A stretch of 64,000 nucleotides of DNA from Calditrichota bacterium (GTDB lineage: Bacteria > Zhuqueibacterota > Zhuqueibacteria > Zhuqueibacterales > Geothermadaptataceae): NCBI GenBank assembly GCA_008501765.1, contig QQUE01000018.1, positions 1-64,000 on the forward strand, given 5' to 3'. Positions 1 through 64,000 of this stretch are shown here, piece by piece. The translations under genes were made by a program, and so were the position numbers. Below the pieces are notes generated by a model. The model ran no database searches, was not told the origin of the DNA, and saw only the letters and a list, made by a program, of their open reading frames with translations. Position 1 is the stretch's first letter. Every line of letters starts with the position of its first letter.

Positions 1-53
1 GCACTTCTTTTGAATTCTGCGCTGTAACGACGGCGACTTTGTTTCTTGTTCAT
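1..53 (-). CDS. Transposase OrfA N-terminus, IS3-like (partial)
   Basis: Reading leftwards off the window edge from an ATG at 51-53, the first 17 codons give MNKKQSRRRYSAEFKRS. The basic run followed by 'RRYSAEFK' is the typical start of the small helix-turn-helix OrfA protein of IS3-family transposases, which binds the ends of the element. Only 17 residues are visible, so subgroup and integrity cannot be judged. The gene points out of the window, so positions 54 to about 100 would be the terminal region of the element. Confidence 0.5.
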   Translation of the reverse strand, partial: MNKKQSRRRYSAEFKRS

Positions 54-99
54 TTTTTAAATTCTCGGTTAGTGATATGGGATTCACACTAACTTAACA
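54..99. mobile_element. Possible terminal segment of the IS3-like element
   Basis: Upstream of the OrfA start there is an inverted repeat TTAGTG...CACTAA (69-92). On the minus strand a sequence beginning TGTTAAGTTAGTG starts near 99. IS3-family ends usually begin with TG and lie less than 100 bp from orfA, so the boundary is placed here tentatively. The other end is outside the window, so neither the terminal repeat nor a target duplication can be confirmed. From 100 to 402 I see only AT-rich DNA with no convincing gene. Confidence 0.3.
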
Positions 100-402
100 T
101 TGTGTCCGTAAAAATATAGCAATATCACCCACTAATAAATAGTGGATGATTTAGTTAAAATGATACAATCAGAAAAATGCAATAATAATTAGAAAATATA
201 ATGAAAAAATTTGTAAAATAAAAATATTATGAAAAAAAATTACAAAGTATGATAAATAATTTGGATACACAAATCTGTGTTCGGTATCGAAAATCTTTTC
301 TTTAAATAGCATAATATTTTTGGAGTTGATGAAGAAATAGTCTGGGAGAAAATTAAATGTTTTGTACGAAATCTGAGTTTTAAAAAAAATTACCTGGACA
401 AT

Positions 403-446
403 AAAAAAGAGCCCTGCAAATACTAAATAGAAGTTACAGGGCTCTT
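403..446 (-). terminator. Rho-independent terminator of the FadL-like gene
   Basis: A 10-bp perfect stem AAGAGCCCTG (407-416) pairs with CAGGGCTCTT (437-446). In the minus direction it is followed by a run of six T. It lies 20 bp after the stop codon of the minus-strand porin gene. Confidence 0.85.
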
Positions 447-466
447 GAAATTAAGTTTGAGAGTTA

Positions 467-1990
467 TTAGAAACTAAAACCAACTGTCGTCATAAACAGG
501 TTTTCGCTTAATTCATCAACGCTGCCATTGTATTCGTTGCCAATGAGGTGGCCCGTTGAAACAGCTTCTTGTGAATTGTTAAAAGCGTGAATATAGGCAA
601 GGTCTAATGCGATATTGCCAAATTTATGCCCAATACCCATCGTCAGATGATCTTCAACAATCGCTGGAAAAATTGAAAAAACAGTGTTCGCTGGAACTGG
701 ATTACTTCCGTGGATGTAACCGGCTCTTAAGTTTGTTTTTTCATTTAATTTGAAGTCAGCACCCATTTTAAAATTCCAGATATTTTCCCAGGCAAGTGGA
801 AAATCGTAGTCAAAAGTACCGTCTGCAGCATCACCATTGATCATCGTATTGATGTTTGCATTTGTACCTTTTTTGAATGCCATTGGCATATTATCAAAGG
901 CATCTTCCCACTGGATGTATTCAATATCCAGGCCGAGTGTCAGTTTTTGCGCCGGTTTGAGGCCAAAACCGAAGGCAATTTTTGCCGGCACATCAAAATC
1001 AACCTCAACATCGGTATAATCGGTAGCAACGCCTTCTTGCATGTTGATTCCCATGTCACCGAACATTTGCATGACAGCACCCTGCGCTTGTTCAACAGTA
1101 AATGTTGGATTTTGCATCATTACGCCCTGCACTGCTTTACCGAAGGCATCGTTTAATTGGGCGGTCATATCCATTTTGGCATCGCCAGTAAAATTCATCG
1201 TCGTAGGACTTGTGTATGCTACGCCAATTGAGAATTTATCATTCACTTCATAATAAAGGCCAATATTGGCGCCGAAGCCAAATCCGGTAAGGTCGTTCAA
1301 TTCTGCATAAGCTGTCACTTCTGAATAACCGAATCCACCTAATGCAGGATCAGCAGCGAACAGTTGACCGAAAGTCATGTTGTTCATCGGGTTGGCAATT
1401 CCGTTCAGGCTGGAAACTGGTTCGAGGCTAAAAGGCATTTTGAAATCGAGCATTCCGTAATAAACCTGTACGCCGGCTCCGATTGAAAAATTATCGTTGA
1501 TTTGATAGGCAAAGCCAGGTCCGATTTTCATGTAGCCAAAATTGGAATAATATTCCTGATCGATGAGCGCACCCGTCTGATCACGAAACAGGTCGTGCTT
1601 TAATTCATAATCAGTTCCCATGCCGCCAACTACATTAAATCCAAATCCCCACGCCCATTTGCTGCCTACCATCGGATCAACGTAGGAAAAGAATGGCATC
1701 GGGTAGTAGGATTGGTTGGCTTCGGTCAGCTCATTTACGCCATTCTCAAATTTGACGGACGGCGCTAAAATACCGAGACCAACACCCAATCCACGGTGTG
1801 GTAGGTAGGCAAGGCCTGCCGGATTAGCCAGAAGAACAGAACCATTATCAGGAATGGCCATGACTGTTGCGCCACGAGCAAATGAACGGGCACAAAAACA
1901 GTTTAATAAATAGCCATTTGTGCCAGCGAACATGGTTGTTGCCGGGACAAGTAAAATAAGAATAATCAGTAAAAATACCCTGCGTTTCAT
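467..1990 (-). CDS. OmpP1/FadL-family outer-membrane transport protein
   Basis: Predicted outer-membrane beta-barrel of the FadL/TodX family, which moves long-chain fatty acids and other hydrophobic compounds across the outer membrane. The chosen ATG at 1990 starts a clear signal peptide (MKRRVFLLIILILL..., cleavage near AG/TNG) and has AAGGAG seven bases upstream; the longer frame to 2038 has no such site. About 507 residues, close to the usual family length. Family features include 'GYLLNCFCARSFARGA', 'ANPAGLAYLP', repeated 'GFGFG' and 'IGVAYTSPTTMNFTGDA' strands, and a C-terminal strand ending in 'TTVGFSF' with the terminal aromatic typical of Bam substrates. It stands alone and ends at its own terminator. 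The substrate cannot be told from sequence. Confidence 0.88.
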   Translation of the reverse strand: MKRRVFLLIILILLVPATTMFAGTNGYLLNCFCARSFARGATVMAIPDNGSVLLANPAGLAYLPHRGLGVGLGILAPSVKFENGVNELTEANQSYYPMPFFSYVDPMVGSKWAWGFGFNVVGGMGTDYELKHDLFRDQTGALIDQEYYSNFGYMKIGPGFAYQINDNFSIGAGVQVYYGMLDFKMPFSLEPVSSLNGIANPMNNMTFGQLFAADPALGGFGYSEVTAYAELNDLTGFGFGANIGLYYEVNDKFSIGVAYTSPTTMNFTGDAKMDMTAQLNDAFGKAVQGVMMQNPTFTVEQAQGAVMQMFGDMGINMQEGVATDYTDVEVDFDVPAKIAFGFGLKPAQKLTLGLDIEYIQWEDAFDNMPMAFKKGTNANINTMINGDAADGTFDYDFPLAWENIWNFKMGADFKLNEKTNLRAGYIHGSNPVPANTVFSIFPAIVEDHLTMGIGHKFGNIALDLAYIHAFNNSQEAVSTGHLIGNEYNGSVDELSENLFMTTVGFSF

Positions 1991-2693
1991 AAAAATGCTC
2001 CTTCTTTGAGTAGAATTTTTGAGAACCTGGATTCTCATTCACATAATATTATAAGTTTATAGTTTGGTAGTACAGGTTTCGCACATTTTGGATAGACGCC
2101 CTGTCTGGCGATCAATTAATCTGTTTTTCTAAATCTGTGTTTTCTAAAACAAATTATCCTGTATTCGAAAATGTAGTTTTTCAATAACAGTGCCAGATAA
2201 TAAAAGCCAACCTAAGCTGCTGTAAATATTTTTGTTAATTCTTTTGGTATTAATTTGCCATTTCTTATTGTTGAGAAATTGTATTTAAAAATTCTTAAAA
2301 ATAGGTGGTTTTAATGAAGTTTTATTAATGTCAAAAATTTGGTAAAAAAATTAATTAGAAATTTATTTAATGAATGGAGTGCAAGGTTTTTTAATTGGCT
2401 TGGACTTATGTGGGATTGGGATCAATAAAGGAAATGTTCTTATTTCTGCTTAGATTTTGGAGAAATTGTTAAAAAATAAAATATGAAAAAGGATGATTTA
2501 TAGAAATTAATAACTGGTTTGGTCTTTTGTAAATATTGTTTTGCCGTATTTTTATTAGAAATTATTATTTTAAATACATCACTTCTTTATTATCTGTTTT
2601 AATAAAATAAAGGATAAAATAATGGGTCGGTCAGCTGATAGAAACCGGATTTCAATTTCGATTAAAAGTTGGAAGGGGAAATTGGGGAGGAGC
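1991..2693. other. AT-rich intergenic region
   Basis: About 700 bp of AT-rich DNA between two minus-strand genes. I see no supported ORF, RNA gene or repeat. It should contain the promoter of the FadL-like gene near its left end, but no promoter was clear enough to call. Confidence 0.5.
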
Positions 2694-2744
2694 AAAAAGA
2701 CAGCTTTCTGATCTGGAAATTGGTTCGTGCAGTTTCCAGATCAG
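2694..2744 (-). terminator. Terminator-like hairpin after the DUF6786 gene
   Basis: The stem CTGATCTGGAAA (from 2708) pairs with TTTCCAGATCAG (to 2744). In the minus direction it is followed about 10 nt later by TTTTT. It lies about 45 bp past the stop of the minus-strand gene that ends at 2788. Confidence 0.65.
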
Positions 2745-2787
2745 GGTTGGAGTCAGAAGATTTTTAAATCAATTTTGCTGATTGATA

Positions 2788-3936
2788 TCAACCAAACGCG
2801 GCGATAATGTCAGACAAGGAAAGGCCAAGCGTTTGTTCGGTGACCTGGCTAAGTTTAGCCTCCGATCCCTGGAAATGTGCTGTCCGATGAATATGCGTCA
2901 AACTATCGTGGGGCGCTAAAGCTGCAGCCGGCGAAGAAGATTCCAATTCATTGAACGGACCAATTTGTTTTCCATCCGGTTGATAGGGGCCGTCGTTATA
3001 TGTATTCACCACATCGCCCTCATAGGGTTCCTCTTGAATTCCCCAGAGGGAATTTACATACTTGTGTCCCTTGCCGGGGAATGTGAAATTTACAAGTGTC
3101 AATATCCGGTGTTTTTTATCGTAACTTCCCATAATATTTTTAGCACGATGCGCCGTGAGGCCAATTTTGCAGCGGTGTTTTGCGTCTCCCTTAAAAAACA
3201 CGAAGCCGTTTTCATCAATTTTTAGGCGATCTGGTCCAATTTTGCCAAAATATTGGTCATTGACAACCGGCCCCAATTTGGCTTCTGAGCCCAGAACATA
3301 GGGGAGCACAACCGTCGTAGATACCGAAGAATTGAACTTGCCGAGAATCCAGATTGATAATAAGCCAGTGTCCGCAACCCAGGCATCTGATCCAAGATTT
3401 GTGATTGTATTTTGTGATTCGAAACTGACAATTTTTAATTCGGGAGGCGTTTTAATATTATAAATTTCACTTATTTCTGGCTTCGAATGGAGGCGAATTT
3501 TTCTATCTGCTGAAAGTTCAAACTGTGTATCGCTGTAATTTGTCAGATTGAATTTTTTATAAAAATGGGCCCGATCGGCGCCGCGGTTTGCAAGTACCCA
3601 CCAGCCCCAATCGACAGGGCCCGGGGCGTGCCAGTGTTCGTAATTGAATGGATCGCCTTTTTCGAAAAACAGTCCAAATTGCCCACCCTCGGGTCCAAGC
3701 CAAAAGCGGTCTTCGCCACCAATTGTGTTGATGTGCGCCTGGCGCTCGTGAATTGAAATAAGTTCACGATTGATCCAGCCAAAACTCATGCCTTCATCAC
3801 CGTCGAGAGTGCTTGTCATAATCCGGCCTTGCATGGCGGGCACGGCGGCGAGCCGGGCTTGGGAATCTTTTGCCTCCAGAACTACAACGTCAGCATGCTG
3901 CTTTAAAAAATTGAGGTCGTCTTCAAAAGTTTTCAT
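2788..3936 (-). CDS. DUF6786 family protein
   Basis: A 382-residue protein without a signal peptide. The N-terminal half carries 'GRIMTSTLDGDEGMSFGWIN' and 'GGEDRFWLGPEGGQFGLFF', which I recognise as the signature of DUF6786, a family of unknown function found mainly in Bacteroidota-type genomes. The tryptophan- and glycine-rich beta character suggests a galactose-mutarotase-like fold acting on a carbohydrate, but that is inference. The ATG at 3936 has CTGGAG upstream. It appears to be a single-gene unit, flanked by non-coding DNA on both sides, with a terminator-like hairpin after it. Confidence 0.75.
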   Translation of the reverse strand: MKTFEDDLNFLKQHADVVVLEAKDSQARLAAVPAMQGRIMTSTLDGDEGMSFGWINRELISIHERQAHINTIGGEDRFWLGPEGGQFGLFFEKGDPFNYEHWHAPGPVDWGWWVLANRGADRAHFYKKFNLTNYSDTQFELSADRKIRLHSKPEISEIYNIKTPPELKIVSFESQNTITNLGSDAWVADTGLLSIWILGKFNSSVSTTVVLPYVLGSEAKLGPVVNDQYFGKIGPDRLKIDENGFVFFKGDAKHRCKIGLTAHRAKNIMGSYDKKHRILTLVNFTFPGKGHKYVNSLWGIQEEPYEGDVVNTYNDGPYQPDGKQIGPFNELESSSPAAALAPHDSLTHIHRTAHFQGSEAKLSQVTEQTLGLSLSDIIAAFG

Positions 3937-4451
3937 AAAACACTCCAGTTGATTTTACCGGAAAATATCCGTGTAAAATTATAGTTAAAATATTATAAAA
4001 ACAGCATTTTAAAGTCATTCGAAATTGTGGTGAAGATTTGGCGTTGGCACGGGGTAAAACTAAATTACAAAGTTAATATTTGGCGCTGTGTGGAAATTTG
4101 AGATACATATAAATAATTAATCTTTTTTTCTCTGTAAAGGATTTATTTTGAAAAAGCGGAAAATTTTTTCATCCATATTAATTTAACTAAAATAAAAATA
4201 ATTTGTTGAGTATCAACGTATATTTAAAAGCATATTGAACTTTTTAATGATATTCACTGCTTAAATAATGCCTGCTTTTAAAGCGATGACAACATGCAAC
4301 AGTGTTCCTGTAAACCGGCAGTTCTTGACGCTTAAAATCAAGAGATATGTGCCAAATTAAGCTTGTGTGCAATTGCTGCGATAGTGATCTGAACAAGCAA
4401 TCCGTAATTTATACTTTGAACGTGTGTAGATATTAATTAGTAAAATATTTA
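3937..4451. other. Intergenic region between divergent genes
   Basis: AT-rich DNA between the divergent DUF6786 and XRE genes. No ORF or RNA gene is supported. The right-hand end runs into the operator and promoter region at 4452-4526. Confidence 0.5.
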
Positions 4452-4526
4452 TTACATAATGTAAAAAATACTTGACATTGATTGACTAAATTTTTATCCT
4501 GGTACAGTAAACTTTACATAAAGTAA
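4452..4526 (+). promoter_or_regulatory. Promoter flanked by two operator-like palindromes for the XRE gene
   Basis: A sigma70-like promoter is visible: TTGACA at 4472-4477, a 17-bp spacer, and TATCCT at 4495-4500. It lies between two near-identical 13-bp palindromes, TTACATAATGTAA (4452-4464) and TTACATAAAGTAA (4514-4526), 62 bp apart. Such a pair around the promoter of a small XRE regulator is the classic arrangement for autoregulation. The binding assignment is inference; the sequences themselves are plain. Confidence 0.6.
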
Positions 4527-4552
4527 TACATAATATACGGAGAGAGCTAATT

Positions 4553-4774
4553 ATGAAATTAGGTAATCATCTCAGAAGATGCCGTTTTGATAAAAATGAG
4601 ACCTCGCAACAAGCGCTGGCTGAAGTGATCGGTGTGACAAGACAGACAATTCTTTCCATAGAAAAAAATAAATTCGTTCCATCTACTTTGCTGGCACTGA
4701 AAATCGCAAAATATTTTGATAAACCGGTTGATGAAATTTTTTTCATAATAAATGATGATGAGAATGTTGCATAA
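4553..4774 (+). CDS. XRE-family transcriptional regulator (single HTH)
   Basis: A 73-residue protein that is almost entirely one Cro/C1-type helix-turn-helix: 'SQQALAEVIGVTRQTILSIE' (about 18-37) followed by 'PSTLLALKIAKYFDKPVDEIF'. This is the YozG/XRE small-regulator type. It has a strong site (GGAGAG) before the ATG. It is followed 44 bp later by a membrane-protein gene, a common pairing in which the regulator controls its own operon. The palindromes around its promoter are likely its operators. Confidence 0.9.
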   Translation: MKLGNHLRRCRFDKNETSQQALAEVIGVTRQTILSIEKNKFVPSTLLALKIAKYFDKPVDEIFFIINDDENVA

Positions 4775-4818
4775 AGCGAATAATCCAACCAAAAACTAAC
4801 AGAATAAGCGAGGTAAAA

Positions 4819-5295
4819 ATGAATATCAAATTTTTTCTTGTATCCGTTTTTGTTTTGGTGACATTACTCTATTGGATTCTGCCCAAAACTAAATTCGCAC
4901 AGAAGTTTAGAGTGAACATCGAACTGTTTTATAGCATGAATATAATCGGGATCATTTTTGGGGGAGTGGGCATTGTTGTGTCATTTATGTGGCCGGAGTT
5001 GGTTATGGAGCGGCATTATTTTGAACTGATTCTTCTTCCCATTTTATTTGTCTATATATACACAGCCATGCTGAGAAAATCCGGAGGCGGCAAAGATATC
5101 TTCGATGAGAAGCAGAATTTAAATATGATGCAAGCGGCTGCCGCAACCTGGCCGATGTCTATTTTTGTGGTTTTTTTACTTTATGCAATGTACGAGGAAG
5201 GGATTTTGTCGGGTCTGGTTTTCTTTCCTCTATTCTTGTTTTTTTCGTTCACATTTTACTCGGTGAGTACCTTGTATTTTTTCAAAAAGAATTGA
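4819..5295 (+). CDS. Multi-pass inner-membrane protein, partner of the XRE regulator
   Basis: A 158-residue hydrophobic protein with about five transmembrane segments (near 5-20, 38-58, 65-82, 115-132 and 135-153). A short charged cytoplasmic-type loop 'GGGKDIFDEKQNLNMMQAAAA' sits between segments three and four; the acidic DEKQ element resembles that of DUF2178-like proteins which also sit beside small XRE regulators. No catalytic motif is seen. AGCGAGG precedes the ATG. Function unknown; co-transcription with the regulator is likely from the 44-bp spacing. Confidence 0.75.
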   Translation: MNIKFFLVSVFVLVTLLYWILPKTKFAQKFRVNIELFYSMNIIGIIFGGVGIVVSFMWPELVMERHYFELILLPILFVYIYTAMLRKSGGGKDIFDEKQNLNMMQAAAATWPMSIFVVFLLYAMYEEGILSGLVFFPLFLFFSFTFYSVSTLYFFKKN

Positions 5296-5343
5296 CCGTT
5301 TTGCTGCAAAGATAGTCGATTCGAAGTCATTTCTTTGCTTGCA

Positions 5344-7182
5344 TTAATAACCGCGCAAATGATTTGCTTCACTAAAACGGTGTTTTGGTATTTTTCCGAT
5401 TACGATTTCCAGCATTCGGTTCATTGTGGTTGCGTCATTATCAAAATTACCATGGTTTTCAGCCCTGGTTGCTTCTCTGTTATCTTCGGGATTGTACGTG
5501 CTCAGGCGATTAGCTATACCCGCATTTTTGAGTTTATTTTGATATTTTTCCATTCCCATAATTGGCACGATCTTTCGCCGTTTTTGAAAAGATTGTGAAA
5601 CAAGATACAATATCGATTTGCGATAGACCTGTGCGACATTATCGTGCCTTTCCCTGTTTTTGTCTAATTGAAAATGATGGAGATGCTGCACCTGATTGGC
5701 AACAAGCGCTGGATAAATGAGTGTATTATAAAAATTCGTCGTACAGGCCGGAGCAAATAAAATCAAATTTTTTATCGTAGGCCCATCGAGAGCTCGCCAT
5801 CTTTTTAGGAGATGACCCAACCAAATTGCGCCGGTGCTGTGCCCAACGAGATGGATTTCCGGCCGCTTGTGCGGCGGCATTTTTTGCAATTGCTCGATCA
5901 GTTTGTCAATCGAATCCGTGCCGGCGCCTTTTTTTTGAAACGCGCGAAATGCCTCCGCTTGCATTTCCTGCCACAAAGCATGTCCCGGTGGCTGTGAAAA
6001 TCGTTCGATTATCCGGTCGCTCCCCGCTGAAATTTCTCCGGTGCGTTCAACGACTTTATTTTCCTTGCCGAGAACCACATCTTTGAGCTCTTCAATGAGT
6101 CCAGCTTCCCATATGTAGTGGATTTCGTGGATTTTGTTTTTCGCAAAAACCTGCCGCCAGGCCGCCACCCGTTTTGCTGCCGCTTTCACATTGCTGACAC
6201 TGCCATGGGCATATAAAACGATGTGGCGAGGATTGCCTGGTTTATCGCCGTCGGTTACTTGTTCCATTATTTCAGCAACCTGGTTTTCATTTGAAGGGAA
6301 GTCTCCGAATTCATCATAAATTCCGTCATCGATATGAACATAATGATCCCGAATCTGGTACTGAGCTGGCGCTGAAGCCCGGGATTTTTGCCCGTCTCGA
6401 CTCACGGAGTTTGAGTGCGTACCTGTGGTTTTTATCGGCAAGGCGGTGCGGGCGATCCAGGCATCCCACATGTTCAATTCAGCGTCATAATAGCTCCAAA
6501 GCGCACAACCAGGATACGTTTTCCCATCGAGCGTGATGCCACCCCAGTTCTCCCCCCAGGAATTTTGAATAATGAAACCTTCTGCCGTATAACCCAGCAA
6601 AACGAAGGCGTGTCCCCCGGGCGCATTTTGGGCGTAGCTGTGATCGATCCACCCGTTCTTCATAAATTGATTTTCCCAGCCTTTGTGGCTGGCTGCGGTC
6701 ACAAATACGGCTCCTGTTTCGTTGATAGCCGCTTGCAGATCATTTCTTCGGCGGTGGATACGGTAATAAGCACCGAGTGGATATTTAAAGGCTGCCCTCT
6801 GTCGCTCGGCGGTGAGATAACCGGGTTTTTTCTGAATAAACGGCCAGTCTATGTCGGGGCAAACGCCATTTTTTTGCCAGCCTTTCATCGCGCCCCGCGC
6901 ACTGGATCCCTGATAGTTTTCCCCGGGCCATTGATCGTGCCGTTTCGCCATTTCATAAAGCATGCGCGCGCTAACGTTCTCCGTGTTTTTCTGGCTGTGG
7001 TTGAAATAATCGATTAAAGCGGCCAGCGCAAATCCAGTACAAGCCCCTTCATAGCCCTGGTGCCGGATATTAATAAATTCTAAGGCAGGAATAATCTGTG
7101 ATCTGAGCGGAATGAGCGTGGGTTGATAAATTAAATCGCGAAAATCGGTTGAATCGGGCCGGGTAAATAAATTTGAACTCAT
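5344..7182 (-). CDS. Papain-like cysteine protease fused to an alpha/beta-hydrolase (lipase-like) domain
   Basis: 612 residues with two hydrolase modules. The N-terminal part (about 1-245) is a C1-peptidase-like domain: 'GYEGACTGFALAA' supplies the nucleophile Cys48, 'GGHAFVLLGY' the histidine (His191) and 'IQNSWGENWGG' the asparagine (Asn207), all in papain order. A linker near 250-290 is rich in Ser, Ala and Gln. The C-terminal part (about 290-612) has 'IVLYAHGSVSN' and the nucleophile elbow 'HLVGHSTGAIW' (Ser449) of alpha/beta hydrolases. No signal peptide is seen, so it is cytoplasmic or exported by a non-Sec route. The ATG has AGGAGG upstream. It converges on the XRE operon. The fusion is unusual; substrates are unknown. 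Confidence 0.8.
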   Translation of the reverse strand: MSSNLFTRPDSTDFRDLIYQPTLIPLRSQIIPALEFINIRHQGYEGACTGFALAALIDYFNHSQKNTENVSARMLYEMAKRHDQWPGENYQGSSARGAMKGWQKNGVCPDIDWPFIQKKPGYLTAERQRAAFKYPLGAYYRIHRRRNDLQAAINETGAVFVTAASHKGWENQFMKNGWIDHSYAQNAPGGHAFVLLGYTAEGFIIQNSWGENWGGITLDGKTYPGCALWSYYDAELNMWDAWIARTALPIKTTGTHSNSVSRDGQKSRASAPAQYQIRDHYVHIDDGIYDEFGDFPSNENQVAEIMEQVTDGDKPGNPRHIVLYAHGSVSNVKAAAKRVAAWRQVFAKNKIHEIHYIWEAGLIEELKDVVLGKENKVVERTGEISAGSDRIIERFSQPPGHALWQEMQAEAFRAFQKKGAGTDSIDKLIEQLQKMPPHKRPEIHLVGHSTGAIWLGHLLKRWRALDGPTIKNLILFAPACTTNFYNTLIYPALVANQVQHLHHFQLDKNRERHDNVAQVYRKSILYLVSQSFQKRRKIVPIMGMEKYQNKLKNAGIANRLSTYNPEDNREATRAENHGNFDNDATTMNRMLEIVIGKIPKHRFSEANHLRGY

Positions 7183-7649
7183 CTGTTCCTCCTGAATCGA
7201 CTTTATTTTAAAAAATACGCATTCTTACTTTAGTAAATTTGGTTTTTTAATCGGAAAGCCGGCGAGGCTGCAGCGAATTGCTGAAAAGATTAACGTGCAT
7301 CCAACCACCTCAGATTTGCCGAAGTAGTTTATAATTAGTGAATTAATCAAACGCAAATTGCATTCCTTTTTTATTGCACTACCTGCTCATAGTTGACAAT
7401 ATTCTTTGTTTTTAATCCCAAAAAGTCTGCGATATTTTAAGGCAAATAATCCCTTCGGCAAAGTAACGACTGGCATCTTTAATATTAAATTATAATTTAC
7501 CATAACAATGATTGACTGCAACACCTGGTTTGAAAATTATTCCCCAAAAACACTGTGTGAAGGAAATTATTTTCCTGCTATTATTTTGGGTTTTTCTGAA
7601 CGACGGCGATGGCAAATATATACGTAAATTAATCTGATTGGAATACCTC
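7183..7649. other. Intergenic region between divergent genes
   Basis: 467 bp of AT-rich DNA separating the protease/lipase fusion from glpD, which are transcribed divergently. Promoters for both should lie here, but I could not pick them out convincingly. No ORF, RNA or repeat seen. Confidence 0.5.
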
Positions 7650-9251
7650 ATGTTAGATAAAAAAGATGTCGTTATTATCGGTGGTGGAATTAACGGCGCC
7701 GGAATCGCCCGCGATCTTGGGCTGCGCGGTATTTCTGCGGTTTTATTCGAAAAAAATGATTTTTCCAGCGGTACCTCGGCCGCTTCGACTCGCTTGATTC
7801 ATGGGGGGCTGCGTTACTTGGAATACTTTGATTTTAAGCTCGTTCACGAATCTTTAACCGAGCGCAAAATACTTTTAAAAATTGCGCCCCATTTGGTTTT
7901 CCCGCTTCCATTTTTATTGCCGGTTTATACTAACCACGAGCACGGTCGGTTTTTACTCAAAGCCGGCTTGACCCTTTACGATATTTTGGCCCTTGGTAAA
8001 AAACTTCCCGGCCATAAATTGCATTCAAGTTCCGGTATATTACAGAAGGAGCATAATCTTCGCCAGGCTGATTTAAAGGGCGGATTTACCTACTACGATT
8101 GCCAGGTCCCCTTGCCGGAGCGATTGACCGTTGAAAATATTTTGGATGCTGAACAACATGGTGTCACATGCAATAATTATCATGAAGTCATTGCTGTCGA
8201 ACAGAACGGGAACGACCTCTTCAGAGTGCAAGTTCAGGATGAAAATGGCAAAGAATTAGAAATTGAGTGTAAAGTTGTCATCAATGCCAGCGGCCCGTGG
8301 GTCAATGAAATTGCTTCATTTATCGATGGCGTCAATCCACGGCTTGTCGGGGGTACAAAAGGTTCGCACATCATCGTTCGCAATTCAATCGAGCTGCGAC
8401 ACGCAATTTATTCCCCGGCTTTTTCTGATGGCCGCCCGTTTTTTATCCTGCCATTTGAGCGTGAAAATTTGCTCATCGGCACAACAGATCTCTTTTTCGA
8501 TAACCAGCCACAGGAAGCGCACATCTGTGCTGCTGAAATTGAATATCTCGAGCAGGAAACCAATGCCTTGCTGCCTGAAATTGCTTTGAAAAAAGAAGAT
8601 ATTTTGATGACTTACAGCGGTATTCGTCCACTGCCACCAGTGGCAAATGGCAAAAAAGCCGGAGCTGTTACCCGGCGCCATTTTCTGCACCGTCATGTTA
8701 AAGATAATAGGGAAACCGGGTTTATTTCAGTGATTGGTGGCAAAATTACCACTTACCGTCAATTGGCCGAAGAAGTATCCGATCTCGTTTGTGAATTATT
8801 AGCGATTGACAAAGAATGTTTGACGAGCCAATTGCGTTTGCCCGGCGCCAATGGGCTTGAACAGGACAGTACGCAACTCTTGCAGTTTTCTCATGTGGAA
8901 AATAATTACCAGTTGATTTACGGCGCCGGCCGGGAAGAAAAATCACAGCGAATCGCTGAAAAACCGGATACCTTGAATCCCGTTTATCCGGATGCACCGG
9001 AAACGATTGCGGATATAATCTCGATTTTACGCCACGAAAAAGTCTGCCATCTTTCCGATGTTCTGTTGCGGCGCTCACTCATCGGATTGAGAATTGGCGC
9101 TGATAAAAAAAAGGTGGAGCAAATCGCATGGCTGCTCTCTGATGAATTGGGATGGGGTGCGCGTAAAACCGCGGCTGAAATTGAATTATACGAGCGGGAA
9201 ATTTCCCGGTCATTTCAGTGGAAAAATCCGGATGCCGCGCTTTGTGAATAA
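7650..9251 (+). CDS. glpD: FAD-dependent glycerol-3-phosphate dehydrogenase
   Basis: Oxidises sn-glycerol 3-phosphate to dihydroxyacetone phosphate and passes electrons to the quinone pool at the inner membrane. About 533 residues, the normal length. The FAD-binding Rossmann motif 'VVIIGGGINGAGIARDLGLR' is at the very N-terminus, followed by the GlpD/GlpA signature 'SSGTSAASTRLIHGGLRYLE' and 'GPWVNEIA', 'GTKGSHIIV', 'GLRIGADKKKVEQIAWLL' in the C-terminal cap. I prefer the ATG at 7650 over the in-frame TTG at 7638 because the motif begins eight residues later. No glpK or glpF lies beside it. Confidence 0.93.
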   Translation: MLDKKDVVIIGGGINGAGIARDLGLRGISAVLFEKNDFSSGTSAASTRLIHGGLRYLEYFDFKLVHESLTERKILLKIAPHLVFPLPFLLPVYTNHEHGRFLLKAGLTLYDILALGKKLPGHKLHSSSGILQKEHNLRQADLKGGFTYYDCQVPLPERLTVENILDAEQHGVTCNNYHEVIAVEQNGNDLFRVQVQDENGKELEIECKVVINASGPWVNEIASFIDGVNPRLVGGTKGSHIIVRNSIELRHAIYSPAFSDGRPFFILPFERENLLIGTTDLFFDNQPQEAHICAAEIEYLEQETNALLPEIALKKEDILMTYSGIRPLPPVANGKKAGAVTRRHFLHRHVKDNRETGFISVIGGKITTYRQLAEEVSDLVCELLAIDKECLTSQLRLPGANGLEQDSTQLLQFSHVENNYQLIYGAGREEKSQRIAEKPDTLNPVYPDAPETIADIISILRHEKVCHLSDVLLRRSLIGLRIGADKKKVEQIAWLLSDELGWGARKTAAEIELYEREISRSFQWKNPDAALCE

Positions 9252-9424
9252 GCGTGATGTCCGTGCAGCAGAACAATGGAATCATACGCAAAACTGCAGA
9301 GCCGTAAAGTTTAAAATTCTTTATTTTTTTTGCGGGCTCTGCGACTCAGCGGGAAATATATTCAGTTTAAATGACTCACCTTGGGACTTCGCACCTTCCG
9401 TGACGCTTAAAATTTGAGGGAAAA

Positions 9425-11722
9425 ATGAAAAAGATGGCATCACTTTTTGCAATTTTTCTATTGTTTTTACATATTGACGGATCGGTGATTTATGCGCAGG
9501 AGCAGGTTGGAATTGCCTGGGAATTTAACGATGATGGCCAAGCCGATGGATGGCAGGTTGCGGCTAATTTTGAAGATTTAACGGTTGAAAATGGTGTGCT
9601 CACCGCCCGGGCTGTTGGCGCCTTTCCATCCTTAAAAAGCAGCGAATTTGAGCTTGCAGCCGCTGAATTTGGCTATGTAGTGCTGCGCATGAAAACGCCG
9701 GGAGCTACCTCCGCGATGCTTAAATGGGACCTCGACACCGGGGACTGGGGTTTTCATCAGTTTGATATTTTCGCTGATTCGCTCTTTCATGAATACCGGT
9801 TGGCGCTGTTTTTAAATAAAAAATGGCAGGATCAATTAATCAAAATTCCATCCTTGATGATTCATGCCCCGCTTGATGCACGCGTGGAAATTGATTATAT
9901 TCGCATTGTGCATTCCGGCCCACTTCCGGCTATTTCCAGTTTTAAAACTTTTCGCACAATAATCAAACCAGGGGAGACAATTCCACTCTTTGCCACAGTA
10001 ATCAATAGCGGCGATGCGAAAGCAGCGCTGCGCAGTGAATTGAACTTACCTGAAGATATTTCTCTGGTTGAAGGGCAGCTGGAAAACGCTCACGGTGAAT
10101 TATTCGCCGCGCTGGTCGATACGTTGGAATGGCAAATTCAATGTGAAGAAATAGGGGAGTTTGATTTATCCCTCACCGTTTTTTCCGATGAAGATACGGT
10201 GGAATCGATTTTGACGTTACCGGTGACTGATCAATTCTGGCAGCAAGAAGAATTTCTGCTCAGCGCCTGGTCGCCGCCGTATGCCTGGTATCCGCCGCCC
10301 TATGAAGACGCAGTCGTCGATAGTTACAAATCGGCCAATTTTGATGTCGGTTTGTGGGTGCGACCGGATGATGATCTCATTCAGCTGTATGAAAAATATG
10401 ACCTGAAATATTTTATTCTGGTGACCCATCTTTTGGGTGGTGATGAATATTTGCGTGATCCTTCCACAAACTCGGCCCCGGAAATAACCGCAGAAATGCT
10501 GGCGCGGTTGGATCCAATAATCGAAAAGTTTCGCAATAATCCGAATATGCTCGGCTACCACATTTGCGATGAACCTTACGCTGTCACTTTCCCCAATATT
10601 GGCAAGGTAGTGCGTTATCTGCGTGAGAAAGATCCGACACGGCTTTCGTTTGTAAATATCTGGCCGGGCAATGGAGATGCAGAACACAGGGATTACATTG
10701 AGCAGTTGCTGGATCAGACGAAGTTGGAGCATCTTAGCTATGACCGTTATACTTTTCACAACGGCTATGATGGCGGATTGTTTTTTACCAATATTCGTGT
10801 GATGCGTAAGTACGCTTTGCGCTACAACCTGCCGTTCTTTAATATTGTGCAGGCCATCGGCACCAATGGTACGGTGGAAGAACACCTTAATTGGCGCACT
10901 CCCTCTGAAGCGGAACACCGTTGGTTGGCTTACGCATCTCTGGCTTATGGTGTCAAAGGTCTAATCTGGTTTCACTGGCATGGCAATTGGGGAGTAACAG
11001 GGAATCCGGATCGTGATAAAATTGTGACTTCCATCACAAAGTTGAATCCTGAAATAAAAAATCTTGGCCAGGAAATGCTGCCGCTGCGTACGATTTCGGT
11101 TTTGCATTCGAAGCCAGGCCTGGGAGATGAAACCACTTATCCTGAAAATGGAATCGTTTCGGAGATTTCCGCCAGTGCTGACCTCATTGCCGGTTTTTTT
11201 AAGGATGAAAATGAGGAAGATTTTGTTTTATTGATGAACAAAAATTACCAGGATAGCGTGACAGCCACCATCAGCTCAGCCTGGCGTTTCGATCAAATTC
11301 GTGCATTCAATGCAAGCTCAGGAGAGTGGCAAAACAGCGCTTTCCACATGGATCGCCTTGGCACTACTTTTGAGATTACACTCGAGCCTGGTGGCGGCAA
11401 ACTTTATGACCTCAGCAATAATCACCCATCCATCGTTCAAGAAAATTATTCCTGGCCATATCAAAGCCGTTTACACCAAAACTATCCAAATCCTTTTAAT
11501 CCGCAAACAACAATCAGCTACGATTTGATTGAAACGGGGCGGGTTAAACTAACAATTTACGATGTAAAGGGACGGATTGTCTCAGTTCTCGTCGATGAAA
11601 AGCAAATTGCGGGAAGTTATCAAATTAATTGGGCGGCCAATGAATTATCCAGCGGGCTCTTTTTTTACCGGCTCAAAACAGCGAATCAGGATTTAAGCCG
11701 TAAAATGTTATTAATTCGATAA
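9425..11722 (+). CDS. Secreted glycoside-hydrolase-like protein with T9SS sorting domain
   Basis: 765 residues. Signal peptide 1-25 (ends 'VIYAQ'). An N-terminal beta-sandwich resembling a carbohydrate-binding module ('WEFNDDGQADGWQV') covers about 27-165, then a CARDB-like beta domain (about 175-260). A TIM-barrel-like region follows (about 275-565), with 'MLGYHICDEPYAVTFPN', where the Asp-Glu-Pro recalls the acid/base position of clan-A glycosidases, and 'GLIWFHWHGNWG' on a later strand. The C-terminal about 75 residues are a T9SS type-A sorting domain: 'NYPNPFNPQTTISYDL', 'GRVKLTIYDVKGR', 'RKMLLIR'. First of two tandem plus-strand T9SS cargo genes. Glycosidase activity is inferred from fold and motif; the substrate is unknown. 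Confidence 0.75.
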   Translation: MKKMASLFAIFLLFLHIDGSVIYAQEQVGIAWEFNDDGQADGWQVAANFEDLTVENGVLTARAVGAFPSLKSSEFELAAAEFGYVVLRMKTPGATSAMLKWDLDTGDWGFHQFDIFADSLFHEYRLALFLNKKWQDQLIKIPSLMIHAPLDARVEIDYIRIVHSGPLPAISSFKTFRTIIKPGETIPLFATVINSGDAKAALRSELNLPEDISLVEGQLENAHGELFAALVDTLEWQIQCEEIGEFDLSLTVFSDEDTVESILTLPVTDQFWQQEEFLLSAWSPPYAWYPPPYEDAVVDSYKSANFDVGLWVRPDDDLIQLYEKYDLKYFILVTHLLGGDEYLRDPSTNSAPEITAEMLARLDPIIEKFRNNPNMLGYHICDEPYAVTFPNIGKVVRYLREKDPTRLSFVNIWPGNGDAEHRDYIEQLLDQTKLEHLSYDRYTFHNGYDGGLFFTNIRVMRKYALRYNLPFFNIVQAIGTNGTVEEHLNWRTPSEAEHRWLAYASLAYGVKGLIWFHWHGNWGVTGNPDRDKIVTSITKLNPEIKNLGQEMLPLRTISVLHSKPGLGDETTYPENGIVSEISASADLIAGFFKDENEEDFVLLMNKNYQDSVTATISSAWRFDQIRAFNASSGEWQNSAFHMDRLGTTFEITLEPGGGKLYDLSNNHPSIVQENYSWPYQSRLHQNYPNPFNPQTTISYDLIETGRVKLTIYDVKGRIVSVLVDEKQIAGSYQINWAANELSSGLFFYRLKTANQDLSRKMLLIR

Positions 11723-11911
11723 TTTTCAACGAATTTTTCGAAAAGTTAATCACCAATTCTTCCGGGGACACTAAAAATTCGGGTATAATATGATAAAAGA
11801 TGTGCCAAATGTGCTCCATTCTTTTTCTCTTAATTTTGTGCGTCTGCTTTATTTTAATTTTTATCCAGTGCGGATAAGTTTTGTAAATCAATAAATAACA
11901 GGAATTTTAAA

Positions 11912-13192
11912 ATGAAGAATTATAAATCCCTGACCATTCATATAATTCTACTTCTTACACCTATCAATTTCTGTCTCCCACAAATCGTTGCAGACACGGC
12001 TCTCAGCTATCAAACTGGACTGAATCAATATTCCATGCAAGTTGACTCTACGGAGAGGGAGTTTTTTGTGTATGTCCCAACAGGCTATGATTCAATATCT
12101 GAAATCCCGCTTATTTTTATGTTTCATGGTACGAGCAGTGATGGCGAAAATATAGCACAAAATTCTGGATGGATTGAAAAAGCCGAAAAAGAAAATGCAC
12201 TCGCTATTTTTCCTTCAGCCCTGGCATATTTCATAGAATATAAAAATGCGGAGCAAACCAAATGGAATCGCTTTAACTTAATCGATTTGGTGCCTGACGG
12301 AACAGACTTGAAAGATGATGTGCGGTTTGTACAAAAAATTCTGGAACGACTCATCGCTACTTTTAATGTGGATAGAAAACGTATATTTGCTTCAGGATAT
12401 TCAAATGGTGGTGGGTTTGTTAATACGCGACTGCTCATAGAAATGCCGGATGTTTTTGCCGCCTTTGCCACGGGTGTCGGTTTTCCAAGCCAGACCTTGC
12501 AGCCGAAAGAGAATGAGGTGGGCAATGTGTTTGTCAGCGTTGGTACGCGGGATAACAAACAACTTGGTGCGGCCGAACGGGAGGAGCCATTTCCCACCGA
12601 TCCTGCAGAAATTATGCAAGAACGCTATTTGCGGACTGTCATAAACAGATACTTGCAAATTTTAGACTTGGATTCATTGTACACCGCCAATATCGACACT
12701 CCATATTTCACTACTTTGAACTTTACACAAAGCTTGATTGGTGCTAATAATGAGTTTAAATTTCTGATGGTGAATGATATGGGGCATATTTATGCAAATG
12801 GGACTAATGATGATTCGGGGCTCTCCTATCCCGAGCTCTTTTGGAAATTTTTTGTTCAGCATCCTCGAACAATCCTGAGCTCAGTTGATGCTCAACCGCA
12901 GGGATTGCAACCGGAATCGGTGCTGCTCTATCAAAATTACCCAAACCCATTTAATCCGGCGACAACAATTTTATTTTCACTGCAAAAGCCCGGCGAAGTT
13001 TTGCTAACAATATTTGATGTGCAGGGAAGGCAAGTGCGGCAGATCTTGAATGGACCTTGTGTGGCAGGAAATCACGTAATTTCCTGGGATGGCAGAAATG
13101 GAGCAGGCAAACTAGTTACCAGTAGCACTTATTTTTATCAGCTGCAAACACAGGAATTTATACTGGGCCGAAAAATGATTTTAGTAAAATAA
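11912..13192 (+). CDS. Secreted PHB-depolymerase/feruloyl-esterase-like hydrolase with T9SS sorting domain
   Basis: 426 residues. Signal peptide to about 24 ('NFCLPQ'). The alpha/beta-hydrolase domain (about 35-310) shows 'PLIFMFHGTSSDGENIA' (oxyanion region) and the nucleophile elbow 'IFASGYSNGGGF' as in LpqC-type polyhydroxybutyrate depolymerases and feruloyl esterases. A likely His is in 'MVNDMGHIYANG', near the usual catalytic histidine. The C-terminus is a T9SS type-A domain ('NYPNPFNPATTILFSL' ... 'GRKMILVK'). It shares a 24-bp palindromic terminator with the convergent gene at 13205. Probably an exported esterase acting on plant or polymer esters. Confidence 0.8.
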   Translation: MKNYKSLTIHIILLLTPINFCLPQIVADTALSYQTGLNQYSMQVDSTEREFFVYVPTGYDSISEIPLIFMFHGTSSDGENIAQNSGWIEKAEKENALAIFPSALAYFIEYKNAEQTKWNRFNLIDLVPDGTDLKDDVRFVQKILERLIATFNVDRKRIFASGYSNGGGFVNTRLLIEMPDVFAAFATGVGFPSQTLQPKENEVGNVFVSVGTRDNKQLGAAEREEPFPTDPAEIMQERYLRTVINRYLQILDLDSLYTANIDTPYFTTLNFTQSLIGANNEFKFLMVNDMGHIYANGTNDDSGLSYPELFWKFFVQHPRTILSSVDAQPQGLQPESVLLYQNYPNPFNPATTILFSLQKPGEVLLTIFDVQGRQVRQILNGPCVAGNHVISWDGRNGAGKLVTSSTYFYQLQTQEFILGRKMILVK

Positions 13193-13210
13193 GGAAAATT
13201 TTCCTTATTT
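13187..13210. terminator. Shared bidirectional terminator palindrome
   Basis: A perfect 24-bp palindrome (AAATAAGGAAAA then its complement TTTTCCTTATTT) overlaps the stop codons of both convergent genes, which are only 12 bp apart. Its TTTTCC and TTATTT tracts on either strand suit a bidirectional terminator. Confidence 0.6.
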
Positions 13211-13783
13211 GAGCAGTAGCATTTTTTGGGATTTTAACAGATTGCCTGCGCGCAAAACGTAAATATATAAACCGGATGGCACAGCATGACCATGGTAGTT
13301 TTTTCCGTCCCAAAGGATGGAATATTCCCCAGATATTAGATTTTTTTGCAGAAGCGTATTTATTTCCTGTCCAGCCAGGTTATAAATTTTTAAAGTAACG
13401 AATGTTTCCCCGGTAATGAAAGGGTTGGCACTTGAGCTTTGCATTGCAATATCAAACTTAATAGTTGTTTCCGGATTGAATGGATTGGGGAAATTTTGAT
13501 GAAGCGCAAAGGAGTTTGGGCTGGTATTTATTCGTTCTTCCTGCTTCAACTTTACGGGAAAAAAAAGTTGGGTTGCAGTAAGTCCACTCGCTAATATATA
13601 TCGGGGTCCGGAAGACAGACCAATCAAATTGCCTGCCTGTACCCCTTGAGATTCTACTTGAAGGGATAGATATCCAGTCTCATGCGGTTGTATGGCAATA
13701 TCATTTATTTGTCCGTAAAGTGTTGAGCCAACCAGAGCACAAGTTATTATAAAAATAAGGTTTAATCTACAATTTTTAAGCAT
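13205..13783 (-). CDS. Small secreted protein with T9SS sorting domain
   Basis: 192 residues: a signal peptide (about 1-25, 'STLYGQ'), a mature part of only about 75 residues ('HETGYLSLQVESQG' ... 'GLSSGPRYILASGL'), then a full T9SS type-A domain from 'ALHQNFPNPFNPETTIKF' to 'LLKSQKMLLLK'. The short beta-rich mature region gives no enzyme motif. The ATG at 13783 has AAAGGA upstream. It follows the large minus-strand glycosyl-hydrolase gene (13905) with a hairpin between them. Function unknown. Confidence 0.75.
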   Translation of the reverse strand: MLKNCRLNLIFIITCALVGSTLYGQINDIAIQPHETGYLSLQVESQGVQAGNLIGLSSGPRYILASGLTATQLFFPVKLKQEERINTSPNSFALHQNFPNPFNPETTIKFDIAMQSSSANPFITGETFVTLKIYNLAGQEINTLLQKNLISGEYSILWDGKNYHGHAVPSGLYIYVLRAGNLLKSQKMLLLK

Positions 13784-13802
13784 GCTAATTCCTTTAAAGA
13801 GC

Positions 13803-13830
13803 GCCGAAGTTCAATTTAATGAACTTCGGC
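13803..13830. terminator. Hairpin between two T9SS-cargo genes
   Basis: An 11-bp perfect stem GCCGAAGTTCA/TGAACTTCGGC with a 6-nt loop lies between the stop of the 13905 gene and the start of the 13205 gene. In the minus direction only a short CTCTTT follows, so it may be a weak terminator or an mRNA-stabilising stem. Confidence 0.5.
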
Positions 13831-13904
13831 ACATGGAATGGCAAAAATAAATTGGTGTTTTTCTCCCGATCCAGTTTGCCGGTAATCAAAAGCGAAATAT
13901 TTCA

Positions 13905-16289
13905 TTATTTCACTAACAACATGCGTTTGCTGTGAACAATTCCATTAACCATCAAGCGATAGACATAAATTCCGGATGTCAAACGGCTACCGTCAAATGT
14001 AACAATATGATGGCCGGGCATTTTTACTTCATCGACCAGCGTGGTTACTTCGCGACCAAGCAGATCAAAAACGACGAGATGCACAGCACCCTGCTCAACT
14101 AAATCGAAAGCAATGGTGGTTTTTGGATTAAATGGATTGGGATAATTTTGCCACAAATGATATTCGTCCGGCAGTTGATTATTTTCTGCGACGGTGGATG
14201 GAGTTTGTGTTTTGAAGCGAAATATGGTAGACCAGTTACCGGCTCCGTAATCATTTTCTGCTTTGACGCGCCAGTAATAAAAGGTTCCCGGTGTCAGATC
14301 AGTGACAGCAAAGGTCGTGTCGGAGATTTCGATTTCATCAAGAATAATATCTGTCTCTGCAAATGCTTTTGCTGTGGATAGCTGCAAGTGATATGTTTTC
14401 GCGCTGTCCGTCACGTGCCAGGTTAAATCTAAATCGGTCGCTACTTCCCGGATGTAATTTGTCGGTGAAGCAAGCAATGGTTCACGTGGAAATCCCGTCG
14501 TGAATGATCCAATAATTGATGCCGGGCTGCCGCCGCCGGCATTGCTGGCTTTTACTTTCCAGTAGTAACGGGATAAACCCTCCAGCTCAGTCAAGGTCCA
14601 CGAAGTATCTGTAATGCCATCCTGATCAAAAATTTCATTGAGAAAATCGGCATCGTTTGCAACGTTCAGGTGATAGGATGCTACTTCGCCCGGATTGTTC
14701 CAGTGCAATGCCAGAGTTGGATCACCGACGATGTTGCCTTCCGCCGGGAAAGCAAGCATCGGTGATTCCGGGGCATTCACTTCGATGACTGAGCTCATCG
14801 GGCTTTCCAGAGAATAGTGATTCAATGCCGTAACAACATAATATAAAGGTCCGATTCCTTCCGTTTCGATGGCGTGAATTAAATGAGTATTGCCGGTAAT
14901 ATCGAGCATATCAACTGCATTTTCGAGGTCATCCGGGGTAATGCTGGGCGTGGTGAACTGGTAGACGCTATAAAAACGTGCTGAATCTCCATCGGCGGCA
15001 ATTGCAGGAACATCCCATTTTAACCCGTAGGAATTGGTGCCTGCAATCAGTTCAAATCGTGCATTTTGCGGCATGTTGGGATCAATGCTGTTTTTCCAGG
15101 CCATCGTTGGGGTTATCGCCGGATCGCGATAGAGATTGTTTTTTAGTTCATCGGTAAATCCCTTGGGATTTTCTTCTAAATTTCTTGCGCGGAAAAGGAC
15201 ACTGCCAAGCACATCTGGATTTTCGCGATTTTCCCTGATCTGATTTTTTATTTCATAGGATGGCCAATCCGTTTGTCGGTAAAGGGCAATGCCTGGATAA
15301 AGATGCCGTTCACCGAATGCAGCACTCGTTGCCCACCAGGTCATCAATTTAAAATAATCCTGGCCGACGAAATCCGCGTGATCATGTGGCCAGTATAGTT
15401 GAGGCGTCAAATAATCAACATATTGCGATTCCAGCCAGGTTTTCGAGTCCGTATATATAGAGTTATAGGCATCCAATCCCCAAGTGCCGGCAGGTATACC
15501 ACTTTTCCACAAACCAAACGGGCTGACGCCGTATTTAACCCACGGTTTGGCTGTGCGAACACTATCGCCGAGATTTTTAACAAATAAATTGATATTGTCC
15601 CGCCGCCAGTCGCCTCGATTTGTAAAACCGCGCGGATCTGCTGTGAAAGCTGCATTATCATCACTGTTCGAAATTGTGTTTGGTGGGTATGGATAAAAAT
15701 AATCATCGTAATGTATACCGTCAACATCGTAACGGCGGACAATATCCATAACAACGGATTTGATAAATTCTCTTACTTCCGGAATCCCGGGATTTAGAAT
15801 TCTGATCTTATCTTTGGCTATAATCCAGTCTGGATGTTGGTTGATAACATGATTTTCTGCCTGAGTGTAGTTCCCAATTTCACGCGATGCACGGTAGGGA
15901 TTAAACCAGGCGTGCAATTCCATGCCCCTTTTGTGGGCTTCTTCGATGGCAAATTCCAGCGGATCGTAGTAGGGATTCGGGGCCTTTCCTTGTTTGCCGG
16001 TGAGCCAGAAGGACCAGGGTTCGAGTGGAGAATCGTACATTGCATCGCATTCACTGCGGACTTGAAAAATCACAGCGTTTATGCCTGCCAATTTTAACTG
16101 ATCCAAAAGATCGGTCAATTGTTTTTGCTGGTTGGCGGTGGTGAGACCCGGTGCTGAGGGCCAGTCGAGATTGATAACAGTGGCTATCCAGGCGCCGCGG
16201 AATTCATACTTGGGGTGGCTGGATTGTTGGGCAATGAGCACAGTTGAAAGAAAGAAAAAGAACAGGATGGCAGCATGATAGATTTTCAT
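13905..16289 (-). CDS. Secreted GH10-like (YngK/DUF187) glycosyl hydrolase with Fn3 repeats and T9SS sorting domain
   Basis: 794 residues. Signal peptide 1-20. The N-terminal about 400 residues match the glycosyl-hydrolase-like 10 family (YngK/UPF0748): 'FRGAWIATVINLDWPSAPG', 'AGINAVIFQVRSECDAMY', 'PLEPWSFWLTG', 'EAHKRGMELHAWFNPYRA', 'DVDGIHYDDYFYPYP'. The family is thought to cleave peptidoglycan- or glycan-derived substrates. Two fibronectin-III-like modules follow (about 505-600 and 605-700, each ending 'YYWKVKASN' or 'YYWRVKAEN'). The T9SS type-A domain starts at 'NYPNPFNPKTTIAFDL' and ends 'SKRMLLVK'. The start is fixed by the signal peptide. Surface-exposed glycan hydrolysis is likely; the exact bond is unknown. 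Confidence 0.82.
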   Translation of the reverse strand: MKIYHAAILFFFFLSTVLIAQQSSHPKYEFRGAWIATVINLDWPSAPGLTTANQQKQLTDLLDQLKLAGINAVIFQVRSECDAMYDSPLEPWSFWLTGKQGKAPNPYYDPLEFAIEEAHKRGMELHAWFNPYRASREIGNYTQAENHVINQHPDWIIAKDKIRILNPGIPEVREFIKSVVMDIVRRYDVDGIHYDDYFYPYPPNTISNSDDNAAFTADPRGFTNRGDWRRDNINLFVKNLGDSVRTAKPWVKYGVSPFGLWKSGIPAGTWGLDAYNSIYTDSKTWLESQYVDYLTPQLYWPHDHADFVGQDYFKLMTWWATSAAFGERHLYPGIALYRQTDWPSYEIKNQIRENRENPDVLGSVLFRARNLEENPKGFTDELKNNLYRDPAITPTMAWKNSIDPNMPQNARFELIAGTNSYGLKWDVPAIAADGDSARFYSVYQFTTPSITPDDLENAVDMLDITGNTHLIHAIETEGIGPLYYVVTALNHYSLESPMSSVIEVNAPESPMLAFPAEGNIVGDPTLALHWNNPGEVASYHLNVANDADFLNEIFDQDGITDTSWTLTELEGLSRYYWKVKASNAGGGSPASIIGSFTTGFPREPLLASPTNYIREVATDLDLTWHVTDSAKTYHLQLSTAKAFAETDIILDEIEISDTTFAVTDLTPGTFYYWRVKAENDYGAGNWSTIFRFKTQTPSTVAENNQLPDEYHLWQNYPNPFNPKTTIAFDLVEQGAVHLVVFDLLGREVTTLVDEVKMPGHHIVTFDGSRLTSGIYVYRLMVNGIVHSKRMLLVK

Positions 16290-16824
16290 CTCAAACCTTT
16301 TGAGTTTGTTTTTAAGTGGAATGGTCGATAGCGGTTTCGGAAGTCGTCTAAAGATTAAGTAAATTTAGGAAAAAAACAAACTGTATTTCTGAAATTTTTT
16401 CTATTAGGAATTGTGATCAATCTGAAAGTATATGTTAAAAATTGAATTAACTAAATTTATATACCAGGAGAGATAGTGGAAGAGTTTAAAATCGATTATA
16501 GATAATTTGAGTGAATAATGAATTAAATTTTATTTTATGCTATTCAGTTGAAGTTTAAAAATTTGTAAAATTCAGCAATAAAATAAATGTTGATATACTA
16601 AATTTTTTTCTCTATAATAAGTTGTTCTAATTTTACAATTGTAAGCCAATTCTTCATTCCCGGATAATGCAATTATTGGTTTCGAGCAAATCAGGTTGAT
16701 TTTTTTCTTCCGCAAACTTTTGCTCTGATTTGTAGGATATTTTATATTATTGAAATTTATGTGCAATTGAGGATACCCGAATCCTGAATTTGAATTTCTG
16801 AAAAACGAACCTGGGGGAGTGTCA
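16290..16824. other. AT-rich region upstream of the curli locus
   Basis: 535 bp of very AT-rich DNA between the divergent 13905 gene and the curli locus. No ORF with a credible ribosome site was found. The curli promoter probably lies here, but no confident -35/-10 pair was picked. Confidence 0.45.
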
Positions 16825-16932
16825 ATGGGTGAGAATTTTTCTCCACCCGACCCTCCTGAATTTCCTCATGGCGATGAATGCCAGCAGCTTCTGTATCTAA
16901 AAATTTTTCCCAATTTTATCATTAAATCCTGA
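16825..16932 (+). CDS. Small ORF (35 aa) just upstream of csgE
   Basis: An ATG at 16825 preceded by a strong site (GGGGGAG, five bases away) opens a 35-codon frame, MGENFSPPDPPEFPHGDE..., ending TGA at 16932, 13 bp before csgE. It is proline-rich at the start and ends 'IFPNFIIKS'. It resembles no family I know. It could be a leader peptide coupled to csgE translation, a small protein, or chance. The ribosome site is the main support. Confidence 0.4.
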   Translation: MGENFSPPDPPEFPHGDECQQLLYLKIFPNFIIKS

Positions 16933-16945
16933 CCCGAGGTTTGCA

Positions 16946-17395
16946 ATGATAAATATCGATTCTTTTATCGCAGGATTTCTTGTTTTGTCCGGTTTAATTT
17001 CACCGGTTCAACAACAGGAAAAACATGCGCCTTCCTCAGCAATCGTTGTTGATGCAACAACGCCAGACCTGGAAATTGATGGCCTTGTCGTCGATGAAAC
17101 GCAGACAAAACTCGGCCACGATTTTTATGAGATTTTTTATTCACAATGGGAAACGCCCCGCAATTCAAAAGATTTCACTATCGTTATTAAAGAAAAACCG
17201 CTTCCCCGCATCGGAACGCAAGTCACAATCGAAATACATGAAAAACCTATATTTATCCGTTTTTTGCAACCCCGTTTTGATGCCATTGAAGAAACCGCAA
17301 AACAGGGCGTGCACTTCGCAGAACAATACCTTTTTAATTTTGAAGAAATAAAACGCAATCTTGAAAGTGAAGATTTGCACGGTTCCGGGATATAA
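16946..17395 (+). CDS. csgE: Curli assembly factor CsgE
   Basis: 149 residues with an N-terminal hydrophobic export segment. The core matches CsgE, the periplasmic adaptor that caps the CsgG channel and delivers curlin subunits: 'DGLVVDETQTKLGHDFYEIF', 'SKDFTIVIKEKPLPRIGTQV', 'IFIRFLQPRFDAIEETAKQG'. E. coli CsgE is about 129 residues. Start ATG has CCGAGG upstream. It is the first of the csgE-csgF-csgG triplet, with csgF starting 13 bp after its stop. Regulation by a CsgD-type factor cannot be seen here. Confidence 0.92.
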   Translation: MINIDSFIAGFLVLSGLISPVQQQEKHAPSSAIVVDATTPDLEIDGLVVDETQTKLGHDFYEIFYSQWETPRNSKDFTIVIKEKPLPRIGTQVTIEIHEKPIFIRFLQPRFDAIEETAKQGVHFAEQYLFNFEEIKRNLESEDLHGSGI

Positions 17396-17408
17396 ATCGG
17401 AGAAAAAC

Positions 17409-17831
17409 ATGAAAATATCCAGATTTGTAATCGTTGTCTGCATCTCGTTTTTATTTATGTCTGGCAATTTAGTTGGTGGAGAAATGGTTTACAAACCTAT
17501 CAATCCCTCCTTTGGTGGCAATTCATTTAATGGTTCCTGGCTTTTGAGCTCAGCCCAGGCACAGAATAATATCACAGAGAAAATCACTGACAGCCGTCTG
17601 GAGCGCAATGAATTGGATGATTTTAAGGAAAATTTGAACCGGCAGATTCTTAGCCGCCTGTCCCGGGAATTGATAGCAAACATATTTGGCGAAGATTCTT
17701 TTGCCGAAGAGGGGCGGTTCGAGTTGGGCGATTTTATCATCGATGTCCTGCCTGGAACGGATGGCTTGAACATCAATATCATTGATGTTGCCAATGCTGG
17801 CGAAACAAATATCGTTATCCCGTATTATTGA
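17409..17831 (+). CDS. csgF: Curli nucleation chaperone CsgF
   Basis: 140 residues from the ATG at 17409 (CGGAG upstream); the longer frame from a TTG at 17361 would overlap csgE and lacks a signal. Signal peptide 1-23. The mature start 'MVYKPINPSFGGNSFNGSWL' followed by 'LSSAQAQN' is the diagnostic CsgF N-terminus, the part that plugs into the CsgG pore. The C-terminus ('TNIVIPYY') ends in aromatic residues. CsgF couples subunit export with nucleation at the cell surface. It lies between csgE and csgG in one operon. Confidence 0.93.
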   Translation: MKISRFVIVVCISFLFMSGNLVGGEMVYKPINPSFGGNSFNGSWLLSSAQAQNNITEKITDSRLERNELDDFKENLNRQILSRLSRELIANIFGEDSFAEEGRFELGDFIIDVLPGTDGLNINIIDVANAGETNIVIPYY

Positions 17832-17851
17832 TTAAATAATTGAGGTACGAA

Positions 17852-19240
17852 GTGAATCATCGGATTCCGCAAATTTATATAGTACTCAGCTCGTTCACCT
17901 GTTCTCTGTTTTTTGGTTGTGCCGCTCAATTTTCGCCTTTGAAAACCAAACCTGCGCAGCTTGGAACACGGTCACAACTCTCGCAGGAATTTGAAAAATT
18001 GCCGGATCCGGCGGAAAAAATTGTGGCTGCGGTCTATAAATTTCGCGATCAAACCGGGCAATATAAGTCGTCATCCAGTGGGGCGAGTTGGTCTACGGCG
18101 GTGACGCAGGGGGCGACATCCATTTTGCTGCGAGCGCTTGGGGAATCAAATTGGTTTTTACCAATTGAGCGTGAGGGGCTTTCAAACTTACTCAATGAGA
18201 GAAAAATTATACGCTCCAGCCGGGCAAATTACGCTGGCGCAAGTGGAGAGAAACTGCCACCGCTTCCACCCCTGCTTTATGCCGGAATTATCATGGAGGG
18301 TGGCATCGTTTCCTACGATAGTAATGTGTTGACTGGTGGCGCCGGTGCGCGGTATTTTGGCCTGGGTGCTTCCGGTGAGTATCAGCAGGACCGCGTAACT
18401 ATTTACCTGCGTGCAATTTCAACACAGAACGGGCGTATTCTAAAAACTGTTTATACGACGAAAACTATCCTTTCGCAGGTCATCGATGTTGGTCTTTACC
18501 GGTTTGTGAAATTTAAAAAATTGTTGGAGGCGGAAACCGGATTTAGTTACAATGAACCCAAAGAAATGTGCGTTACCGAAGCAATCGAAAAAGCAGTTTA
18601 TAGTTTGGTTATTGAAGGAATACTGGATGGATTGTGGACAATAAAAAATCCGCAGGATCGCGAATTACCTGTGTTTTCTGAATACCAGCAGGAAAAACAA
18701 AACAGTAGCAGACAGGATTATTTTGGCGAAACAGTCCGAACACGGCGTGGAAAGTTCGGCCTGGGATTTCAACTTGCTCCTCAAAAATACAGCGGTGATT
18801 ATAGTGATTCAAAAGTTCGGCTTTCCGGTGAGATTAGTTCTCAGATAAGACTCACTTCCGCATTGGCACTTTCTCTAAATCTGGGGCGAGGCTCATTAGC
18901 CGATGAGCGGTATTTTACAACAACTTTTAATTTTGGCGAAATACGTGCTTTGTATTATTTCTACCCCAATTATCGATTTACCCCTTTTATAGTAGCGGGC
19001 ACAGGAATTCTGAAATTTAATTCAGATGATAAGTATGCGCGCACCTTGACTCTTGAAAATGATATTGGCGCCTCGGTTATGGTTGGCCTGGGATTTGAGT
19101 ATTTGATGATGGACCATTTAGGGATAAATATTCTCGTTGATAACCATTATACCACCACAGATGAACTGGATGGTTTGATACGTGGAGATTTGCATGATTA
19201 TTTTTGGGGTTTCCGATTTGCATTGAAGGTTTATCGATAA
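17852..19240 (+). CDS. csgG: Curli secretion channel CsgG with extra C-terminal beta-barrel-like domain
   Basis: About 462 residues from a GTG at 17852 (TGAGG upstream); a TTG 12 bp earlier is in frame but lies in front of that site. Lipoprotein signal ending FFGC, lipidated Cys23. Residues about 40-290 match CsgG, the nonameric outer-membrane lipoprotein channel for curlins: 'KIVAAVYKFRDQTGQYK', 'TSILLRALGESNWFLPIERE', 'GLSNLLNERKIIRS', 'YAGIIMEGGIVSYDSN'. The last about 170 residues are additional: alternating strands such as 'LYYFYPNYRFTPFIVAGTGI' and 'DYFWGFRFALKVYR' look like an eight-stranded outer-membrane barrel. E. coli CsgG is about 277 residues, so this is a fusion or a lineage-specific extended form. 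Confidence 0.9.
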   Translation: MNHRIPQIYIVLSSFTCSLFFGCAAQFSPLKTKPAQLGTRSQLSQEFEKLPDPAEKIVAAVYKFRDQTGQYKSSSSGASWSTAVTQGATSILLRALGESNWFLPIEREGLSNLLNERKIIRSSRANYAGASGEKLPPLPPLLYAGIIMEGGIVSYDSNVLTGGAGARYFGLGASGEYQQDRVTIYLRAISTQNGRILKTVYTTKTILSQVIDVGLYRFVKFKKLLEAETGFSYNEPKEMCVTEAIEKAVYSLVIEGILDGLWTIKNPQDRELPVFSEYQQEKQNSSRQDYFGETVRTRRGKFGLGFQLAPQKYSGDYSDSKVRLSGEISSQIRLTSALALSLNLGRGSLADERYFTTTFNFGEIRALYYFYPNYRFTPFIVAGTGILKFNSDDKYARTLTLENDIGASVMVGLGFEYLMMDHLGINILVDNHYTTTDELDGLIRGDLHDYFWGFRFALKVYR

Positions 19241-19364
19241 AACGCAATCGGAACAGATTTATTGACACCTCCTCATATGTTGGCTAATGAAAATCTGTGG
19301 CTGGATTTTCATGATATCGCGTTTTTAATTTAGCCTGAATTATTCATAAAGCACAGTGGATGTT

Positions 19365-19472
19365 CCTGGCACTTAGTTGATTTTTATAAATTTAACTAAA
19401 CAAAGTAGCTTTTAAGGTCTTTCATAACTTGTGGAAGTGCCAGGCACATTTTTATCAGTTTATGAATAGATC
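19365..19472. repeat. Inverted-repeat structure with dispersed GTGCCAGGCAC repeat, between csgG and the curlin genes
   Basis: CCTGGCACTT (19365-19374) is inverted at 19435-19444 (AAGTGCCAGG), enclosing an imperfect 27-bp palindrome TTAGTT...AACTAA (19373-19399). The right part, 19438-19472, recurs inverted at 56049-56083 with one mismatch in 35 bp. It fills the 344-bp gap between csgG and the first curlin gene and could act as a terminator or processing stem that uncouples secretion genes from subunit genes. Confidence 0.6.
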
Positions 19473-19584
19473 TGATTAGAAGGGATTGAAGTTTACTTTT
19501 ACGGATGAGGTAAATTGGTTTGAATCCAGGAAGTAAAGGCACAGTCAGGGAACAAACCTGGCAATGCTGGACAAGGTCATTTTA

Positions 19585-21039
19585 ATGGAAAAAGTTTTCG
19601 CGATTAGTCTATTAACAAACTTTCTACCTGTCATTTTATTGGCGCAAAATGTGGTAACGTTTGACACCACCGGAAGCGGCAACTCGCAAAATTATATACA
19701 AACCGGACAAAATAATTCTATTCATTTTGGTCAATCGGGAAACCGGGGTAGTGCACACATCTATCAGACTGGCAATTTTAATGATGCAGCAATCAGACAG
19801 ACCGGCGACAGTTGTAATGTGATTATAAGACAGGCGCCGCTGTTCCTGGAATATCAATTTCCAGTGCACTTTGGAGATAGTTTGGTATTGAGAGCAGCGC
19901 ACCTTGATAGCCTTGGAGCGCTGCCATATTCGAGCGATGATAACAGAATTCAAGTAGATCAGTCCGGAAAACTGGATAGCATTTCCATATCGCAATTGGG
20001 AATAAACAATGAGCTTGCCATCAATCAGCCGGGTGATACAGCCATGTCTTTTGTCCACCAATTAGGCGATAGTTCATATATTTCCATTGATCAGTGGGGG
20101 ATTGTAAATATCGCTGAAGCCATACAAATTGGCGATTCCAGCGTCATGTTGATTCGGCAAATCGGGGACTCGCTTTATGCGAAAACTATCCAGTTTGGTG
20201 ACAGCAGTTCTATTTTTATTGTGCAGGATAGTTTGAACAATACAGTTAAAGTCGTGCAGATTGGGGATAGCAGTCGAATTGCAATAAGTCAAATTGGAGA
20301 AGATGATTTTGTGGAAACCTTGCAGTGGGGGGACAGCACCCATATTTCGCTTTTCCAATCAGGATTTGCTGATTCCGCATTTATCGCTCAACGCGGGGAT
20401 AGCAATGAGGTAGTCCTGCGTCAAAGCGGAAACTTTGATTGGGCCAGGTTACTTCAAAGGGGTGAAAACAACCGCTTATATGTGGTTCAGACGGGTGATT
20501 CGAGTAGTTCGTTTATCAATCAGGAAGGGGATTGGCATTTAATCGAAATTATTCAATCCGGAATTCGTGATTATGCGGAAGTTTCTCAATCAAGCTATGG
20601 CAACAGGATTCACATTAATCAATCCGGTTCGTCTGGCCAAATTGTGCAATGGATGCATAATAAATTTCCCGCCAATAATATAATTATCATTTCGCAAAAC
20701 AGCGGCTCTGGTAACGATGCCTGGCTTGAGCAAAAAGGGTGGGCCGATAAAATTTTTGTTGAGCAAAATGGAACCGGGAATGAGGTAGATGTCACACAAC
20801 ACGGCAACAGCAATTTGGCAAATATTGCAGTCGATGGTCGGCACAATCAGTTAGAAATAAAAACTCTTGGCAGTGGTAATTCTATCGGCGTTGAAGCAAG
20901 CGGAGATAATTCCAAAGTATCAATTGCACAAAATCCGGGGGCAGCGAATTCAGTAAACCTGGAAATCAATGGTGATTTTAACAAATCTGTTGTGAAACAA
21001 ATTGGCAACAAAAATAAAGTAAATATTAAACAACAATGA
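19585..21039 (+). CDS. Curlin-repeat protein 1 (GDS-rich; possible nucleator)
   Basis: 484 residues from the ATG at 19585 (AAGGT upstream); an upstream in-frame ATG at 19564 has no site. Signal peptide ends 'ILLAQ'. The mature protein is curlin repeats of about 20-22 residues (xIxQxGxxNxAxxxQxG). Two features are unusual. The turn Gly-Asn-x-Asn is mostly replaced by Gly-Asp-Ser ('QIGDSSVMLIRQIGDSLYAK'), and one repeat is interrupted by a non-repeat insert ('QFPVHFGDSLVLRAAHLDSL'). The final repeats are lysine-rich ('VVKQIGNKNKVNIKQQ'), as in the surface-anchoring last repeat of E. coli CsgB, so a CsgB-like nucleating role is possible. First subunit gene after csgG. Confidence 0.82.
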   Translation: MEKVFAISLLTNFLPVILLAQNVVTFDTTGSGNSQNYIQTGQNNSIHFGQSGNRGSAHIYQTGNFNDAAIRQTGDSCNVIIRQAPLFLEYQFPVHFGDSLVLRAAHLDSLGALPYSSDDNRIQVDQSGKLDSISISQLGINNELAINQPGDTAMSFVHQLGDSSYISIDQWGIVNIAEAIQIGDSSVMLIRQIGDSLYAKTIQFGDSSSIFIVQDSLNNTVKVVQIGDSSRIAISQIGEDDFVETLQWGDSTHISLFQSGFADSAFIAQRGDSNEVVLRQSGNFDWARLLQRGENNRLYVVQTGDSSSSFINQEGDWHLIEIIQSGIRDYAEVSQSSYGNRIHINQSGSSGQIVQWMHNKFPANNIIIISQNSGSGNDAWLEQKGWADKIFVEQNGTGNEVDVTQHGNSNLANIAVDGRHNQLEIKTLGSGNSIGVEASGDNSKVSIAQNPGAANSVNLEINGDFNKSVVKQIGNKNKVNIKQQ

Positions 21040-21358
21040 AATCACGCTGCGTGTTTTCACTACTCAATAATCTTTTAAGTGGAGGCAATTAAACCAAGAA
21101 ACAAGACTGAATAGGGATATTTCAGCACAATCCAATCTATGGATGATTTTAATTACCCGGTTAGGAAAAACAAAATACTTCATCCCGGCAGAATTAATGA
21201 ACATTCTATTTTTGATTTCCTGCCACAAAAAAAACGGCACACCTGGTAGCCATTTACGCGGGAATATAAAAGATCCGAGTCTCTTTCCATTCAAATACGA
21301 ATTCCACTTCCGACAAACCTGTGTGTTAAAACTTTTTATTTTTATGAAGGAGTGTAGC

Positions 21359-22402
21359 ATGAAACACATCATCACTGTTGCTGCATTGTTTTTTATTGCC
21401 ACAGCAATAATGGCACAGAGCAATGACGCAACTGTCAACCAAACGGGGGCAGAACAGACAGCCACGGTTACCCAGACTGGAAATGATAATTTAACGACCG
21501 TCGATCAGGTTGCTGAAGCTTCGAGTTATGGCCCCGGTAAACAAACATCCGAAGTAAAACAGACGGGAAGCACAAATACGGCAAATGTTGATCAACAACA
21601 ATTGGGTGGTGGCGGCAAAACGGAAAATACGGCCTATATTGAACAGGTTGGCAACAGTAATATGGGAACCCAGAGCGAAACAGCTCCGAATTCCAACAGT
21701 GGCCAACATCAGTGGGCAAAACAAGTTGGAGACGACAACACTTCAACACAAACCACCAATGCCGGTTATACCAACAGTTTTAACGCGGATATTGCTGGAA
21801 ATGATAACACGACAACTCAAACGATGGCTGCTAATCACAGCCACGGGAATATCGATATTATCGGTAATTCCAACCTGGCAACACAAACTCTGACGGGTAG
21901 CAACCATGGTTATAATTATGGAATAAATATTACTCAGTTGGGTGATAACAACGAAGCGACCCAATCATTTTCCGGTAGCGGCCTCGGCCATGTTCAGCGT
22001 GGTGACGTTTGGCAAGAAGGCAGTTTAAACTACGCAACGCAATTAAGCAATGGGCCGGACAACATAGCCAATACTTACCAGCTCGGCGATTTGAATGATG
22101 CGTTTTCAAATCTGGATGGTAGCAACAATGCGGCTGATATTGATCAAATTGGCGATGCCAATTTTGCAGATTCCTATCAGACAGGAGATGATAATACGGC
22201 AACAATTTCTTCCACTGGAAATAACAACGGAAATCTTGCTGATCCGGTTATAATTACACAAAACGGAACCACGAATTTAGCCACAATTATGCAAAATGGC
22301 GATTTTAATGCTGCCAATGTTTCTCAAACCGGTGACTCCCATGAGGCAGCCGTTAATCAGACAGGAAACACTAACGCGAGCACGGTTACCCAGAGTGACT
22401 GA
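21359..22402 (+). CDS. Curlin-repeat protein 2
   Basis: 347 residues from the ATG at 21359, which has GAAGGAG upstream and begins the signal peptide MKHIITVAALFFIATAIMAQ; the reading frame is open for 216 bp further upstream without a signal. The mature region starts 'SNDATVNQTGAEQTATVTQT' and carries curlin repeats to the C-terminus ('AAVNQTGNTNASTVTQSD'). The central repeats are irregular, with 'TQT' strands and His/Asn-rich turns ('MAANHSHGNIDIIGNSNLA'). Predicted major-subunit (CsgA-type) amyloid. The 319-bp gap before it may contain its own promoter. Confidence 0.85.
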   Translation: MKHIITVAALFFIATAIMAQSNDATVNQTGAEQTATVTQTGNDNLTTVDQVAEASSYGPGKQTSEVKQTGSTNTANVDQQQLGGGGKTENTAYIEQVGNSNMGTQSETAPNSNSGQHQWAKQVGDDNTSTQTTNAGYTNSFNADIAGNDNTTTQTMAANHSHGNIDIIGNSNLATQTLTGSNHGYNYGINITQLGDNNEATQSFSGSGLGHVQRGDVWQEGSLNYATQLSNGPDNIANTYQLGDLNDAFSNLDGSNNAADIDQIGDANFADSYQTGDDNTATISSTGNNNGNLADPVIITQNGTTNLATIMQNGDFNAANVSQTGDSHEAAVNQTGNTNASTVTQSD

Positions 22403-22570
22403 TCAACGTTCCAGTTGTGGTTTTAATGGAAACGAGGCGTTGTATGCGTAAAAAATCATCCTATTATAAATTGGTTTTCCATTTCAGCGCCTGTCATGCT
22501 AAATAAAATAATTCGTGCTAGGTGGATTTGGTAAAATAAGCAAATTCACCGGTGTAAATCGGGGTAAATT

Positions 22571-24139
22571 ATGAAGCGGTCTCTAAAAATATTTGTTGTG
22601 TTTTTGCTGGCGGCAGGATTGGTCTCAGCTCAGAATAATTCCACAACAAATCAATCCGGCGCAGGCAACCAGGCAACAATTACTCAAACGGGCAGCAATA
22701 GTTCAACTGATGTGCAGTCCAGTTCCACTGTCGGGAATAATGTGATCGTCAGCCAAACGGGCTCTAATTCTTCTGATAACACACAAACCGGTAATGAAAA
22801 CTCGGCCTCTGTTTTACAGAACGGTGCAAGCAACGTATCTACGGTATCGCAAATTGGCGATTTAAACATAGCTGAAATTATTCAGAATAAAACTGCCATT
22901 GGCAACGGTGGCGTCGTTACACTATCCGGGAATGAAAATGATATCGATATCGAGCAGACCAATAATTCTCAGTTCAATTCAGCTATAATCTCCGCAACGG
23001 GATATCAAAACCGTGCGTCTGTGGAACAGAATAAAAATGCTGATAGCAATACCGCCGAAATTAATCAAAATGGTACTGCAAATCGAGCATACGTGGATCA
23101 GGAAGATAGTGCCGATAATAACACGGTTTCAGTAAAGCAGGATGGTGAAAGAAACCGGGTTTACAGTTACCAGGAAGGAGCCAGTAACCACAACACTGGC
23201 ACGTTAATTCAGGATGGATTGACAAACAGTGTTTATCTTTATCAGGAAGATGGTTCTGCAGATAACCTGGCGACAATTTCACAAACCGGCGATAATAGCG
23301 CCTACATCTATCAGGAAGATGATTCACAAAATAATACCGCCACGATAATACAGGAAGATATTGGCAATAGCGTTTATGTTTATCAGGAAAACACCGCGGT
23401 AGATAATGGGGCTGCTGTAACACAAATTGGTGACAATAGCGCTTATCTCTACCAGCAAGATAATTCTCTCTCCAACTCTGCTACAATTCTCCAGACCGGC
23501 GACGACAACCGAGCCTATCTTTATCAAAAGGACACAGCTATCGACAATACAATGACAGTGATCCAAAATGGAGATGATAACCGGATTGACAGTTATCAGC
23601 AAGAGAATACTGCGGATAATAGTGCTGAATTTGATCAAACAGGTGATGACAATTATGCCTTGTCATATCAAACAGGAAACTTGAATGCTGTCACCATTGA
23701 CCAGCATGGTGCTGACAATGTTGTTGGGCAGTTAAGTGGTGTCGCTCATCCAGGTGCGAACCAAATTGGTAACAATAACACTGTTGTCATTGAGCAAATT
23801 GGCACTGACAATGTTTTACGTCAATCCGTTCAGCAAGGAAATAACAACGATTTGCAATTTTCCCAGGATGGCGTTGCAAATACGGCTGAAATAATACTTA
23901 CCGGAAATTTCAACAACGGTTCTGTCTCCGTAGTTGGCGCAGAAAACGAAGTGGATGTTGATGTTGCCGGGAACGAAAACGTGTTTGACCTGACTCAAAA
24001 TGGCAATTTTAATTCCCTGAATTTATTGACGACGGGGAATTTAAACCGGATTACCATTTCACAATCGGGAAACGCACATTCAGCGAATGTTACGCAAGAT
24101 GGAAATAGCAATATTTGTGCGGTTACGCAGGGAAATTAA
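22571..24139 (+). CDS. Curlin-repeat protein 3 (largest, with tyrosine ladder)
   Basis: 522 residues, over three times the length of E. coli CsgA. Signal peptide MKRSLKIFVVFLLAAGLVSA. Curlin repeats occupy nearly the whole mature chain. From about residue 171 to 367 they alternate in a 23-24-residue unit with a Tyr-x-Tyr-Gln strand ('NSAYIYQEDDSQNNTATI', 'NSVYVYQENTAVDNG', 'NRAYLYQKDTAIDN'), giving a ladder of aromatic residues that the neighbouring subunits lack. One cysteine is near the C-terminus ('SNICAVTQGN'). The ATG follows 'GGGGTAAATT'. Likely a structural amyloid subunit; the ladder suggests a special surface or cross-linking role (inference). Confidence 0.85.
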   Translation: MKRSLKIFVVFLLAAGLVSAQNNSTTNQSGAGNQATITQTGSNSSTDVQSSSTVGNNVIVSQTGSNSSDNTQTGNENSASVLQNGASNVSTVSQIGDLNIAEIIQNKTAIGNGGVVTLSGNENDIDIEQTNNSQFNSAIISATGYQNRASVEQNKNADSNTAEINQNGTANRAYVDQEDSADNNTVSVKQDGERNRVYSYQEGASNHNTGTLIQDGLTNSVYLYQEDGSADNLATISQTGDNSAYIYQEDDSQNNTATIIQEDIGNSVYVYQENTAVDNGAAVTQIGDNSAYLYQQDNSLSNSATILQTGDDNRAYLYQKDTAIDNTMTVIQNGDDNRIDSYQQENTADNSAEFDQTGDDNYALSYQTGNLNAVTIDQHGADNVVGQLSGVAHPGANQIGNNNTVVIEQIGTDNVLRQSVQQGNNNDLQFSQDGVANTAEIILTGNFNNGSVSVVGAENEVDVDVAGNENVFDLTQNGNFNSLNLLTTGNLNRITISQSGNAHSANVTQDGNSNICAVTQGN

Positions 24140-24196
24140 TGACTTAACTAACTTCAATCGAATATTTAATTGAATCATTCAACAATGGAGTATTTC

Positions 24197-25246
24197 ATGA
24201 AAAAATCTATCTTTTTATTTATTGTCCTCATTCTTACAGCAGGATTGGTATTCGCCCAAAGTAATGATGGAACCGTAACTCAAAATGGGAATGATAACGA
24301 TGGCGATGTGACACAAACGGGAAATTTGAATACGGCAGTTGCAGACCAAATTAATGGGGATCGGAACTCCGCAGATGTCGATCAGAATGGCGCCAGCAAT
24401 GAAGCCTATTTAACACAGGGCATGACTGTCGGATATTATTCGAGTTATGGCACGACCACTACGGATATGATATCTGACGATAATAGTGCGACTATCAATC
24501 AGGTCGGTGATGCTAATACGGTTGACTTCCTGCAAGTTGGCGAGGCAAATGTGGGTTCAATTTCCCAGGCAGGAAATGGCAATACAAGTTATGCTTATAC
24601 TGGCTGGGCTGGCGATTGGTGGGGATTCGGTGGTGTTGTCGCCTCACTTTACAGTGACAACAGTACGGTAAATATTTCTCAAACAGGAAATGACCACTAC
24701 GCAGCCGTCTGGCAATATGGCGGCAACCTTAACGATGTCACGATAACGCAAACTTTAAACGATAATTATTCCTCAATTGCGCAGGGATTTATATATGATG
24801 ATCTCAATTATGATTTTACGAATCCTATTTATAATGTTGAAAATAATGATGCATCTGTAGCGCAATATGGAGTAGATAACTCACTTCGTTTATTCCAATT
24901 GGGTGATGATAACTCTTTTGACCTGATACAGAATGGGGATATAAATACGGTTGGCGGCAGAGGCCTGTCGGGACTTGAAGCCAAACGGAACGGTTATTTC
25001 ACACAAGATGGGAATCGCAATTTATTTACCGGCGTGCAAAATGACGGTGCAACATTGGACCATGCCAGTTACCAGAATGGCGATGATAATATTATCGATC
25101 TGACACAAGGTGAGGACGATCTGGGTTTAATCCAGCAAGACGGTGATAATAACTCCGCGTTGTTGTTGCAAACAGGGACCGGGCATTCCGGTACCATCGT
25201 TCAAACCGGCAATATGAATGATGCTGTAGTCACACAACAAGATTAA
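24197..25246 (+). CDS. Curlin-repeat protein 4
   Basis: 349 residues from the ATG at 24197 (ATGGAG upstream), starting the signal peptide MKKSIFLFIVLILTAGLVFA. Curlin repeats 'SNDGTVTQNGNDNDGDVTQT' onward, ending 'GHSGTIVQTGNMNDAVVTQQ'. Two non-repeat inserts break the array: an aromatic Gly/Trp/Tyr-rich stretch ('YTGWAGDWWGFGG') and a longer linker near 'IYDDLNYDFTNPIYN'. Such inserts may be loops displayed on the fibre edge. Only 57 bp after protein 3, so likely co-transcribed. Confidence 0.85.
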   Translation: MKKSIFLFIVLILTAGLVFAQSNDGTVTQNGNDNDGDVTQTGNLNTAVADQINGDRNSADVDQNGASNEAYLTQGMTVGYYSSYGTTTTDMISDDNSATINQVGDANTVDFLQVGEANVGSISQAGNGNTSYAYTGWAGDWWGFGGVVASLYSDNSTVNISQTGNDHYAAVWQYGGNLNDVTITQTLNDNYSSIAQGFIYDDLNYDFTNPIYNVENNDASVAQYGVDNSLRLFQLGDDNSFDLIQNGDINTVGGRGLSGLEAKRNGYFTQDGNRNLFTGVQNDGATLDHASYQNGDDNIIDLTQGEDDLGLIQQDGDNNSALLLQTGTGHSGTIVQTGNMNDAVVTQQD

Positions 25247-25346
25247 GCTTGGCGAGGTTCCTTCGAATAATCTTTTAAATATGTAAATCAAACCAGGCAG
25301 GGCTTAAATGGCCATGAATTTTTATTTCAAACAAAAGGAATTTAAA

Positions 25347-26348
25347 ATGAAAAATCTATTCTTTGTATTTATCGCGATTCTGCTTTGCGCAGGATTAACT
25401 TTTGCTCAAACAAACAACGCCACTGTAAATCAGACAGGCGATGAAAATGATGGTGATGTGACTCAAACAGGCGCAACGAATACGGCTACCGTAGATCAGT
25501 ATGGGAAAAACCTTGCGGAAGTTGATCAAACCGGTACCAGCAATAACGCTGATGTAGATCAGGGAACGGCAGCGGTACCCCGCAGCAACAATCATCCGCC
25601 GGCCTACGTTGGTGACCACGAATGGGGCGCCTGGATTGAACAAGTCGGCAATACCAATACGGCTGTTATCGATCAACAAGGCAATAGCGGCAGTGCTGAT
25701 ATTTACCAGCTTGGAAATTTAAATGAGGGCTATCAGGAAATTAACACATTCGCGAGTGGGGCGACATCAACTACGCGCAAAGGTTTGGATATTGACCAAA
25801 TTGGAGATGAAAACTGGGCAAACCAAAAAACAGTTGCCAGTTTCGGATCATTCGGTATTAAAAAAATGTATGTCGATCAAATTGGTGACAATAACCTGGC
25901 TGACCAATATAGCAAAGGTGGTATGCAATCGACTATGGAAATCCGGCAGGAAGGAAATGGCAATGACTATACTGTTGACGTAAGTGCAACGGGTAAACCT
26001 TCTCCACTGGCGATGTCCTTCGTCGATAAACCGGCCGGCGATTTTACACAATACCAAAACGGCCGATTCAGCACAGCAAGTATTGATATCCTTGGTGACG
26101 ATAATCATACCGCGCAATATCAGGAATATACGGTTTGGTCAACCTCTGGCGCAAACTACGCTGAAATTGATATTTTAGGCGATTTCAATAATGCTGCCCA
26201 GGGCCAAATTGGCGAAAATAATACAGCGACGATCGATATGGTTGGTGATGCGAATGTGGGAGCCATTTCTCAGACGGGCAGCAGTCATATTGGCGATATC
26301 ACGCAAACAGGAAATAATAATACATCTTCCGTAATTCAGAGTGATTAA
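25347..26348 (+). CDS. Curlin-repeat protein 5 (paralogue of protein 6)
   Basis: 333 residues from the ATG at 25347 (AAAAGGAA upstream). Signal peptide MKNLFFVFIAILLCAGLTFA. Opens 'NATVNQTGDENDGDVTQTGA' with 'TVDQYGKNLAEVDQTGTSNN', nearly identical to the next gene, and the two keep the same order of inserts ('GAWIEQVGNTNTAVI', 'FGSFGIKKMYVDQIGDNN', 'FTQYQNGRFSTASIDILGDD'). Ends 'GDITQTGNNNTSSVIQSD'. A tandem duplicate pair. Amyloid subunit by family. Confidence 0.87.
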   Translation: MKNLFFVFIAILLCAGLTFAQTNNATVNQTGDENDGDVTQTGATNTATVDQYGKNLAEVDQTGTSNNADVDQGTAAVPRSNNHPPAYVGDHEWGAWIEQVGNTNTAVIDQQGNSGSADIYQLGNLNEGYQEINTFASGATSTTRKGLDIDQIGDENWANQKTVASFGSFGIKKMYVDQIGDNNLADQYSKGGMQSTMEIRQEGNGNDYTVDVSATGKPSPLAMSFVDKPAGDFTQYQNGRFSTASIDILGDDNHTAQYQEYTVWSTSGANYAEIDILGDFNNAAQGQIGENNTATIDMVGDANVGAISQTGSSHIGDITQTGNNNTSSVIQSD

Positions 26349-26419
26349 TTATTATTTTTGCAGGAAAATCCATTCAGGATGCAGCAACTTGACTTTATTA
26401 AACTCAATAGGAGTAAATT

Positions 26420-27550
26420 GTGAAGAAATATGTATTTATAATATTAATTCTACTCATCGCCACAGGTTTAGTTTACGCGCAATCCAACAACGCTGCGGTA
26501 AATCAAACAGGCGATGAAAATGATGCGACGGTTGACCAGGCAGGTGCCACAAACATCGCCACAGTCGATCAATTTGGGAAAAACCTTGCCGATGTTGATC
26601 AGACCGGGACATCAAACACAGCAGACGTTGATCAGGGAACGGCGGTGAATCCTGTAACAAACGTTCCGTCGACATATCACAATAAAGGTGCCTGGATTAA
26701 TCAGGTCGGAAGTAATAACGAGGCTTCTATCGCCTCTCAGAATGACGGTTCAATGTATAATAGCGGTAGCGGCAATGCTGGAAACATTGATCAAGCTGGC
26801 GACGCGAACATTGCGGAACAGGTGCTGAGTTCACATACTTCTCAACGCGCAAAAACTTCTGCGCGCATGGCAGTAGAAATAGATCAAATCGGTGATGGAA
26901 ATGAAGCCTATCAACGCACCCGCGGCAATTTTGGCAGCTATGGCATTCAACAAATGTGGGTTGATCAAACCGGTTCAGATAACTACGTGAACCAGTACAG
27001 CAATGGTGGAATGCAGTCAGTTATGACGGTTGACCAGGCCGGTGATAATAACGAAACGGCCATTAGTTCTGATGTTTCAGCTACCGGTATGGTTAGCCCG
27101 CTCGATTTGCCATGGGGCACGAAAATGCATCCGGCAAATGCAGGAGGTATAAATGCGGCTGCAATTTCCAGCGGAACTTACACGCAATATCAAAATGGAC
27201 GTTATAGTACCGCAATTATCAATATTGCCGGGACCAGCAATTTGACAACACAGGCGCAGGAATTTACTGTGTGGTCGGCGAGTGGTCAAAACTCGGCAAC
27301 CATAAATATCGCCGGGGACGCCAATGCGTTAATTCAAGGTCAAATGGGTGAGTATAACGACTCTGATATGGAAATTGTCGGAGATGGAAACGTCGCAACC
27401 TCGAGCCAGGAAGGTGACAGCAATGTAGCAGATATAGATCTCATTGGTGATTCAAATATCGGTGCGGTCATGCAGACGGGCGATTCCCATAATGGCGTAA
27501 TCAACCAAATCGGCAACAATAATGTGGCAAAGGTAACTCAATCTGAATAG
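26420..27550 (+). CDS. Curlin-repeat protein 6 (paralogue of protein 5)
   Basis: 376 residues from a GTG at 26420 with TAGGAG upstream. Signal peptide (M)KKYVFIILILLIATGLVYA. It is collinear with protein 5: 'NAAVNQTGDENDATVDQAGA', 'FGKNLADVDQTGTSNTADVD', 'FGSYGIQQMWVDQTGSDNYV', 'YTQYQNGRYSTAIINIAGTS'. About 40 residues longer than its twin through inserts, for example near 'SPLDLPWGTKMHPANAGG'. Starts 71 bp after protein 5. Recent tandem duplication with divergence is the simplest reading. Confidence 0.87.
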   Translation: MKKYVFIILILLIATGLVYAQSNNAAVNQTGDENDATVDQAGATNIATVDQFGKNLADVDQTGTSNTADVDQGTAVNPVTNVPSTYHNKGAWINQVGSNNEASIASQNDGSMYNSGSGNAGNIDQAGDANIAEQVLSSHTSQRAKTSARMAVEIDQIGDGNEAYQRTRGNFGSYGIQQMWVDQTGSDNYVNQYSNGGMQSVMTVDQAGDNNETAISSDVSATGMVSPLDLPWGTKMHPANAGGINAAAISSGTYTQYQNGRYSTAIINIAGTSNLTTQAQEFTVWSASGQNSATINIAGDANALIQGQMGEYNDSDMEIVGDGNVATSSQEGDSNVADIDLIGDSNIGAVMQTGDSHNGVINQIGNNNVAKVTQSE

Positions 27551-27666
27551 TGAATTTAGGTCGTTGATCTTTCAACCAGAGATCAGCGACTTTCACTAAA
27601 ATTTGATTAAATTTCACAACATTGCACCGCAGGTTATCTGAAATAATACCTTTAGGGTTTGGTAAA

Positions 27667-28269
27667 ATGAAATACTTATCAAAAGAAATAATATTCGCAT
27701 GTTTCGTATTGATTTTTTCCCATGCTGCTCTTTTTGGACAGAATGAAGTCGATGTTGCCCAATCGGGTAATATTAATGAGGCTATTTTAACGCAAATTGG
27801 ATCAAATACGGCTTTGATTGAGCAATCGAGTCAAAATCTAATTAATAAAGTCATTCTAAGTCAATCAGGCTCGAAAAATATAATTGACATCGACCAAATT
27901 CAGCTTGGTTCTGGAAATCATCCGAATGTTGTTGAGATTGTTCAGGCCGGGATTGGCAATAATGTTGATCTGGAGCAGCAGGGCAAAGGAAATGTCGCGA
28001 TTCTGGCCCAACACGGGAATGATAACATAATCGATATGTTGCTGCAAGGGCGTGATAATTATTCTGATATAAAGCAGGTTGGTTCCGGGAATAAAGTCGT
28101 GCAGGACATCGTCGGTGATAGCTTCGTATTTGAAGTGCTTCAGGAAGGTAGCGGTAATGAAATTGTGCACATCGAAATGACTGATGAAGTGAAGAAGTAC
28201 CAAATTACCCAAACCGGTGGCATGAAAATGATTATCACTCATGGGCCAATCGGAACTGTTACAAAATAA
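27667..28269 (+). CDS. Curlin-repeat protein 7 (short; possible minor subunit)
   Basis: 200 residues from the ATG at 27667, signal peptide ending 'AALFGQ'; the open frame before it has no signal. About eight curlin repeats ('EVDVAQSGNINEAILTQIGS', 'NNVDLEQQGKGNVAILAQHG'), then a divergent basic tail 'VKKYQITQTGGMKMIITHG' ending 'TVTK'. It is close in size to E. coli CsgA/CsgB and has the charged terminal repeat of a CsgB-like protein, so it is a second candidate nucleator or fibre-capping subunit. Last gene of the array. Confidence 0.82.
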   Translation: MKYLSKEIIFACFVLIFSHAALFGQNEVDVAQSGNINEAILTQIGSNTALIEQSSQNLINKVILSQSGSKNIIDIDQIQLGSGNHPNVVEIVQAGIGNNVDLEQQGKGNVAILAQHGNDNIIDMLLQGRDNYSDIKQVGSGNKVVQDIVGDSFVFEVLQEGSGNEIVHIEMTDEVKKYQITQTGGMKMIITHGPIGTVTK

Positions 28270-28441
28270 CGCGTCGATTTGACTCGCTTGATTATTTCAA
28301 AAACAGCATTGATTTAAGCTGGAATGGCGCACAATATGGCAGCAATCAAAATTGGTTGCTGCCATTGTGTTAAAAATAAAATTCACATTCATCTCACAAA
28401 TTGAATATTCCCCGGAATCGAAGGCGAATTGGAGAATACCA

Positions 28442-29941
28442 ATGTTCATGAATATGCTTAAAATAGCTTTGCTCTGTTTCTGCGCTCAGTCTTTTTCCTG
28501 CAGTGAAGACACCGTCTCGCCTGAAATTACTGGTGACATCAGCGGCGAGGTGACTGATAATTTATCCGGCTCGCCAATTAGCGGCGCCAGTATTACGACA
28601 ACACCACCGACGAGTGCAATTGTAACAGACTCCGGGGGGAAATTTAAAATTGAAGAACTTGCTCCGGGAAATTATGCTATTATAATTGAAAAGACTGAAT
28701 ACAGTAAAAAAACGGTAACAGTCGCGGTGCAGGAAGCAAAAACGACACAGGCATTCATAACGCTCAACAAAATCGAGACTGAAAACACATCGCCGAACCA
28801 ACCATCAAATCCCATTCCCGCCTCAGGAGCAATCGATCAACCGATTCGGATCGAACTATCATGGCAGAGTGGTGATCCTGATCCTGGCGATCAGGTTTTA
28901 TACGATGTTTTGCTCTTTACCCCCGAATTGATGAATGGAACATTGGTTGGAGAAAACCTTGCCGATACGACTTTATCCTTAAATGATCTCGACTACAACA
29001 CAACTTATTTCTGGCAAGTGATCGCAAAAGATACCAGCGGTCTGACAACAAATAGTGAAATCTGGTCTTTTCTAACCATGCATTTCCCGGATAATCCCAT
29101 CGTATTTGCCTCTGATATGACTGGAAATTTTGAGATTTTTTCTGCGGGAATCACCGATAGCCTTATAACAAATCCATTACAACTGACCGAGACGGCGAAT
29201 CGCAACTGGTGGCCGCGTTTAAATCGACGAAATAATAAAATTGCATTTGTGGCAGACAGAAATGCAGGACCTCAAATATTTACCATGAATCGCGATGGCA
29301 CTGCCATATTCCGTGTTACAACATTACCGATTGCCGGATTTCATAATTTCGGCATCGGATTTTGTTGGTCTCCGGACGGTACGCACCTTCTTTACAGCCA
29401 TTACAATAAACTTTATCGCATTAATTTTGATGGCTCCAATAATACACTAATTGCCACCGCGCCGGTGGAACGTCATTTTCGGGAAGTGGAATGGTCTCCG
29501 GTGGGAGAAAAAATAGCAGTGGTTACGGCGGGCTCGCAATCCTTTGAAAATGAGATACTTTTGATGGAAACGGATGGCTCAAATGCGCTCGTTTTCGTTG
29601 AAAATGTACCCGGGACGATCGCAAACCCGGTGTTTTCGATAGATGGCAAACAATTAATGTTCACCCATGATATTTCTGCACACGAAGTTGCCACTGGCCG
29701 GCAGCTTGATTCTCATATTTTTATTTGGCATATCGATGGCTCTGATTCTACCGATGTTTCAATTCAAAAACCGGATGGAACAAATGATTTTTATCCACGC
29801 TTTTCACCGACTGGAGCACAGATTATTTTTGCCAATGTTCCGAACGATGATTCTGCTCCACCCCGGATTTATGTGATGGACCGTGACGGCAGCAATCGGA
29901 AGGCAATAATTGGAAATGGAATCATGGCCGACTGGCAATAA
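28442..29941 (+). CDS. Lipoprotein with carboxypeptidase-regulatory-like, Fn3-like and TolB-type beta-propeller domains
   Basis: 499 residues from the ATG at 28442 (TTGGAG upstream), starting a hydrophobic signal that ends 'QSFSCSED', likely lipidated at that Cys. Residues about 30-110: CarboxypepD_reg-like beta-sandwich ('GEVTDNLSGSPISGASITTT', 'GKFKIEELAPGNYAI'). About 120-225: Fn3-like ('YNTTYFWQVIAKDTSGL'). About 230-499: PD40/TolB-type propeller blades ('IFTMNRDGTAIFRVTTLP', 'FCWSPDGTHLLYSHYNK', 'IYVMDRDGSNRKAI'). Likely a surface or periplasmic scaffold; no enzyme motif. It follows the curlin array by 172 bp, but functional linkage is not shown. Confidence 0.75.
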   Translation: MFMNMLKIALLCFCAQSFSCSEDTVSPEITGDISGEVTDNLSGSPISGASITTTPPTSAIVTDSGGKFKIEELAPGNYAIIIEKTEYSKKTVTVAVQEAKTTQAFITLNKIETENTSPNQPSNPIPASGAIDQPIRIELSWQSGDPDPGDQVLYDVLLFTPELMNGTLVGENLADTTLSLNDLDYNTTYFWQVIAKDTSGLTTNSEIWSFLTMHFPDNPIVFASDMTGNFEIFSAGITDSLITNPLQLTETANRNWWPRLNRRNNKIAFVADRNAGPQIFTMNRDGTAIFRVTTLPIAGFHNFGIGFCWSPDGTHLLYSHYNKLYRINFDGSNNTLIATAPVERHFREVEWSPVGEKIAVVTAGSQSFENEILLMETDGSNALVFVENVPGTIANPVFSIDGKQLMFTHDISAHEVATGRQLDSHIFIWHIDGSDSTDVSIQKPDGTNDFYPRFSPTGAQIIFANVPNDDSAPPRIYVMDRDGSNRKAIIGNGIMADWQ

Positions 29942-29961
29942 TTGGTAATCTCAATAATAAT

Positions 29962-30128
29962 TAACGTGAGTTCGATGTAAGCTGTAACATTCTTTACCAA
30001 GCATAATTATAATAGAGCGAAGGCGTCTCGCCGAGCGTTTCGTGCGTTATCCTCGGCGGGACGCCTTCGGACTATATCCTATAATTAATTCGTTTTGTCC
30101 CAATTCTTCTTATATCGAACTCACGTTA
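29962..30128. mobile_element. 167-bp MITE, copy 1
   Basis: A 167-bp unit bounded by inverted ends TAACGTGAGTTCGATGTAAG and CTTATATCGAACTCACGTTA (19 of 20 paired). In the middle is a strong 17-bp stem (GAAGGCGTCTCGCCGAG against CTCGGCGGGACGCCTTC). A second copy lies at 37994-38160 with about five differences. No coding capacity. The terminal TA on each side fits a TA target duplication as made by IS630/Tc1-mariner-type transposases. It sits between two convergent genes, where its stem could also stop transcription. Confidence 0.85.
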
Positions 30129-30172
30129 AGTAGAATTAGGCTAAATGACACTGGGGGTTTTTGTGCCATGCC

Positions 30173-30958
30173 CTATTGCATCAGAACCATTTTCCGGGAT
30201 TGCCGCTGATTCTCGCCTTGCAAAACGTAATAGTAAACGCCGGATGAAACACGCTGCCCGGATTGATTTTGCGCATTCCATCGATACTGATGCCCGCCAC
30301 TATCTAAAATTCCATCCATGAGAGTTTTAACAAGCCGCCCTTTTAAATCATAAATTTTTAGACTCACCCTTTGACTCTTTTCCAATGTAAAAGCCAAAGT
30401 AGTGGATGGGTTGAAAGGATTGGGATAATTTGCTGCCAAGGAAAATCTATCCGCGGTGTCTGAATTTTGTTCAACGGAAGTGGCCGTCGCTAATAGATTA
30501 TCAATGACGGAGTTTATAGCATTGGTATTTGCGCCCCAGTCAGAATATTGAATTATTCCTCCCTGATCGATGACAATGGAGTAGTCATAGCTGACGCCAT
30601 ACGCCTGGGCTACGTCACTGGCCGTAAGCCCAATCGGATAAGTGATGCCTGTCCGGTTCTTAAAATTGCGCACGCCATTTTCAGAGCCATTCCAGACATC
30701 GAGGCAAACCGCGATAAAATTTTCGTCTTTGTATCGTTGGAAAATTTGAGATTCTGTGGCTGGACCAGCCGACACACAAGCCCCTCAGTTATAGCCAACG
30801 AAAAACATGTAAATAACTTTGCCTGCATGGTCGTCCAAATTGAATTGGCCGTGCTCAAGCGTGTTTTTGGTGAAAGGCGCAGCTGGATCACCAACGCCAG
30901 CCATGGCGGGCGTGACGAATAAAAATAAAAAAATTATCAGTAAAAGTGACTTTTTCAT
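30173..30958 (-). CDS. Candidate selenoprotein: exported redoxin (UxxC) with T9SS sorting domain
   Basis: Reading the in-frame TGA at 30785-30787 as selenocysteine joins a 57-codon N-terminal part to the downstream frame, giving 261 residues. The ATG at 30958 has TTGGAG upstream and starts the signal peptide MKKSLLLIIFLFLFVTPAMA. The redoxin domain runs to about 160: 'DPAAPFTKNTLEHGQFNLDD', 'VIYMFFVGYN-U58-GAC61-VSAGPATE', then 'VCLDVWNGSENGVRNFK' and 'YDYSIVIDQGGIIQYSDWG', as in AhpC/TSA-like proteins. The TGA falls exactly on the first Cys of CxxC. A T9SS type-A domain follows ('NYPNPFNPSTTLAFTL' ... 'RKMVLMQ'). Third gene of a thiol operon, 33 bp after the DUF6029 gene. A nonsense mutation of a Cys codon is the alternative; the hairpin after the UGA and the intact downstream frame argue against it. 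Confidence 0.75.
30755..30774 (-). promoter_or_regulatory. Candidate bacterial SECIS element
   Basis: Starting 11 nt after the UGA on the minus strand, TGT (bulged C) GGCT pairs with AGCC ACA around the loop GGTCC: a 7-bp stem with one bulged pyrimidine. The GGUC loop starts 19 nt after the UGA, which by my recollection of E. coli fdhF is the same offset and loop sequence that SelB recognises there. The element lies within coding sequence, as bacterial SECIS elements do. Confidence 0.65.
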
Positions 30959-30991
30959 GGGATCGACTCCAATGTTTTGTGAAATTTAATT

Positions 30992-32509
30992 TTAAAAATT
31001 TGAACTTAAACGAAATTCAAAACCCTCGAAATCGAGGACTTCGTAGCATATCCCGGAGGTACAGGCGAGTCCGCCGCGCCTTTTTCCGTAAAACAAGCTC
31101 GCAAAATGATTTTGATTGATTTGGTAGCCAAACGTAGTGGCAAGCCAATTCTGACCATCGTTTTCAATCCGGGGAGTTGAAAAAATGTCTGTTAAGTCGG
31201 GATCAACTGAGCGTTCCCAAATCAGGCCTGCCGAAAAATTAGGGGCTCGGGATATTTCCAGTGTTCCTGCAATGTTGGTAACGTCCTGCTTCTCAATTAT
31301 TTCCCGGGTCAATTGTTGATATTCCAACCCGAGGACAGTGCCCCAGCCATGAGGCCATTCCCGGCTCAAATTTGTACCAAATGCAACACGGTTTTTTTCA
31401 AACTTGAATTCATCTTCACTCAGGTCGAAAAAAAACTTTCCACTTGTTTCTTCACTAAAATAAAAGGAGCCTTCAACGAAGAATTCTTGAAAGACTGCAT
31501 CCTTATTCAACAGTTTATTGGTTGATCTCGCGAAATTTGCCACCACCTGATTGTTCCCTTTTAAAGTCAACAAAACTTCCCCCTGCCAGCCGGTCTCATA
31601 AAGTGGTTCGACAACATGCGTGCTGCGATTCAATACAATATATTGGTGTTCCTTAACTATTGGCGGCGGATCGTTAAAATTGAGCATAAAATTCCTGTAA
31701 TCTTTTGCTTCAAAACTGAGACCGAGCGGCCCGATGAGTGCGTTGGCACCGGCATAAAATGCATGCGATGATTCATCTGCAAAGCTGAAGAGGTCTTCGG
31801 CGCCATTGTATTTTTGAGCGTATTCACTGTACAGTTGGAGATCATTTGGTAAATTCGCCGAGAAATTTATTGATCCGTACTCATTCGTTTGCGTCGGTGA
31901 GTTTTCACGCAAATAGGCATGCCCGACGCTGAAATTATCAGTGAGGTTTAATTTTATTTCCATGCCTTCGAGCAGGAGGGGACGGCGGTTTTCATTTTCA
32001 AAAGTTGGCGGCAATAAATTGAAAAGCGGTCGGCCACGCAGAAGTTTGATCTCCAGTTTCTCTGACTGATAATTCACCGCAACACCATCGAGATCGCGAT
32101 AAAAACCATAGCGCGTACGGTAAATCCGGTCTTCGAGAATATTCCCGGGAATTTCAAATGTGCGCAATAAAAGACCGCGACCAAAAATTTCATAAAAATT
32201 CCCCAACGTAATATCAAATGGAGCAAGCGAGAGCTGGATTGATTTTTGACTAAGTTCTGAATAATTTTTTTCTGGATCGGCGTGCTGAAAACGCTCAAAC
32301 TTAAATGCGGCTGTGATATTGTCCTGGCGGTACAACAGATCGAAATTATCGTACAACGTGGTCAAATTGCCCGGTGCTGTATCTGGTAAATTCCCAACCT
32401 GATACTCAGCCAGATTATTAATGGAAATCTGACCGAAAACCGGATTTATCGATACGGTTGTGAACAGAGCTATAAAAAACAAAATAGTCGCGGTGTTATT
32501 TTTGTGCAT
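30992..32509 (-). CDS. DUF6029-family outer-membrane beta-barrel protein
   Basis: About 505 residues from the ATG at 32509 (GAGGAC upstream), which overlaps the end of the thioredoxin gene by 14 bp. Signal peptide to about 28 ('NPVFGQ'). Strand-rich throughout, with 'FDITLGNFYEIFGRGLLLRT' and 'YRTRYGFYRDLDGVAVNYQS', which are characteristic of DUF6029, a Bacteroidota-type putative porin family. It ends 'FEGFEFRLSSNF' with a C-terminal Phe, as expected for a Bam substrate. It sits between two thiol-redox genes, so a role with exported redox proteins is possible (inference). Confidence 0.78.
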   Translation of the reverse strand: MHKNNTATILFFIALFTTVSINPVFGQISINNLAEYQVGNLPDTAPGNLTTLYDNFDLLYRQDNITAAFKFERFQHADPEKNYSELSQKSIQLSLAPFDITLGNFYEIFGRGLLLRTFEIPGNILEDRIYRTRYGFYRDLDGVAVNYQSEKLEIKLLRGRPLFNLLPPTFENENRRPLLLEGMEIKLNLTDNFSVGHAYLRENSPTQTNEYGSINFSANLPNDLQLYSEYAQKYNGAEDLFSFADESSHAFYAGANALIGPLGLSFEAKDYRNFMLNFNDPPPIVKEHQYIVLNRSTHVVEPLYETGWQGEVLLTLKGNNQVVANFARSTNKLLNKDAVFQEFFVEGSFYFSEETSGKFFFDLSEDEFKFEKNRVAFGTNLSREWPHGWGTVLGLEYQQLTREIIEKQDVTNIAGTLEISRAPNFSAGLIWERSVDPDLTDIFSTPRIENDGQNWLATTFGYQINQNHFASLFYGKRRGGLACTSGICYEVLDFEGFEFRLSSNF

Positions 32510-32987
32510 GCAAATAGTCCTCGATCTCCTTTTCGATAGATTTCTCATCGCCGATTCGGTAGCCCTGATGAAAGAGAATCACTTCATCTTTTTCATTGAT
32601 TATAAGCAGTGTTGGCACTGCGGTGGCGCCAAGCTGTTTTTTAATCGTGCCATTTACATCAAGAAGCACAGGAAAATTGATCCCCAGTGACCGTGCCATC
32701 GGTTTAATTTTTTGCCGGCTGCGGTTGCCGTCGACGTTTATACTGATAAAAGCGACGCCTTGATCTTTGTATTTGTCAGCTAATTTTACCAGTTTTGGAA
32801 TCGAGCGAATACAGGGTTTACACCACGTGGCCCAGAAATCGATCACGGTAAGTTTGCTGCCTTTTAACTCACTGTATTCGTTCCATTTATTGTTCATGTC
32901 CCGCAATTTAAAATTGGTGATTTTCCTCCCTGGCGCTGCAGCGGTCAGAAATATCAGGCTCATTAAAATGATTAAAATTTTTTGCAT
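32496..32987 (-). CDS. TlpA-like thioredoxin-fold protein
   Basis: 163 residues from the ATG at 32987 (GGACC upstream); an ATG five codons earlier is also possible. Signal peptide 'ILIILMSLIFLTAAAPG', so periplasmic. TlpA/ResA-type domain: 'VIDFWATWCKPCIRSIPKLV' with the CxxC redox pair, 'GVAFISINVDGN', 'GATAVPTLLIINEKDEVILF' including the cis-Pro. It reduces or protects thiols in exported proteins. First gene of the minus-strand operon tlpA-like/DUF6029/redoxin. Confidence 0.88.
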   Translation of the reverse strand: MQKILIILMSLIFLTAAAPGRKITNFKLRDMNNKWNEYSELKGSKLTVIDFWATWCKPCIRSIPKLVKLADKYKDQGVAFISINVDGNRSRQKIKPMARSLGINFPVLLDVNGTIKKQLGATAVPTLLIINEKDEVILFHQGYRIGDEKSIEKEIEDYLHAQK

Positions 32988-33002
32988 CGCTGGTCCGATC
33001 AT

Positions 33003-33476
33003 GCTTTTTTGTGATTTTTTTTAACTCTGGTAAATTAATTAGCCCGTTGTGCAAAATAGAATACTCACACAAAATAATAAGATGTTTGCGTGCGTAACCT
33101 GTTTTGCGCCGCAGATTTTATTAATAATTGTGTAACCGTGTTTTAGAATAATTAATTCCTGAGAGCCAAAAATTTTACTTTTTTTGCACCAATACCAAGC
33201 CATGTGCTACGCAATTATATAATTTTATAAAAATTTAGGCTAAACTATGTGTGTGGATGTTAAGAAGCGAGTTGAAATATTATCTTATTTTTATGCATGA
33301 TTAAATTTCCGCTTCGTTCTCTGCCTTGTCATATTTCAATTTGAAAATAGACATTTATGCCGTATCTTGTTCATTCAGGTTTTGATGCGTCCGTTGGTTT
33401 TTGCAAAATATAGATTTTAACTTCACGCCGCTATCAAAGCTTTAAAAGCAATTTCACATATATAGGAATTCAAAAT
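33003..33476. other. Intergenic region between divergent genes
   Basis: 474 bp between the thiol operon (leftward) and the helicase gene (rightward). AT-rich; no ORF, RNA or repeat is convincing. Both promoters should be here. Confidence 0.45.
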
Positions 33477-34877
33477 TTGATACAAAAAGTTATACGTTTT
33501 TTTCGCAAGGGATCAAGTAAAGCTACGGCACCTGTAAAAAAACACAATCAACCTCCGAATTTTCAGCCAAAGAAAACCTCGCCCCGTAAAAAATGGGATA
33601 TTTCAAAGTTTAAAGTAGAAGCCCAACCTGGCAAAACCCGGTTTCACGATATGAACCTGCCTGTGGGCATAATGCATGCACTTGCTGATTTGGATTTTCG
33701 ATATTGTACCCCGATCCAAGCTGAGATATTGCACAAAACCCTGAAAGGGGATGATGCCTTTGGGCAGGCGCAAACCGGGACAGGGAAAACCGCAGCGTTT
33801 CTCATAACAATTCTTAACCACTTCCAACAAAATAAAATTAAAGATTCGCGGCCAAAAGGATCGCCGCGCGCGCTCATCGTTGCGCCTACCCGTGAATTGG
33901 TGATTCAAATTGCGCGGGATGCGGTCGAACTCGCGAAATATTATCAGCTTAACATCGTGACAGTTTTTGGCGGGGTGGATTATCGCCGGCAACGGAAGCA
34001 ATTGACTGAAAAACCGGTCGATATCATTGTCGCGACCCCTGGACGCTTGCTCGATTTTAATCGCAATCGTGAAATAAATTTACGGCGTGTTGAAATTCTG
34101 GTTTTGGATGAAGCCGATCGGATGCTCGATATGGGTTTCATTCCTGATGTGCGTCGAATCATGCGCAACTTGCCCGATAAATCCCAACGGCAAACATTAC
34201 TTTTTAGCGCCACACTCACAAATGATGTTAAATATTTGGGATCCACCTGGACGACGGATCCCCACGTTGTGGAAATTGAACCGGAGCAGGTCGCCGTTGA
34301 TACCGTGGATCAAAAAGTTTACATCGTGACAACGGAACAGAAATTTGCCCTGCTTTATAATACGATTATCAGCAAGCAAATGGAGCGGGCCATCATTTTT
34401 TGCAACCGCCGCGATCAGGCGCGCGATCTGGTCGATTTACTTAGCCGGTATGAAATGAGCTGTGCGCTGCTCTCCGGCGATGTCCAGCAACGCAAGCGGA
34501 TGAAGGTGTTGGATAATTTTAAGGCCGGCAAAATCAAATTTATGGTCGCTACCGACGTGGCCGGCCGGGGCATTCATGTCGAAGGATTAAATCACGTAAT
34601 CAATTATACTTTGCCGCAAGATGCGGAGGATTATGTTCACCGCATCGGCCGAACTGGCCGGGCCGGGCAGAACGGTACTTCCATCAGTTTTGCTTGTGAA
34701 AATGATTCCCACTACATTCCGGCTATCGAAGAATTGCTCGGTAACGAGCTCATCTGTGATTACCCGGATGAAAATTTATTGATGGAGCCGCCTCCGCCAT
34801 TATTGCCGCCAAAACCTGTGGAACGGCGACCCGTGCAGCGCAATCGATCCCGATCATCAAGGCCGAGACGCCGGTAA
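33477..34877 (+). CDS. DEAD-box RNA helicase (RhlB/RhlE type)
   Basis: 466 residues from a TTG start with ATAGGAA upstream. All helicase motifs are in order: Q motif 'FRYCTPIQ', motif I 'AQTGTGKT', Ia 'PTRELVIQ', Ib 'TPGRLLD', II 'DEAD', III 'SAT', then IV 'AIIFCNRR', V 'VATDVAGRGIHV' and VI 'YVHRIGRTGRAG'. A basic N-terminal extension (about 1-55) and a C-terminal Arg/Pro tail ('NRSRSSRPRRR') likely help RNA binding. ATP-dependent RNA unwinding, possibly in ribosome assembly or RNA decay. The long 5' region upstream may be regulatory. Confidence 0.92.
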   Translation: MIQKVIRFFRKGSSKATAPVKKHNQPPNFQPKKTSPRKKWDISKFKVEAQPGKTRFHDMNLPVGIMHALADLDFRYCTPIQAEILHKTLKGDDAFGQAQTGTGKTAAFLITILNHFQQNKIKDSRPKGSPRALIVAPTRELVIQIARDAVELAKYYQLNIVTVFGGVDYRRQRKQLTEKPVDIIVATPGRLLDFNRNREINLRRVEILVLDEADRMLDMGFIPDVRRIMRNLPDKSQRQTLLFSATLTNDVKYLGSTWTTDPHVVEIEPEQVAVDTVDQKVYIVTTEQKFALLYNTIISKQMERAIIFCNRRDQARDLVDLLSRYEMSCALLSGDVQQRKRMKVLDNFKAGKIKFMVATDVAGRGIHVEGLNHVINYTLPQDAEDYVHRIGRTGRAGQNGTSISFACENDSHYIPAIEELLGNELICDYPDENLLMEPPPPLLPPKPVERRPVQRNRSRSSRPRRR

Positions 34878-34894
34878 AAATTAATAAACGTGCA

Positions 34895-35374
34895 ATGAAA
34901 TCTACGTTTTCACCACCCTTTTTTTTCTTAAAAACAACGGGATTACACCCACCGATGGATCTGCTTTTACTGGCGGATCCATCTATAAATCAAATTGAAA
35001 AATATCTCTCAAATGGAGAATGCTTCGTTTTAAAAGAAAATGATGAAACGATCGCCGCTATCGTTTTGCGAAGGACGGGTGAATCAATTTTGGAGATTAT
35101 GAATTTGGCGGTAAAACTGGAATGGCGAGGCAGAGGGATTGGTCAAAATTTGATTCGTGCAGCAATAGAAATTTCTCATGATTCCGGCATGGCTGTGTTG
35201 CAGGTCGGAACTGGCAATTCCAGTCTGGGGCCGTTGGCATTTTATCAAAAATGTGGCTTTCGGATTGCCCGGATTGAACCGAATTATTTTGTGGAGAATT
35301 ATGATCACCCGATTTGGGAAAACAGCATTCAGTGTACCGATAAAATTATTTTGACACAATATGTTAAAAAGTGA
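34895..35374 (+). CDS. GNAT-family N-acetyltransferase
   Basis: 159 residues. The acetyl-CoA-binding motif A is clear: 'MNLAVKLEWRGRGIGQNLIR' (R/QxxGxG/A), with 'FYQKCGFRIARIE' as motif B. The substrate is unknown. It starts 18 bp after the helicase stop, so it is probably co-transcribed; a second ATG at codon 21 could be the real start because the first has a poor site. The stop codon lies inside a 10-bp sequence (AAGTGAAAGC) that is duplicated on the far side of the mobile element that follows. Confidence 0.85.
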   Translation: MKSTFSPPFFFLKTTGLHPPMDLLLLADPSINQIEKYLSNGECFVLKENDETIAAIVLRRTGESILEIMNLAVKLEWRGRGIGQNLIRAAIEISHDSGMAVLQVGTGNSSLGPLAFYQKCGFRIARIEPNYFVENYDHPIWENSIQCTDKIILTQYVKK

Positions 35375-35378
35375 AAGC

Positions 35379-35677
35379 TCTGGCTATTCAATTAACTCAG
35401 CATTTTCAACTTCTTGTAAAAATATAATGTTACCTATATTGCAAAAATTAGCCTTTTCAAAAAGTCTACAAAACTATGCCACCCCTTCGGGGTTTAAATA
35501 TTTGGATTTTCAGTGTTATAATCATGTCATCCCTCCGGGATTAAAAAAATTAATCTGTTTTGTTATGCTGCAAAACCCCGGAGGGGTGCAATGATTATAA
35601 CTCGGTGAACTCAAAAAAACCGGAGAACCCCGGAGGGGTGGCATATTCACCACTGGCTGAGTTAATTGGATAGCCAG
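35379..35677. mobile_element. 299-bp palindromic MITE/REP composite with 10-bp target duplication
   Basis: The terminal inverted repeats CTGGCTATTCAATTAACTCA.. (35380-35401) and their inverse at 35656-35677 match in 21 of 22 bp. The direct repeat AAGTGAAAGC flanks it at 35369-35378 and 35678-35687, as expected of a target duplication. Inside are four REP-like units of the type CACCCCTCCGGGGTT, two in each orientation (near 35480, 35530, 35575 and 35630), which make the whole element foldable. No ORF. It lies just past the acetyltransferase stop codon. Confidence 0.8.
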
Positions 35678-35921
35678 AAGTGAAAGCGTTTAAACGATTC
35701 AATTTTTTCCTTTTAAGCATCTTTTGCTGTAAAAATGCTGTGACTTTGTGTACACTATTAAGCGGATCAACGGCGGGTTGGCACCGTTGATAACCCGGCA
35801 TTCGCATTGATTGACCTGCCCGGAAAGGTCAAAAAAAACGACATTAAAGTGTAAATTTCAGTAGTGATTGAGTACGCTGCTATAACTATAAAACAGGCAA
35901 ATTTGCAGAACAGGAGACCAC

Positions 35922-36284
35922 GTGCCCCGATTAATTGTAAAACCGCAAGTTATAAAAGCAACCGGAAACAAACCCAAACGAATCGAAGAATATTTTGGCC
36001 GGGTCAATTCAAAGACTGAAAAGGTCAGTATTGCCCGCATGGTCAGCCCGGAAGGCTGGGTGGAGCCCGGACAAACGCCGGAATTTGACGAGTACACCGT
36101 TGTTCTGAAAGGCAGTTTGCGTGTGAAATCTAAAGATGGAGAATTTGATGTGTCTGCTGGCCAGGCTGTGATTACAGCAAAAGGGGAGTGGGTGCAATAT
36201 AGCTCGCCAGCACCGGGTGGGTGTGAGTACATCGCTGTTTGCCTGCCGGCATTTTCACCGGACACCGTGCACCGGGATTCTTAA
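35922..36284 (+). CDS. Cupin-domain protein
   Basis: 120 residues from a GTG with CAGGAG upstream. A single cupin barrel: 'WVEPGQTPEFDEYTVVLKGS' and 'FDVSAGQAVITAKGEWVQYS'. The usual His ligands of cupin motif 1 are largely replaced (Gln, Glu, Asp present), so metal binding is uncertain. Such small cupins may be ethanolamine-utilisation-like or sugar-binding proteins. It stands alone after the mobile element; function unknown. Confidence 0.8.
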   Translation: MPRLIVKPQVIKATGNKPKRIEEYFGRVNSKTEKVSIARMVSPEGWVEPGQTPEFDEYTVVLKGSLRVKSKDGEFDVSAGQAVITAKGEWVQYSSPAPGGCEYIAVCLPAFSPDTVHRDS

Positions 36285-36403
36285 CGGGATGGGTTGAAAC
36301 AGGATAACCGGAAGTACGAGAATGCGCGGCAGGCTTGATAATGAGTTTGCCATCCCTAATATGCATTCTTGTGCCAAGACCTTAAAAATCTAAAAACAAA
36401 CTG

Positions 36404-37615
36404 TTATAATGTCATCTGGTCATCTGATACTATCACCTTGTGACCAACATCAGAGGCTGCCACCGCCGGAATAAATACTTTTCTGCTTAGTTCATCGACC
36501 ACCGCACCGGAACCGCTGCAGCGAAAATTGACTTCGACAACAATATCTTCAAATCGATCACGCGTCTGTAAATTGAGCGTAGTAAATCCTGTTGTTTGGG
36601 CAGGAATATTTCCCGGCATAACCAGTGTATCGCCATAAATTTCTTCCGGCAAACGGGCTACAATGGAAAGAAAATCGATGTCGTATTCGCCACTGTTGCC
36701 AATTAGCAGATTCACCGGCAACTCCTTGGGAAATAGTAAAGCGTGCTCGATCGAAAGTGCTGTGGGCAAATCCGTACGCATAAAAATTGGCGAGAATTCA
36801 GGTTGTTCGTGTTGAAAGTGCCCTTGTGTTGTGAATTCTTCCCCGGGATTGATTTCTCGACCACTCCAAAGCGCCACCACCGCTAAATCATAAAGTACGG
36901 TGATGGCCGTTTTATTAATTGCGATTAAAATATCGTCATTTACTTCCGGCCAGTTTACGCTGGTGATCAAATCTGGCAAAGGTTCGGCAAACTGATATGA
37001 AGCTCCCAAACCTCGCGGTTCATCCGGTCGCTCCCAAACTTCAAAGCCATCCAGATTTGAAATAGTTGCGTATCCATCACTGTATTTTCCGAGTGCGGCA
37101 TCAAAAACAAATCCAACACCCAAATTATGAGCGACGCTGTCGCGGTTTTCGATATGCCAGAGAAAATGAAAACTGGCATCACTTGTGTCTTGCGTTATGG
37201 AAAATTTGAATTTGAGCACGCCCGGTTTTTGCAAAGTGAGCGAAAGAGTGTTTTCCTCGACGAGCGGAACGGTCTGATAGGAATCTTCGAAAAATTGATC
37301 CAACCGGTACCAGGCGCCGTCGAAAAATAGCAGCGGATACGATGTGAGCGCATAGGGATGCCCGAAAGTGATATCACATTTGTCGTCGAGAAATCCACCG
37401 CTTAAACCAGCCGCCGTGCCCAGGGTGAAATAACCGCCCGGCAGCATGCTCGCTTCACCGGTGGAATTTTTCAGCATCGGTTGGAAACTTTGAATTTGTT
37501 GATTTTTGAATTTGTGCATGGTGTTTGGTAGATTTACATCGAACTTTGATTTGTCGTGGGAATAGCTGGAAGATATAGCTATAGCCATGAGAACGAAGGT
37601 GAGGGTACTTCGCAT
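36404..37615 (-). CDS. Secreted protein of unknown function
   Basis: 403 residues from the ATG at 37615 with GAGGAG upstream; the frame continues upstream but without a signal. Signal peptide 1-20 ('ISSSYS'). Beta-rich: 'HFLWHIENRDSVAHNLGVGF' and 'NLLIGNSGEYDIDFLSIVAR' suggest two beta-sandwich domains. No catalytic motif or T9SS tag. Sequence such as 'GHPYALTSYPLLFFDGAWYR' resembles no family I can name. Probably periplasmic or surface-exposed. Confidence 0.7.
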   Translation of the reverse strand: MRSTLTFVLMAIAISSSYSHDKSKFDVNLPNTMHKFKNQQIQSFQPMLKNSTGEASMLPGGYFTLGTAAGLSGGFLDDKCDITFGHPYALTSYPLLFFDGAWYRLDQFFEDSYQTVPLVEENTLSLTLQKPGVLKFKFSITQDTSDASFHFLWHIENRDSVAHNLGVGFVFDAALGKYSDGYATISNLDGFEVWERPDEPRGLGASYQFAEPLPDLITSVNWPEVNDDILIAINKTAITVLYDLAVVALWSGREINPGEEFTTQGHFQHEQPEFSPIFMRTDLPTALSIEHALLFPKELPVNLLIGNSGEYDIDFLSIVARLPEEIYGDTLVMPGNIPAQTTGFTTLNLQTRDRFEDIVVEVNFRCSGSGAVVDELSRKVFIPAVAASDVGHKVIVSDDQMTL

Positions 37616-37993
37616 GGCAAACTCCTCATTTGAGTGTAGAAACTGGCAAAATGCCAAATCCGGGAATTTATAATGTGCATTTTGAACAATGATAGAATAG
37701 TTCGACCCAATTACCAACAGAGACGGTGAGTGATGAAACCGATGGCAAACATCAGTCCTTTTTTTTAAACGCAAATATTTCAGGCAGAGTAAGAGCGATG
37801 GGTGAAGGGAGAAAATCAAATATTGAATTGGCATTCAAATTTTTGAAATACATTATGGTGGGGGATCACCGGTAACATGGTTTTCCGGTGAATAATTCTG
37901 ATAAGATGAATTTGGGGATATTCCGAAATCTGTACTCTTCGATTTGTCCCGCTTACATTGCAAATGGGACATTCAAAATGCAACGAAGTTATT
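37616..37993. other. Upstream region of the secreted-protein gene
   Basis: About 380 bp upstream of the gene at 36404-37615, before the second MITE copy. The ORF frame read through here lacks codon-level support. No RNA gene or repeat seen. It probably holds the promoter for the minus-strand gene. Confidence 0.4.
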
Positions 37994-38160
37994 TAACGTG
38001 AGTTCGATGTAAGCTGTAACATTCTTTACCAAGCATAATTTAAATAGAGCGAAGGCGTCTCGCCGAGCGTTTCGTGGGTTATCCTCGGCGGGACGCCTTC
38101 GGACTATATTCTATAATTAATTCGATTTGTCCCAATTCTTCTTATATCGAACTCACGTTA
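37994..38160. mobile_element. 167-bp MITE, copy 2
   Basis: Same 167-bp element as at 29962-30128, in the same orientation, differing at about five positions. Terminal TA dinucleotides are again present. It begins one base after the stop codon of the minus-strand gene ending at 38162, so insertion is next to the coding end but does not alter the protein. The near-identity of the two copies points to recent movement or active homogenisation. Confidence 0.85.
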
Positions 38161-38161
38161 T

Positions 38162-40474
38162 TTAATACAAAACCAGATTCCGGTCCTTTGAAGTGCTTTC
38201 GCCGCTATTCATATCCTGTATTCTGATCGTCAGTTTATATTGCCCGGGGTCGACGGACTGGGCGGCAAGTGCAAGATGTTCAATGGCTTCGGTAGTTGTT
38301 CCTTCTCGCATATTGGTCAGCGAGATAGAAGATTTCTTGCCGACACCGAATAAGGAGAAGAATTTCGCAATCGCCGATTTTTTGGACTTCATTAACTTTA
38401 GTTTATGGGTCACTTCAAAACGGGTCTTTCCTGCGCTATCTTTTTTTAAATTATAGACTTCAAAGTAAGTGTGAAATGGTTTTAATTGTGAAAATCGGCC
38501 AGTCGGATTAACTAAAATATCGAGGTCTTTCCGGGTGAATTTGGAGTCTTTTGCCGGTTGAATATTGTATGCCAGGTGAATATCGCTTATCATCAGAGCA
38601 GCACTTGAATAGTCGGCAACCTTGTAATCAAATTTAAATCCGCCCAAAAGAGGAGTTTGTTGTGGTTTCGCGTGCAGCGCAATGTGGAAATCATCCGGTT
38701 CGATTGAAAATCGAAATGCATTAATAATCAAAATGCGCGGATCCACAGGATTTTTTGGAATGAGAAGTTCGGAATAAAGTTGGTCTTTTTTTACTGCATC
38801 CCAGGCGGAATTATGCAGTGACAAACCCTGGTTTAAGAAAATTATTTCTCTTCCACCTGCATGTTTTTGAACCTGTTGTAACGGAAGACCGTAAAAAATT
38901 TCTACTCTTGTTTTGTTGTCATTATCACGAAATGTCGAAATGCTGTAATCGAGGGCAAGGGGTTTTATTTGCTCCGTCCACGTGTGTCTGTCAGTCGTAA
39001 AGGCTTCGTTGACCGAGATTTTACTTTCATGAATTAATTCCGATTCGATGGATAACTGTTCCACTTTTGGTGCGTTCAGCATGCGGTAATAATCGGTGTC
39101 CCAGTCCATGCGGTCTCGTAACATCGCTTCATCGGTGAGAATGGGTGTCAAACGCCAATTGTCCGGCAAGGCGGTTTTATCCACCATAAAATGAAAGGTC
39201 AACTCTGGCATGGCACCGTGCGCATAATAGCGCCATGAATCGTTGGGCGTCGACGATTCGGCGATGGTTATGACGCGATCATCGGGTTCACCGTGGCGAA
39301 TAAAAACGAAGCCTTTATCATTAAATTCCTTGTTTAATTTATAGGGCGCCGGAAAATTGAGCTGGTTCAGCTTGTCGGGATTATTGGAATGGTTGCGTAC
39401 ACCAAGATACTCAAAATCTTTTTCCGCCTTGGCATAGCGCCGCAAATGTTCCAACAAACGCACATTGAGTTGGGCGGCCGGTGTCGGGTCGCGAAGCAGC
39501 CAGATTTTCTCAAATAACGAAATAAACTCCTCAGGTTCTGACAGAGCGCTGTAGCGGTTGAGCTCGTCCTCAGTAAAAATATACTTCACCCGCTCGAAAT
39601 GGCAGTGCGCATCAATTTTTGATTTTATGTTCTGGATTCCACGCCAGTAAAATTGTTGCGCTTCGAAAGATTTGTTGAGTTCCTTATTGATCAGCGCCAG
39701 AGAAAAATATATTGGGATTGGGCTCATTTTCAGGTTTGGTTGCAAAAGTTTTAGCAAAGCGTTTTGTGCCTCTTCGAATTGGCCTGACCGCCGCCACTTT
39801 TCAGCGAGAAAGTAGCGTGCATGCTCGCGCTGATTGTTCTTTTCAAGCCAGCGCTCGGTTTCGTCGTTATTTTTGTTCCTGATTAATTGATGATAATGGC
39901 GAAAAATACCCAGTGAGGTGGATACTTGCTGTGGATGGATTTGCAGTTGCCGGTGCGCCAAATCTATTGCTTCTTTGAACTTTTCACGATGGCTTTCCAA
40001 TATTGAATACTGATAAATCACGTCTTTAAAAAGTGAATCTTGCTGAATAATCCACTGAAATTCTTTTTCGGCTTTCTTCCATTCCAGCAAGCGGTTCAGG
40101 CCAGGAGCCATTTGTATGAAACGTGCTTTTCCGATCCCGTCTTCCCGCAAACAGATGGCACGATAATAATGGGCCGTAAGATTTTCCGGTTCCAGTTTTA
40201 ATATTTGGTTGAATTTATCTTCAGCAGTTTCCCAGTTTTCGAGTCGCATTTCGAGCTTGCCAAATCCTTCGAGGGCCTCTGTCGATTTGTTGTAGATTTT
40301 CAGGGATTTCTTAAATGCTGCACGCGCCGCTTTGTAATCTTTCTTCTCAATGTGGTCATAAGCCTGTGCGATTTGGGCTTCGATTTTTGTTCTTTGTTTT
40401 TGTGCGAAAGCACCTGGCGAACAAAGATGAACAACCAAAAATAAACAAATAAAATACCCAACTCGAATTTGCAT
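38162..40474 (-). CDS. Exported TPR protein with GWxTD-like domain
   Basis: 770 residues. Signal peptide 1-24 ('PGAFAQ'). Tetratricopeptide repeats occupy about 28-330 ('KKDYKAARAAFKKSLKIYNK', 'NWETAEDKFNQILKLEPENL'). From about 335 a GWxTD-type domain: 'IWLLRDPTPAAQLNVRLLEH', 'GFVFIRHGEPDDRV' and 'SWRYYAHGAMPELTFHFMVD'. GWxTD proteins occur in Bacteroidota and Acidobacteriota; their function is unknown. The last about 300 residues are beta-rich. No T9SS tag. Stop lies one base from the second MITE. Confidence 0.78.
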   Translation of the reverse strand: MQIRVGYFICLFLVVHLCSPGAFAQKQRTKIEAQIAQAYDHIEKKDYKAARAAFKKSLKIYNKSTEALEGFGKLEMRLENWETAEDKFNQILKLEPENLTAHYYRAICLREDGIGKARFIQMAPGLNRLLEWKKAEKEFQWIIQQDSLFKDVIYQYSILESHREKFKEAIDLAHRQLQIHPQQVSTSLGIFRHYHQLIRNKNNDETERWLEKNNQREHARYFLAEKWRRSGQFEEAQNALLKLLQPNLKMSPIPIYFSLALINKELNKSFEAQQFYWRGIQNIKSKIDAHCHFERVKYIFTEDELNRYSALSEPEEFISLFEKIWLLRDPTPAAQLNVRLLEHLRRYAKAEKDFEYLGVRNHSNNPDKLNQLNFPAPYKLNKEFNDKGFVFIRHGEPDDRVITIAESSTPNDSWRYYAHGAMPELTFHFMVDKTALPDNWRLTPILTDEAMLRDRMDWDTDYYRMLNAPKVEQLSIESELIHESKISVNEAFTTDRHTWTEQIKPLALDYSISTFRDNDNKTRVEIFYGLPLQQVQKHAGGREIIFLNQGLSLHNSAWDAVKKDQLYSELLIPKNPVDPRILIINAFRFSIEPDDFHIALHAKPQQTPLLGGFKFDYKVADYSSAALMISDIHLAYNIQPAKDSKFTRKDLDILVNPTGRFSQLKPFHTYFEVYNLKKDSAGKTRFEVTHKLKLMKSKKSAIAKFFSLFGVGKKSSISLTNMREGTTTEAIEHLALAAQSVDPGQYKLTIRIQDMNSGESTSKDRNLVLY

Positions 40475-41075
40475 TTTACGACCTTTTATTGGCTTGATTT
40501 AATATTCGTATCACTACTTTAAATTATAATGACAGAGTGGAGTGAATAAAGTTCAAATAAATAAAAAAGGAAAATTATGACACGAACGATAACAAGTTTA
40601 TAGGATTCCTTCCAACAATTAAAGCATAGAGATTTACCCGGTGAAAGGCAACTGAATTCCAACTAAACTATAAAGTTCACCATGTCCAATTTTGCTTGAG
40701 GCGCTCAATTATAGTGATCAAAATCGAGGGTGGCTCCGATGTGTTTTTTCTGCAAAAAACCGGCAATTTGCAGGAGAATATTTGTTGACAAACAACGCAA
40801 ATATCATTATTATTGACTTTTATATCCCGAATGAATTTTCTTCATTTTTTAACCGCATCCGGTAATTAAAAGGGATATTGAATAATCGCGAGTTTAGCAT
40901 AAAATATTTTTCCACCCATACAGCAACTCAAACAGTGTTCCCACAGCAATGGAACAAGGGCCGGTCTCTGCAAGTAACATGCGATGGCGGTTTCTCAACT
41001 AAGTAAACAACCCTGCTGACTCTCGATTTGAACGCGCGAAAAACTAAATTTATATCAAGGAAATTCAGGCAACGA
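40475..41075. other. Intergenic region between divergent genes
   Basis: 600 bp between the TPR/GWxTD gene and porX. It holds the sigma70-like promoter noted at 40785. Otherwise AT-rich, with no ORF or RNA gene I can support. Confidence 0.45.
40785..40813 (+). promoter_or_regulatory. Sigma70-like promoter upstream of porX
   Basis: TTGACA (40785-40790), a 17-bp spacer, TATTAT (40808-40813). It points at porX about 260 bp downstream and would drive the porX-tsaE-tsaB operon with a long leader. The box match is good, but use of this consensus in this organism is assumed. Confidence 0.4.
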
Positions 41076-42638
41076 ATGACCAATTCACGAAATAGCATAC
41101 TTTGGGTCGATGATGAAATCGAAATGCTGCGACCACACATTTTATTTTTGGAAGAAAAGGGATTTGCGGTTACGCCGGTCACCAATGCGGCTGATGCAAT
41201 CAATTTGATTTCTGAACAGAATTTTGATCTCGTCCTTTTGGATGAGCAAATGGCTGGAATGGATGGACTTACAGCATTGCAGGAAATGAAAGATATCAAT
41301 CCGGCGCTGCCAATTGTGATGGTTACAAAAAGTGAAGAAGAGAGCCTGATGGAAGATGCCATCGCGGCGCGCATCGATGATTATCTTACCAAGCCGGTAA
41401 ATCCAAGTCAAATTTTGCTCATCTGCAAGAAAATACTTGAGAAGAAACAAATTACCAGCGATAAATTCTCCCGTGACTATGCATTTGAATTTTCTCAGCT
41501 TAGCCGCCAGTTGCTCGAGCCGATGAACTGGAATGACTGGGTTGAAGTGGCTATTAAAATGGCAAACTGGGACATTGAGCTCGATCGACACGATGAATTG
41601 GGATTGCATCAGACGTTGGCCGACCAACGCCGCGAATGCAATGCCGAGTTTGGCCGTTTTATCGAAAATAACTATGTCCATTGGTTGCAAGGGATTGATA
41701 GCCCGCCGCTTTCGGTCGACCTGATTCCGAACTTCGTTTTACCGAAAATTAAAACCGGTAAAAATATCGTTTTTTTGGTTATCGATAATTTACGCCTGGA
41801 CCAGTGGATGGTTATCGAGCCGTTGTTGTATGACTATTTTAATATCCAAAAAGATTACTACTGCTCGATTTTGCCAACGGCAACGCCGTATTCCCGTAAC
41901 GCGATTTTCTCCGGATTGTATCCACTGGAAATCCAACAGCAATACCCGCAATTTTGGGCTGATAAAGATGATGAAAACAGCTTGAACCGCTTCGAGAAAG
42001 AATTGCTCGACGCGCTGTTGCAACGGGAAAATATTTCTCTGGAAAATGGTTCCAGATATGTCAAGATTCTCGACGCAAACGAAGCCAAAAATACTGAGAA
42101 AAATATCCCCTCGCTCGCAAAGCTTTCACTTTTTTCGCTGGTGGTCAATTTTGTCGATATTTTAGCCCACGGCCGGAGTGACTCAAAAATTCTGCGTGAA
42201 ATCATCCCTGATGAATCTGCGTACCGTTCACTAACGCAATCGTGGTTTACGCACTCGTTTGTATTTCGTATTCTCAAAGAACTGGCAAACCGTGGTAATA
42301 CGGTTGTTCTAACGACTGATCACGGCTCTTTGCGTGGCATGCGGGGAACGAAAGTTATTGCGGACCGGCATACGAGCACCAATCTGCGTTATAAATTTGG
42401 CCGCAATTTAAAAGCCGATAAAAAATATGCTATCGTCGTCAAAGAACCGGAAAAATTCAAGCTTCCGAGCCCGGGAATCAATACAAACTATCTGTTTGCA
42501 AAAGAAGATTATTATTTTGTTTATCCGACTAATTACCATCATTATTTAAATTATTATAAAGATAGTTTGCAGCACGGTGGCATTTCCATCGAGGAAATGA
42601 TTTTGCCAATTGTCACACTCGAGCCTAAAAATGCCTGA
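41076..42638 (+). CDS. porX: PorX-type response regulator with PglZ phosphatase domain
   Basis: 520 residues from the ATG at 41076. The receiver domain (about 5-125) has the acidic pair Asp12-Asp13, the phosphoacceptor Asp56 ('DLVLLDEQM') and 'YLTKPVNPS' with the conserved Lys. The rest is an alkaline-phosphatase-fold PglZ domain: 'VFLVIDNLRLDQW', 'ILPTATPYSRNAIFSGLYP' with the Thr nucleophile, 'LTTDHGSLRG' metal ligands. PorX, with histidine kinase PorY, regulates T9SS genes and hydrolyses nucleotide-type substrates. It fits the five T9SS-tagged proteins here. It overlaps tsaE by 8 bp. PorY is not in the window. Confidence 0.9.
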   Translation: MTNSRNSILWVDDEIEMLRPHILFLEEKGFAVTPVTNAADAINLISEQNFDLVLLDEQMAGMDGLTALQEMKDINPALPIVMVTKSEEESLMEDAIAARIDDYLTKPVNPSQILLICKKILEKKQITSDKFSRDYAFEFSQLSRQLLEPMNWNDWVEVAIKMANWDIELDRHDELGLHQTLADQRRECNAEFGRFIENNYVHWLQGIDSPPLSVDLIPNFVLPKIKTGKNIVFLVIDNLRLDQWMVIEPLLYDYFNIQKDYYCSILPTATPYSRNAIFSGLYPLEIQQQYPQFWADKDDENSLNRFEKELLDALLQRENISLENGSRYVKILDANEAKNTEKNIPSLAKLSLFSLVVNFVDILAHGRSDSKILREIIPDESAYRSLTQSWFTHSFVFRILKELANRGNTVVLTTDHGSLRGMRGTKVIADRHTSTNLRYKFGRNLKADKKYAIVVKEPEKFKLPSPGINTNYLFAKEDYYFVYPTNYHHYLNYYKDSLQHGGISIEEMILPIVTLEPKNA

Positions 42639-43104
42639 GATTCGTGCGGATAATAATTTTCAACGCGGCGTTGAGCACAAATTCGAAGTGAAAAATGAGA
42701 ATGAAACCAACGCGGTCGCCAGCGAGTTCATCCTGAATTTAAAGCCGGGAGATACCGTTGCGCTTTTCGGCGATCTCGGTGCCGGCAAAACTGCCATGGT
42801 TCGTGCGATGTCACGATCATTAGGGTATAACGGTTTCGTCAACAGCCCGACATTTACCCTGTTGAATATTTATCCGACGATCGATTTTGAGATTTATCAT
42901 TTTGATTTTTATCGCATTGAATTTGAGGAAGAAGCCTCGGGCATCGGTTTTGAAGAATATGTGGAAAATGACGGAATTTGTTTTATTGAATGGCCTGAAA
43001 AAGTAAGTCATTTGCTTCCAAAAGAACGTTACGAAATTCATTTATCCGTACCTGATTATATCAATAATCCAGAAGCGCGGACGATAAGAATATCGAAAAA
43101 TTGA
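42631..43104 (+). CDS. tsaE: tRNA threonylcarbamoyladenosine biosynthesis ATPase TsaE
   Basis: 157 residues from the ATG at 42631, which overlaps the porX stop (translational coupling likely). P-loop 'LFGDLGAGKTAMVRAMSRSL' near 45-60, 'SPTFTLLNIY' and 'HFDFYRIE' are characteristic of TsaE. It powers TsaBD-mediated formation of t6A37 in ANN-decoding tRNAs. The tsaE-tsaB neighbours support this, and porX beside tsaE is a familiar arrangement in Bacteroidota. Confidence 0.93.
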   Translation: MPEIRADNNFQRGVEHKFEVKNENETNAVASEFILNLKPGDTVALFGDLGAGKTAMVRAMSRSLGYNGFVNSPTFTLLNIYPTIDFEIYHFDFYRIEFEEEASGIGFEEYVENDGICFIEWPEKVSHLLPKERYEIHLSVPDYINNPEARTIRISKN

Positions 43105-43110
43105 GCTGAA

Positions 43111-43782
43111 ATGACCGTATTGGGAATAGAAACTTCGACTGCAACATGTGCCGTTGCCTTGGTTAAAGACGGGCGGCTGCTGGCTGAATACCGCCATCAA
43201 CAAGCAAAAATGCACGCCGAAATCATTCCCGCACTGGTCGAAAATTTGTTTAAAACGACTGCTTTAACTTTTTCAGATTTAGACGGCGTAGGCGTTTCCT
43301 CCGGGCCGGGAAGTTACACAGGTCTGCGCATTGGCATGTCGTTGGCAAAAGGCCTGGCATTCGCGCGACAAATTCCGATCGCCGGCATTCCTACTGTGGA
43401 AGCCATAGCGTTTGGATTGATCTCAGCATTTAGCCCGCTTATAATTGCAATGCCGTCGCGCAAGGGGGAAATTTATGCCGGTGCATTCGTGGCTGAAAAT
43501 GAGAGGGCGCAATTTGTAAAACCGGTAGAGGCGGTGCTCATTGCAGAATTTCCCGATTGGGCTGAGAACATCCAAACCGTGGCCGGACCGGGAATTACGG
43601 CGCTGGAAACAGCAGGAATTACCGGATTTAACTATCTTCCCGAACGCCTTTGGCAAATTGGCGCTCTGAATACCGGGTTATTGGCTGCAGAAAAATTTGC
43701 AGTTGGACAAGCTGATGATTTGCATTCATTGGAACCCAATTATATTAAGCCCTTTTATACCACCGCTAAAAAAGTGGGATAG
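43111..43782 (+). CDS. tsaB: tRNA threonylcarbamoyladenosine biosynthesis protein TsaB
   Basis: 223 residues, ASKHA fold without its own catalysis. 'VLGIETSTATCAVALVKDGR' at the start, 'HAEIIPALVENL', 'GVGVSSGPGSYTGLRIGMSL' are the family signature. Scaffold partner of TsaD and TsaE in t6A synthesis. It starts 6 bp after tsaE, so the two are co-translated in practice. Last gene of the porX-tsaE-tsaB group; 214 bp then separates it from accD. Confidence 0.92.
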   Translation: MTVLGIETSTATCAVALVKDGRLLAEYRHQQAKMHAEIIPALVENLFKTTALTFSDLDGVGVSSGPGSYTGLRIGMSLAKGLAFARQIPIAGIPTVEAIAFGLISAFSPLIIAMPSRKGEIYAGAFVAENERAQFVKPVEAVLIAEFPDWAENIQTVAGPGITALETAGITGFNYLPERLWQIGALNTGLLAAEKFAVGQADDLHSLEPNYIKPFYTTAKKVG

Positions 43783-43996
43783 TTCAAAGGATCAGACTTG
43801 AAACCAATATGAATCTGCGGCGACAATAAATTGCACATGTGTTGGGAATAGTGTATATTCGACGCGGTAAAATAAATGAAAAATTTGAATATTTGCCTTA
43901 TTTGTTAAGTGAAATAGTTCCGGATTTATTGGACTGATCCGTTGGATTGCAGATTTAAAGTGTAAATAAAGTACGATCTAAATAGAGGATAAAATA

Positions 43997-44935
43997 ATGG
44001 CATGGTTTAAACGCAATGCCCAGGGAATCATTTCCCAGAAGAAAAAAGATATCCCTGATTTATGGCTGAAATGTCCGGGCTGTAGTGAAATTATCTACAA
44101 ATTGGAGCTCGAACGCAATGCCAATGTTTGCGCCCTGTGCAGTCATCATTTTCGCATACAGACCGAGGGATATGTCAAACTGCTCCTGGACGCGGGTACA
44201 TCTGCGGAATTTAATGAGGAAATATCCTCTGTTGATTTTTTAAAATTTCGCGCGAAGAAAAAATACAGCGACCAAATCAAGGCAGCGATTAAAAAAACGG
44301 GCAAAAAATCCGCCCTTTTGAGTACACGCGGAAAAATGAACTCCCGGCCGGTGGTGCTCTGTGTGATGGATTTTTCGTTCATCGGCGGCAGCATGGGATC
44401 GGTTGTCGGAGAAAAAATATCCCTGGCAATCGACGTTGCCATCAAGGAAAAATCGCCGCTGATATTGATATCCGCTTCCGGTGGAGCCCGCATGATGGAA
44501 GGGGCCGTCAGTTTGATGCAAATGGCGAAAACTGCAGCCAAGCTTGCCTTGCTGGCGAAAGCAGGGTTGCCTTATGTTTCCATTTTGACCGATCCGACCA
44601 CCGGGGGTGTAACAGCCAGTTATGCCATGCTCGGTGATGTTAATATCGCTGAACCCGGTGCATTAATCGGTTTCGCCGGACCGCGAGTTATCAAGCAAAC
44701 CATTGGCGAGGATTTACCCGATGGCTTTCAACGCTCGGAATTTCTGCTGCAACACGGCTTTGTCGATGCAATATTTAGCCGAACTGTGATGAAAGAAGAG
44801 ATAAGCAAGATTCTCGATGTCTTTTGCAAGGATGAAATTGACGCCAGCGAACGAAATGGCCTGGTAGATGTAAAAAATATGGATGCTGCAGAAATTTCCC
44901 CGGCCGTAGAAATGGATGCGGAAAAAAAGAATTGA
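43997..44935 (+). CDS. accD: Acetyl-CoA carboxylase carboxyltransferase subunit beta
   Basis: 312 residues. N-terminal zinc ribbon of four cysteines ('KCPGCSEIIYK' ... 'NVCALCSHHF') and the crotonase-like core with 'FSFIGGSMGSVVGEKI', 'ASGGARMMEGAVSLMQMAK', 'DPTTGGVTASYAMLGDV' and 'GFAGPRVIKQTI'. Transfers carboxyl from biotin to acetyl-CoA, the first committed step of fatty-acid synthesis. RBS AGAGGA. surE follows after 7 bp. accA is not in the window. Confidence 0.95.
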   Translation: MAWFKRNAQGIISQKKKDIPDLWLKCPGCSEIIYKLELERNANVCALCSHHFRIQTEGYVKLLLDAGTSAEFNEEISSVDFLKFRAKKKYSDQIKAAIKKTGKKSALLSTRGKMNSRPVVLCVMDFSFIGGSMGSVVGEKISLAIDVAIKEKSPLILISASGGARMMEGAVSLMQMAKTAAKLALLAKAGLPYVSILTDPTTGGVTASYAMLGDVNIAEPGALIGFAGPRVIKQTIGEDLPDGFQRSEFLLQHGFVDAIFSRTVMKEEISKILDVFCKDEIDASERNGLVDVKNMDAAEISPAVEMDAEKKN

Positions 44936-44942
44936 TGCTGTT

Positions 44943-45704
44943 ATGAAACCTTATGTACTGTTGACGAATGATGACGGAATTTTCGCCCCGGGGCTCTACG
45001 AATTGAGCCTGGCAATAAAAGAGGTAGCAGAGGTCGTCATCGTGGCGCCTGATAGTGAACGCAGCGCGGCAGGGCACGCCATCACTATCGCAAATCCGCT
45101 TCGGGTGACCGATTTCGAAAAGAACGGCGAGTTTTTTGGTTATGCGGTCAACGGCACGCCAGCAGATTGTGTTAAAATAGCCTATTATGCCGTGCTGGAT
45201 CGCAAACCGGACGTGGTCATTTCTGGTATCAATCTCGGCTCAAATACCGGAATAAATGTGATTTATTCCGGCACTGTTTCCGCTGCGACGGAGGGCAATG
45301 TTCTTGGAATTCCATCCTTTGCCGTGTCGTTAGCAACGTATTCTAAACCAAATTTTAAAGTCCCGGCGCAATTTGCCAAAAAACTATTGCCCGTTTTGCT
45401 GGAAAAAAAGATGCCGGCCGGTACCTGTCTCAATGTTAATGTGCCGAATGTGGCCAGTGAAAGCGAAATTAACGGCGTGAAAATTACCCGGCAGGGCAAG
45501 TCGGAATATGAGGATCATTACGATAAACGCACCGATCCGCGTAACCACGTTTATTATTGGCTCACCGGTTCAAAAGTGGATGTTGATGATGAACCTGAAG
45601 TTGATGATGCCGCAATTGCGCAAAACTACATTTCTATTACTCCACTCCATTATGATTTAACCAATTATAATGTGCTGAGTGAATTACGTGACTGGAAACT
45701 CTAA
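44943..45704 (+). CDS. surE: 5'/3'-nucleotidase SurE
   Basis: 253 residues from the ATG at 44943. Metal-binding '[13 protein letters not shown]' with the Asp-Asp pair, '[15 protein letters not shown]', '[12 protein letters not shown]' and '[20 protein letters not shown]' are the SurE signature. Dephosphorylates nucleoside monophosphates in stationary-phase metabolism. It sits 7 bp after accD and 26 bp before guaA, in one apparent operon. Confidence 0.95.
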
Positions 45705-45730
45705 ATACCCGCCGTTATTGGGAAAACCTG

Positions 45731-47281
45731 ATGTCAAATCTTCATAGCAATTCGATTCTCATTCTTGATTTTGGCTCACAATACACTCAGCTAATAACGC
45801 GTAAAATACGTGAAATTGGTGTTTACAGCGAAATCAAGCCTTACTTTACACCGCTCGAGGAAATAAAAAAACTCAATCCGAAAGGGTTGATTTTATCGGG
45901 CGGGCCGAACAGCGTTTACGCTGAAGATGCACCCCATCCGGATCCGGGAATCTTCGATTTGCACATCCCAATTCTTGGAATCTGCTACGGTCTGCAATTG
46001 ATCGTGCAGCACCACGGTGGTAAAGTTCAGCCGGCGGGCAGGCGGGAATATGGCCGTGCCGTATTGGATATTGTTGACGACCGCGATATTTTCGCGGCTG
46101 TTTCCAGCAATTCCCAGGTCTGGATGAGTCACGGTGATTCTGTTTCATTGTTGCCGGATGGCTTCTCTACTTGTGCGCGAACGGATAATGCACCGCACGC
46201 CGCTATTGCCCATTCTGAAAAACACCTGTACGGATTGCAATTTCACCCGGAAGTTGCGCACACCGAACTCGGCAAGGAAATTCTGCGCAATTTTGCCCTG
46301 AAAACTTGTGAATGCGACGGCCGTTGGACGCCGGAAAATTTTATCCAGCAATGTGTGCAGGATATCCGGCAAAAGGCCGGGGATGAGCATGTCCTCTGTG
46401 CGCTTTCCGGCGGCGTCGATTCGGTCGTTGCTGCCGCATTGGTTTACAAGGCCATCGGCGAAAAACTGCACTGTGTTTTTGTCGATACCGGGTTGCTGCG
46501 CCAGAATGAAGCGAAAGAAGTCACCGATCGGTTCAGGGGATTTTTTGGCGCCGGTTTTACGGCTGCCTCGGCAGAAGATCGATTTTTAGGGAAGCTGGCC
46601 GGTGTGGATGATCCGGAAAAAAAACGAAAAATTATCGGCGAAGAATTTATCCGTGTATTCGAGCAAGAAGCACGAAAACTGCCGGAAGTGAAATTTTTGG
46701 TGCAAGGGACCCTTTATCCCGATGTAATCGAAAGTGTTTCGCCGACTGGTGGCCCGTCTGTGACGATAAAATCACACCACAATGTTGGTGGCTTGCCAGA
46801 AAAAATGCACCTGGATTTGATTGAACCGTTGCGTGAATTGTTTAAAGATGAAGTGCGCGAAGTCGGTAAAGCCCTCGGCCTGCCTGCCGATGTTCTGGGC
46901 AGACATCCATTCCCGGGGCCCGGACTTGCGGTGCGAATTTTGGGCGCGATCTCAAAAGAACGCGTGGAAATCTTGCAAAAAGCCGATGCTATTTATATCG
47001 AAGAACTGCGTAAATCTGGCTGGTACGATAAAATCTGGCAAGCATTTGCCGTGCTCCTGCCGGTGCATACTGTTGGAGTCATGGGCGATCAAAGAACATA
47101 CGAAAACGCTGTGGCCATTCGTGCGGTCACCAGCACAGATGGCATGACCGCCGATTGGGGACAGCTACCCTACGACTTACTCGGTATTATTTCAAATCGA
47201 ATTATAAATGAAGTGAAGGGTATAAATCGCGTTGTTTATGATATAAGCTCAAAACCGCCGGCAACAATTGAATGGGAGTAG
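45731..47281 (+). CDS. guaA: GMP synthase (glutamine-hydrolysing)
   Basis: 516 residues with the glutaminase domain first ('[17 protein letters not shown]', '[11 protein letters not shown]' with catalytic Cys, 'QFHPEVAHT' His) and the ATP-pyrophosphatase domain next ('[16 protein letters not shown]' P-loop), ending in the dimerisation domain ('[11 protein letters not shown]', 'PPATIEWE'). Converts XMP to GMP with glutamine and ATP. RBS is modest (GGGAAAA). Normal length. Confidence 0.96.
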
Positions 47282-47371
47282 GAGTCTTGAACTCGAATAG
47301 TTCAATTTTAAATCCTGCATCATGAATTTGACAAAAAAATCCTGCAACTCTCTAAAAAGGAATCGCTTATA

Positions 47372-49210
47372 ATGTGTGGAATAATTGGATATATTGGTAC
47401 AAAGGAAGTCGTTCCGGTCATATTAAACGGGTTACGAAGAATGGAATATCGGGGGTACGATTCTTCAGGAATTGCAGTGATTGCCAATGATAAATTGCAG
47501 CTCTCTAAAAAACCGGGGAAACTGGTTGAGCTGGAAAACGTCGTTAAAAATGGCAATGGGTCCATGGATAGCAGTATTGGAATTGGACACACACGCTGGG
47601 CGACCCATGGGGAACCGAATGAAATTAACGCCCACCCGCATCTGAGTTTTCGCAAAAAAATTGCGCTGATCCATAACGGAATAGTTGAAAATTATATCGC
47701 AATTCGCGAAGAGCTCTCGAGAAAAGGGTATGAATTTTACACGGAAACGGATACGGAAGCGCTTGCCAACCTCATCGAAGAATTTTACAGTGAGGGTACG
47801 CCACTCGAAGAAGCTGTTCGGCTGGCTTTGTTGAGCGTTAATGGAACCTACGGTATCGCGGTAATTTCGCCAACTGAACCGGGGAAAATTATCACGGCCC
47901 GACATGGCAGCCCGATTGTTCTTGGCTATGGCGATGGTGAAAATATCGTCGCTTCCGACGCTGCTGCCATTCTCGACCACACAAAACATGTCGCCTATTT
48001 GGACGATGGTGAATTGGCGATTTTAACCCGCGATAAGGTCGTAATTAAAACGATTCATAACGAGGCTGTTACTAAAGAAGTAGAGGAGATTGCCTACGAT
48101 CTCGAGCGGATCAGCAAAAGCGGTTACGATCATTTTATGCTGAAAGAAATCATGCAGCAACCACAGACGATAACCGATGCCATGCGCGGACGTCTATTGC
48201 CCGAAGAAGGGGATGCCCGATTGGGTGGTTTGACGCAGGAATTGCAATCTCTGGCCTACGCGCGCCGAATTCTCATTACAGCTTGTGGAACCTCCTGGCA
48301 TGCAGCGCTCATCGGGGAATACCTTTTTGAAGAATTTGTGCGAATTCCTGTTGAAGTGGAATACGCCTCCGAATTCCGCTACCGCGACCCGGTGCTCTCT
48401 AATGATTGCTCGGTTTTTGTCATCAGCCAGTCTGGTGAAACCGCGGATACGCTGGCCGCTTTGCGGGAAGCCAAGCGCAAGGGCGTCAAAGGATTTGGTA
48501 TTTGCAATGTTGTTGGATCGACAATAGCGCGGGAAACCGATGCCGGCGTTTATCTGCATGCCGGTCCGGAAATTGGTGTCGCTTCAACAAAGGCGTTCAC
48601 CTCACAGGTCACGGTGCTCACACTTATAACTTTACTGCTGGCGCGTATGCGCAGTATGTCCGCTTCCAAAGGAACCGAAATCGTTCATGAGCTGCAGGCT
48701 TTGCCAGGGAAAATGCGTAAAATATTCGAAAGTATTTCCGAGATTGAAAAAATCGCAAAAAAATATTATAAAGCGAGCAATTTTCTCTATCTTGGGCGTG
48801 GCTATAATTTCCCTGTGGCCCTTGAAGGCGCTTTGAAATTAAAAGAAATTTCTTATATTCACGCTGAAGGATATCCGGCTGCGGAAATGAAACACGGACC
48901 GATCGCGTTAATCGATGAAAATATGCCAGTGGTCTTTATCGCGACCAAAGATTCTTCCTACGATAAAATTATCAGCAATATCGAGGAAGTCCGGGCACGC
49001 AAAGGACGCGTCATCGCGATCGCAACGGAGGGGGACACCGAGATAAAAAATCGTGCTGATCATGTGATTTACGTGCCGCCAACCCTGGAATTCCTGACAC
49101 CGATACTGACGATAATTCCCCTGCAGTTGTTAGCATATTACATAGCCATACTGCGCGGTTGCGACGTTGATCAGCCAAGAAATTTAGCGAAAAGTGTGAC
49201 CGTGGAATAA
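47372..49210 (+). CDS. glmS: Glutamine-fructose-6-phosphate aminotransferase (isomerising)
   Basis: 612 residues. Starts MCGIIGYIGTKE with Cys2 as the N-terminal nucleophile of the class-II glutaminase domain ('IGHTRWATHGEPNEINAHPH'). Two SIS domains follow ('ITACGTSWHAALIGEYLFEE', 'SQSGETADTLAALREAKRKG', 'GVASTKAFTSQVT', 'LEGALKLKEISYIHAEGYPA'), ending 'PRNLAKSVTVE'. It makes glucosamine 6-phosphate, the entry to peptidoglycan and lipid A precursors. I see no glmS ribozyme upstream: the 90-bp gap is too short and lacks its conserved fold. Confidence 0.96.
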   Translation: MCGIIGYIGTKEVVPVILNGLRRMEYRGYDSSGIAVIANDKLQLSKKPGKLVELENVVKNGNGSMDSSIGIGHTRWATHGEPNEINAHPHLSFRKKIALIHNGIVENYIAIREELSRKGYEFYTETDTEALANLIEEFYSEGTPLEEAVRLALLSVNGTYGIAVISPTEPGKIITARHGSPIVLGYGDGENIVASDAAAILDHTKHVAYLDDGELAILTRDKVVIKTIHNEAVTKEVEEIAYDLERISKSGYDHFMLKEIMQQPQTITDAMRGRLLPEEGDARLGGLTQELQSLAYARRILITACGTSWHAALIGEYLFEEFVRIPVEVEYASEFRYRDPVLSNDCSVFVISQSGETADTLAALREAKRKGVKGFGICNVVGSTIARETDAGVYLHAGPEIGVASTKAFTSQVTVLTLITLLLARMRSMSASKGTEIVHELQALPGKMRKIFESISEIEKIAKKYYKASNFLYLGRGYNFPVALEGALKLKEISYIHAEGYPAAEMKHGPIALIDENMPVVFIATKDSSYDKIISNIEEVRARKGRVIAIATEGDTEIKNRADHVIYVPPTLEFLTPILTIIPLQLLAYYIAILRGCDVDQPRNLAKSVTVE

Positions 49211-49327
49211 GAGAAATATATGGAAATATCGATAGACTTCAATTAATTCCGCTGACCTGTTGTGAGGGAAAGTCTATCTGAATATAAAAACCAACCAAAC
49301 TTCAATCACAAAACTGGTGTTTTGTCA

Positions 49328-51238
49328 ATGAATAATAAAGTAAAAACAGGCATTCTGTTTTTTGTCATCTCACTACAGCTTTCTGCTATGGCGTTGTCGG
49401 CGCAAACTGAAAAACCGGTTTTGCGTGTGCGACCCGAAGTGGATGCAATTTTTAACCAGGGTGTTATCCTTTACAATAATGGCAATTTTCATGGGGCCAA
49501 AAGACAATTTGAGCGCATATTAGGCAAAGATCGTTGGCACCAGCGCTTGACCTCCACTTTGATTATGTATTCCAAAACTTTAACGCAGTTAGGCCACCCG
49601 GATCTGGCTGAAGAAAGTATCCGGCAATTATTGCTCTATTTTCCCAAAAGCCGCTATTTGGAAAATGCCCGCTTTCAGATGGGAATTATTCATTATTTAC
49701 GCAATAACTATGTCACCTCTGCAAAACAATTTCTGTGGACGACTGATTTTGCGAAATCGCCCATACTCCGACAGCGTGGGGCTCAAAATGCACGTATCGT
49801 AATTAATGATTACCTTTCCCTGAGTGAAATTAGAAAACTGCGAGCTGAAACAGCGGGTTCGCAGGGTTTGGCTATGGTGATTTCGGCTGAAGCAATGCAA
49901 TACTTCCAGCAAGGCAACAAAGATGCGGGCGTCGAATTAGTGCGTAATTTCATCGAGCAGAATCCGCAAGCCGCACGCTCCAAAGATATCCAAAATGTGT
50001 TGAGTGGCCAGGTAAAAAGACCGACGGGCAGGCAAAAGCTGGGGATTATTTTACCCCTGTCGGGACAATTTGCGGACAAGGGAAAGGGCATATTGCGAGG
50101 ATTAAAGTATGCCCAACAAAAACATATTGAGCGCTATCCTGAAGCGCCGGAAATCGAAGTAATCATCCGCGACTCAGAAAGCAATATCATTAAATCGATT
50201 CACCAAATACAGGAGCTTGAGTCCGATCCGGATATTCTCTGTGTTGTGGGAGAAGTGGAAAACTTTATTACGGCGGCTATGGCCGGGGTGGCGGAGTCAA
50301 AAGGTTTGCCGTTGGTGGCCCCGGTGGCCAGCGATAATGGCATCGCGGGAATTGGGCCACATATTTTTCAAGCCAATCCCAACCTGGAAACCCAGGCCCG
50401 GGCGCTGGCGCGTTACGCAGTTGACAGCCTCGGACACCGCACTTTTGTAACCGTCGCGCCACAGGATGAGTATGGCCACCAAATGGTGGATGCTTTCAGC
50501 GAGGAAGTCGACCGTTTGGGAGCCGAAATTATCACCCAGCGCTGGTATTACGGCATCCCGGAAAAACTTGGCGGACAATTTAAAGAGATTCGTGAAATCG
50601 CTTTCCGGCGTATGCTGGAAGACAGCTTGCGGCGGGTGTTGCCTGACTATGCCAACCTCAATAACGATTCCTTGTGGACTGAATACAACAACTTCGTGAT
50701 GCTGGAAAACAGCCTGAAAGAAGATATTGTCGAATCAAGTGGATTTTTTCGAGTTGAGAATGTGAACGCGGCCTATTTTCCGGTTTATGATGAAGATATC
50801 GAATATGTGGCGCGTCAGTTTACTTACTTTAATATTAACGCCCAAATTCTGGGGAGCGAAAATTGGTATTTTGCTAAATCGAGCAAAAACAAAAAATTGG
50901 CAAGCTATGTTGATAAAGCTATTTTTGCCAGTAGCTATTTTTATGACCCCGAAAAATTGGCTTTCCGGTTATTTCGCAATGAGTTTAGAAAAGCCATGGG
51001 CGTTACTCCGGAAAAAATGGAGCTGCTCGGCTATGATACCGGCCTGTTAATTTTCGGTGTATTTGCCAAAGGCACCAATACGCGCGAAGCCACGCGCAAT
51101 GAGATTATGGCGATTCATGGACTTCAGGGCCGCAAGGGTATAATAAATATAGACGAATTCTCGCGTGTAAATAAAAACGTCAATATCCTGCAATTTCAGG
51201 AAAATGAAGTGGTTAAACTACCAAATGAAGCTGATTAA
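49328..51238 (+). CDS. Exported TPR protein fused to a periplasmic-binding (LppC/LivJ-type) domain
   Basis: 636 residues from the ATG at 49328, the first start that opens a signal peptide ('ISLQLSAMALSAQ'). TPR-like repeats about 30-200 ('FNQGVILYNNGNFHGAKRQF', 'GHPDLAEESIRQLLLYF'). A type-1 periplasmic binding domain from about 235: 'LGIILPLSGQFADKGKGILR', 'DILCVVGEVENFITAAMAGV', 'SDNGIAGIGPHIFQANPNL', 'GYDTGLLIFGVFAKG'. The architecture resembles LpoA/YraM, the periplasmic activator of penicillin-binding protein 1A. Ligand sensing or peptidoglycan-synthase activation is possible; not proven. A terminator follows. Confidence 0.78.
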   Translation: MNNKVKTGILFFVISLQLSAMALSAQTEKPVLRVRPEVDAIFNQGVILYNNGNFHGAKRQFERILGKDRWHQRLTSTLIMYSKTLTQLGHPDLAEESIRQLLLYFPKSRYLENARFQMGIIHYLRNNYVTSAKQFLWTTDFAKSPILRQRGAQNARIVINDYLSLSEIRKLRAETAGSQGLAMVISAEAMQYFQQGNKDAGVELVRNFIEQNPQAARSKDIQNVLSGQVKRPTGRQKLGIILPLSGQFADKGKGILRGLKYAQQKHIERYPEAPEIEVIIRDSESNIIKSIHQIQELESDPDILCVVGEVENFITAAMAGVAESKGLPLVAPVASDNGIAGIGPHIFQANPNLETQARALARYAVDSLGHRTFVTVAPQDEYGHQMVDAFSEEVDRLGAEIITQRWYYGIPEKLGGQFKEIREIAFRRMLEDSLRRVLPDYANLNNDSLWTEYNNFVMLENSLKEDIVESSGFFRVENVNAAYFPVYDEDIEYVARQFTYFNINAQILGSENWYFAKSSKNKKLASYVDKAIFASSYFYDPEKLAFRLFRNEFRKAMGVTPEKMELLGYDTGLLIFGVFAKGTNTREATRNEIMAIHGLQGRKGIINIDEFSRVNKNVNILQFQENEVVKLPNEAD

Positions 51239-51284
51239 GCTTGATTTTCAAATATAATTTTCAAACAGCGAGCGATTAATTTAG

Positions 51285-51314
51285 AATGCTCACTCTTTAG
51301 GGTGGGCATTTTTT
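51285..51314 (+). terminator. Rho-independent terminator
   Basis: AATGCTCAC (51285-51293) pairs with GTGGGCATT (51302-51310), 9 bp including one G-U, followed by TTTT. It closes the transcription unit of the TPR/binding-protein gene, before larE. Confidence 0.8.
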
Positions 51315-51406
51315 ATAGTGAATTCATCAGGATGGGCGATGGAAAATTGCTCAGCCTGAAAACGCATTGAATCCAATGATTTGGTCAACTCAAGACAGGT
51401 ATTCCC

Positions 51407-52225
51407 ATGGATAAAATTCAGAATAAAATACAGAATTTAACAGCACAAATTAAAAAACAGGACAGTGTCGTGATAGGGCTTTCAGGCGGGGTTGACAGTA
51501 CTTTATTAACGCGGGTTGCATTTGACGCTCTCGGTGATAAAGTGCTTGCGGTGATTGGCGCATCTGCCACTTTACCTGTCACTGAAATGGCAGAAGCTGA
51601 ACAATTGGCGCAGGAAATTGGGGTAAATTACCGCATCATCAAAACGGAAGAAACCGATGATTTGAAATTTAAATCCAATCCGGTTGACCGCTGTTATTTT
51701 TGCAAATCCGAGCTCTTTTCCAAATTGCAGGAAATTGCTAAAAATGAAAATTATACCTGTGTGTTTGACGGCACAAACCTGGATGACATGGGCGATTACC
51801 GCCCGGGATTGCGGGCTAATGAAGAGCACAATGTATTTTCTCCCCTGAAGGAAGCCGGGTTTACAAAAAATGATATTCGTGAGGCAGCCAAATTTCTTGG
51901 ATTGCCAAATTGGGACAAACCTGCAATGCCGTGTTTGTCGTCCCGCTTCCCTTATGGCCAGCCCATCGAATTGGCATCTCTGAGTCAGGTTGAACGGGCA
52001 GAACGTTTTTTACGTGAATTGGGATTTCGTGAAAGCCGTGTTCGGCATTACGATGAAACTGCTAAAATTGAGGTGCCAATCGAAGATTTGTCAATTATCG
52101 TTTCGCTGGAAAACCGGGAACGCATAACCACGAAATTTCGTGAAATCGGCTATGTATACGTGACTTTGGATTTGGCGGGATTTGCATCGGGAAGCATGAA
52201 CAAGGTAATCGACACCGCGAATTGA
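51407..52225 (+). CDS. larE: ATP-dependent sacrificial sulfur transferase LarE
   Basis: 272 residues. PP-loop 'VIGLSGGVDSTLLTRVAFDA', then 'PVDRCYFCKSELFSKL' and 'DGTNLDDMGDYRPGLRA', with the sulfur-donor-region motif 'PCLSSRFPYGQPI'. LarE supplies sulfur for the nickel-pincer nucleotide cofactor of lactate racemase. larB, larC and larA are not in the window, so in this organism it may serve another PP-loop thiolation. A single-gene unit. Confidence 0.88.
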   Translation: MDKIQNKIQNLTAQIKKQDSVVIGLSGGVDSTLLTRVAFDALGDKVLAVIGASATLPVTEMAEAEQLAQEIGVNYRIIKTEETDDLKFKSNPVDRCYFCKSELFSKLQEIAKNENYTCVFDGTNLDDMGDYRPGLRANEEHNVFSPLKEAGFTKNDIREAAKFLGLPNWDKPAMPCLSSRFPYGQPIELASLSQVERAERFLRELGFRESRVRHYDETAKIEVPIEDLSIIVSLENRERITTKFREIGYVYVTLDLAGFASGSMNKVIDTAN

Positions 52226-52246
52226 GCCTTGGAGACAGTTTTAAGC

Positions 52247-52278
52247 AAAAAAAAAGCGCTTCGAAAAAAGCGCTTTTT
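52247..52278. terminator. Bidirectional terminator between larE and the small porin
   Basis: AAAAAGCGCT (52251-52260) pairs with AGCGCTTTTT (52269-52278). It is flanked by A tracts on one side and T tracts on the other, so it can terminate both convergent genes. Confidence 0.85.
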
Positions 52279-52295
52279 GTATATTTAGAACGATA

Positions 52296-52832
52296 TTATT
52301 CACCAAGTTTGTAGGAGATACCACCGAGAATATTCAGTTGCTCAATATCACCGAGATGAAAAGAAACTTCGCCGGTAAAGGCCATCTTTTCGTTGATATC
52401 ATAATTAGCGCCGCCACCTACTTTAATGCCAAACTCAGTTGAGCTTGCATCAGTCGTGCCTGATCCACCAAAAAAGCCAAGATCAAAATCAACTTCAGAT
52501 TTAACCATATGCAGGCCAACACCAGCCGAGGCAAAAGGTTTAACACCGCTCTCGCCCATATCAAAGAAATAACGTCCGGTTACACCAAAGGCCAAATCAC
52601 GCAAGGAAACAGGATCAACTGTTTTTTTCCAGAAAAGAATGCTTGCTTCAAGTGCAAATTTATTAAATGTACCCAAATCAGCAAAACCTTCAAATCCAAT
52701 TGTGCTGTCAATACCATCAGGATCAACAAGCCCTAAACGTACACCTGCACCCTTTAAACCAATGTCAGACTGAGCAAAAGCGCCACCAGAAAGAACAAGT
52801 AAGGCCAACAAAATGAGTGCTAATTTCTTCAT
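52296..52832 (-). CDS. Small outer-membrane beta-barrel protein
   Basis: 178 residues from the ATG at 52832 (GGAGGAG upstream); a TTG three bases earlier is in frame but redundant. Signal peptide to 'GGAFAQ'. Beta strands such as 'YFFDMGESGVKPFASAGVGL', 'TEFGIKVGGGANYDINEKMA' and 'NILGGISYKLGE' form an eight-stranded OmpW/OmpX-like barrel. It probably stabilises the envelope or binds small ligands; unknown. Confidence 0.8.
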   Translation of the reverse strand: MKKLALILLALLVLSGGAFAQSDIGLKGAGVRLGLVDPDGIDSTIGFEGFADLGTFNKFALEASILFWKKTVDPVSLRDLAFGVTGRYFFDMGESGVKPFASAGVGLHMVKSEVDFDLGFFGGSGTTDASSTEFGIKVGGGANYDINEKMAFTGEVSFHLGDIEQLNILGGISYKLGE

Positions 52833-53034
52833 CAATTCTCCTCCATTAATAATAGTTGTATAACCAAATCTTTGTTGATTGTAACTATAGGAATATTATC
52901 TCATTTTTGCAAGATTAATCTCTGTATAGAAAAAAGATTTATATCTACCATTAATGTTTGTTATTATACTTTGGTACCATTTTTATGTAAGTCTTTATTT
53001 ACTCACCGATATAGGAATTATTCTGCAGTGACAA

Positions 53035-53745
53035 TTATCGCATCGGGATTTCAATTAGCACTACATGGGCATCTGTAACGGCCTGTGTATCAAATTTTTC
53101 GCATTCCCAAATTCCCAAAGCATCACGGCGCTGTAGATTTTCTCCCGCAATTTTGACGTCTCCATCGATGACAAAAGCATAAACACCGTTGGTTTTGCTA
53201 TGAATATTGTATGGCAAAGTCAAGCCGGCCCGCATTTCCGAAATTGATAACCAGGCATCCTGGTGTAGCCACAACGCGTCCGGACCTTTTTGGGGACTCA
53301 CTAAAAGTTGCCATTTATCAATTTTTTCTGTGGGTGCAAAAGACATTTGATCGTATCGCGGCTCGTGGCCGTCCGCATCAGGAAAAATCCAAAGCTGCAA
53401 AAGATTGAGTGCTTCGGTGCTGGAATCGTTGTATTCGGAGTGCTGAATGCCGGTGCCGGCAGACATTACCTGGACTTCATTGGGACCGCAAACCTGGCTA
53501 TGTCCTTTGCTGTCTTTGTGCGCGATTTTTCCCTGCAGCGGGATTGTCACAATTTCCATGTTGTCGTGCGGGTGGGTTCCAAATCCCGTCCCGGCTTCGA
53601 TAATATCATCGTTCAAAACTCTGAGTTTGCCAAAATGAATCCTTGTCGGATCGTAATAGGAAGCAAAACTAAAAGAGTGAGCGGCCTTTAACCAGCCATG
53701 GTCGGCAAAACCACGTGATTGGGCTTTATGAACTACTGTTTTCAA
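53035..53745 (-). CDS. Pirin-family protein (YhhW/quercetinase-like)
   Basis: 236 residues from a TTG at 53745 with AAAGGGAC upstream, giving an N-terminus that matches E. coli YhhW start ('GWLKAAHSFSFASYYDP'). Bicupin: first cupin metal site 'GTHPHDNMEIVTIPLQGKIA' and 'GTGIQHSEYN', second cupin degenerate ('KTNGVYAFVIDGDVKIAGEN'). Pirins bind iron and several oxidise quercetin-type flavonols. A 61-bp leader separates it from nothing obvious upstream; single gene. Confidence 0.9.
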   Translation of the reverse strand: MKTVVHKAQSRGFADHGWLKAAHSFSFASYYDPTRIHFGKLRVLNDDIIEAGTGFGTHPHDNMEIVTIPLQGKIAHKDSKGHSQVCGPNEVQVMSAGTGIQHSEYNDSSTEALNLLQLWIFPDADGHEPRYDQMSFAPTEKIDKWQLLVSPQKGPDALWLHQDAWLSISEMRAGLTLPYNIHSKTNGVYAFVIDGDVKIAGENLQRRDALGIWECEKFDTQAVTDAHVVLIEIPMR

Positions 53746-53884
53746 GTACGTCCCTTTTTTTTAATGATTGTAACCACCGAATTTGAGTTGTTAAATTTTG
53801 CCACTTCAAATCATCTGTTTCAGGAAAGAAGGAACTATTTGGAGCACATCAAATTCCCTTCATCCTGAAAAATAGTCCTTTTTA

Positions 53885-54319
53885 TTAGCCTTGAAAATCA
53901 ATTTTTGAATGTGTACCGTCGCAAAATGGTTTGTTGGAAGAACCACCACAGCGGCAAAGGGCAGCTTTTTCACCCTCTTTTATCACGTTATCATCTGCGT
54001 CTTTGATGACATTTTTCCCTTTGATAATGATGGGGCCGTTTTTCAAAATATTAATTTCGATCAATTGACTCATTTTTTCCTGTTCCTTTTTTTGTAGTTC
54101 TGCATTTCTCCGGTACGAAAGGGCACCAGATGGACATTTATTAATAGTTTTGACTAAAGAATTTCCATCCACTTTTTGTGGATCTATCCAGGGGCGATTG
54201 GCAGGATTAAAAACTTCCGGCAGGCCTTTGACACATTCCCCGGCATGCATACATAAGGAAGGTTTCCAAATAATGGAAATATCATCTCGGGTGTACTCTT
54301 TCTTTTTTGCTTCGGGCAT
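53885..54319 (-). CDS. Divergent ferredoxin domain fused to CDGSH iron-sulfur domain
   Basis: 144 residues with two modules. The N-terminal part (about 1-75) is a Fer4_19-like divergent single-cluster ferredoxin: 'LCMHAGECVKGLPEVF' and 'INKCPSGALSYRR'. The C-terminal part carries a CDGSH (mitoNEET-like) cluster site 'LCRCGGSSNKPFCDGTH', which binds a labile [2Fe-2S] with one histidine. It probably moves electrons or clusters in the cytoplasm. ATG has AAAGGAA upstream. Confidence 0.88.
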   Translation of the reverse strand: MPEAKKKEYTRDDISIIWKPSLCMHAGECVKGLPEVFNPANRPWIDPQKVDGNSLVKTINKCPSGALSYRRNAELQKKEQEKMSQLIEINILKNGPIIIKGKNVIKDADDNVIKEGEKAALCRCGGSSNKPFCDGTHSKIDFQG

Positions 54320-54420
54320 TTGAAATTCCTTTTTATGTCATGCTGAAAAAAGCAAATTTAATAATAATTTCACCAATCGGTTATGAAAACGGGCCAACTT
54401 CAAACCTAATTCAACCGCGA

Positions 54421-55947
54421 TTAATTGCTTCGAGTTGATTCTAAAATTAAGGTTCTTAACTGTTCTCCAGCCTTGATGTTCTTGCGTTTAAACCAGATTT
54501 TTAATACAAATAACGTGACGACTGAAGCCATAAATGCCCAAAAATAAATTGGATTTAACTGCACGGCATAAATAATAAGTCCATCGAACATCTTGGGTGA
54601 TATATAAAACAGGACATCATTAATGTGACCCATTAGCCAGTCATTGGAGTTGTTAACAGAATTTTCTGGTGGATTCTTCCAAAAATACAAAGCGCTGCCA
54701 AATACGAGTAGCGCTAATTCAAGGGCCAGGCCATAAAGCCATTTGCGGGACAAAACCCAAAAGCCGAGGGAGTTTTTATTCTTTTTCCAGGCAGGAGCAG
54801 AATTTGGCGATAGCATTTTTACCGGGCTTCCTTCTGGTGTATCCACGACGGCAAATTCGTCAGGCAAATGTCCGGGGGCATAGTTAGCAGTTTTGCGCTG
54901 CAGCCGGTCGATGACACTTTTATGAATTTTTATTGGGCCTTGAATTTTTCCCTTACACAATTTGGCGATTTCACGCGGATGGTAGCGGTAGAAAACCGCA
55001 AATCCGTCGCGGGAGTCATAAATACGCCCATTGACATGGCTGTTTTCATATGCTGATTTTAAAGCCCCGGAATTAAATTTTAATTTTTTCTGGTGGGCTC
55101 GATTCATCATCCAATAAAGCGCCACATAGGCCATTCCCGGTCTGGCGTATCCGCCACCAACATTGGAATGCATGCCGGCAAACCAGACTTGCTCGACAGA
55201 ATCCGCTGGCCGGCCGGTTTCATCCCAGACTTTGGGCCAAAAAGAGGTTCGCTCATCATCGATAGCCAAGGCCTGGCAGGCAAATTTAACGTTTGGAGCT
55301 AACTCATAATTATAGAACCGGTGTGGAAATAGCACATCGGTGATGCGGTCAAGCGCCATAAAAAGCAAGTTGAACGCCCACATCCCGATTCCGGTAATAT
55401 CCCACTTTTCGGGAAAGCCAAGCGCGGAAACGGTGTCCCACACCCCGAGGAAAGCGATGTCGATAACACCGTGTGAATTTTTATGCTCTCTGAATTTCTT
55501 AGCTCGACCGGGATTGAGTTTTATCTTTTTGTAGGATTGAAACGCGTCTTTCGTGTAGGATTTAATCACTTCATCCGACAATGAATTGCCTTTGCTGTCT
55601 TTATTTCTGAAAAGTCCGCATGCGCTGACAAACCCGGAAAATGCCCGAATCGTGGCGGCCCCGCGGCTAAATCCAAACAAATAAACCCGGTCGCCGGGTT
55701 CATAGTTACGAGCGAGGAAGGCATAGAGATCGCAAACATTTGACTTGAATCCAATACCAAAAGCCGCTGTCACGGCTCGAAGAATTTTATTCTTGCTCGT
55801 ACCGACGCCGTTGTCATAAAATTTAATTTGCTCGTTTTTTTCATCGTGGATTTCAAGCGCTTTGTAGATTTTATAAACATTGCTGTCCGGAGAATAGCCG
55901 CCAGCATTCCCCGTACCATCTGCACATAATATTATGTTTTTTCCCAT
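54421..55947 (-). CDS. DUF2235 alpha/beta-hydrolase with C-terminal transmembrane segments
   Basis: 508 residues from the ATG at 55947 (CGGAGGGA upstream). 'KNIILCADGTGNAGGYSPDS' is the DUF2235 start (T6SS phospholipase Tle-like fold), with 'KFYDNGVGTSKN', the nucleophile elbow 'YLFGFSRGAATIRAFSGFV' and 'VWFAGMHSNVGGGYARPGMA'. Two transmembrane helices lie near the C-terminus, so it is probably membrane-tethered. No T6SS gene is nearby, so an effector role is not supported. Function may be lipid or ester hydrolysis. Confidence 0.83.
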   Translation of the reverse strand: MGKNIILCADGTGNAGGYSPDSNVYKIYKALEIHDEKNEQIKFYDNGVGTSKNKILRAVTAAFGIGFKSNVCDLYAFLARNYEPGDRVYLFGFSRGAATIRAFSGFVSACGLFRNKDSKGNSLSDEVIKSYTKDAFQSYKKIKLNPGRAKKFREHKNSHGVIDIAFLGVWDTVSALGFPEKWDITGIGMWAFNLLFMALDRITDVLFPHRFYNYELAPNVKFACQALAIDDERTSFWPKVWDETGRPADSVEQVWFAGMHSNVGGGYARPGMAYVALYWMMNRAHQKKLKFNSGALKSAYENSHVNGRIYDSRDGFAVFYRYHPREIAKLCKGKIQGPIKIHKSVIDRLQRKTANYAPGHLPDEFAVVDTPEGSPVKMLSPNSAPAWKKNKNSLGFWVLSRKWLYGLALELALLVFGSALYFWKNPPENSVNNSNDWLMGHINDVLFYISPKMFDGLIIYAVQLNPIYFWAFMASVVTLFVLKIWFKRKNIKAGEQLRTLILESTRSN

Positions 55948-56048
55948 GGATTCCCTCCGAAAACGTAGAGTTAGCAAAACTGCTTCCTGTTAATTTTTTC
56001 GCTTTGATGACTGTTTGTGAAGTTTGTTTTTAATGCGCAACTTATCCT

Positions 56049-56083
56049 GATCTATTCATAAACTGGTAAAAATGTGCCTGGCA
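56049..56083 (-). repeat. Dispersed 35-bp repeat, second copy
   Basis: The reverse complement matches 19438-19472 in 34 of 35 positions, including the palindrome core GTGCCAGGCAC in part (TGCCAGGCA) and the tail CAGTTTATGAATAGATC. Two copies in 64 kb at opposite orientation suggest a genome-wide family. Confidence 0.65.
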
Positions 56084-56323
56084 TCAAATAAAAGTTATCA
56101 GAATAGGCGATATAAAAACTGTCTGCAATCTATTAATAGAAATGAATTTATATATAATAGTTATTTATTATATAACATGTTGTTGAATTTTTCCAGAGAA
56201 AAATGAGAATTGAGAAGCGAATAGAAAACTGAACCGTCAACTTTTCCCAAATGCCGTGGGATTGGAATTAGATGAGCCTGCTCAAATTTCACAACAGCAC
56301 AGGCTCATTTATAAAAAACTGTA

Positions 56324-56505
56324 GCTCTGTTTAAATAGCAAGTTGATTCATAGCCTGATATAATTCTCTCGCAGAGAGCCGCAGAGAGTGACTTAAAGAT
56401 ATTAAAAATAAAACTCTGTGGGCTCCGTGGCTTTGTGATAGTTGTAGCCTGAATAATATTTCATTCCAAGCTGCTGGATAATTCATCCCGTTCCTTAAAC
56501 AGAGC
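56324..56505. repeat. Possible small element with 11-bp inverted ends
   Basis: GCTCTGTTTAA at 56324-56334 is inverted at 56495-56505. Between them are two related TAGCCTGA sites and a CTCTCGCAGAGAGC-type stem. No target duplication was found and no second copy is visible in the window, so this is a weak call. Confidence 0.35.
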
Positions 56506-56513
56506 GAAAACTG

Positions 56514-58475
56514 TCAGTTGATGGTATCTAAAAAGTCAAACCATACATTGTAAAATCGAATCGAATTTTCCAGGCCTTTGATACCGTGTCCCTGGCCTTC
56601 GAATTCGATGAGTGAAACATCTTTATTGTAAACACGCAGGCTGTCGGCCATCCAGCGACTGCCTTCGATTGGCACGCGGCTGTCGTTAGTGCCGTGGGTC
56701 AAAAGTAGTTTGCCTACCATTTTATCGGCGTGGTACAGGGGAGACCGATCGCGTAATTTGGCTGCTTCCGTTTTGGGATCGCCTGCCTCTAAAGTTACCC
56801 AGTCCGGGATATTGCAATTTTCGTAAAAATGAACGATATCGGAAAACCCGGCGTGGCTGATGCCAAAACCCCAGTCAAAACTGGCTTTGTTGCCGTTTAT
56901 TTCTCCGGGAAACGTGAGGCAACGCATGGTGGCGTAACCACCGTGGCTACCACCGTAAACCCCGACCCGACTCGGTGGAATGCCCAGTTTTTCAGAAATA
57001 TATTGGGCTGCGTAGATGACATCGATGATTTCGTTGCCACCAAGGTCTTTATCGTTAAGTGCGCTGAATTCACGCCCAAAACCAGAGCTTCCGCGTGGGG
57101 ATGGGCTCAATACGTAGATTCCAGCTTCAGCGAGAATGTGCGTGCGTGTACTGAAAAAATTACCGCCACCATAAAAAGATTGAATCATCACAATTTGCTG
57201 ATCTTTTGGCAGTGGTTTTTCCGGGTGATACAAAAATGCGTGCAGCAGGCGTTTTTTGCCGGTTTTAGGATCGATATCGAACGTTGGATATTCGATGCGT
57301 TCCTGTCGCGCATGTTGAATTTGTTTCTTCAATTCCACTGGTAAATCGATGTTCGTTTTAAAATTAAAGGCTGATTTTTCAATCTGCAGTTCATCAATAC
57401 GGAATTTGACGGTAGCTGAAGTGACGGATACAAGCAGTTTCCGGTCTTTTGTATCGAGAATTCTCAGATTGGCATTTACTTTTTGTTGATTGACAATATT
57501 TGACGAGTTTGGATCGATTAATAATATTTCACTCTCAATAGGATTATCAAGGATTGCAAAGATGTATCTTTTGCCATCGATCGTCACCATTTCAGCCTGG
57601 CTGAGATCTTTTTTAAATTTCGTTAACTGCTGCGTTTCTTTTCGCTTGATATTGTAGCTGTAAAGATTGTTGAATCCATCTTCGTTTGAGGTATAAATGA
57701 ACTCATTATCACTGAGCCAATCACGCATGGCGTACGGCCAGCTTCGGGCCTGCTGTGGATTGGTAATTATCGACCAGATTTTTGTTTTTAAATCAACATA
57801 AACCAGGTTACCAAAAGATCGGTCTGCATTTTTCACGACTGGAATAACAACGCCTTTTCCTGCCGGCTGCCAGCTTGGTGAACCCCAGGTGAAGCGGTAT
57901 TCCGGCGTGTCCTGCATGATGACTTTTTCCTGCAATGATCCCAAGTCGAGAACGCGCAGCTCGCTCAATCTTTTTTCTTTATCCCCAAGGCGGGCAACGT
58001 AGGCAACCTGTTTTTTGGATTTATCCCAACGCCAGCCATAAATATAGGGCACATCAGTCAGTTTTTTTATAGCTTTAGTCGCCGGATTTAGCTGGTAAAG
58101 ATTGATCACTTCATCGTTTTTTTCGTCACCAGTCCAGTATAAATTTTTGTCGTCGGCATGATAGCGAGTGCCCCAAACATTGCGTTTCGAAAAGTCGATA
58201 TCTGAAACCAGTGTGCCCGTGCTAAAATCAGCGTCGTTACCGAGATCCACGGATTTTAACATTGTTGTGGTGTCTTGATGGTAATAATAAAGTTTACCTG
58301 CCTCAAAGAAGGGAGAAAATCCAGAATAGGGAAATCCTTCGATATAAGGTTTCAGGTCGATTTTGCGATTTTTAAACTCAACCAGACGGTTGTTTTCATC
58401 TGGTTTTTGTACTTCACATGCAAGAAAAGCGAACAAACTCAGAATAAGAACAATATTATGAAGACGAAAAAACAT
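56514..58475 (-). CDS. Prolyl-oligopeptidase-family (S9) peptidase, lipoprotein
   Basis: 653 residues. Lipoprotein signal ending 'FAFLAC', lipidated Cys20. The N-terminal half is a beta-propeller of PD40-like repeats; the C-terminal catalytic domain has the nucleophile elbow 'VYGGSHGGYATMR', then 'LLTHGTNDSRVPIEGSRWM' (Asp) and 'EFEGQGHGIKG' (His). It cleaves short peptides in the periplasm or at the membrane. ATG with CAGGAG upstream. Tandem with another S9 peptidase (58626) 150 bp away, same strand. Confidence 0.88.
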   Translation of the reverse strand: MFFRLHNIVLILSLFAFLACEVQKPDENNRLVEFKNRKIDLKPYIEGFPYSGFSPFFEAGKLYYYHQDTTTMLKSVDLGNDADFSTGTLVSDIDFSKRNVWGTRYHADDKNLYWTGDEKNDEVINLYQLNPATKAIKKLTDVPYIYGWRWDKSKKQVAYVARLGDKEKRLSELRVLDLGSLQEKVIMQDTPEYRFTWGSPSWQPAGKGVVIPVVKNADRSFGNLVYVDLKTKIWSIITNPQQARSWPYAMRDWLSDNEFIYTSNEDGFNNLYSYNIKRKETQQLTKFKKDLSQAEMVTIDGKRYIFAILDNPIESEILLIDPNSSNIVNQQKVNANLRILDTKDRKLLVSVTSATVKFRIDELQIEKSAFNFKTNIDLPVELKKQIQHARQERIEYPTFDIDPKTGKKRLLHAFLYHPEKPLPKDQQIVMIQSFYGGGNFFSTRTHILAEAGIYVLSPSPRGSSGFGREFSALNDKDLGGNEIIDVIYAAQYISEKLGIPPSRVGVYGGSHGGYATMRCLTFPGEINGNKASFDWGFGISHAGFSDIVHFYENCNIPDWVTLEAGDPKTEAAKLRDRSPLYHADKMVGKLLLTHGTNDSRVPIEGSRWMADSLRVYNKDVSLIEFEGQGHGIKGLENSIRFYNVWFDFLDTIN

Positions 58476-58625
58476 TATATAATCTCCTGTGCTTTGGGAA
58501 TCAAACTGATAATAAAAAGTCGAAATTCAATTACTTCAAGAAGCTGACAAATACTCAGGTTCTTAATTTGGTAAATTCCGCTACTTGCAAACTTTTACTA
58601 AAAAACGAAGTTAAAACAGGCTTTC

Positions 58626-60512
58626 TTAAAGATTTTCATCCAAGAACACCTTTACTTTGCCATATCCTTCTATTTCATTTTCTTTTTTTACAAATCCATG
58701 TCCTTCATCCTCGAATAGCACATATTCAACCGGAACCCCGTTGGCTTTAACGGCTGCAACTATTTCATCTGACTCGACTTGCAAAACGCGCGGATCGTTG
58801 GCACCCTGGAGAACCAATAGCGGTTTGGTAACATTGCTGGCATGAAATAAAGGTGAAATATTATACAGGCGAGTTGAATCGCTGCTAAAAGGATCGCCTA
58901 ATTCGGCATACAATGCTTTTCTAAAAGATTCCCAATAAGGAGGGATGGATTTTAATGTTCTCAGCCAGTTTGTAACGCCAAAAATGTTTACACCAACTGC
59001 AAATTCTTCGGGTGCGAATGTAAGGGCTGCCATCACCATATAGCCCCCGTAGGAGCCACCAATAATGCCAACGCGCTTCATGTCGACAAAACCGGTTCCT
59101 GCCAGAAAATCTTTGCCAGATATGCAATCTTTTAAATCCAGATCGCCATGATTTTTGTCATCCATTTTATAGAATGATTTGCCATAGCCGGAGCTGCCCC
59201 GATTGTTGACGGCAAGAATAGCATAGCCATGATTGACGAGATATTGTATCAACGCAAAGTAATTTAAGCGCGATTGGCCACCGGGACCACCATGAACCCA
59301 GACAAGTGCCGGTACTTTGGTTGATGCTGACGCATTGTGCGGCTTGTAAAAGACAGCCGGGATTTCCAATCCATCAAAAGATTTATAACGTACAACTTCA
59401 CCTTCAACCAAATCATCTTGATTCATGTCCGGATTTAGAGTATTTGTAAGCTGTGTCAATTTTTCTGTTTCAATATCATATACATATAAGTTGTTTGGTG
59501 AGGAAGATGTGCTAACGGTCAGGCGTATGGATTTTTCACTTTTGCTGATGCTCACAGAGGAAATACTCCCCCCTTTAAACTGCGGCAATTCAAGCTGTTT
59601 ATTTGACGCCAGGTCAATTAGCTTTATGGCTGTTTTAGCATCCTCATTAATTCCAATTACACGGTATTTTTCATTGTAAGAATTATAAACATACCAGATA
59701 TCCCAATTCGTCTCAAAAATTTTTTCAAGCTTTCCGCTTTGTAAATTGTACTTGGCCAAATACATGTACTCACTTCCCTCATTCGATAACAGGAACAAGT
59801 TCTCATTGGCTAAATCAAAAAATTGGGGATTGTATTCAGCATCACCCTCATGGGGAGAAATGTGTTTCTTTTTATTTGTTTTTAAATCAAAAAGATAGAG
59901 CTCATTGTTGCTCGTGGTGATGCTTTTTGTCAGGGCAAGATACCTTTTGTTTTTAGAGATCGCTCCGACACTAAGACCTTCATCGTTTTGATAGACCAAC
60001 TTTTTAGCTTCAGTGTCCCGTAATTTATCTAGCTCTTTTTCGTACAAATCAAAATATTTGGGATTGCGTTTGTTGGATGAAATGAAGAAACTTTTCTCAT
60101 CCCTGCTCCATCCATAGAAATTTGATTTTGCGCCTTCGAATGGCGTTAAATCTATGGTGTTCCCTGTGCTGTCAACCCAAAATATATGATCGTTTTCATC
60201 ACCGCCTTTGTCTGCAGAATAAAGAAATCCATTTCCATCCGGCAACCACGATCCGGCAAAGCAGGATTCCTTTTCGGAGTTTGTCAGTTGAACAGGATTA
60301 CTGCCATCAACAGGGAGTGCAAACACATTATAGATTCCAGTTTCGTTGCTGGTAACAAGAAGTTTAGATTCATCAGGCGCAAATGAACCACCCCAAATGT
60401 TCGTGTTTTGATAAAATTGCTCAATAGAATATTTCTTCACATCTTTTGCTTTATTGCCTGAACATGCGAAAAGCACAAATAACGAAATGAAAAACAACAT
60501 GGCACTTTTCAT
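58626..60512 (-). CDS. Prolyl-oligopeptidase-family (S9) peptidase, lipoprotein
   Basis: 628 residues. Lipoprotein signal 'SLFVLFAC', Cys17. WD40/PD40-like propeller ('GSFAPDESKLLVTSNETG', 'GSWLPDGNGFLYSADKGG') then the S9 catalytic domain: 'IIGGSYGGYMVMAALTFAPE' (Ser), 'LVLQGANDPRVLQVESDE' (Asp), 'LFEDEGHGFVKKENEIEGY' (His). ATG with AAAAGGAG upstream. It lies directly upstream of the other S9 gene. The two are distinct in sequence, not a recent duplication. Confidence 0.9.
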   Translation of the reverse strand: MKSAMLFFISLFVLFACSGNKAKDVKKYSIEQFYQNTNIWGGSFAPDESKLLVTSNETGIYNVFALPVDGSNPVQLTNSEKESCFAGSWLPDGNGFLYSADKGGDENDHIFWVDSTGNTIDLTPFEGAKSNFYGWSRDEKSFFISSNKRNPKYFDLYEKELDKLRDTEAKKLVYQNDEGLSVGAISKNKRYLALTKSITTSNNELYLFDLKTNKKKHISPHEGDAEYNPQFFDLANENLFLLSNEGSEYMYLAKYNLQSGKLEKIFETNWDIWYVYNSYNEKYRVIGINEDAKTAIKLIDLASNKQLELPQFKGGSISSVSISKSEKSIRLTVSTSSSPNNLYVYDIETEKLTQLTNTLNPDMNQDDLVEGEVVRYKSFDGLEIPAVFYKPHNASASTKVPALVWVHGGPGGQSRLNYFALIQYLVNHGYAILAVNNRGSSGYGKSFYKMDDKNHGDLDLKDCISGKDFLAGTGFVDMKRVGIIGGSYGGYMVMAALTFAPEEFAVGVNIFGVTNWLRTLKSIPPYWESFRKALYAELGDPFSSDSTRLYNISPLFHASNVTKPLLVLQGANDPRVLQVESDEIVAAVKANGVPVEYVLFEDEGHGFVKKENEIEGYGKVKVFLDENL

Positions 60513-60625
60513 TTGAGACTCCTTTTGTTAAGTATTGAAATAGGGATTATGACTGATATATTTAAATGAATTTAAAATACTGATTAGTACTACTTTGGCA
60601 GATTAAATGGGACTGGATCGAGCTT

Positions 60626-60669
60626 AACCCTGACAGGGCTCCAAGCCTTGTCAGGGTTGTTTTTTTCAA
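60626..60669. terminator. Hairpin with T run
   Basis: AACCCTGACA... pairs with ...TGTCAGGGTT (arms 60626-60635 and 60649-60658), followed on the plus strand by GTTTTTTT. Both neighbours are on the minus strand, so the T run sits on the wrong side for them. It may be an intergenic repeat or a terminator of antisense transcription. Confidence 0.45.
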
Positions 60670-60711
60670 CTTACTGGTCTTTTTGGGAAAAATCAAATTT
60701 GCCTAAGTATA

Positions 60712-63153
60712 TTAGTTCGGCATCAATTTCAGTTCATAAGCTTTTTCACCCGGCAAAAACGGGGTGAGATCGCCGTTGACCCAGGCCTCGTGGCCTTTAT
60801 TGTAAAACGGTGACATTGGGTGTCCGGATTGTCCGGCCGGCATGTGAAAATACGCTTCATTTTCAAGGCCGGGTGAAACGGCAAAACGCTCGGATGCGCC
60901 GATTAAGCCACCCATTCTTTTCGTTTGCAGCAGCGGCATGTGTACACCGCCCGGCAGCGCCTGCTCTGGAATATCAAGCCACGAGCTTAAAGCGGGAATC
61001 GATTTACCGAATGGATGTTGCACCGCGAATGTGTTTTCTTCGCTCCATGGATGCGCCGATAATGGGGTGCCAATTTCTGCGATGACGCTGTCCACTTGTG
61101 AAAGAAGAGCGTGCTTCCACGAATCAAAACCCGGCATGAGCATGTAATCCGGCTGCAGTGTCACCAGATCCCACATCGCCTGCTCGTGGTGCGCCATTAT
61201 CATGCTGATATAGGAGAAACGGCTGTCTTTTTGTTTCAGACCGGCGAGCATGGGATCGAAAATCGCATGTGCCAGGCTGCGGCGGAAATTTTTAACCAGG
61301 CGAAAACCAACGGAAGTCGGGCTGGCCATGGCGCCCCAGTTTTCAACTTCCTTACGAAATTCCTGACGGTTCGGCTTATTTTCCACAGAGGATTCATCAA
61401 GAGTCTCCAGCAGCAATTTCTGCCAGCGAGTGAGAAAAACCGCCCGGTGATCTCTTTGAATTTGAACCATATCACCCGGCACAAATTTGTCTTTGGCCAT
61501 CAACAGGTCACGAATTTGCTGGCTGCGCGCGCCGAGTGTGAAGTTGTAATAATCATAGATTTTATCTCCCATTTTTCCGCCGACCACACGCGCATTGGCG
61601 GTCCAGATTCGTCCGGACTCCGGATTGACAACTTTGGGATATTCTTCCGAACTCAGCCAGCCATCCCAACCGTTTTTGCCGTCAGCCCACGATTGTGGAT
61701 AACGCCCTGCATCGCCGATTCTATTCGGAATCGCGCCGACGATTGTCCAGCCGATGTTGCCATCTTTATCGCCGGTCACAAAATTTTGAGCCGGAATCCC
61801 ACCGTGTGTCGCCACAGCCAGGGCTTGATCTACGTTGCTCACTTGTTCGAGATCGTAAAGGTGTAAATTGACGCCTCGGTCAGTGTGGGCAACCCAGCGA
61901 TAGGCGCGTTTACGACCCAGGTAATCCGTGTCGATTACGGGGCCCCAGATTGTCTCCTCAAAATTCAAAGTATCATTGGGCGCGTCTTTAATTTTTATAA
62001 TTTCCTGATATTTTACAAAGGATTCAAATCCATTGGGCGTTTTGTATTTATCAGTCTCGTTTTCTTCCATTTCGAGAATGACAAGATCGCCCCAATCGCC
62101 ATAAGAATTGGTAAATCCCCAGGCTACTTCGCTGTTGCTTCCGGTTACTACAAATGGGAGACCGGGGAGAGTGACGCCGGTAATTCGGCGATTTTTAACG
62201 CCTTCGATATTAAAAGAAGCACGGTACCAGGTGTTGGGAATGCTCACCATCAAGTGCATGTCGTTGCAAACAATTGCGCTGCCACTCTCTGAATGCGCTC
62301 CGGAAACTACCCAGTTGTTGCTACCCAATGCGCCACGCAATTCTTCGGTGAAATCGAGAAAGAAATTTTCAAATTGCGCTGTTTTGGTACCATCTTTTTT
62401 GTGGGTTGCTTCACTTTCTTCGTAATATTTTCCAGGCGCAGGCAGGGGTGGTTTGGGAAAAGTGGTGCCATCGATTGCCGCATCCCATATTGTTCCTGCA
62501 GGGGTTAAGAAGTCAAAAAGTGACGGCGGCAGTAAATCATGCATGAGACCAAGATTGGACTCTCCCATACCATCGGGACTTTGCAGGGTAAAATACATCG
62601 CATAAACACATAAAAACGAATCTTCCATGCGCCATGCCACCGGAGCCTGCCCCAGAAAAATGTATTCAAATGGATTGGCGTCGAGTTGGGCTAATCCTTC
62701 GTTGACCCCATTTTTGTAGGCTGTGAGGAGAGCTTTGTGAGTTTCACTTAATGAATTTACTGATTTTTGCGAACGGCTTCGAAATCGATGAATGCGTGAC
62801 TCGCGGTCAATTTTTGTTGCCGCTGCACCAAAAAGTTCAGCCAACTCACCAGCGCCGCGCCGGCGTAGCAAATCCATTTGAAAAAAACGTTCCTGGGCAT
62901 GAACGAAACCTGTGGCATAGGCGATATCTGTCCGGCTTGTGCTGCTGATTGTGGGCACACCGAGCGCATCCCGTTCTATTGTGACCGGGGTTGAAATACC
63001 TGTGAACGATAATTCCCCTTCCAAAATTGGCAGGCTTTGGCGAATTTTGTTGTAGGAATAAAATCCGATAACGACGGCAAGCACGACAAGCAGTAAAAAT
63101 ATACGTGTTATCCATTTAAACGCACTGCTTTTACCTGATTGATTCTGTGGCAT
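60712..63153 (-). CDS. Penicillin-acylase-family (Ntn) amidohydrolase
   Basis: 813 residues. An N-terminal transmembrane segment (about 14-35) anchors or exports it. The nucleophile is Ser278 in 'RGALGSNNWVVSGAHSESG', the start of the beta subunit after autoproteolysis, followed by 'NDMHL' and 'GVTLPGLPFVVTGSNSEVAW', classic S45 penicillin-acylase features. The alpha part is 'GVPTISSTSRTDIAYATGFV' and 'AQERFFQMDLLRRRGAGELA'. It probably hydrolyses N-acyl amides such as acyl-homoserine lactones or lipids. ATG with AGGAGAG. No neighbouring partner. Confidence 0.92.
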   Translation of the reverse strand: MPQNQSGKSSAFKWITRIFLLLVVLAVVIGFYSYNKIRQSLPILEGELSFTGISTPVTIERDALGVPTISSTSRTDIAYATGFVHAQERFFQMDLLRRRGAGELAELFGAAATKIDRESRIHRFRSRSQKSVNSLSETHKALLTAYKNGVNEGLAQLDANPFEYIFLGQAPVAWRMEDSFLCVYAMYFTLQSPDGMGESNLGLMHDLLPPSLFDFLTPAGTIWDAAIDGTTFPKPPLPAPGKYYEESEATHKKDGTKTAQFENFFLDFTEELRGALGSNNWVVSGAHSESGSAIVCNDMHLMVSIPNTWYRASFNIEGVKNRRITGVTLPGLPFVVTGSNSEVAWGFTNSYGDWGDLVILEMEENETDKYKTPNGFESFVKYQEIIKIKDAPNDTLNFEETIWGPVIDTDYLGRKRAYRWVAHTDRGVNLHLYDLEQVSNVDQALAVATHGGIPAQNFVTGDKDGNIGWTIVGAIPNRIGDAGRYPQSWADGKNGWDGWLSSEEYPKVVNPESGRIWTANARVVGGKMGDKIYDYYNFTLGARSQQIRDLLMAKDKFVPGDMVQIQRDHRAVFLTRWQKLLLETLDESSVENKPNRQEFRKEVENWGAMASPTSVGFRLVKNFRRSLAHAIFDPMLAGLKQKDSRFSYISMIMAHHEQAMWDLVTLQPDYMLMPGFDSWKHALLSQVDSVIAEIGTPLSAHPWSEENTFAVQHPFGKSIPALSSWLDIPEQALPGGVHMPLLQTKRMGGLIGASERFAVSPGLENEAYFHMPAGQSGHPMSPFYNKGHEAWVNGDLTPFLPGEKAYELKLMPN

Positions 63154-63449
63154 TTTTCTCTCTCCTGTTATTTATTTAGAGCCTGAATTTGTTTGCGTGA
63201 AGATTACTCCCGTGTGCCGTGGTTTAATAAATTATTTTTCATACAATTTGACGATTAAATGTCGGAGGTATTAAATCCGCAAATATAAACTATTTAAATA
63301 AAACACTTTCCCAATTGAAAAACATAAGTATTTGCATTTGATTTAAAAAATGAAAAATGACCAAATATAAGAATTTACAGGTAATTACGAAATTTCGGGG
63401 GGACTTGCAGTTCGCGTTGTGGTGGGTTTTGCTACTTTTTGCTACAGAT
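63154..63449. other. Short intergenic region
   Basis: About 300 bp of AT-rich DNA between two minus-strand genes. No ORF or repeat seen; it probably holds the penicillin-acylase promoter. Confidence 0.4.
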
Positions 63450-64000
63450 TTATTTTTTTTGCGTAGCCTGTTCCTTTTTCCACGCCTGGGCTAAAGTCCG
63501 CAATTTGGCATCCGCATGGGAGAAAAACATTTTATAGGATTCACAGAAATAGTTGAGCTCAGAATCGGGCCGGGAAATAGTTCGATCTTTTGGGCAGCCA
63601 CCGCGGCATCGAATTCGCCATTGGCAGGTCCGGCACTCGGTCGGCAACACCGATTTGATTTTCCCAAATCCAGTTTGTTTTTCAGAATTGAGCATCTCGA
63701 CAATTTTATTTTCTTTGATATTGCCCAGTTTCCAGTTTGGTTCGACGTAAAAATCGCAGGAATACACATCACCGTTGTGTTCGATAACAACATAAACGCC
63801 ACATTCGTGAGCTAAAGTACATTGCGGTGCAGCCAATCCGACATAACTGTGGAAAACAGAATCGAAAAAACGTATTGAGCTCGTTGCCCGGATTCCGTCA
63901 AAATCTGCCAGCCATAAATCGAATAGTTTGGTGAGAAATGAGCCATATTGTTCAGGGGTGACAGAATAAGGAGCCGGAGTCGATTTGTCATCATTTTCCG
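63450..64000 (-). CDS. Anaerobic sulfatase-maturase-like radical SAM protein (C-terminal part)
   Basis: The open frame continues to the right edge, so only about 183 C-terminal residues are visible. They read '...PEQYGSFLTKLFDLWLADFD' and then the SPASM-type auxiliary cluster cysteines 'APQCTLAHECGVYVVIEHNG', 'DVYSCDFYVEPNWKLGN' and 'TECRTCQWRIRCRGGCPKD' ending 'NYFCESYK'. This matches the C-terminal half of anSME enzymes, which convert a sulfatase Cys or Ser to formylglycine. The radical SAM CxxxCxxC part lies outside the window. No sulfatase gene is in view. Confidence 0.85.
   Translation of the reverse strand, partial: ENDDKSTPAPYSVTPEQYGSFLTKLFDLWLADFDGIRATSSIRFFDSVFHSYVGLAAPQCTLAHECGVYVVIEHNGDVYSCDFYVEPNWKLGNIKENKIVEMLNSEKQTGFGKIKSVLPTECRTCQWRIRCRGGCPKDRTISRPDSELNYFCESYKMFFSHADAKLRTLAQAWKKEQATQKK

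Follow-up and report, generated by a model that had tools for sequence, protein, structure and literature searches.

A minus-strand gene of a Calditrichota bacterium that seems to be broken by a stop codon almost certainly carries selenocysteine (Sec) at that codon, the UGA at 30787-30785 of the window (the whole 64,000-nucleotide stretch of DNA that was analysed). This reading, which is drawn from sequence data, is based on the Sec machinery of the genome, the conservation of the TGA at a Cys site, a covarying hairpin and purifying selection around the UGA, and we consider it highly probable that the gene encodes a selenoredoxin with a type IX secretion system (T9SS) tail. The tRNA-Sec and SelB would decode this UGA as Sec, directed by the hairpin that lies just downstream. 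Standard ORF calling masks the gene as a truncated ORF of 200 residues, and what looks like a frame interrupted by a stop is very likely the intact gene of a secreted selenium redox protein, in an arrangement common to many related bacteria.

Results

Direct reading of the minus-strand frame from 30958 to 30173 showed that its sole in-frame stop is the TGA at 30787-30785 and that it is otherwise open from the ATG (30958-30956) to the TAG (30175-30173), as a first-pass annotation of this DNA had claimed; with the UGA as Sec, the product of the selenoredoxin gene (30173..30958) would have 261 residues. The signal peptide and ribosome site reported in that annotation were also recovered: a GGAG (30967..30970), read directly, stands about 9 nt upstream of the ATG, and residues 1-20 (30899..30958, MKKSLLLIIFLFLFVTPAMA) were judged by eye to be a signal peptide, the model having a helix at residues 2-13. 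A ResA-like AhpC-TSA/Redoxin domain follows at residues 22-146 (30521..30895, Pfam E 1.8e-8), with the UGA codon (30785..30787) as Sec58 in the first Cys position of the CxxC, within ...MFFVGYN-U-GACVSAGP... (active site U-G-A-C), and Cys61 (30776..30778) as the second residue of the U-x-x-C pair. The C-terminal domain (30185..30427, YPNPFNP...) is a T9SS type A sorting domain that matches Por_Secre_tail/FlgD-like (Pfam Por_Secre_tail 1.7e-8; TIGR04183 38.6 bits, cut-off 23). The conventional ORF of the locus (30173-30775, GTG start at 30775) has 200 residues and includes neither signal peptide nor active site, in agreement with the earlier description, which had overlooked both the sorting domain for T9SS and the conserved operon presented below.

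Homologues were gathered by six-frame searches reading through stops and, after removal of duplicates, 65 distinct domains were readable at the codon. At the UGA column 47 of them carry a Cys codon (28 TGC, 19 TGT) and the other 18 a TGA, so that the column holds Cys or UGA only, exactly where the TGA had been assigned to the first Cys of the redoxin motif. The column of Cys61 is invariant (TGC or TGT in 65/65), with no TGA at this second Cys in any of the 65, and in each of the 18 TGA homologues the stretch from -55 to +100 contains a single TGA. On a quick tree built without the trait column, parsimony gave nine Sec/Cys exchanges as the best estimate, at least three of them on well-supported branches. 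Five further long frames of the window that are broken by a TGA showed no UxxC or CxxU at the TGA.

Several loci contained more than one redoxin. In one genome (G054, L192:966-2911) Sec and Cys redoxin copies stand in tandem as a natural Sec/Cys pair, and such pairs at one locus offer material for asking why Sec would serve outside the cell. Two other genomes (G069 and G048; L203:4689-6106 and L202:3793-5881) have two nearby redoxin frames each with a TGA at the first Cys, their motifs (UHDC/URDC and UGTC/UNQC) being those of apparent paired selenoproteins. A longer family (683-693 aa), whose redoxin domain has UPVC, was seen near the same modules (L194:5989-8067, L200:5813-7861), and a T9SS tail was found in it (L200 copy, read as L137).

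The draft genome (5.9 Mb, 21 contigs) encodes the complete set that the first-pass annotation had proposed to look for. SelA (544 bits), SelB (342 bits, nearly the whole model covered), SelD (353 bits) and a tRNA-Sec (selC, 66.4 bits, anticodon UCA) all exceeded their cut-offs. The SelD gene (L158, G000:C3:229267-230187) has an in-frame TGA within SSCGUAAK, so SelD is apparently a selenoprotein too. Of the phylum's 82 genomes, 63 had SelA above the cut-off. It is present in every genome that holds a TGA version of the core family except G002, which is 67% complete, and genome G067, where SelA is absent, carries a Cys version.

Folding and family comparison disclosed a SECIS-like hairpin downstream of the UGA, with the core GGCUG-GUC-CAGCC (30758..30770, minus strand) identical in three species. 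Its GGUC spans nt 19-22 downstream of the UGA, the distance also found in E. coli fdhF (the reference segment is present in 5,368 of 5,426 E. coli genomes), which bears out the spacing noted before; the hairpin had been said to begin at 11 nt, and in this the earlier description did not hold, the core stem starting at 15 nt and only weaker outer pairs beginning nearer the UGA. Compared with the fdhF SECIS, the flanking sequence differs and the upper stem is shorter. An alternative fold has a 4-bp stem and the loop GGUCC. According to the bSECIS rules as given in PMC13188914, the loop has 3-9 nt with a G in its first two positions, the upper stem 4-16 bp, the distance from the UGA is 16-37 nt and the MFE at most -7.5; the window hairpin agrees with all of them, having the loop GUC with G first, 5 bp, 19 nt and an MFE of -9.1 to -11.9 kcal/mol. 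Taken alone it is not exceptional against dinucleotide shuffles (z = 0.10), 4-20% of synonymous recodings fold as well, and an Rfam search of the window gave no SECIS match. As the single hairpin is not significant, the argument rests on covariation at the family level. TGA sequences have a stem whose centre lies some 20 nt past the UGA; its mean length was 6.4 bp, as opposed to 3.6 bp for the Cys homologues (p = 1e-8), and the folding energies were -9.5 and -3.2 kcal/mol, respectively (p = 3e-9), p values that are indicative since related sequences are not independent. Fourteen TGA sequences share one register, in which 90% of the cells are standard pairs vs 39% in the Cys homologues, with 2-5 pair types per stem position. 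The window and two relatives pair in another register, shifted outward by 2 nt, and GGCTGGTCCAGCC is identical in all three even though synonymous sites are near saturation when the window is compared with its nearest relative.

The genome also encodes SprA (200.8 bits) and PorU (845 bits), and the PorU search returned more than 40 further matches, restricted to the tail region and including the selenoredoxin, which indicates that many proteins of the genome are of the T9SS sorting type. Signal peptide, sorting domain and the presence of SprA and PorU, the features of T9SS type A cargo, are thus all found for the selenoredoxin, and its export by this system is probable: the signal peptide would bring the protein into the periplasm, from where its C-terminal domain would route it via the type IX system onto the cell surface. 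From this domain content we predict that it is probably a surface protein. If so, a residue as reactive and easily oxidised as Sec is carried by a surface protein that the type IX system exports.

Immediately upstream of the selenoredoxin, on the same strand, are a gene for a TlpA/ResA-like thioredoxin (32496..33002, WATWCKPC, Pfam AhpC-TSA 7e-21), which overlaps the start of the next gene, and a DUF6029 outer-membrane beta-barrel gene (30992..32548, likely start 32509; PF19494 E 9.5e-25, 87.7 bits over 27), separated from the selenoredoxin by 33 nt. Core-family loci keep at least one of the two wherever the contig reaches far enough, and both where enough contig is available on the right side. 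The other DUF6029 loci usually retain the TlpA-like gene and, where the contig shows it, the third partner often has a T9SS tail and a TGTWCxxC-like motif, mostly in an Omp28 protein. Loci of this kind without selenoredoxin (L248-L260) have DUF6029 and TlpA-like genes, often with Omp28-domain proteins bearing T9SS tails or PEGA domains. The T9SS-tailed Omp28 proteins beside TlpA/DUF6029 take the same position within the module and are likewise CxxC proteins with a T9SS tail, but they belong to another domain family (PF11551), have Cys instead of Sec and are larger. The TlpA-like thioredoxin, the DUF6029 barrel and a T9SS-tailed thioredoxin-fold protein, either selenoredoxin or Omp28, form, as judged from gene order and predicted domains, a conserved module, and a functional link of the selenoredoxin with DUF6029 and TlpA appears probable.

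As modelled (pLDDT 86), DUF6029 is an outer-membrane barrel about as large as an usher. Its fold matches were the FimD usher pore as the best (Z 19.7), the Mtr complex lower (Z 15.1), porin barrels and AlgE, and such usher, porin and Mtr matches tell the size of the barrel and not its function. Sequence searches found no PDB relative, and no relative was found in viral contigs. In all 21 DUF6029 proteins with their C-terminus on the contig, the region of the last barrel hairpin keeps a CxxGxC motif, which in the window reads CTSGIC (31046..31063, minus strand). The loop of this last hairpin is normally extracellular in outer-membrane barrels, which would place the CxxGxC outside, where a T9SS-exported protein is expected.

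Beside the selenoredoxin locus, the plus strand of the window (22571-28269) encodes a cluster of secreted proteins in which Gly-Asn-rich motifs recur; both of those scanned match curlin repeats (PF07012), and the cluster is a candidate for curli-like fibres.

The selenoredoxin was modelled with Cys in place of Sec (AF2, pLDDT 85.5). ResA was its best PDB match by sequence, and the model superposed on ResA 1su9 with an rmsd of 1.8 A (TMt 0.88). Pfam assigned PF00578 (34.8 bits, cut-off 26) and PF08534 (34.1 bits, cut-off 26.6), so that the domain and the UxxC of the UxxC AhpC-TSA/Redoxin definition are both present. The protein scored 47.9 bits with the ResA profile NF002854, below its curated cut-off of 170, and is hence ResA-like rather than ResA. 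The thioredoxin-type cis-Pro, which precedes the strand that follows the helix region of the active site, is absent (the sequence is YDYSIV), and the detailed chemistry may therefore differ.

Discussion

The recurrent association with DUF6029 and TlpA invites a tentative functional proposal. It is possible, if doubtful, that TlpA, DUF6029 and the selenoredoxin or Omp28 act as a relay by which thiol reducing power, or disulfides, would cross the outer membrane and reach the surface. With lower confidence, the TlpA-like protein might supply electrons or swap disulfides on the periplasmic side, and the selenoredoxin, outside the cell, might have as its targets the barrel's CxxGxC pair or substrates at the surface; its placement at the surface and its contact with the barrel are predicted from domain content and gene order. 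A similarly modest probability attaches to a different use of the operon, the export of polysaccharide or another polymer, in which the redox proteins would only make or repair a disulfide of the DUF6029 barrel. The sole paper that we found mentioning DUF6029 suggests a role in polysaccharide export and links the domain by similarity to Wzi-type export barrels (PMC9603273), the export barrel AlgE is among its structural matches, and the CxxGxC could be a structural disulfide; against this, the recurrent partners of DUF6029 are thioredoxin-fold proteins, and a non-systematic look at the window noticed no adjacent polysaccharide genes. What the module itself suggests for DUF6029 is the role of a barrel that is redox-active or bears a disulfide and that is linked to partners of the thioredoxin fold.

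With respect to its chemistry, the selenoprotein is likely a thiol-disulfide oxidoreductase of the ResA/TlpA fold, in whose Sec-Gly-Ala-Cys site Sec58 would be the nucleophile and Cys61 would resolve. That it is instead a Prx-like surface peroxidase seems rather improbable: the match to AhpC-TSA/Redoxin and the peroxiredoxin structures among the matches of the model are compatible with such an activity, but the best fit of both sequence and structure is ResA, and the second Cys of the U-x-x-C is invariant, as in thioredoxins.

Explanations of the UGA other than Sec have a very small probability. Insertion of another amino acid, through near-cognate suppression or a reassigned UGA, is known in principle, as UGA read-through occurs in other systems, but the column is otherwise Cys only, and the machinery for Sec is present, as is a SECIS-like hairpin that covaries. 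We rejected reassignment since TGA is a normal stop in the window, where it terminates 13 of the 48 ORFs of at least 150 aa. Equally improbable is a pseudogene created by nonsense mutation or a misassembled TGC/TGT, as might be thought of a frame broken by TGA in a draft genome, and we discarded both on account of TGA conservation and purifying selection. Searches in six frames found relatives with one TGA spread over many genera, and one of the 18 distinct homologues with the same-codon TGA lies outside the phylum (genome G082; the final genome search, aimed at another phylum, took in one genome), which makes an assembly error very unlikely. Moreover, homologues align over the whole length of the protein, across the TGA and without frameshift, and a comparison of the selenoredoxin gene with that of the nearest relative (65% identity) gave a pN of 0.14 before the UGA and 0.16 after it (to residue 155), with pS of 0.95 and 0.72, respectively, low ratios that denote purifying selection on both sides.

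The Sec protein of the window can thus be set against the known families. It shares the fold and active-site position of the ResA/TlpA oxidoreductases and differs from them in having Sec for Cys, a C-terminal sorting domain and no membrane anchor, the cis-Pro being missing in its clade. Like NF041054, the ResA-like WAxxUGC motif protein, it represents a ResA-like selenoprotein family; NF041054 has UGC by its family name and the window protein UxxC, the selenoredoxin (P0001) gave no match to that profile at E 0.01, and two of its relatives score 43-49 with a cut-off of 300. Our search of the open-access literature found no report of a T9SS-sorted selenoprotein, and a T9SS-sorted UxxC selenoredoxin in a DUF6029/TlpA module appears to be new. 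UxxC selenoproteins of the AhpC-TSA/PF08534 type are known, as Prx-like thiol:disulfide oxidoreductase and "Redoxin family protein", from PMC9312934 and PMC13188914. They have in common with the window protein the Sec at the first Cys of the CxxC and the AhpC-TSA/Redoxin fold; the passages on them describe no T9SS tail, and the window gene is distinguished from them by its operon with DUF6029 and TlpA.
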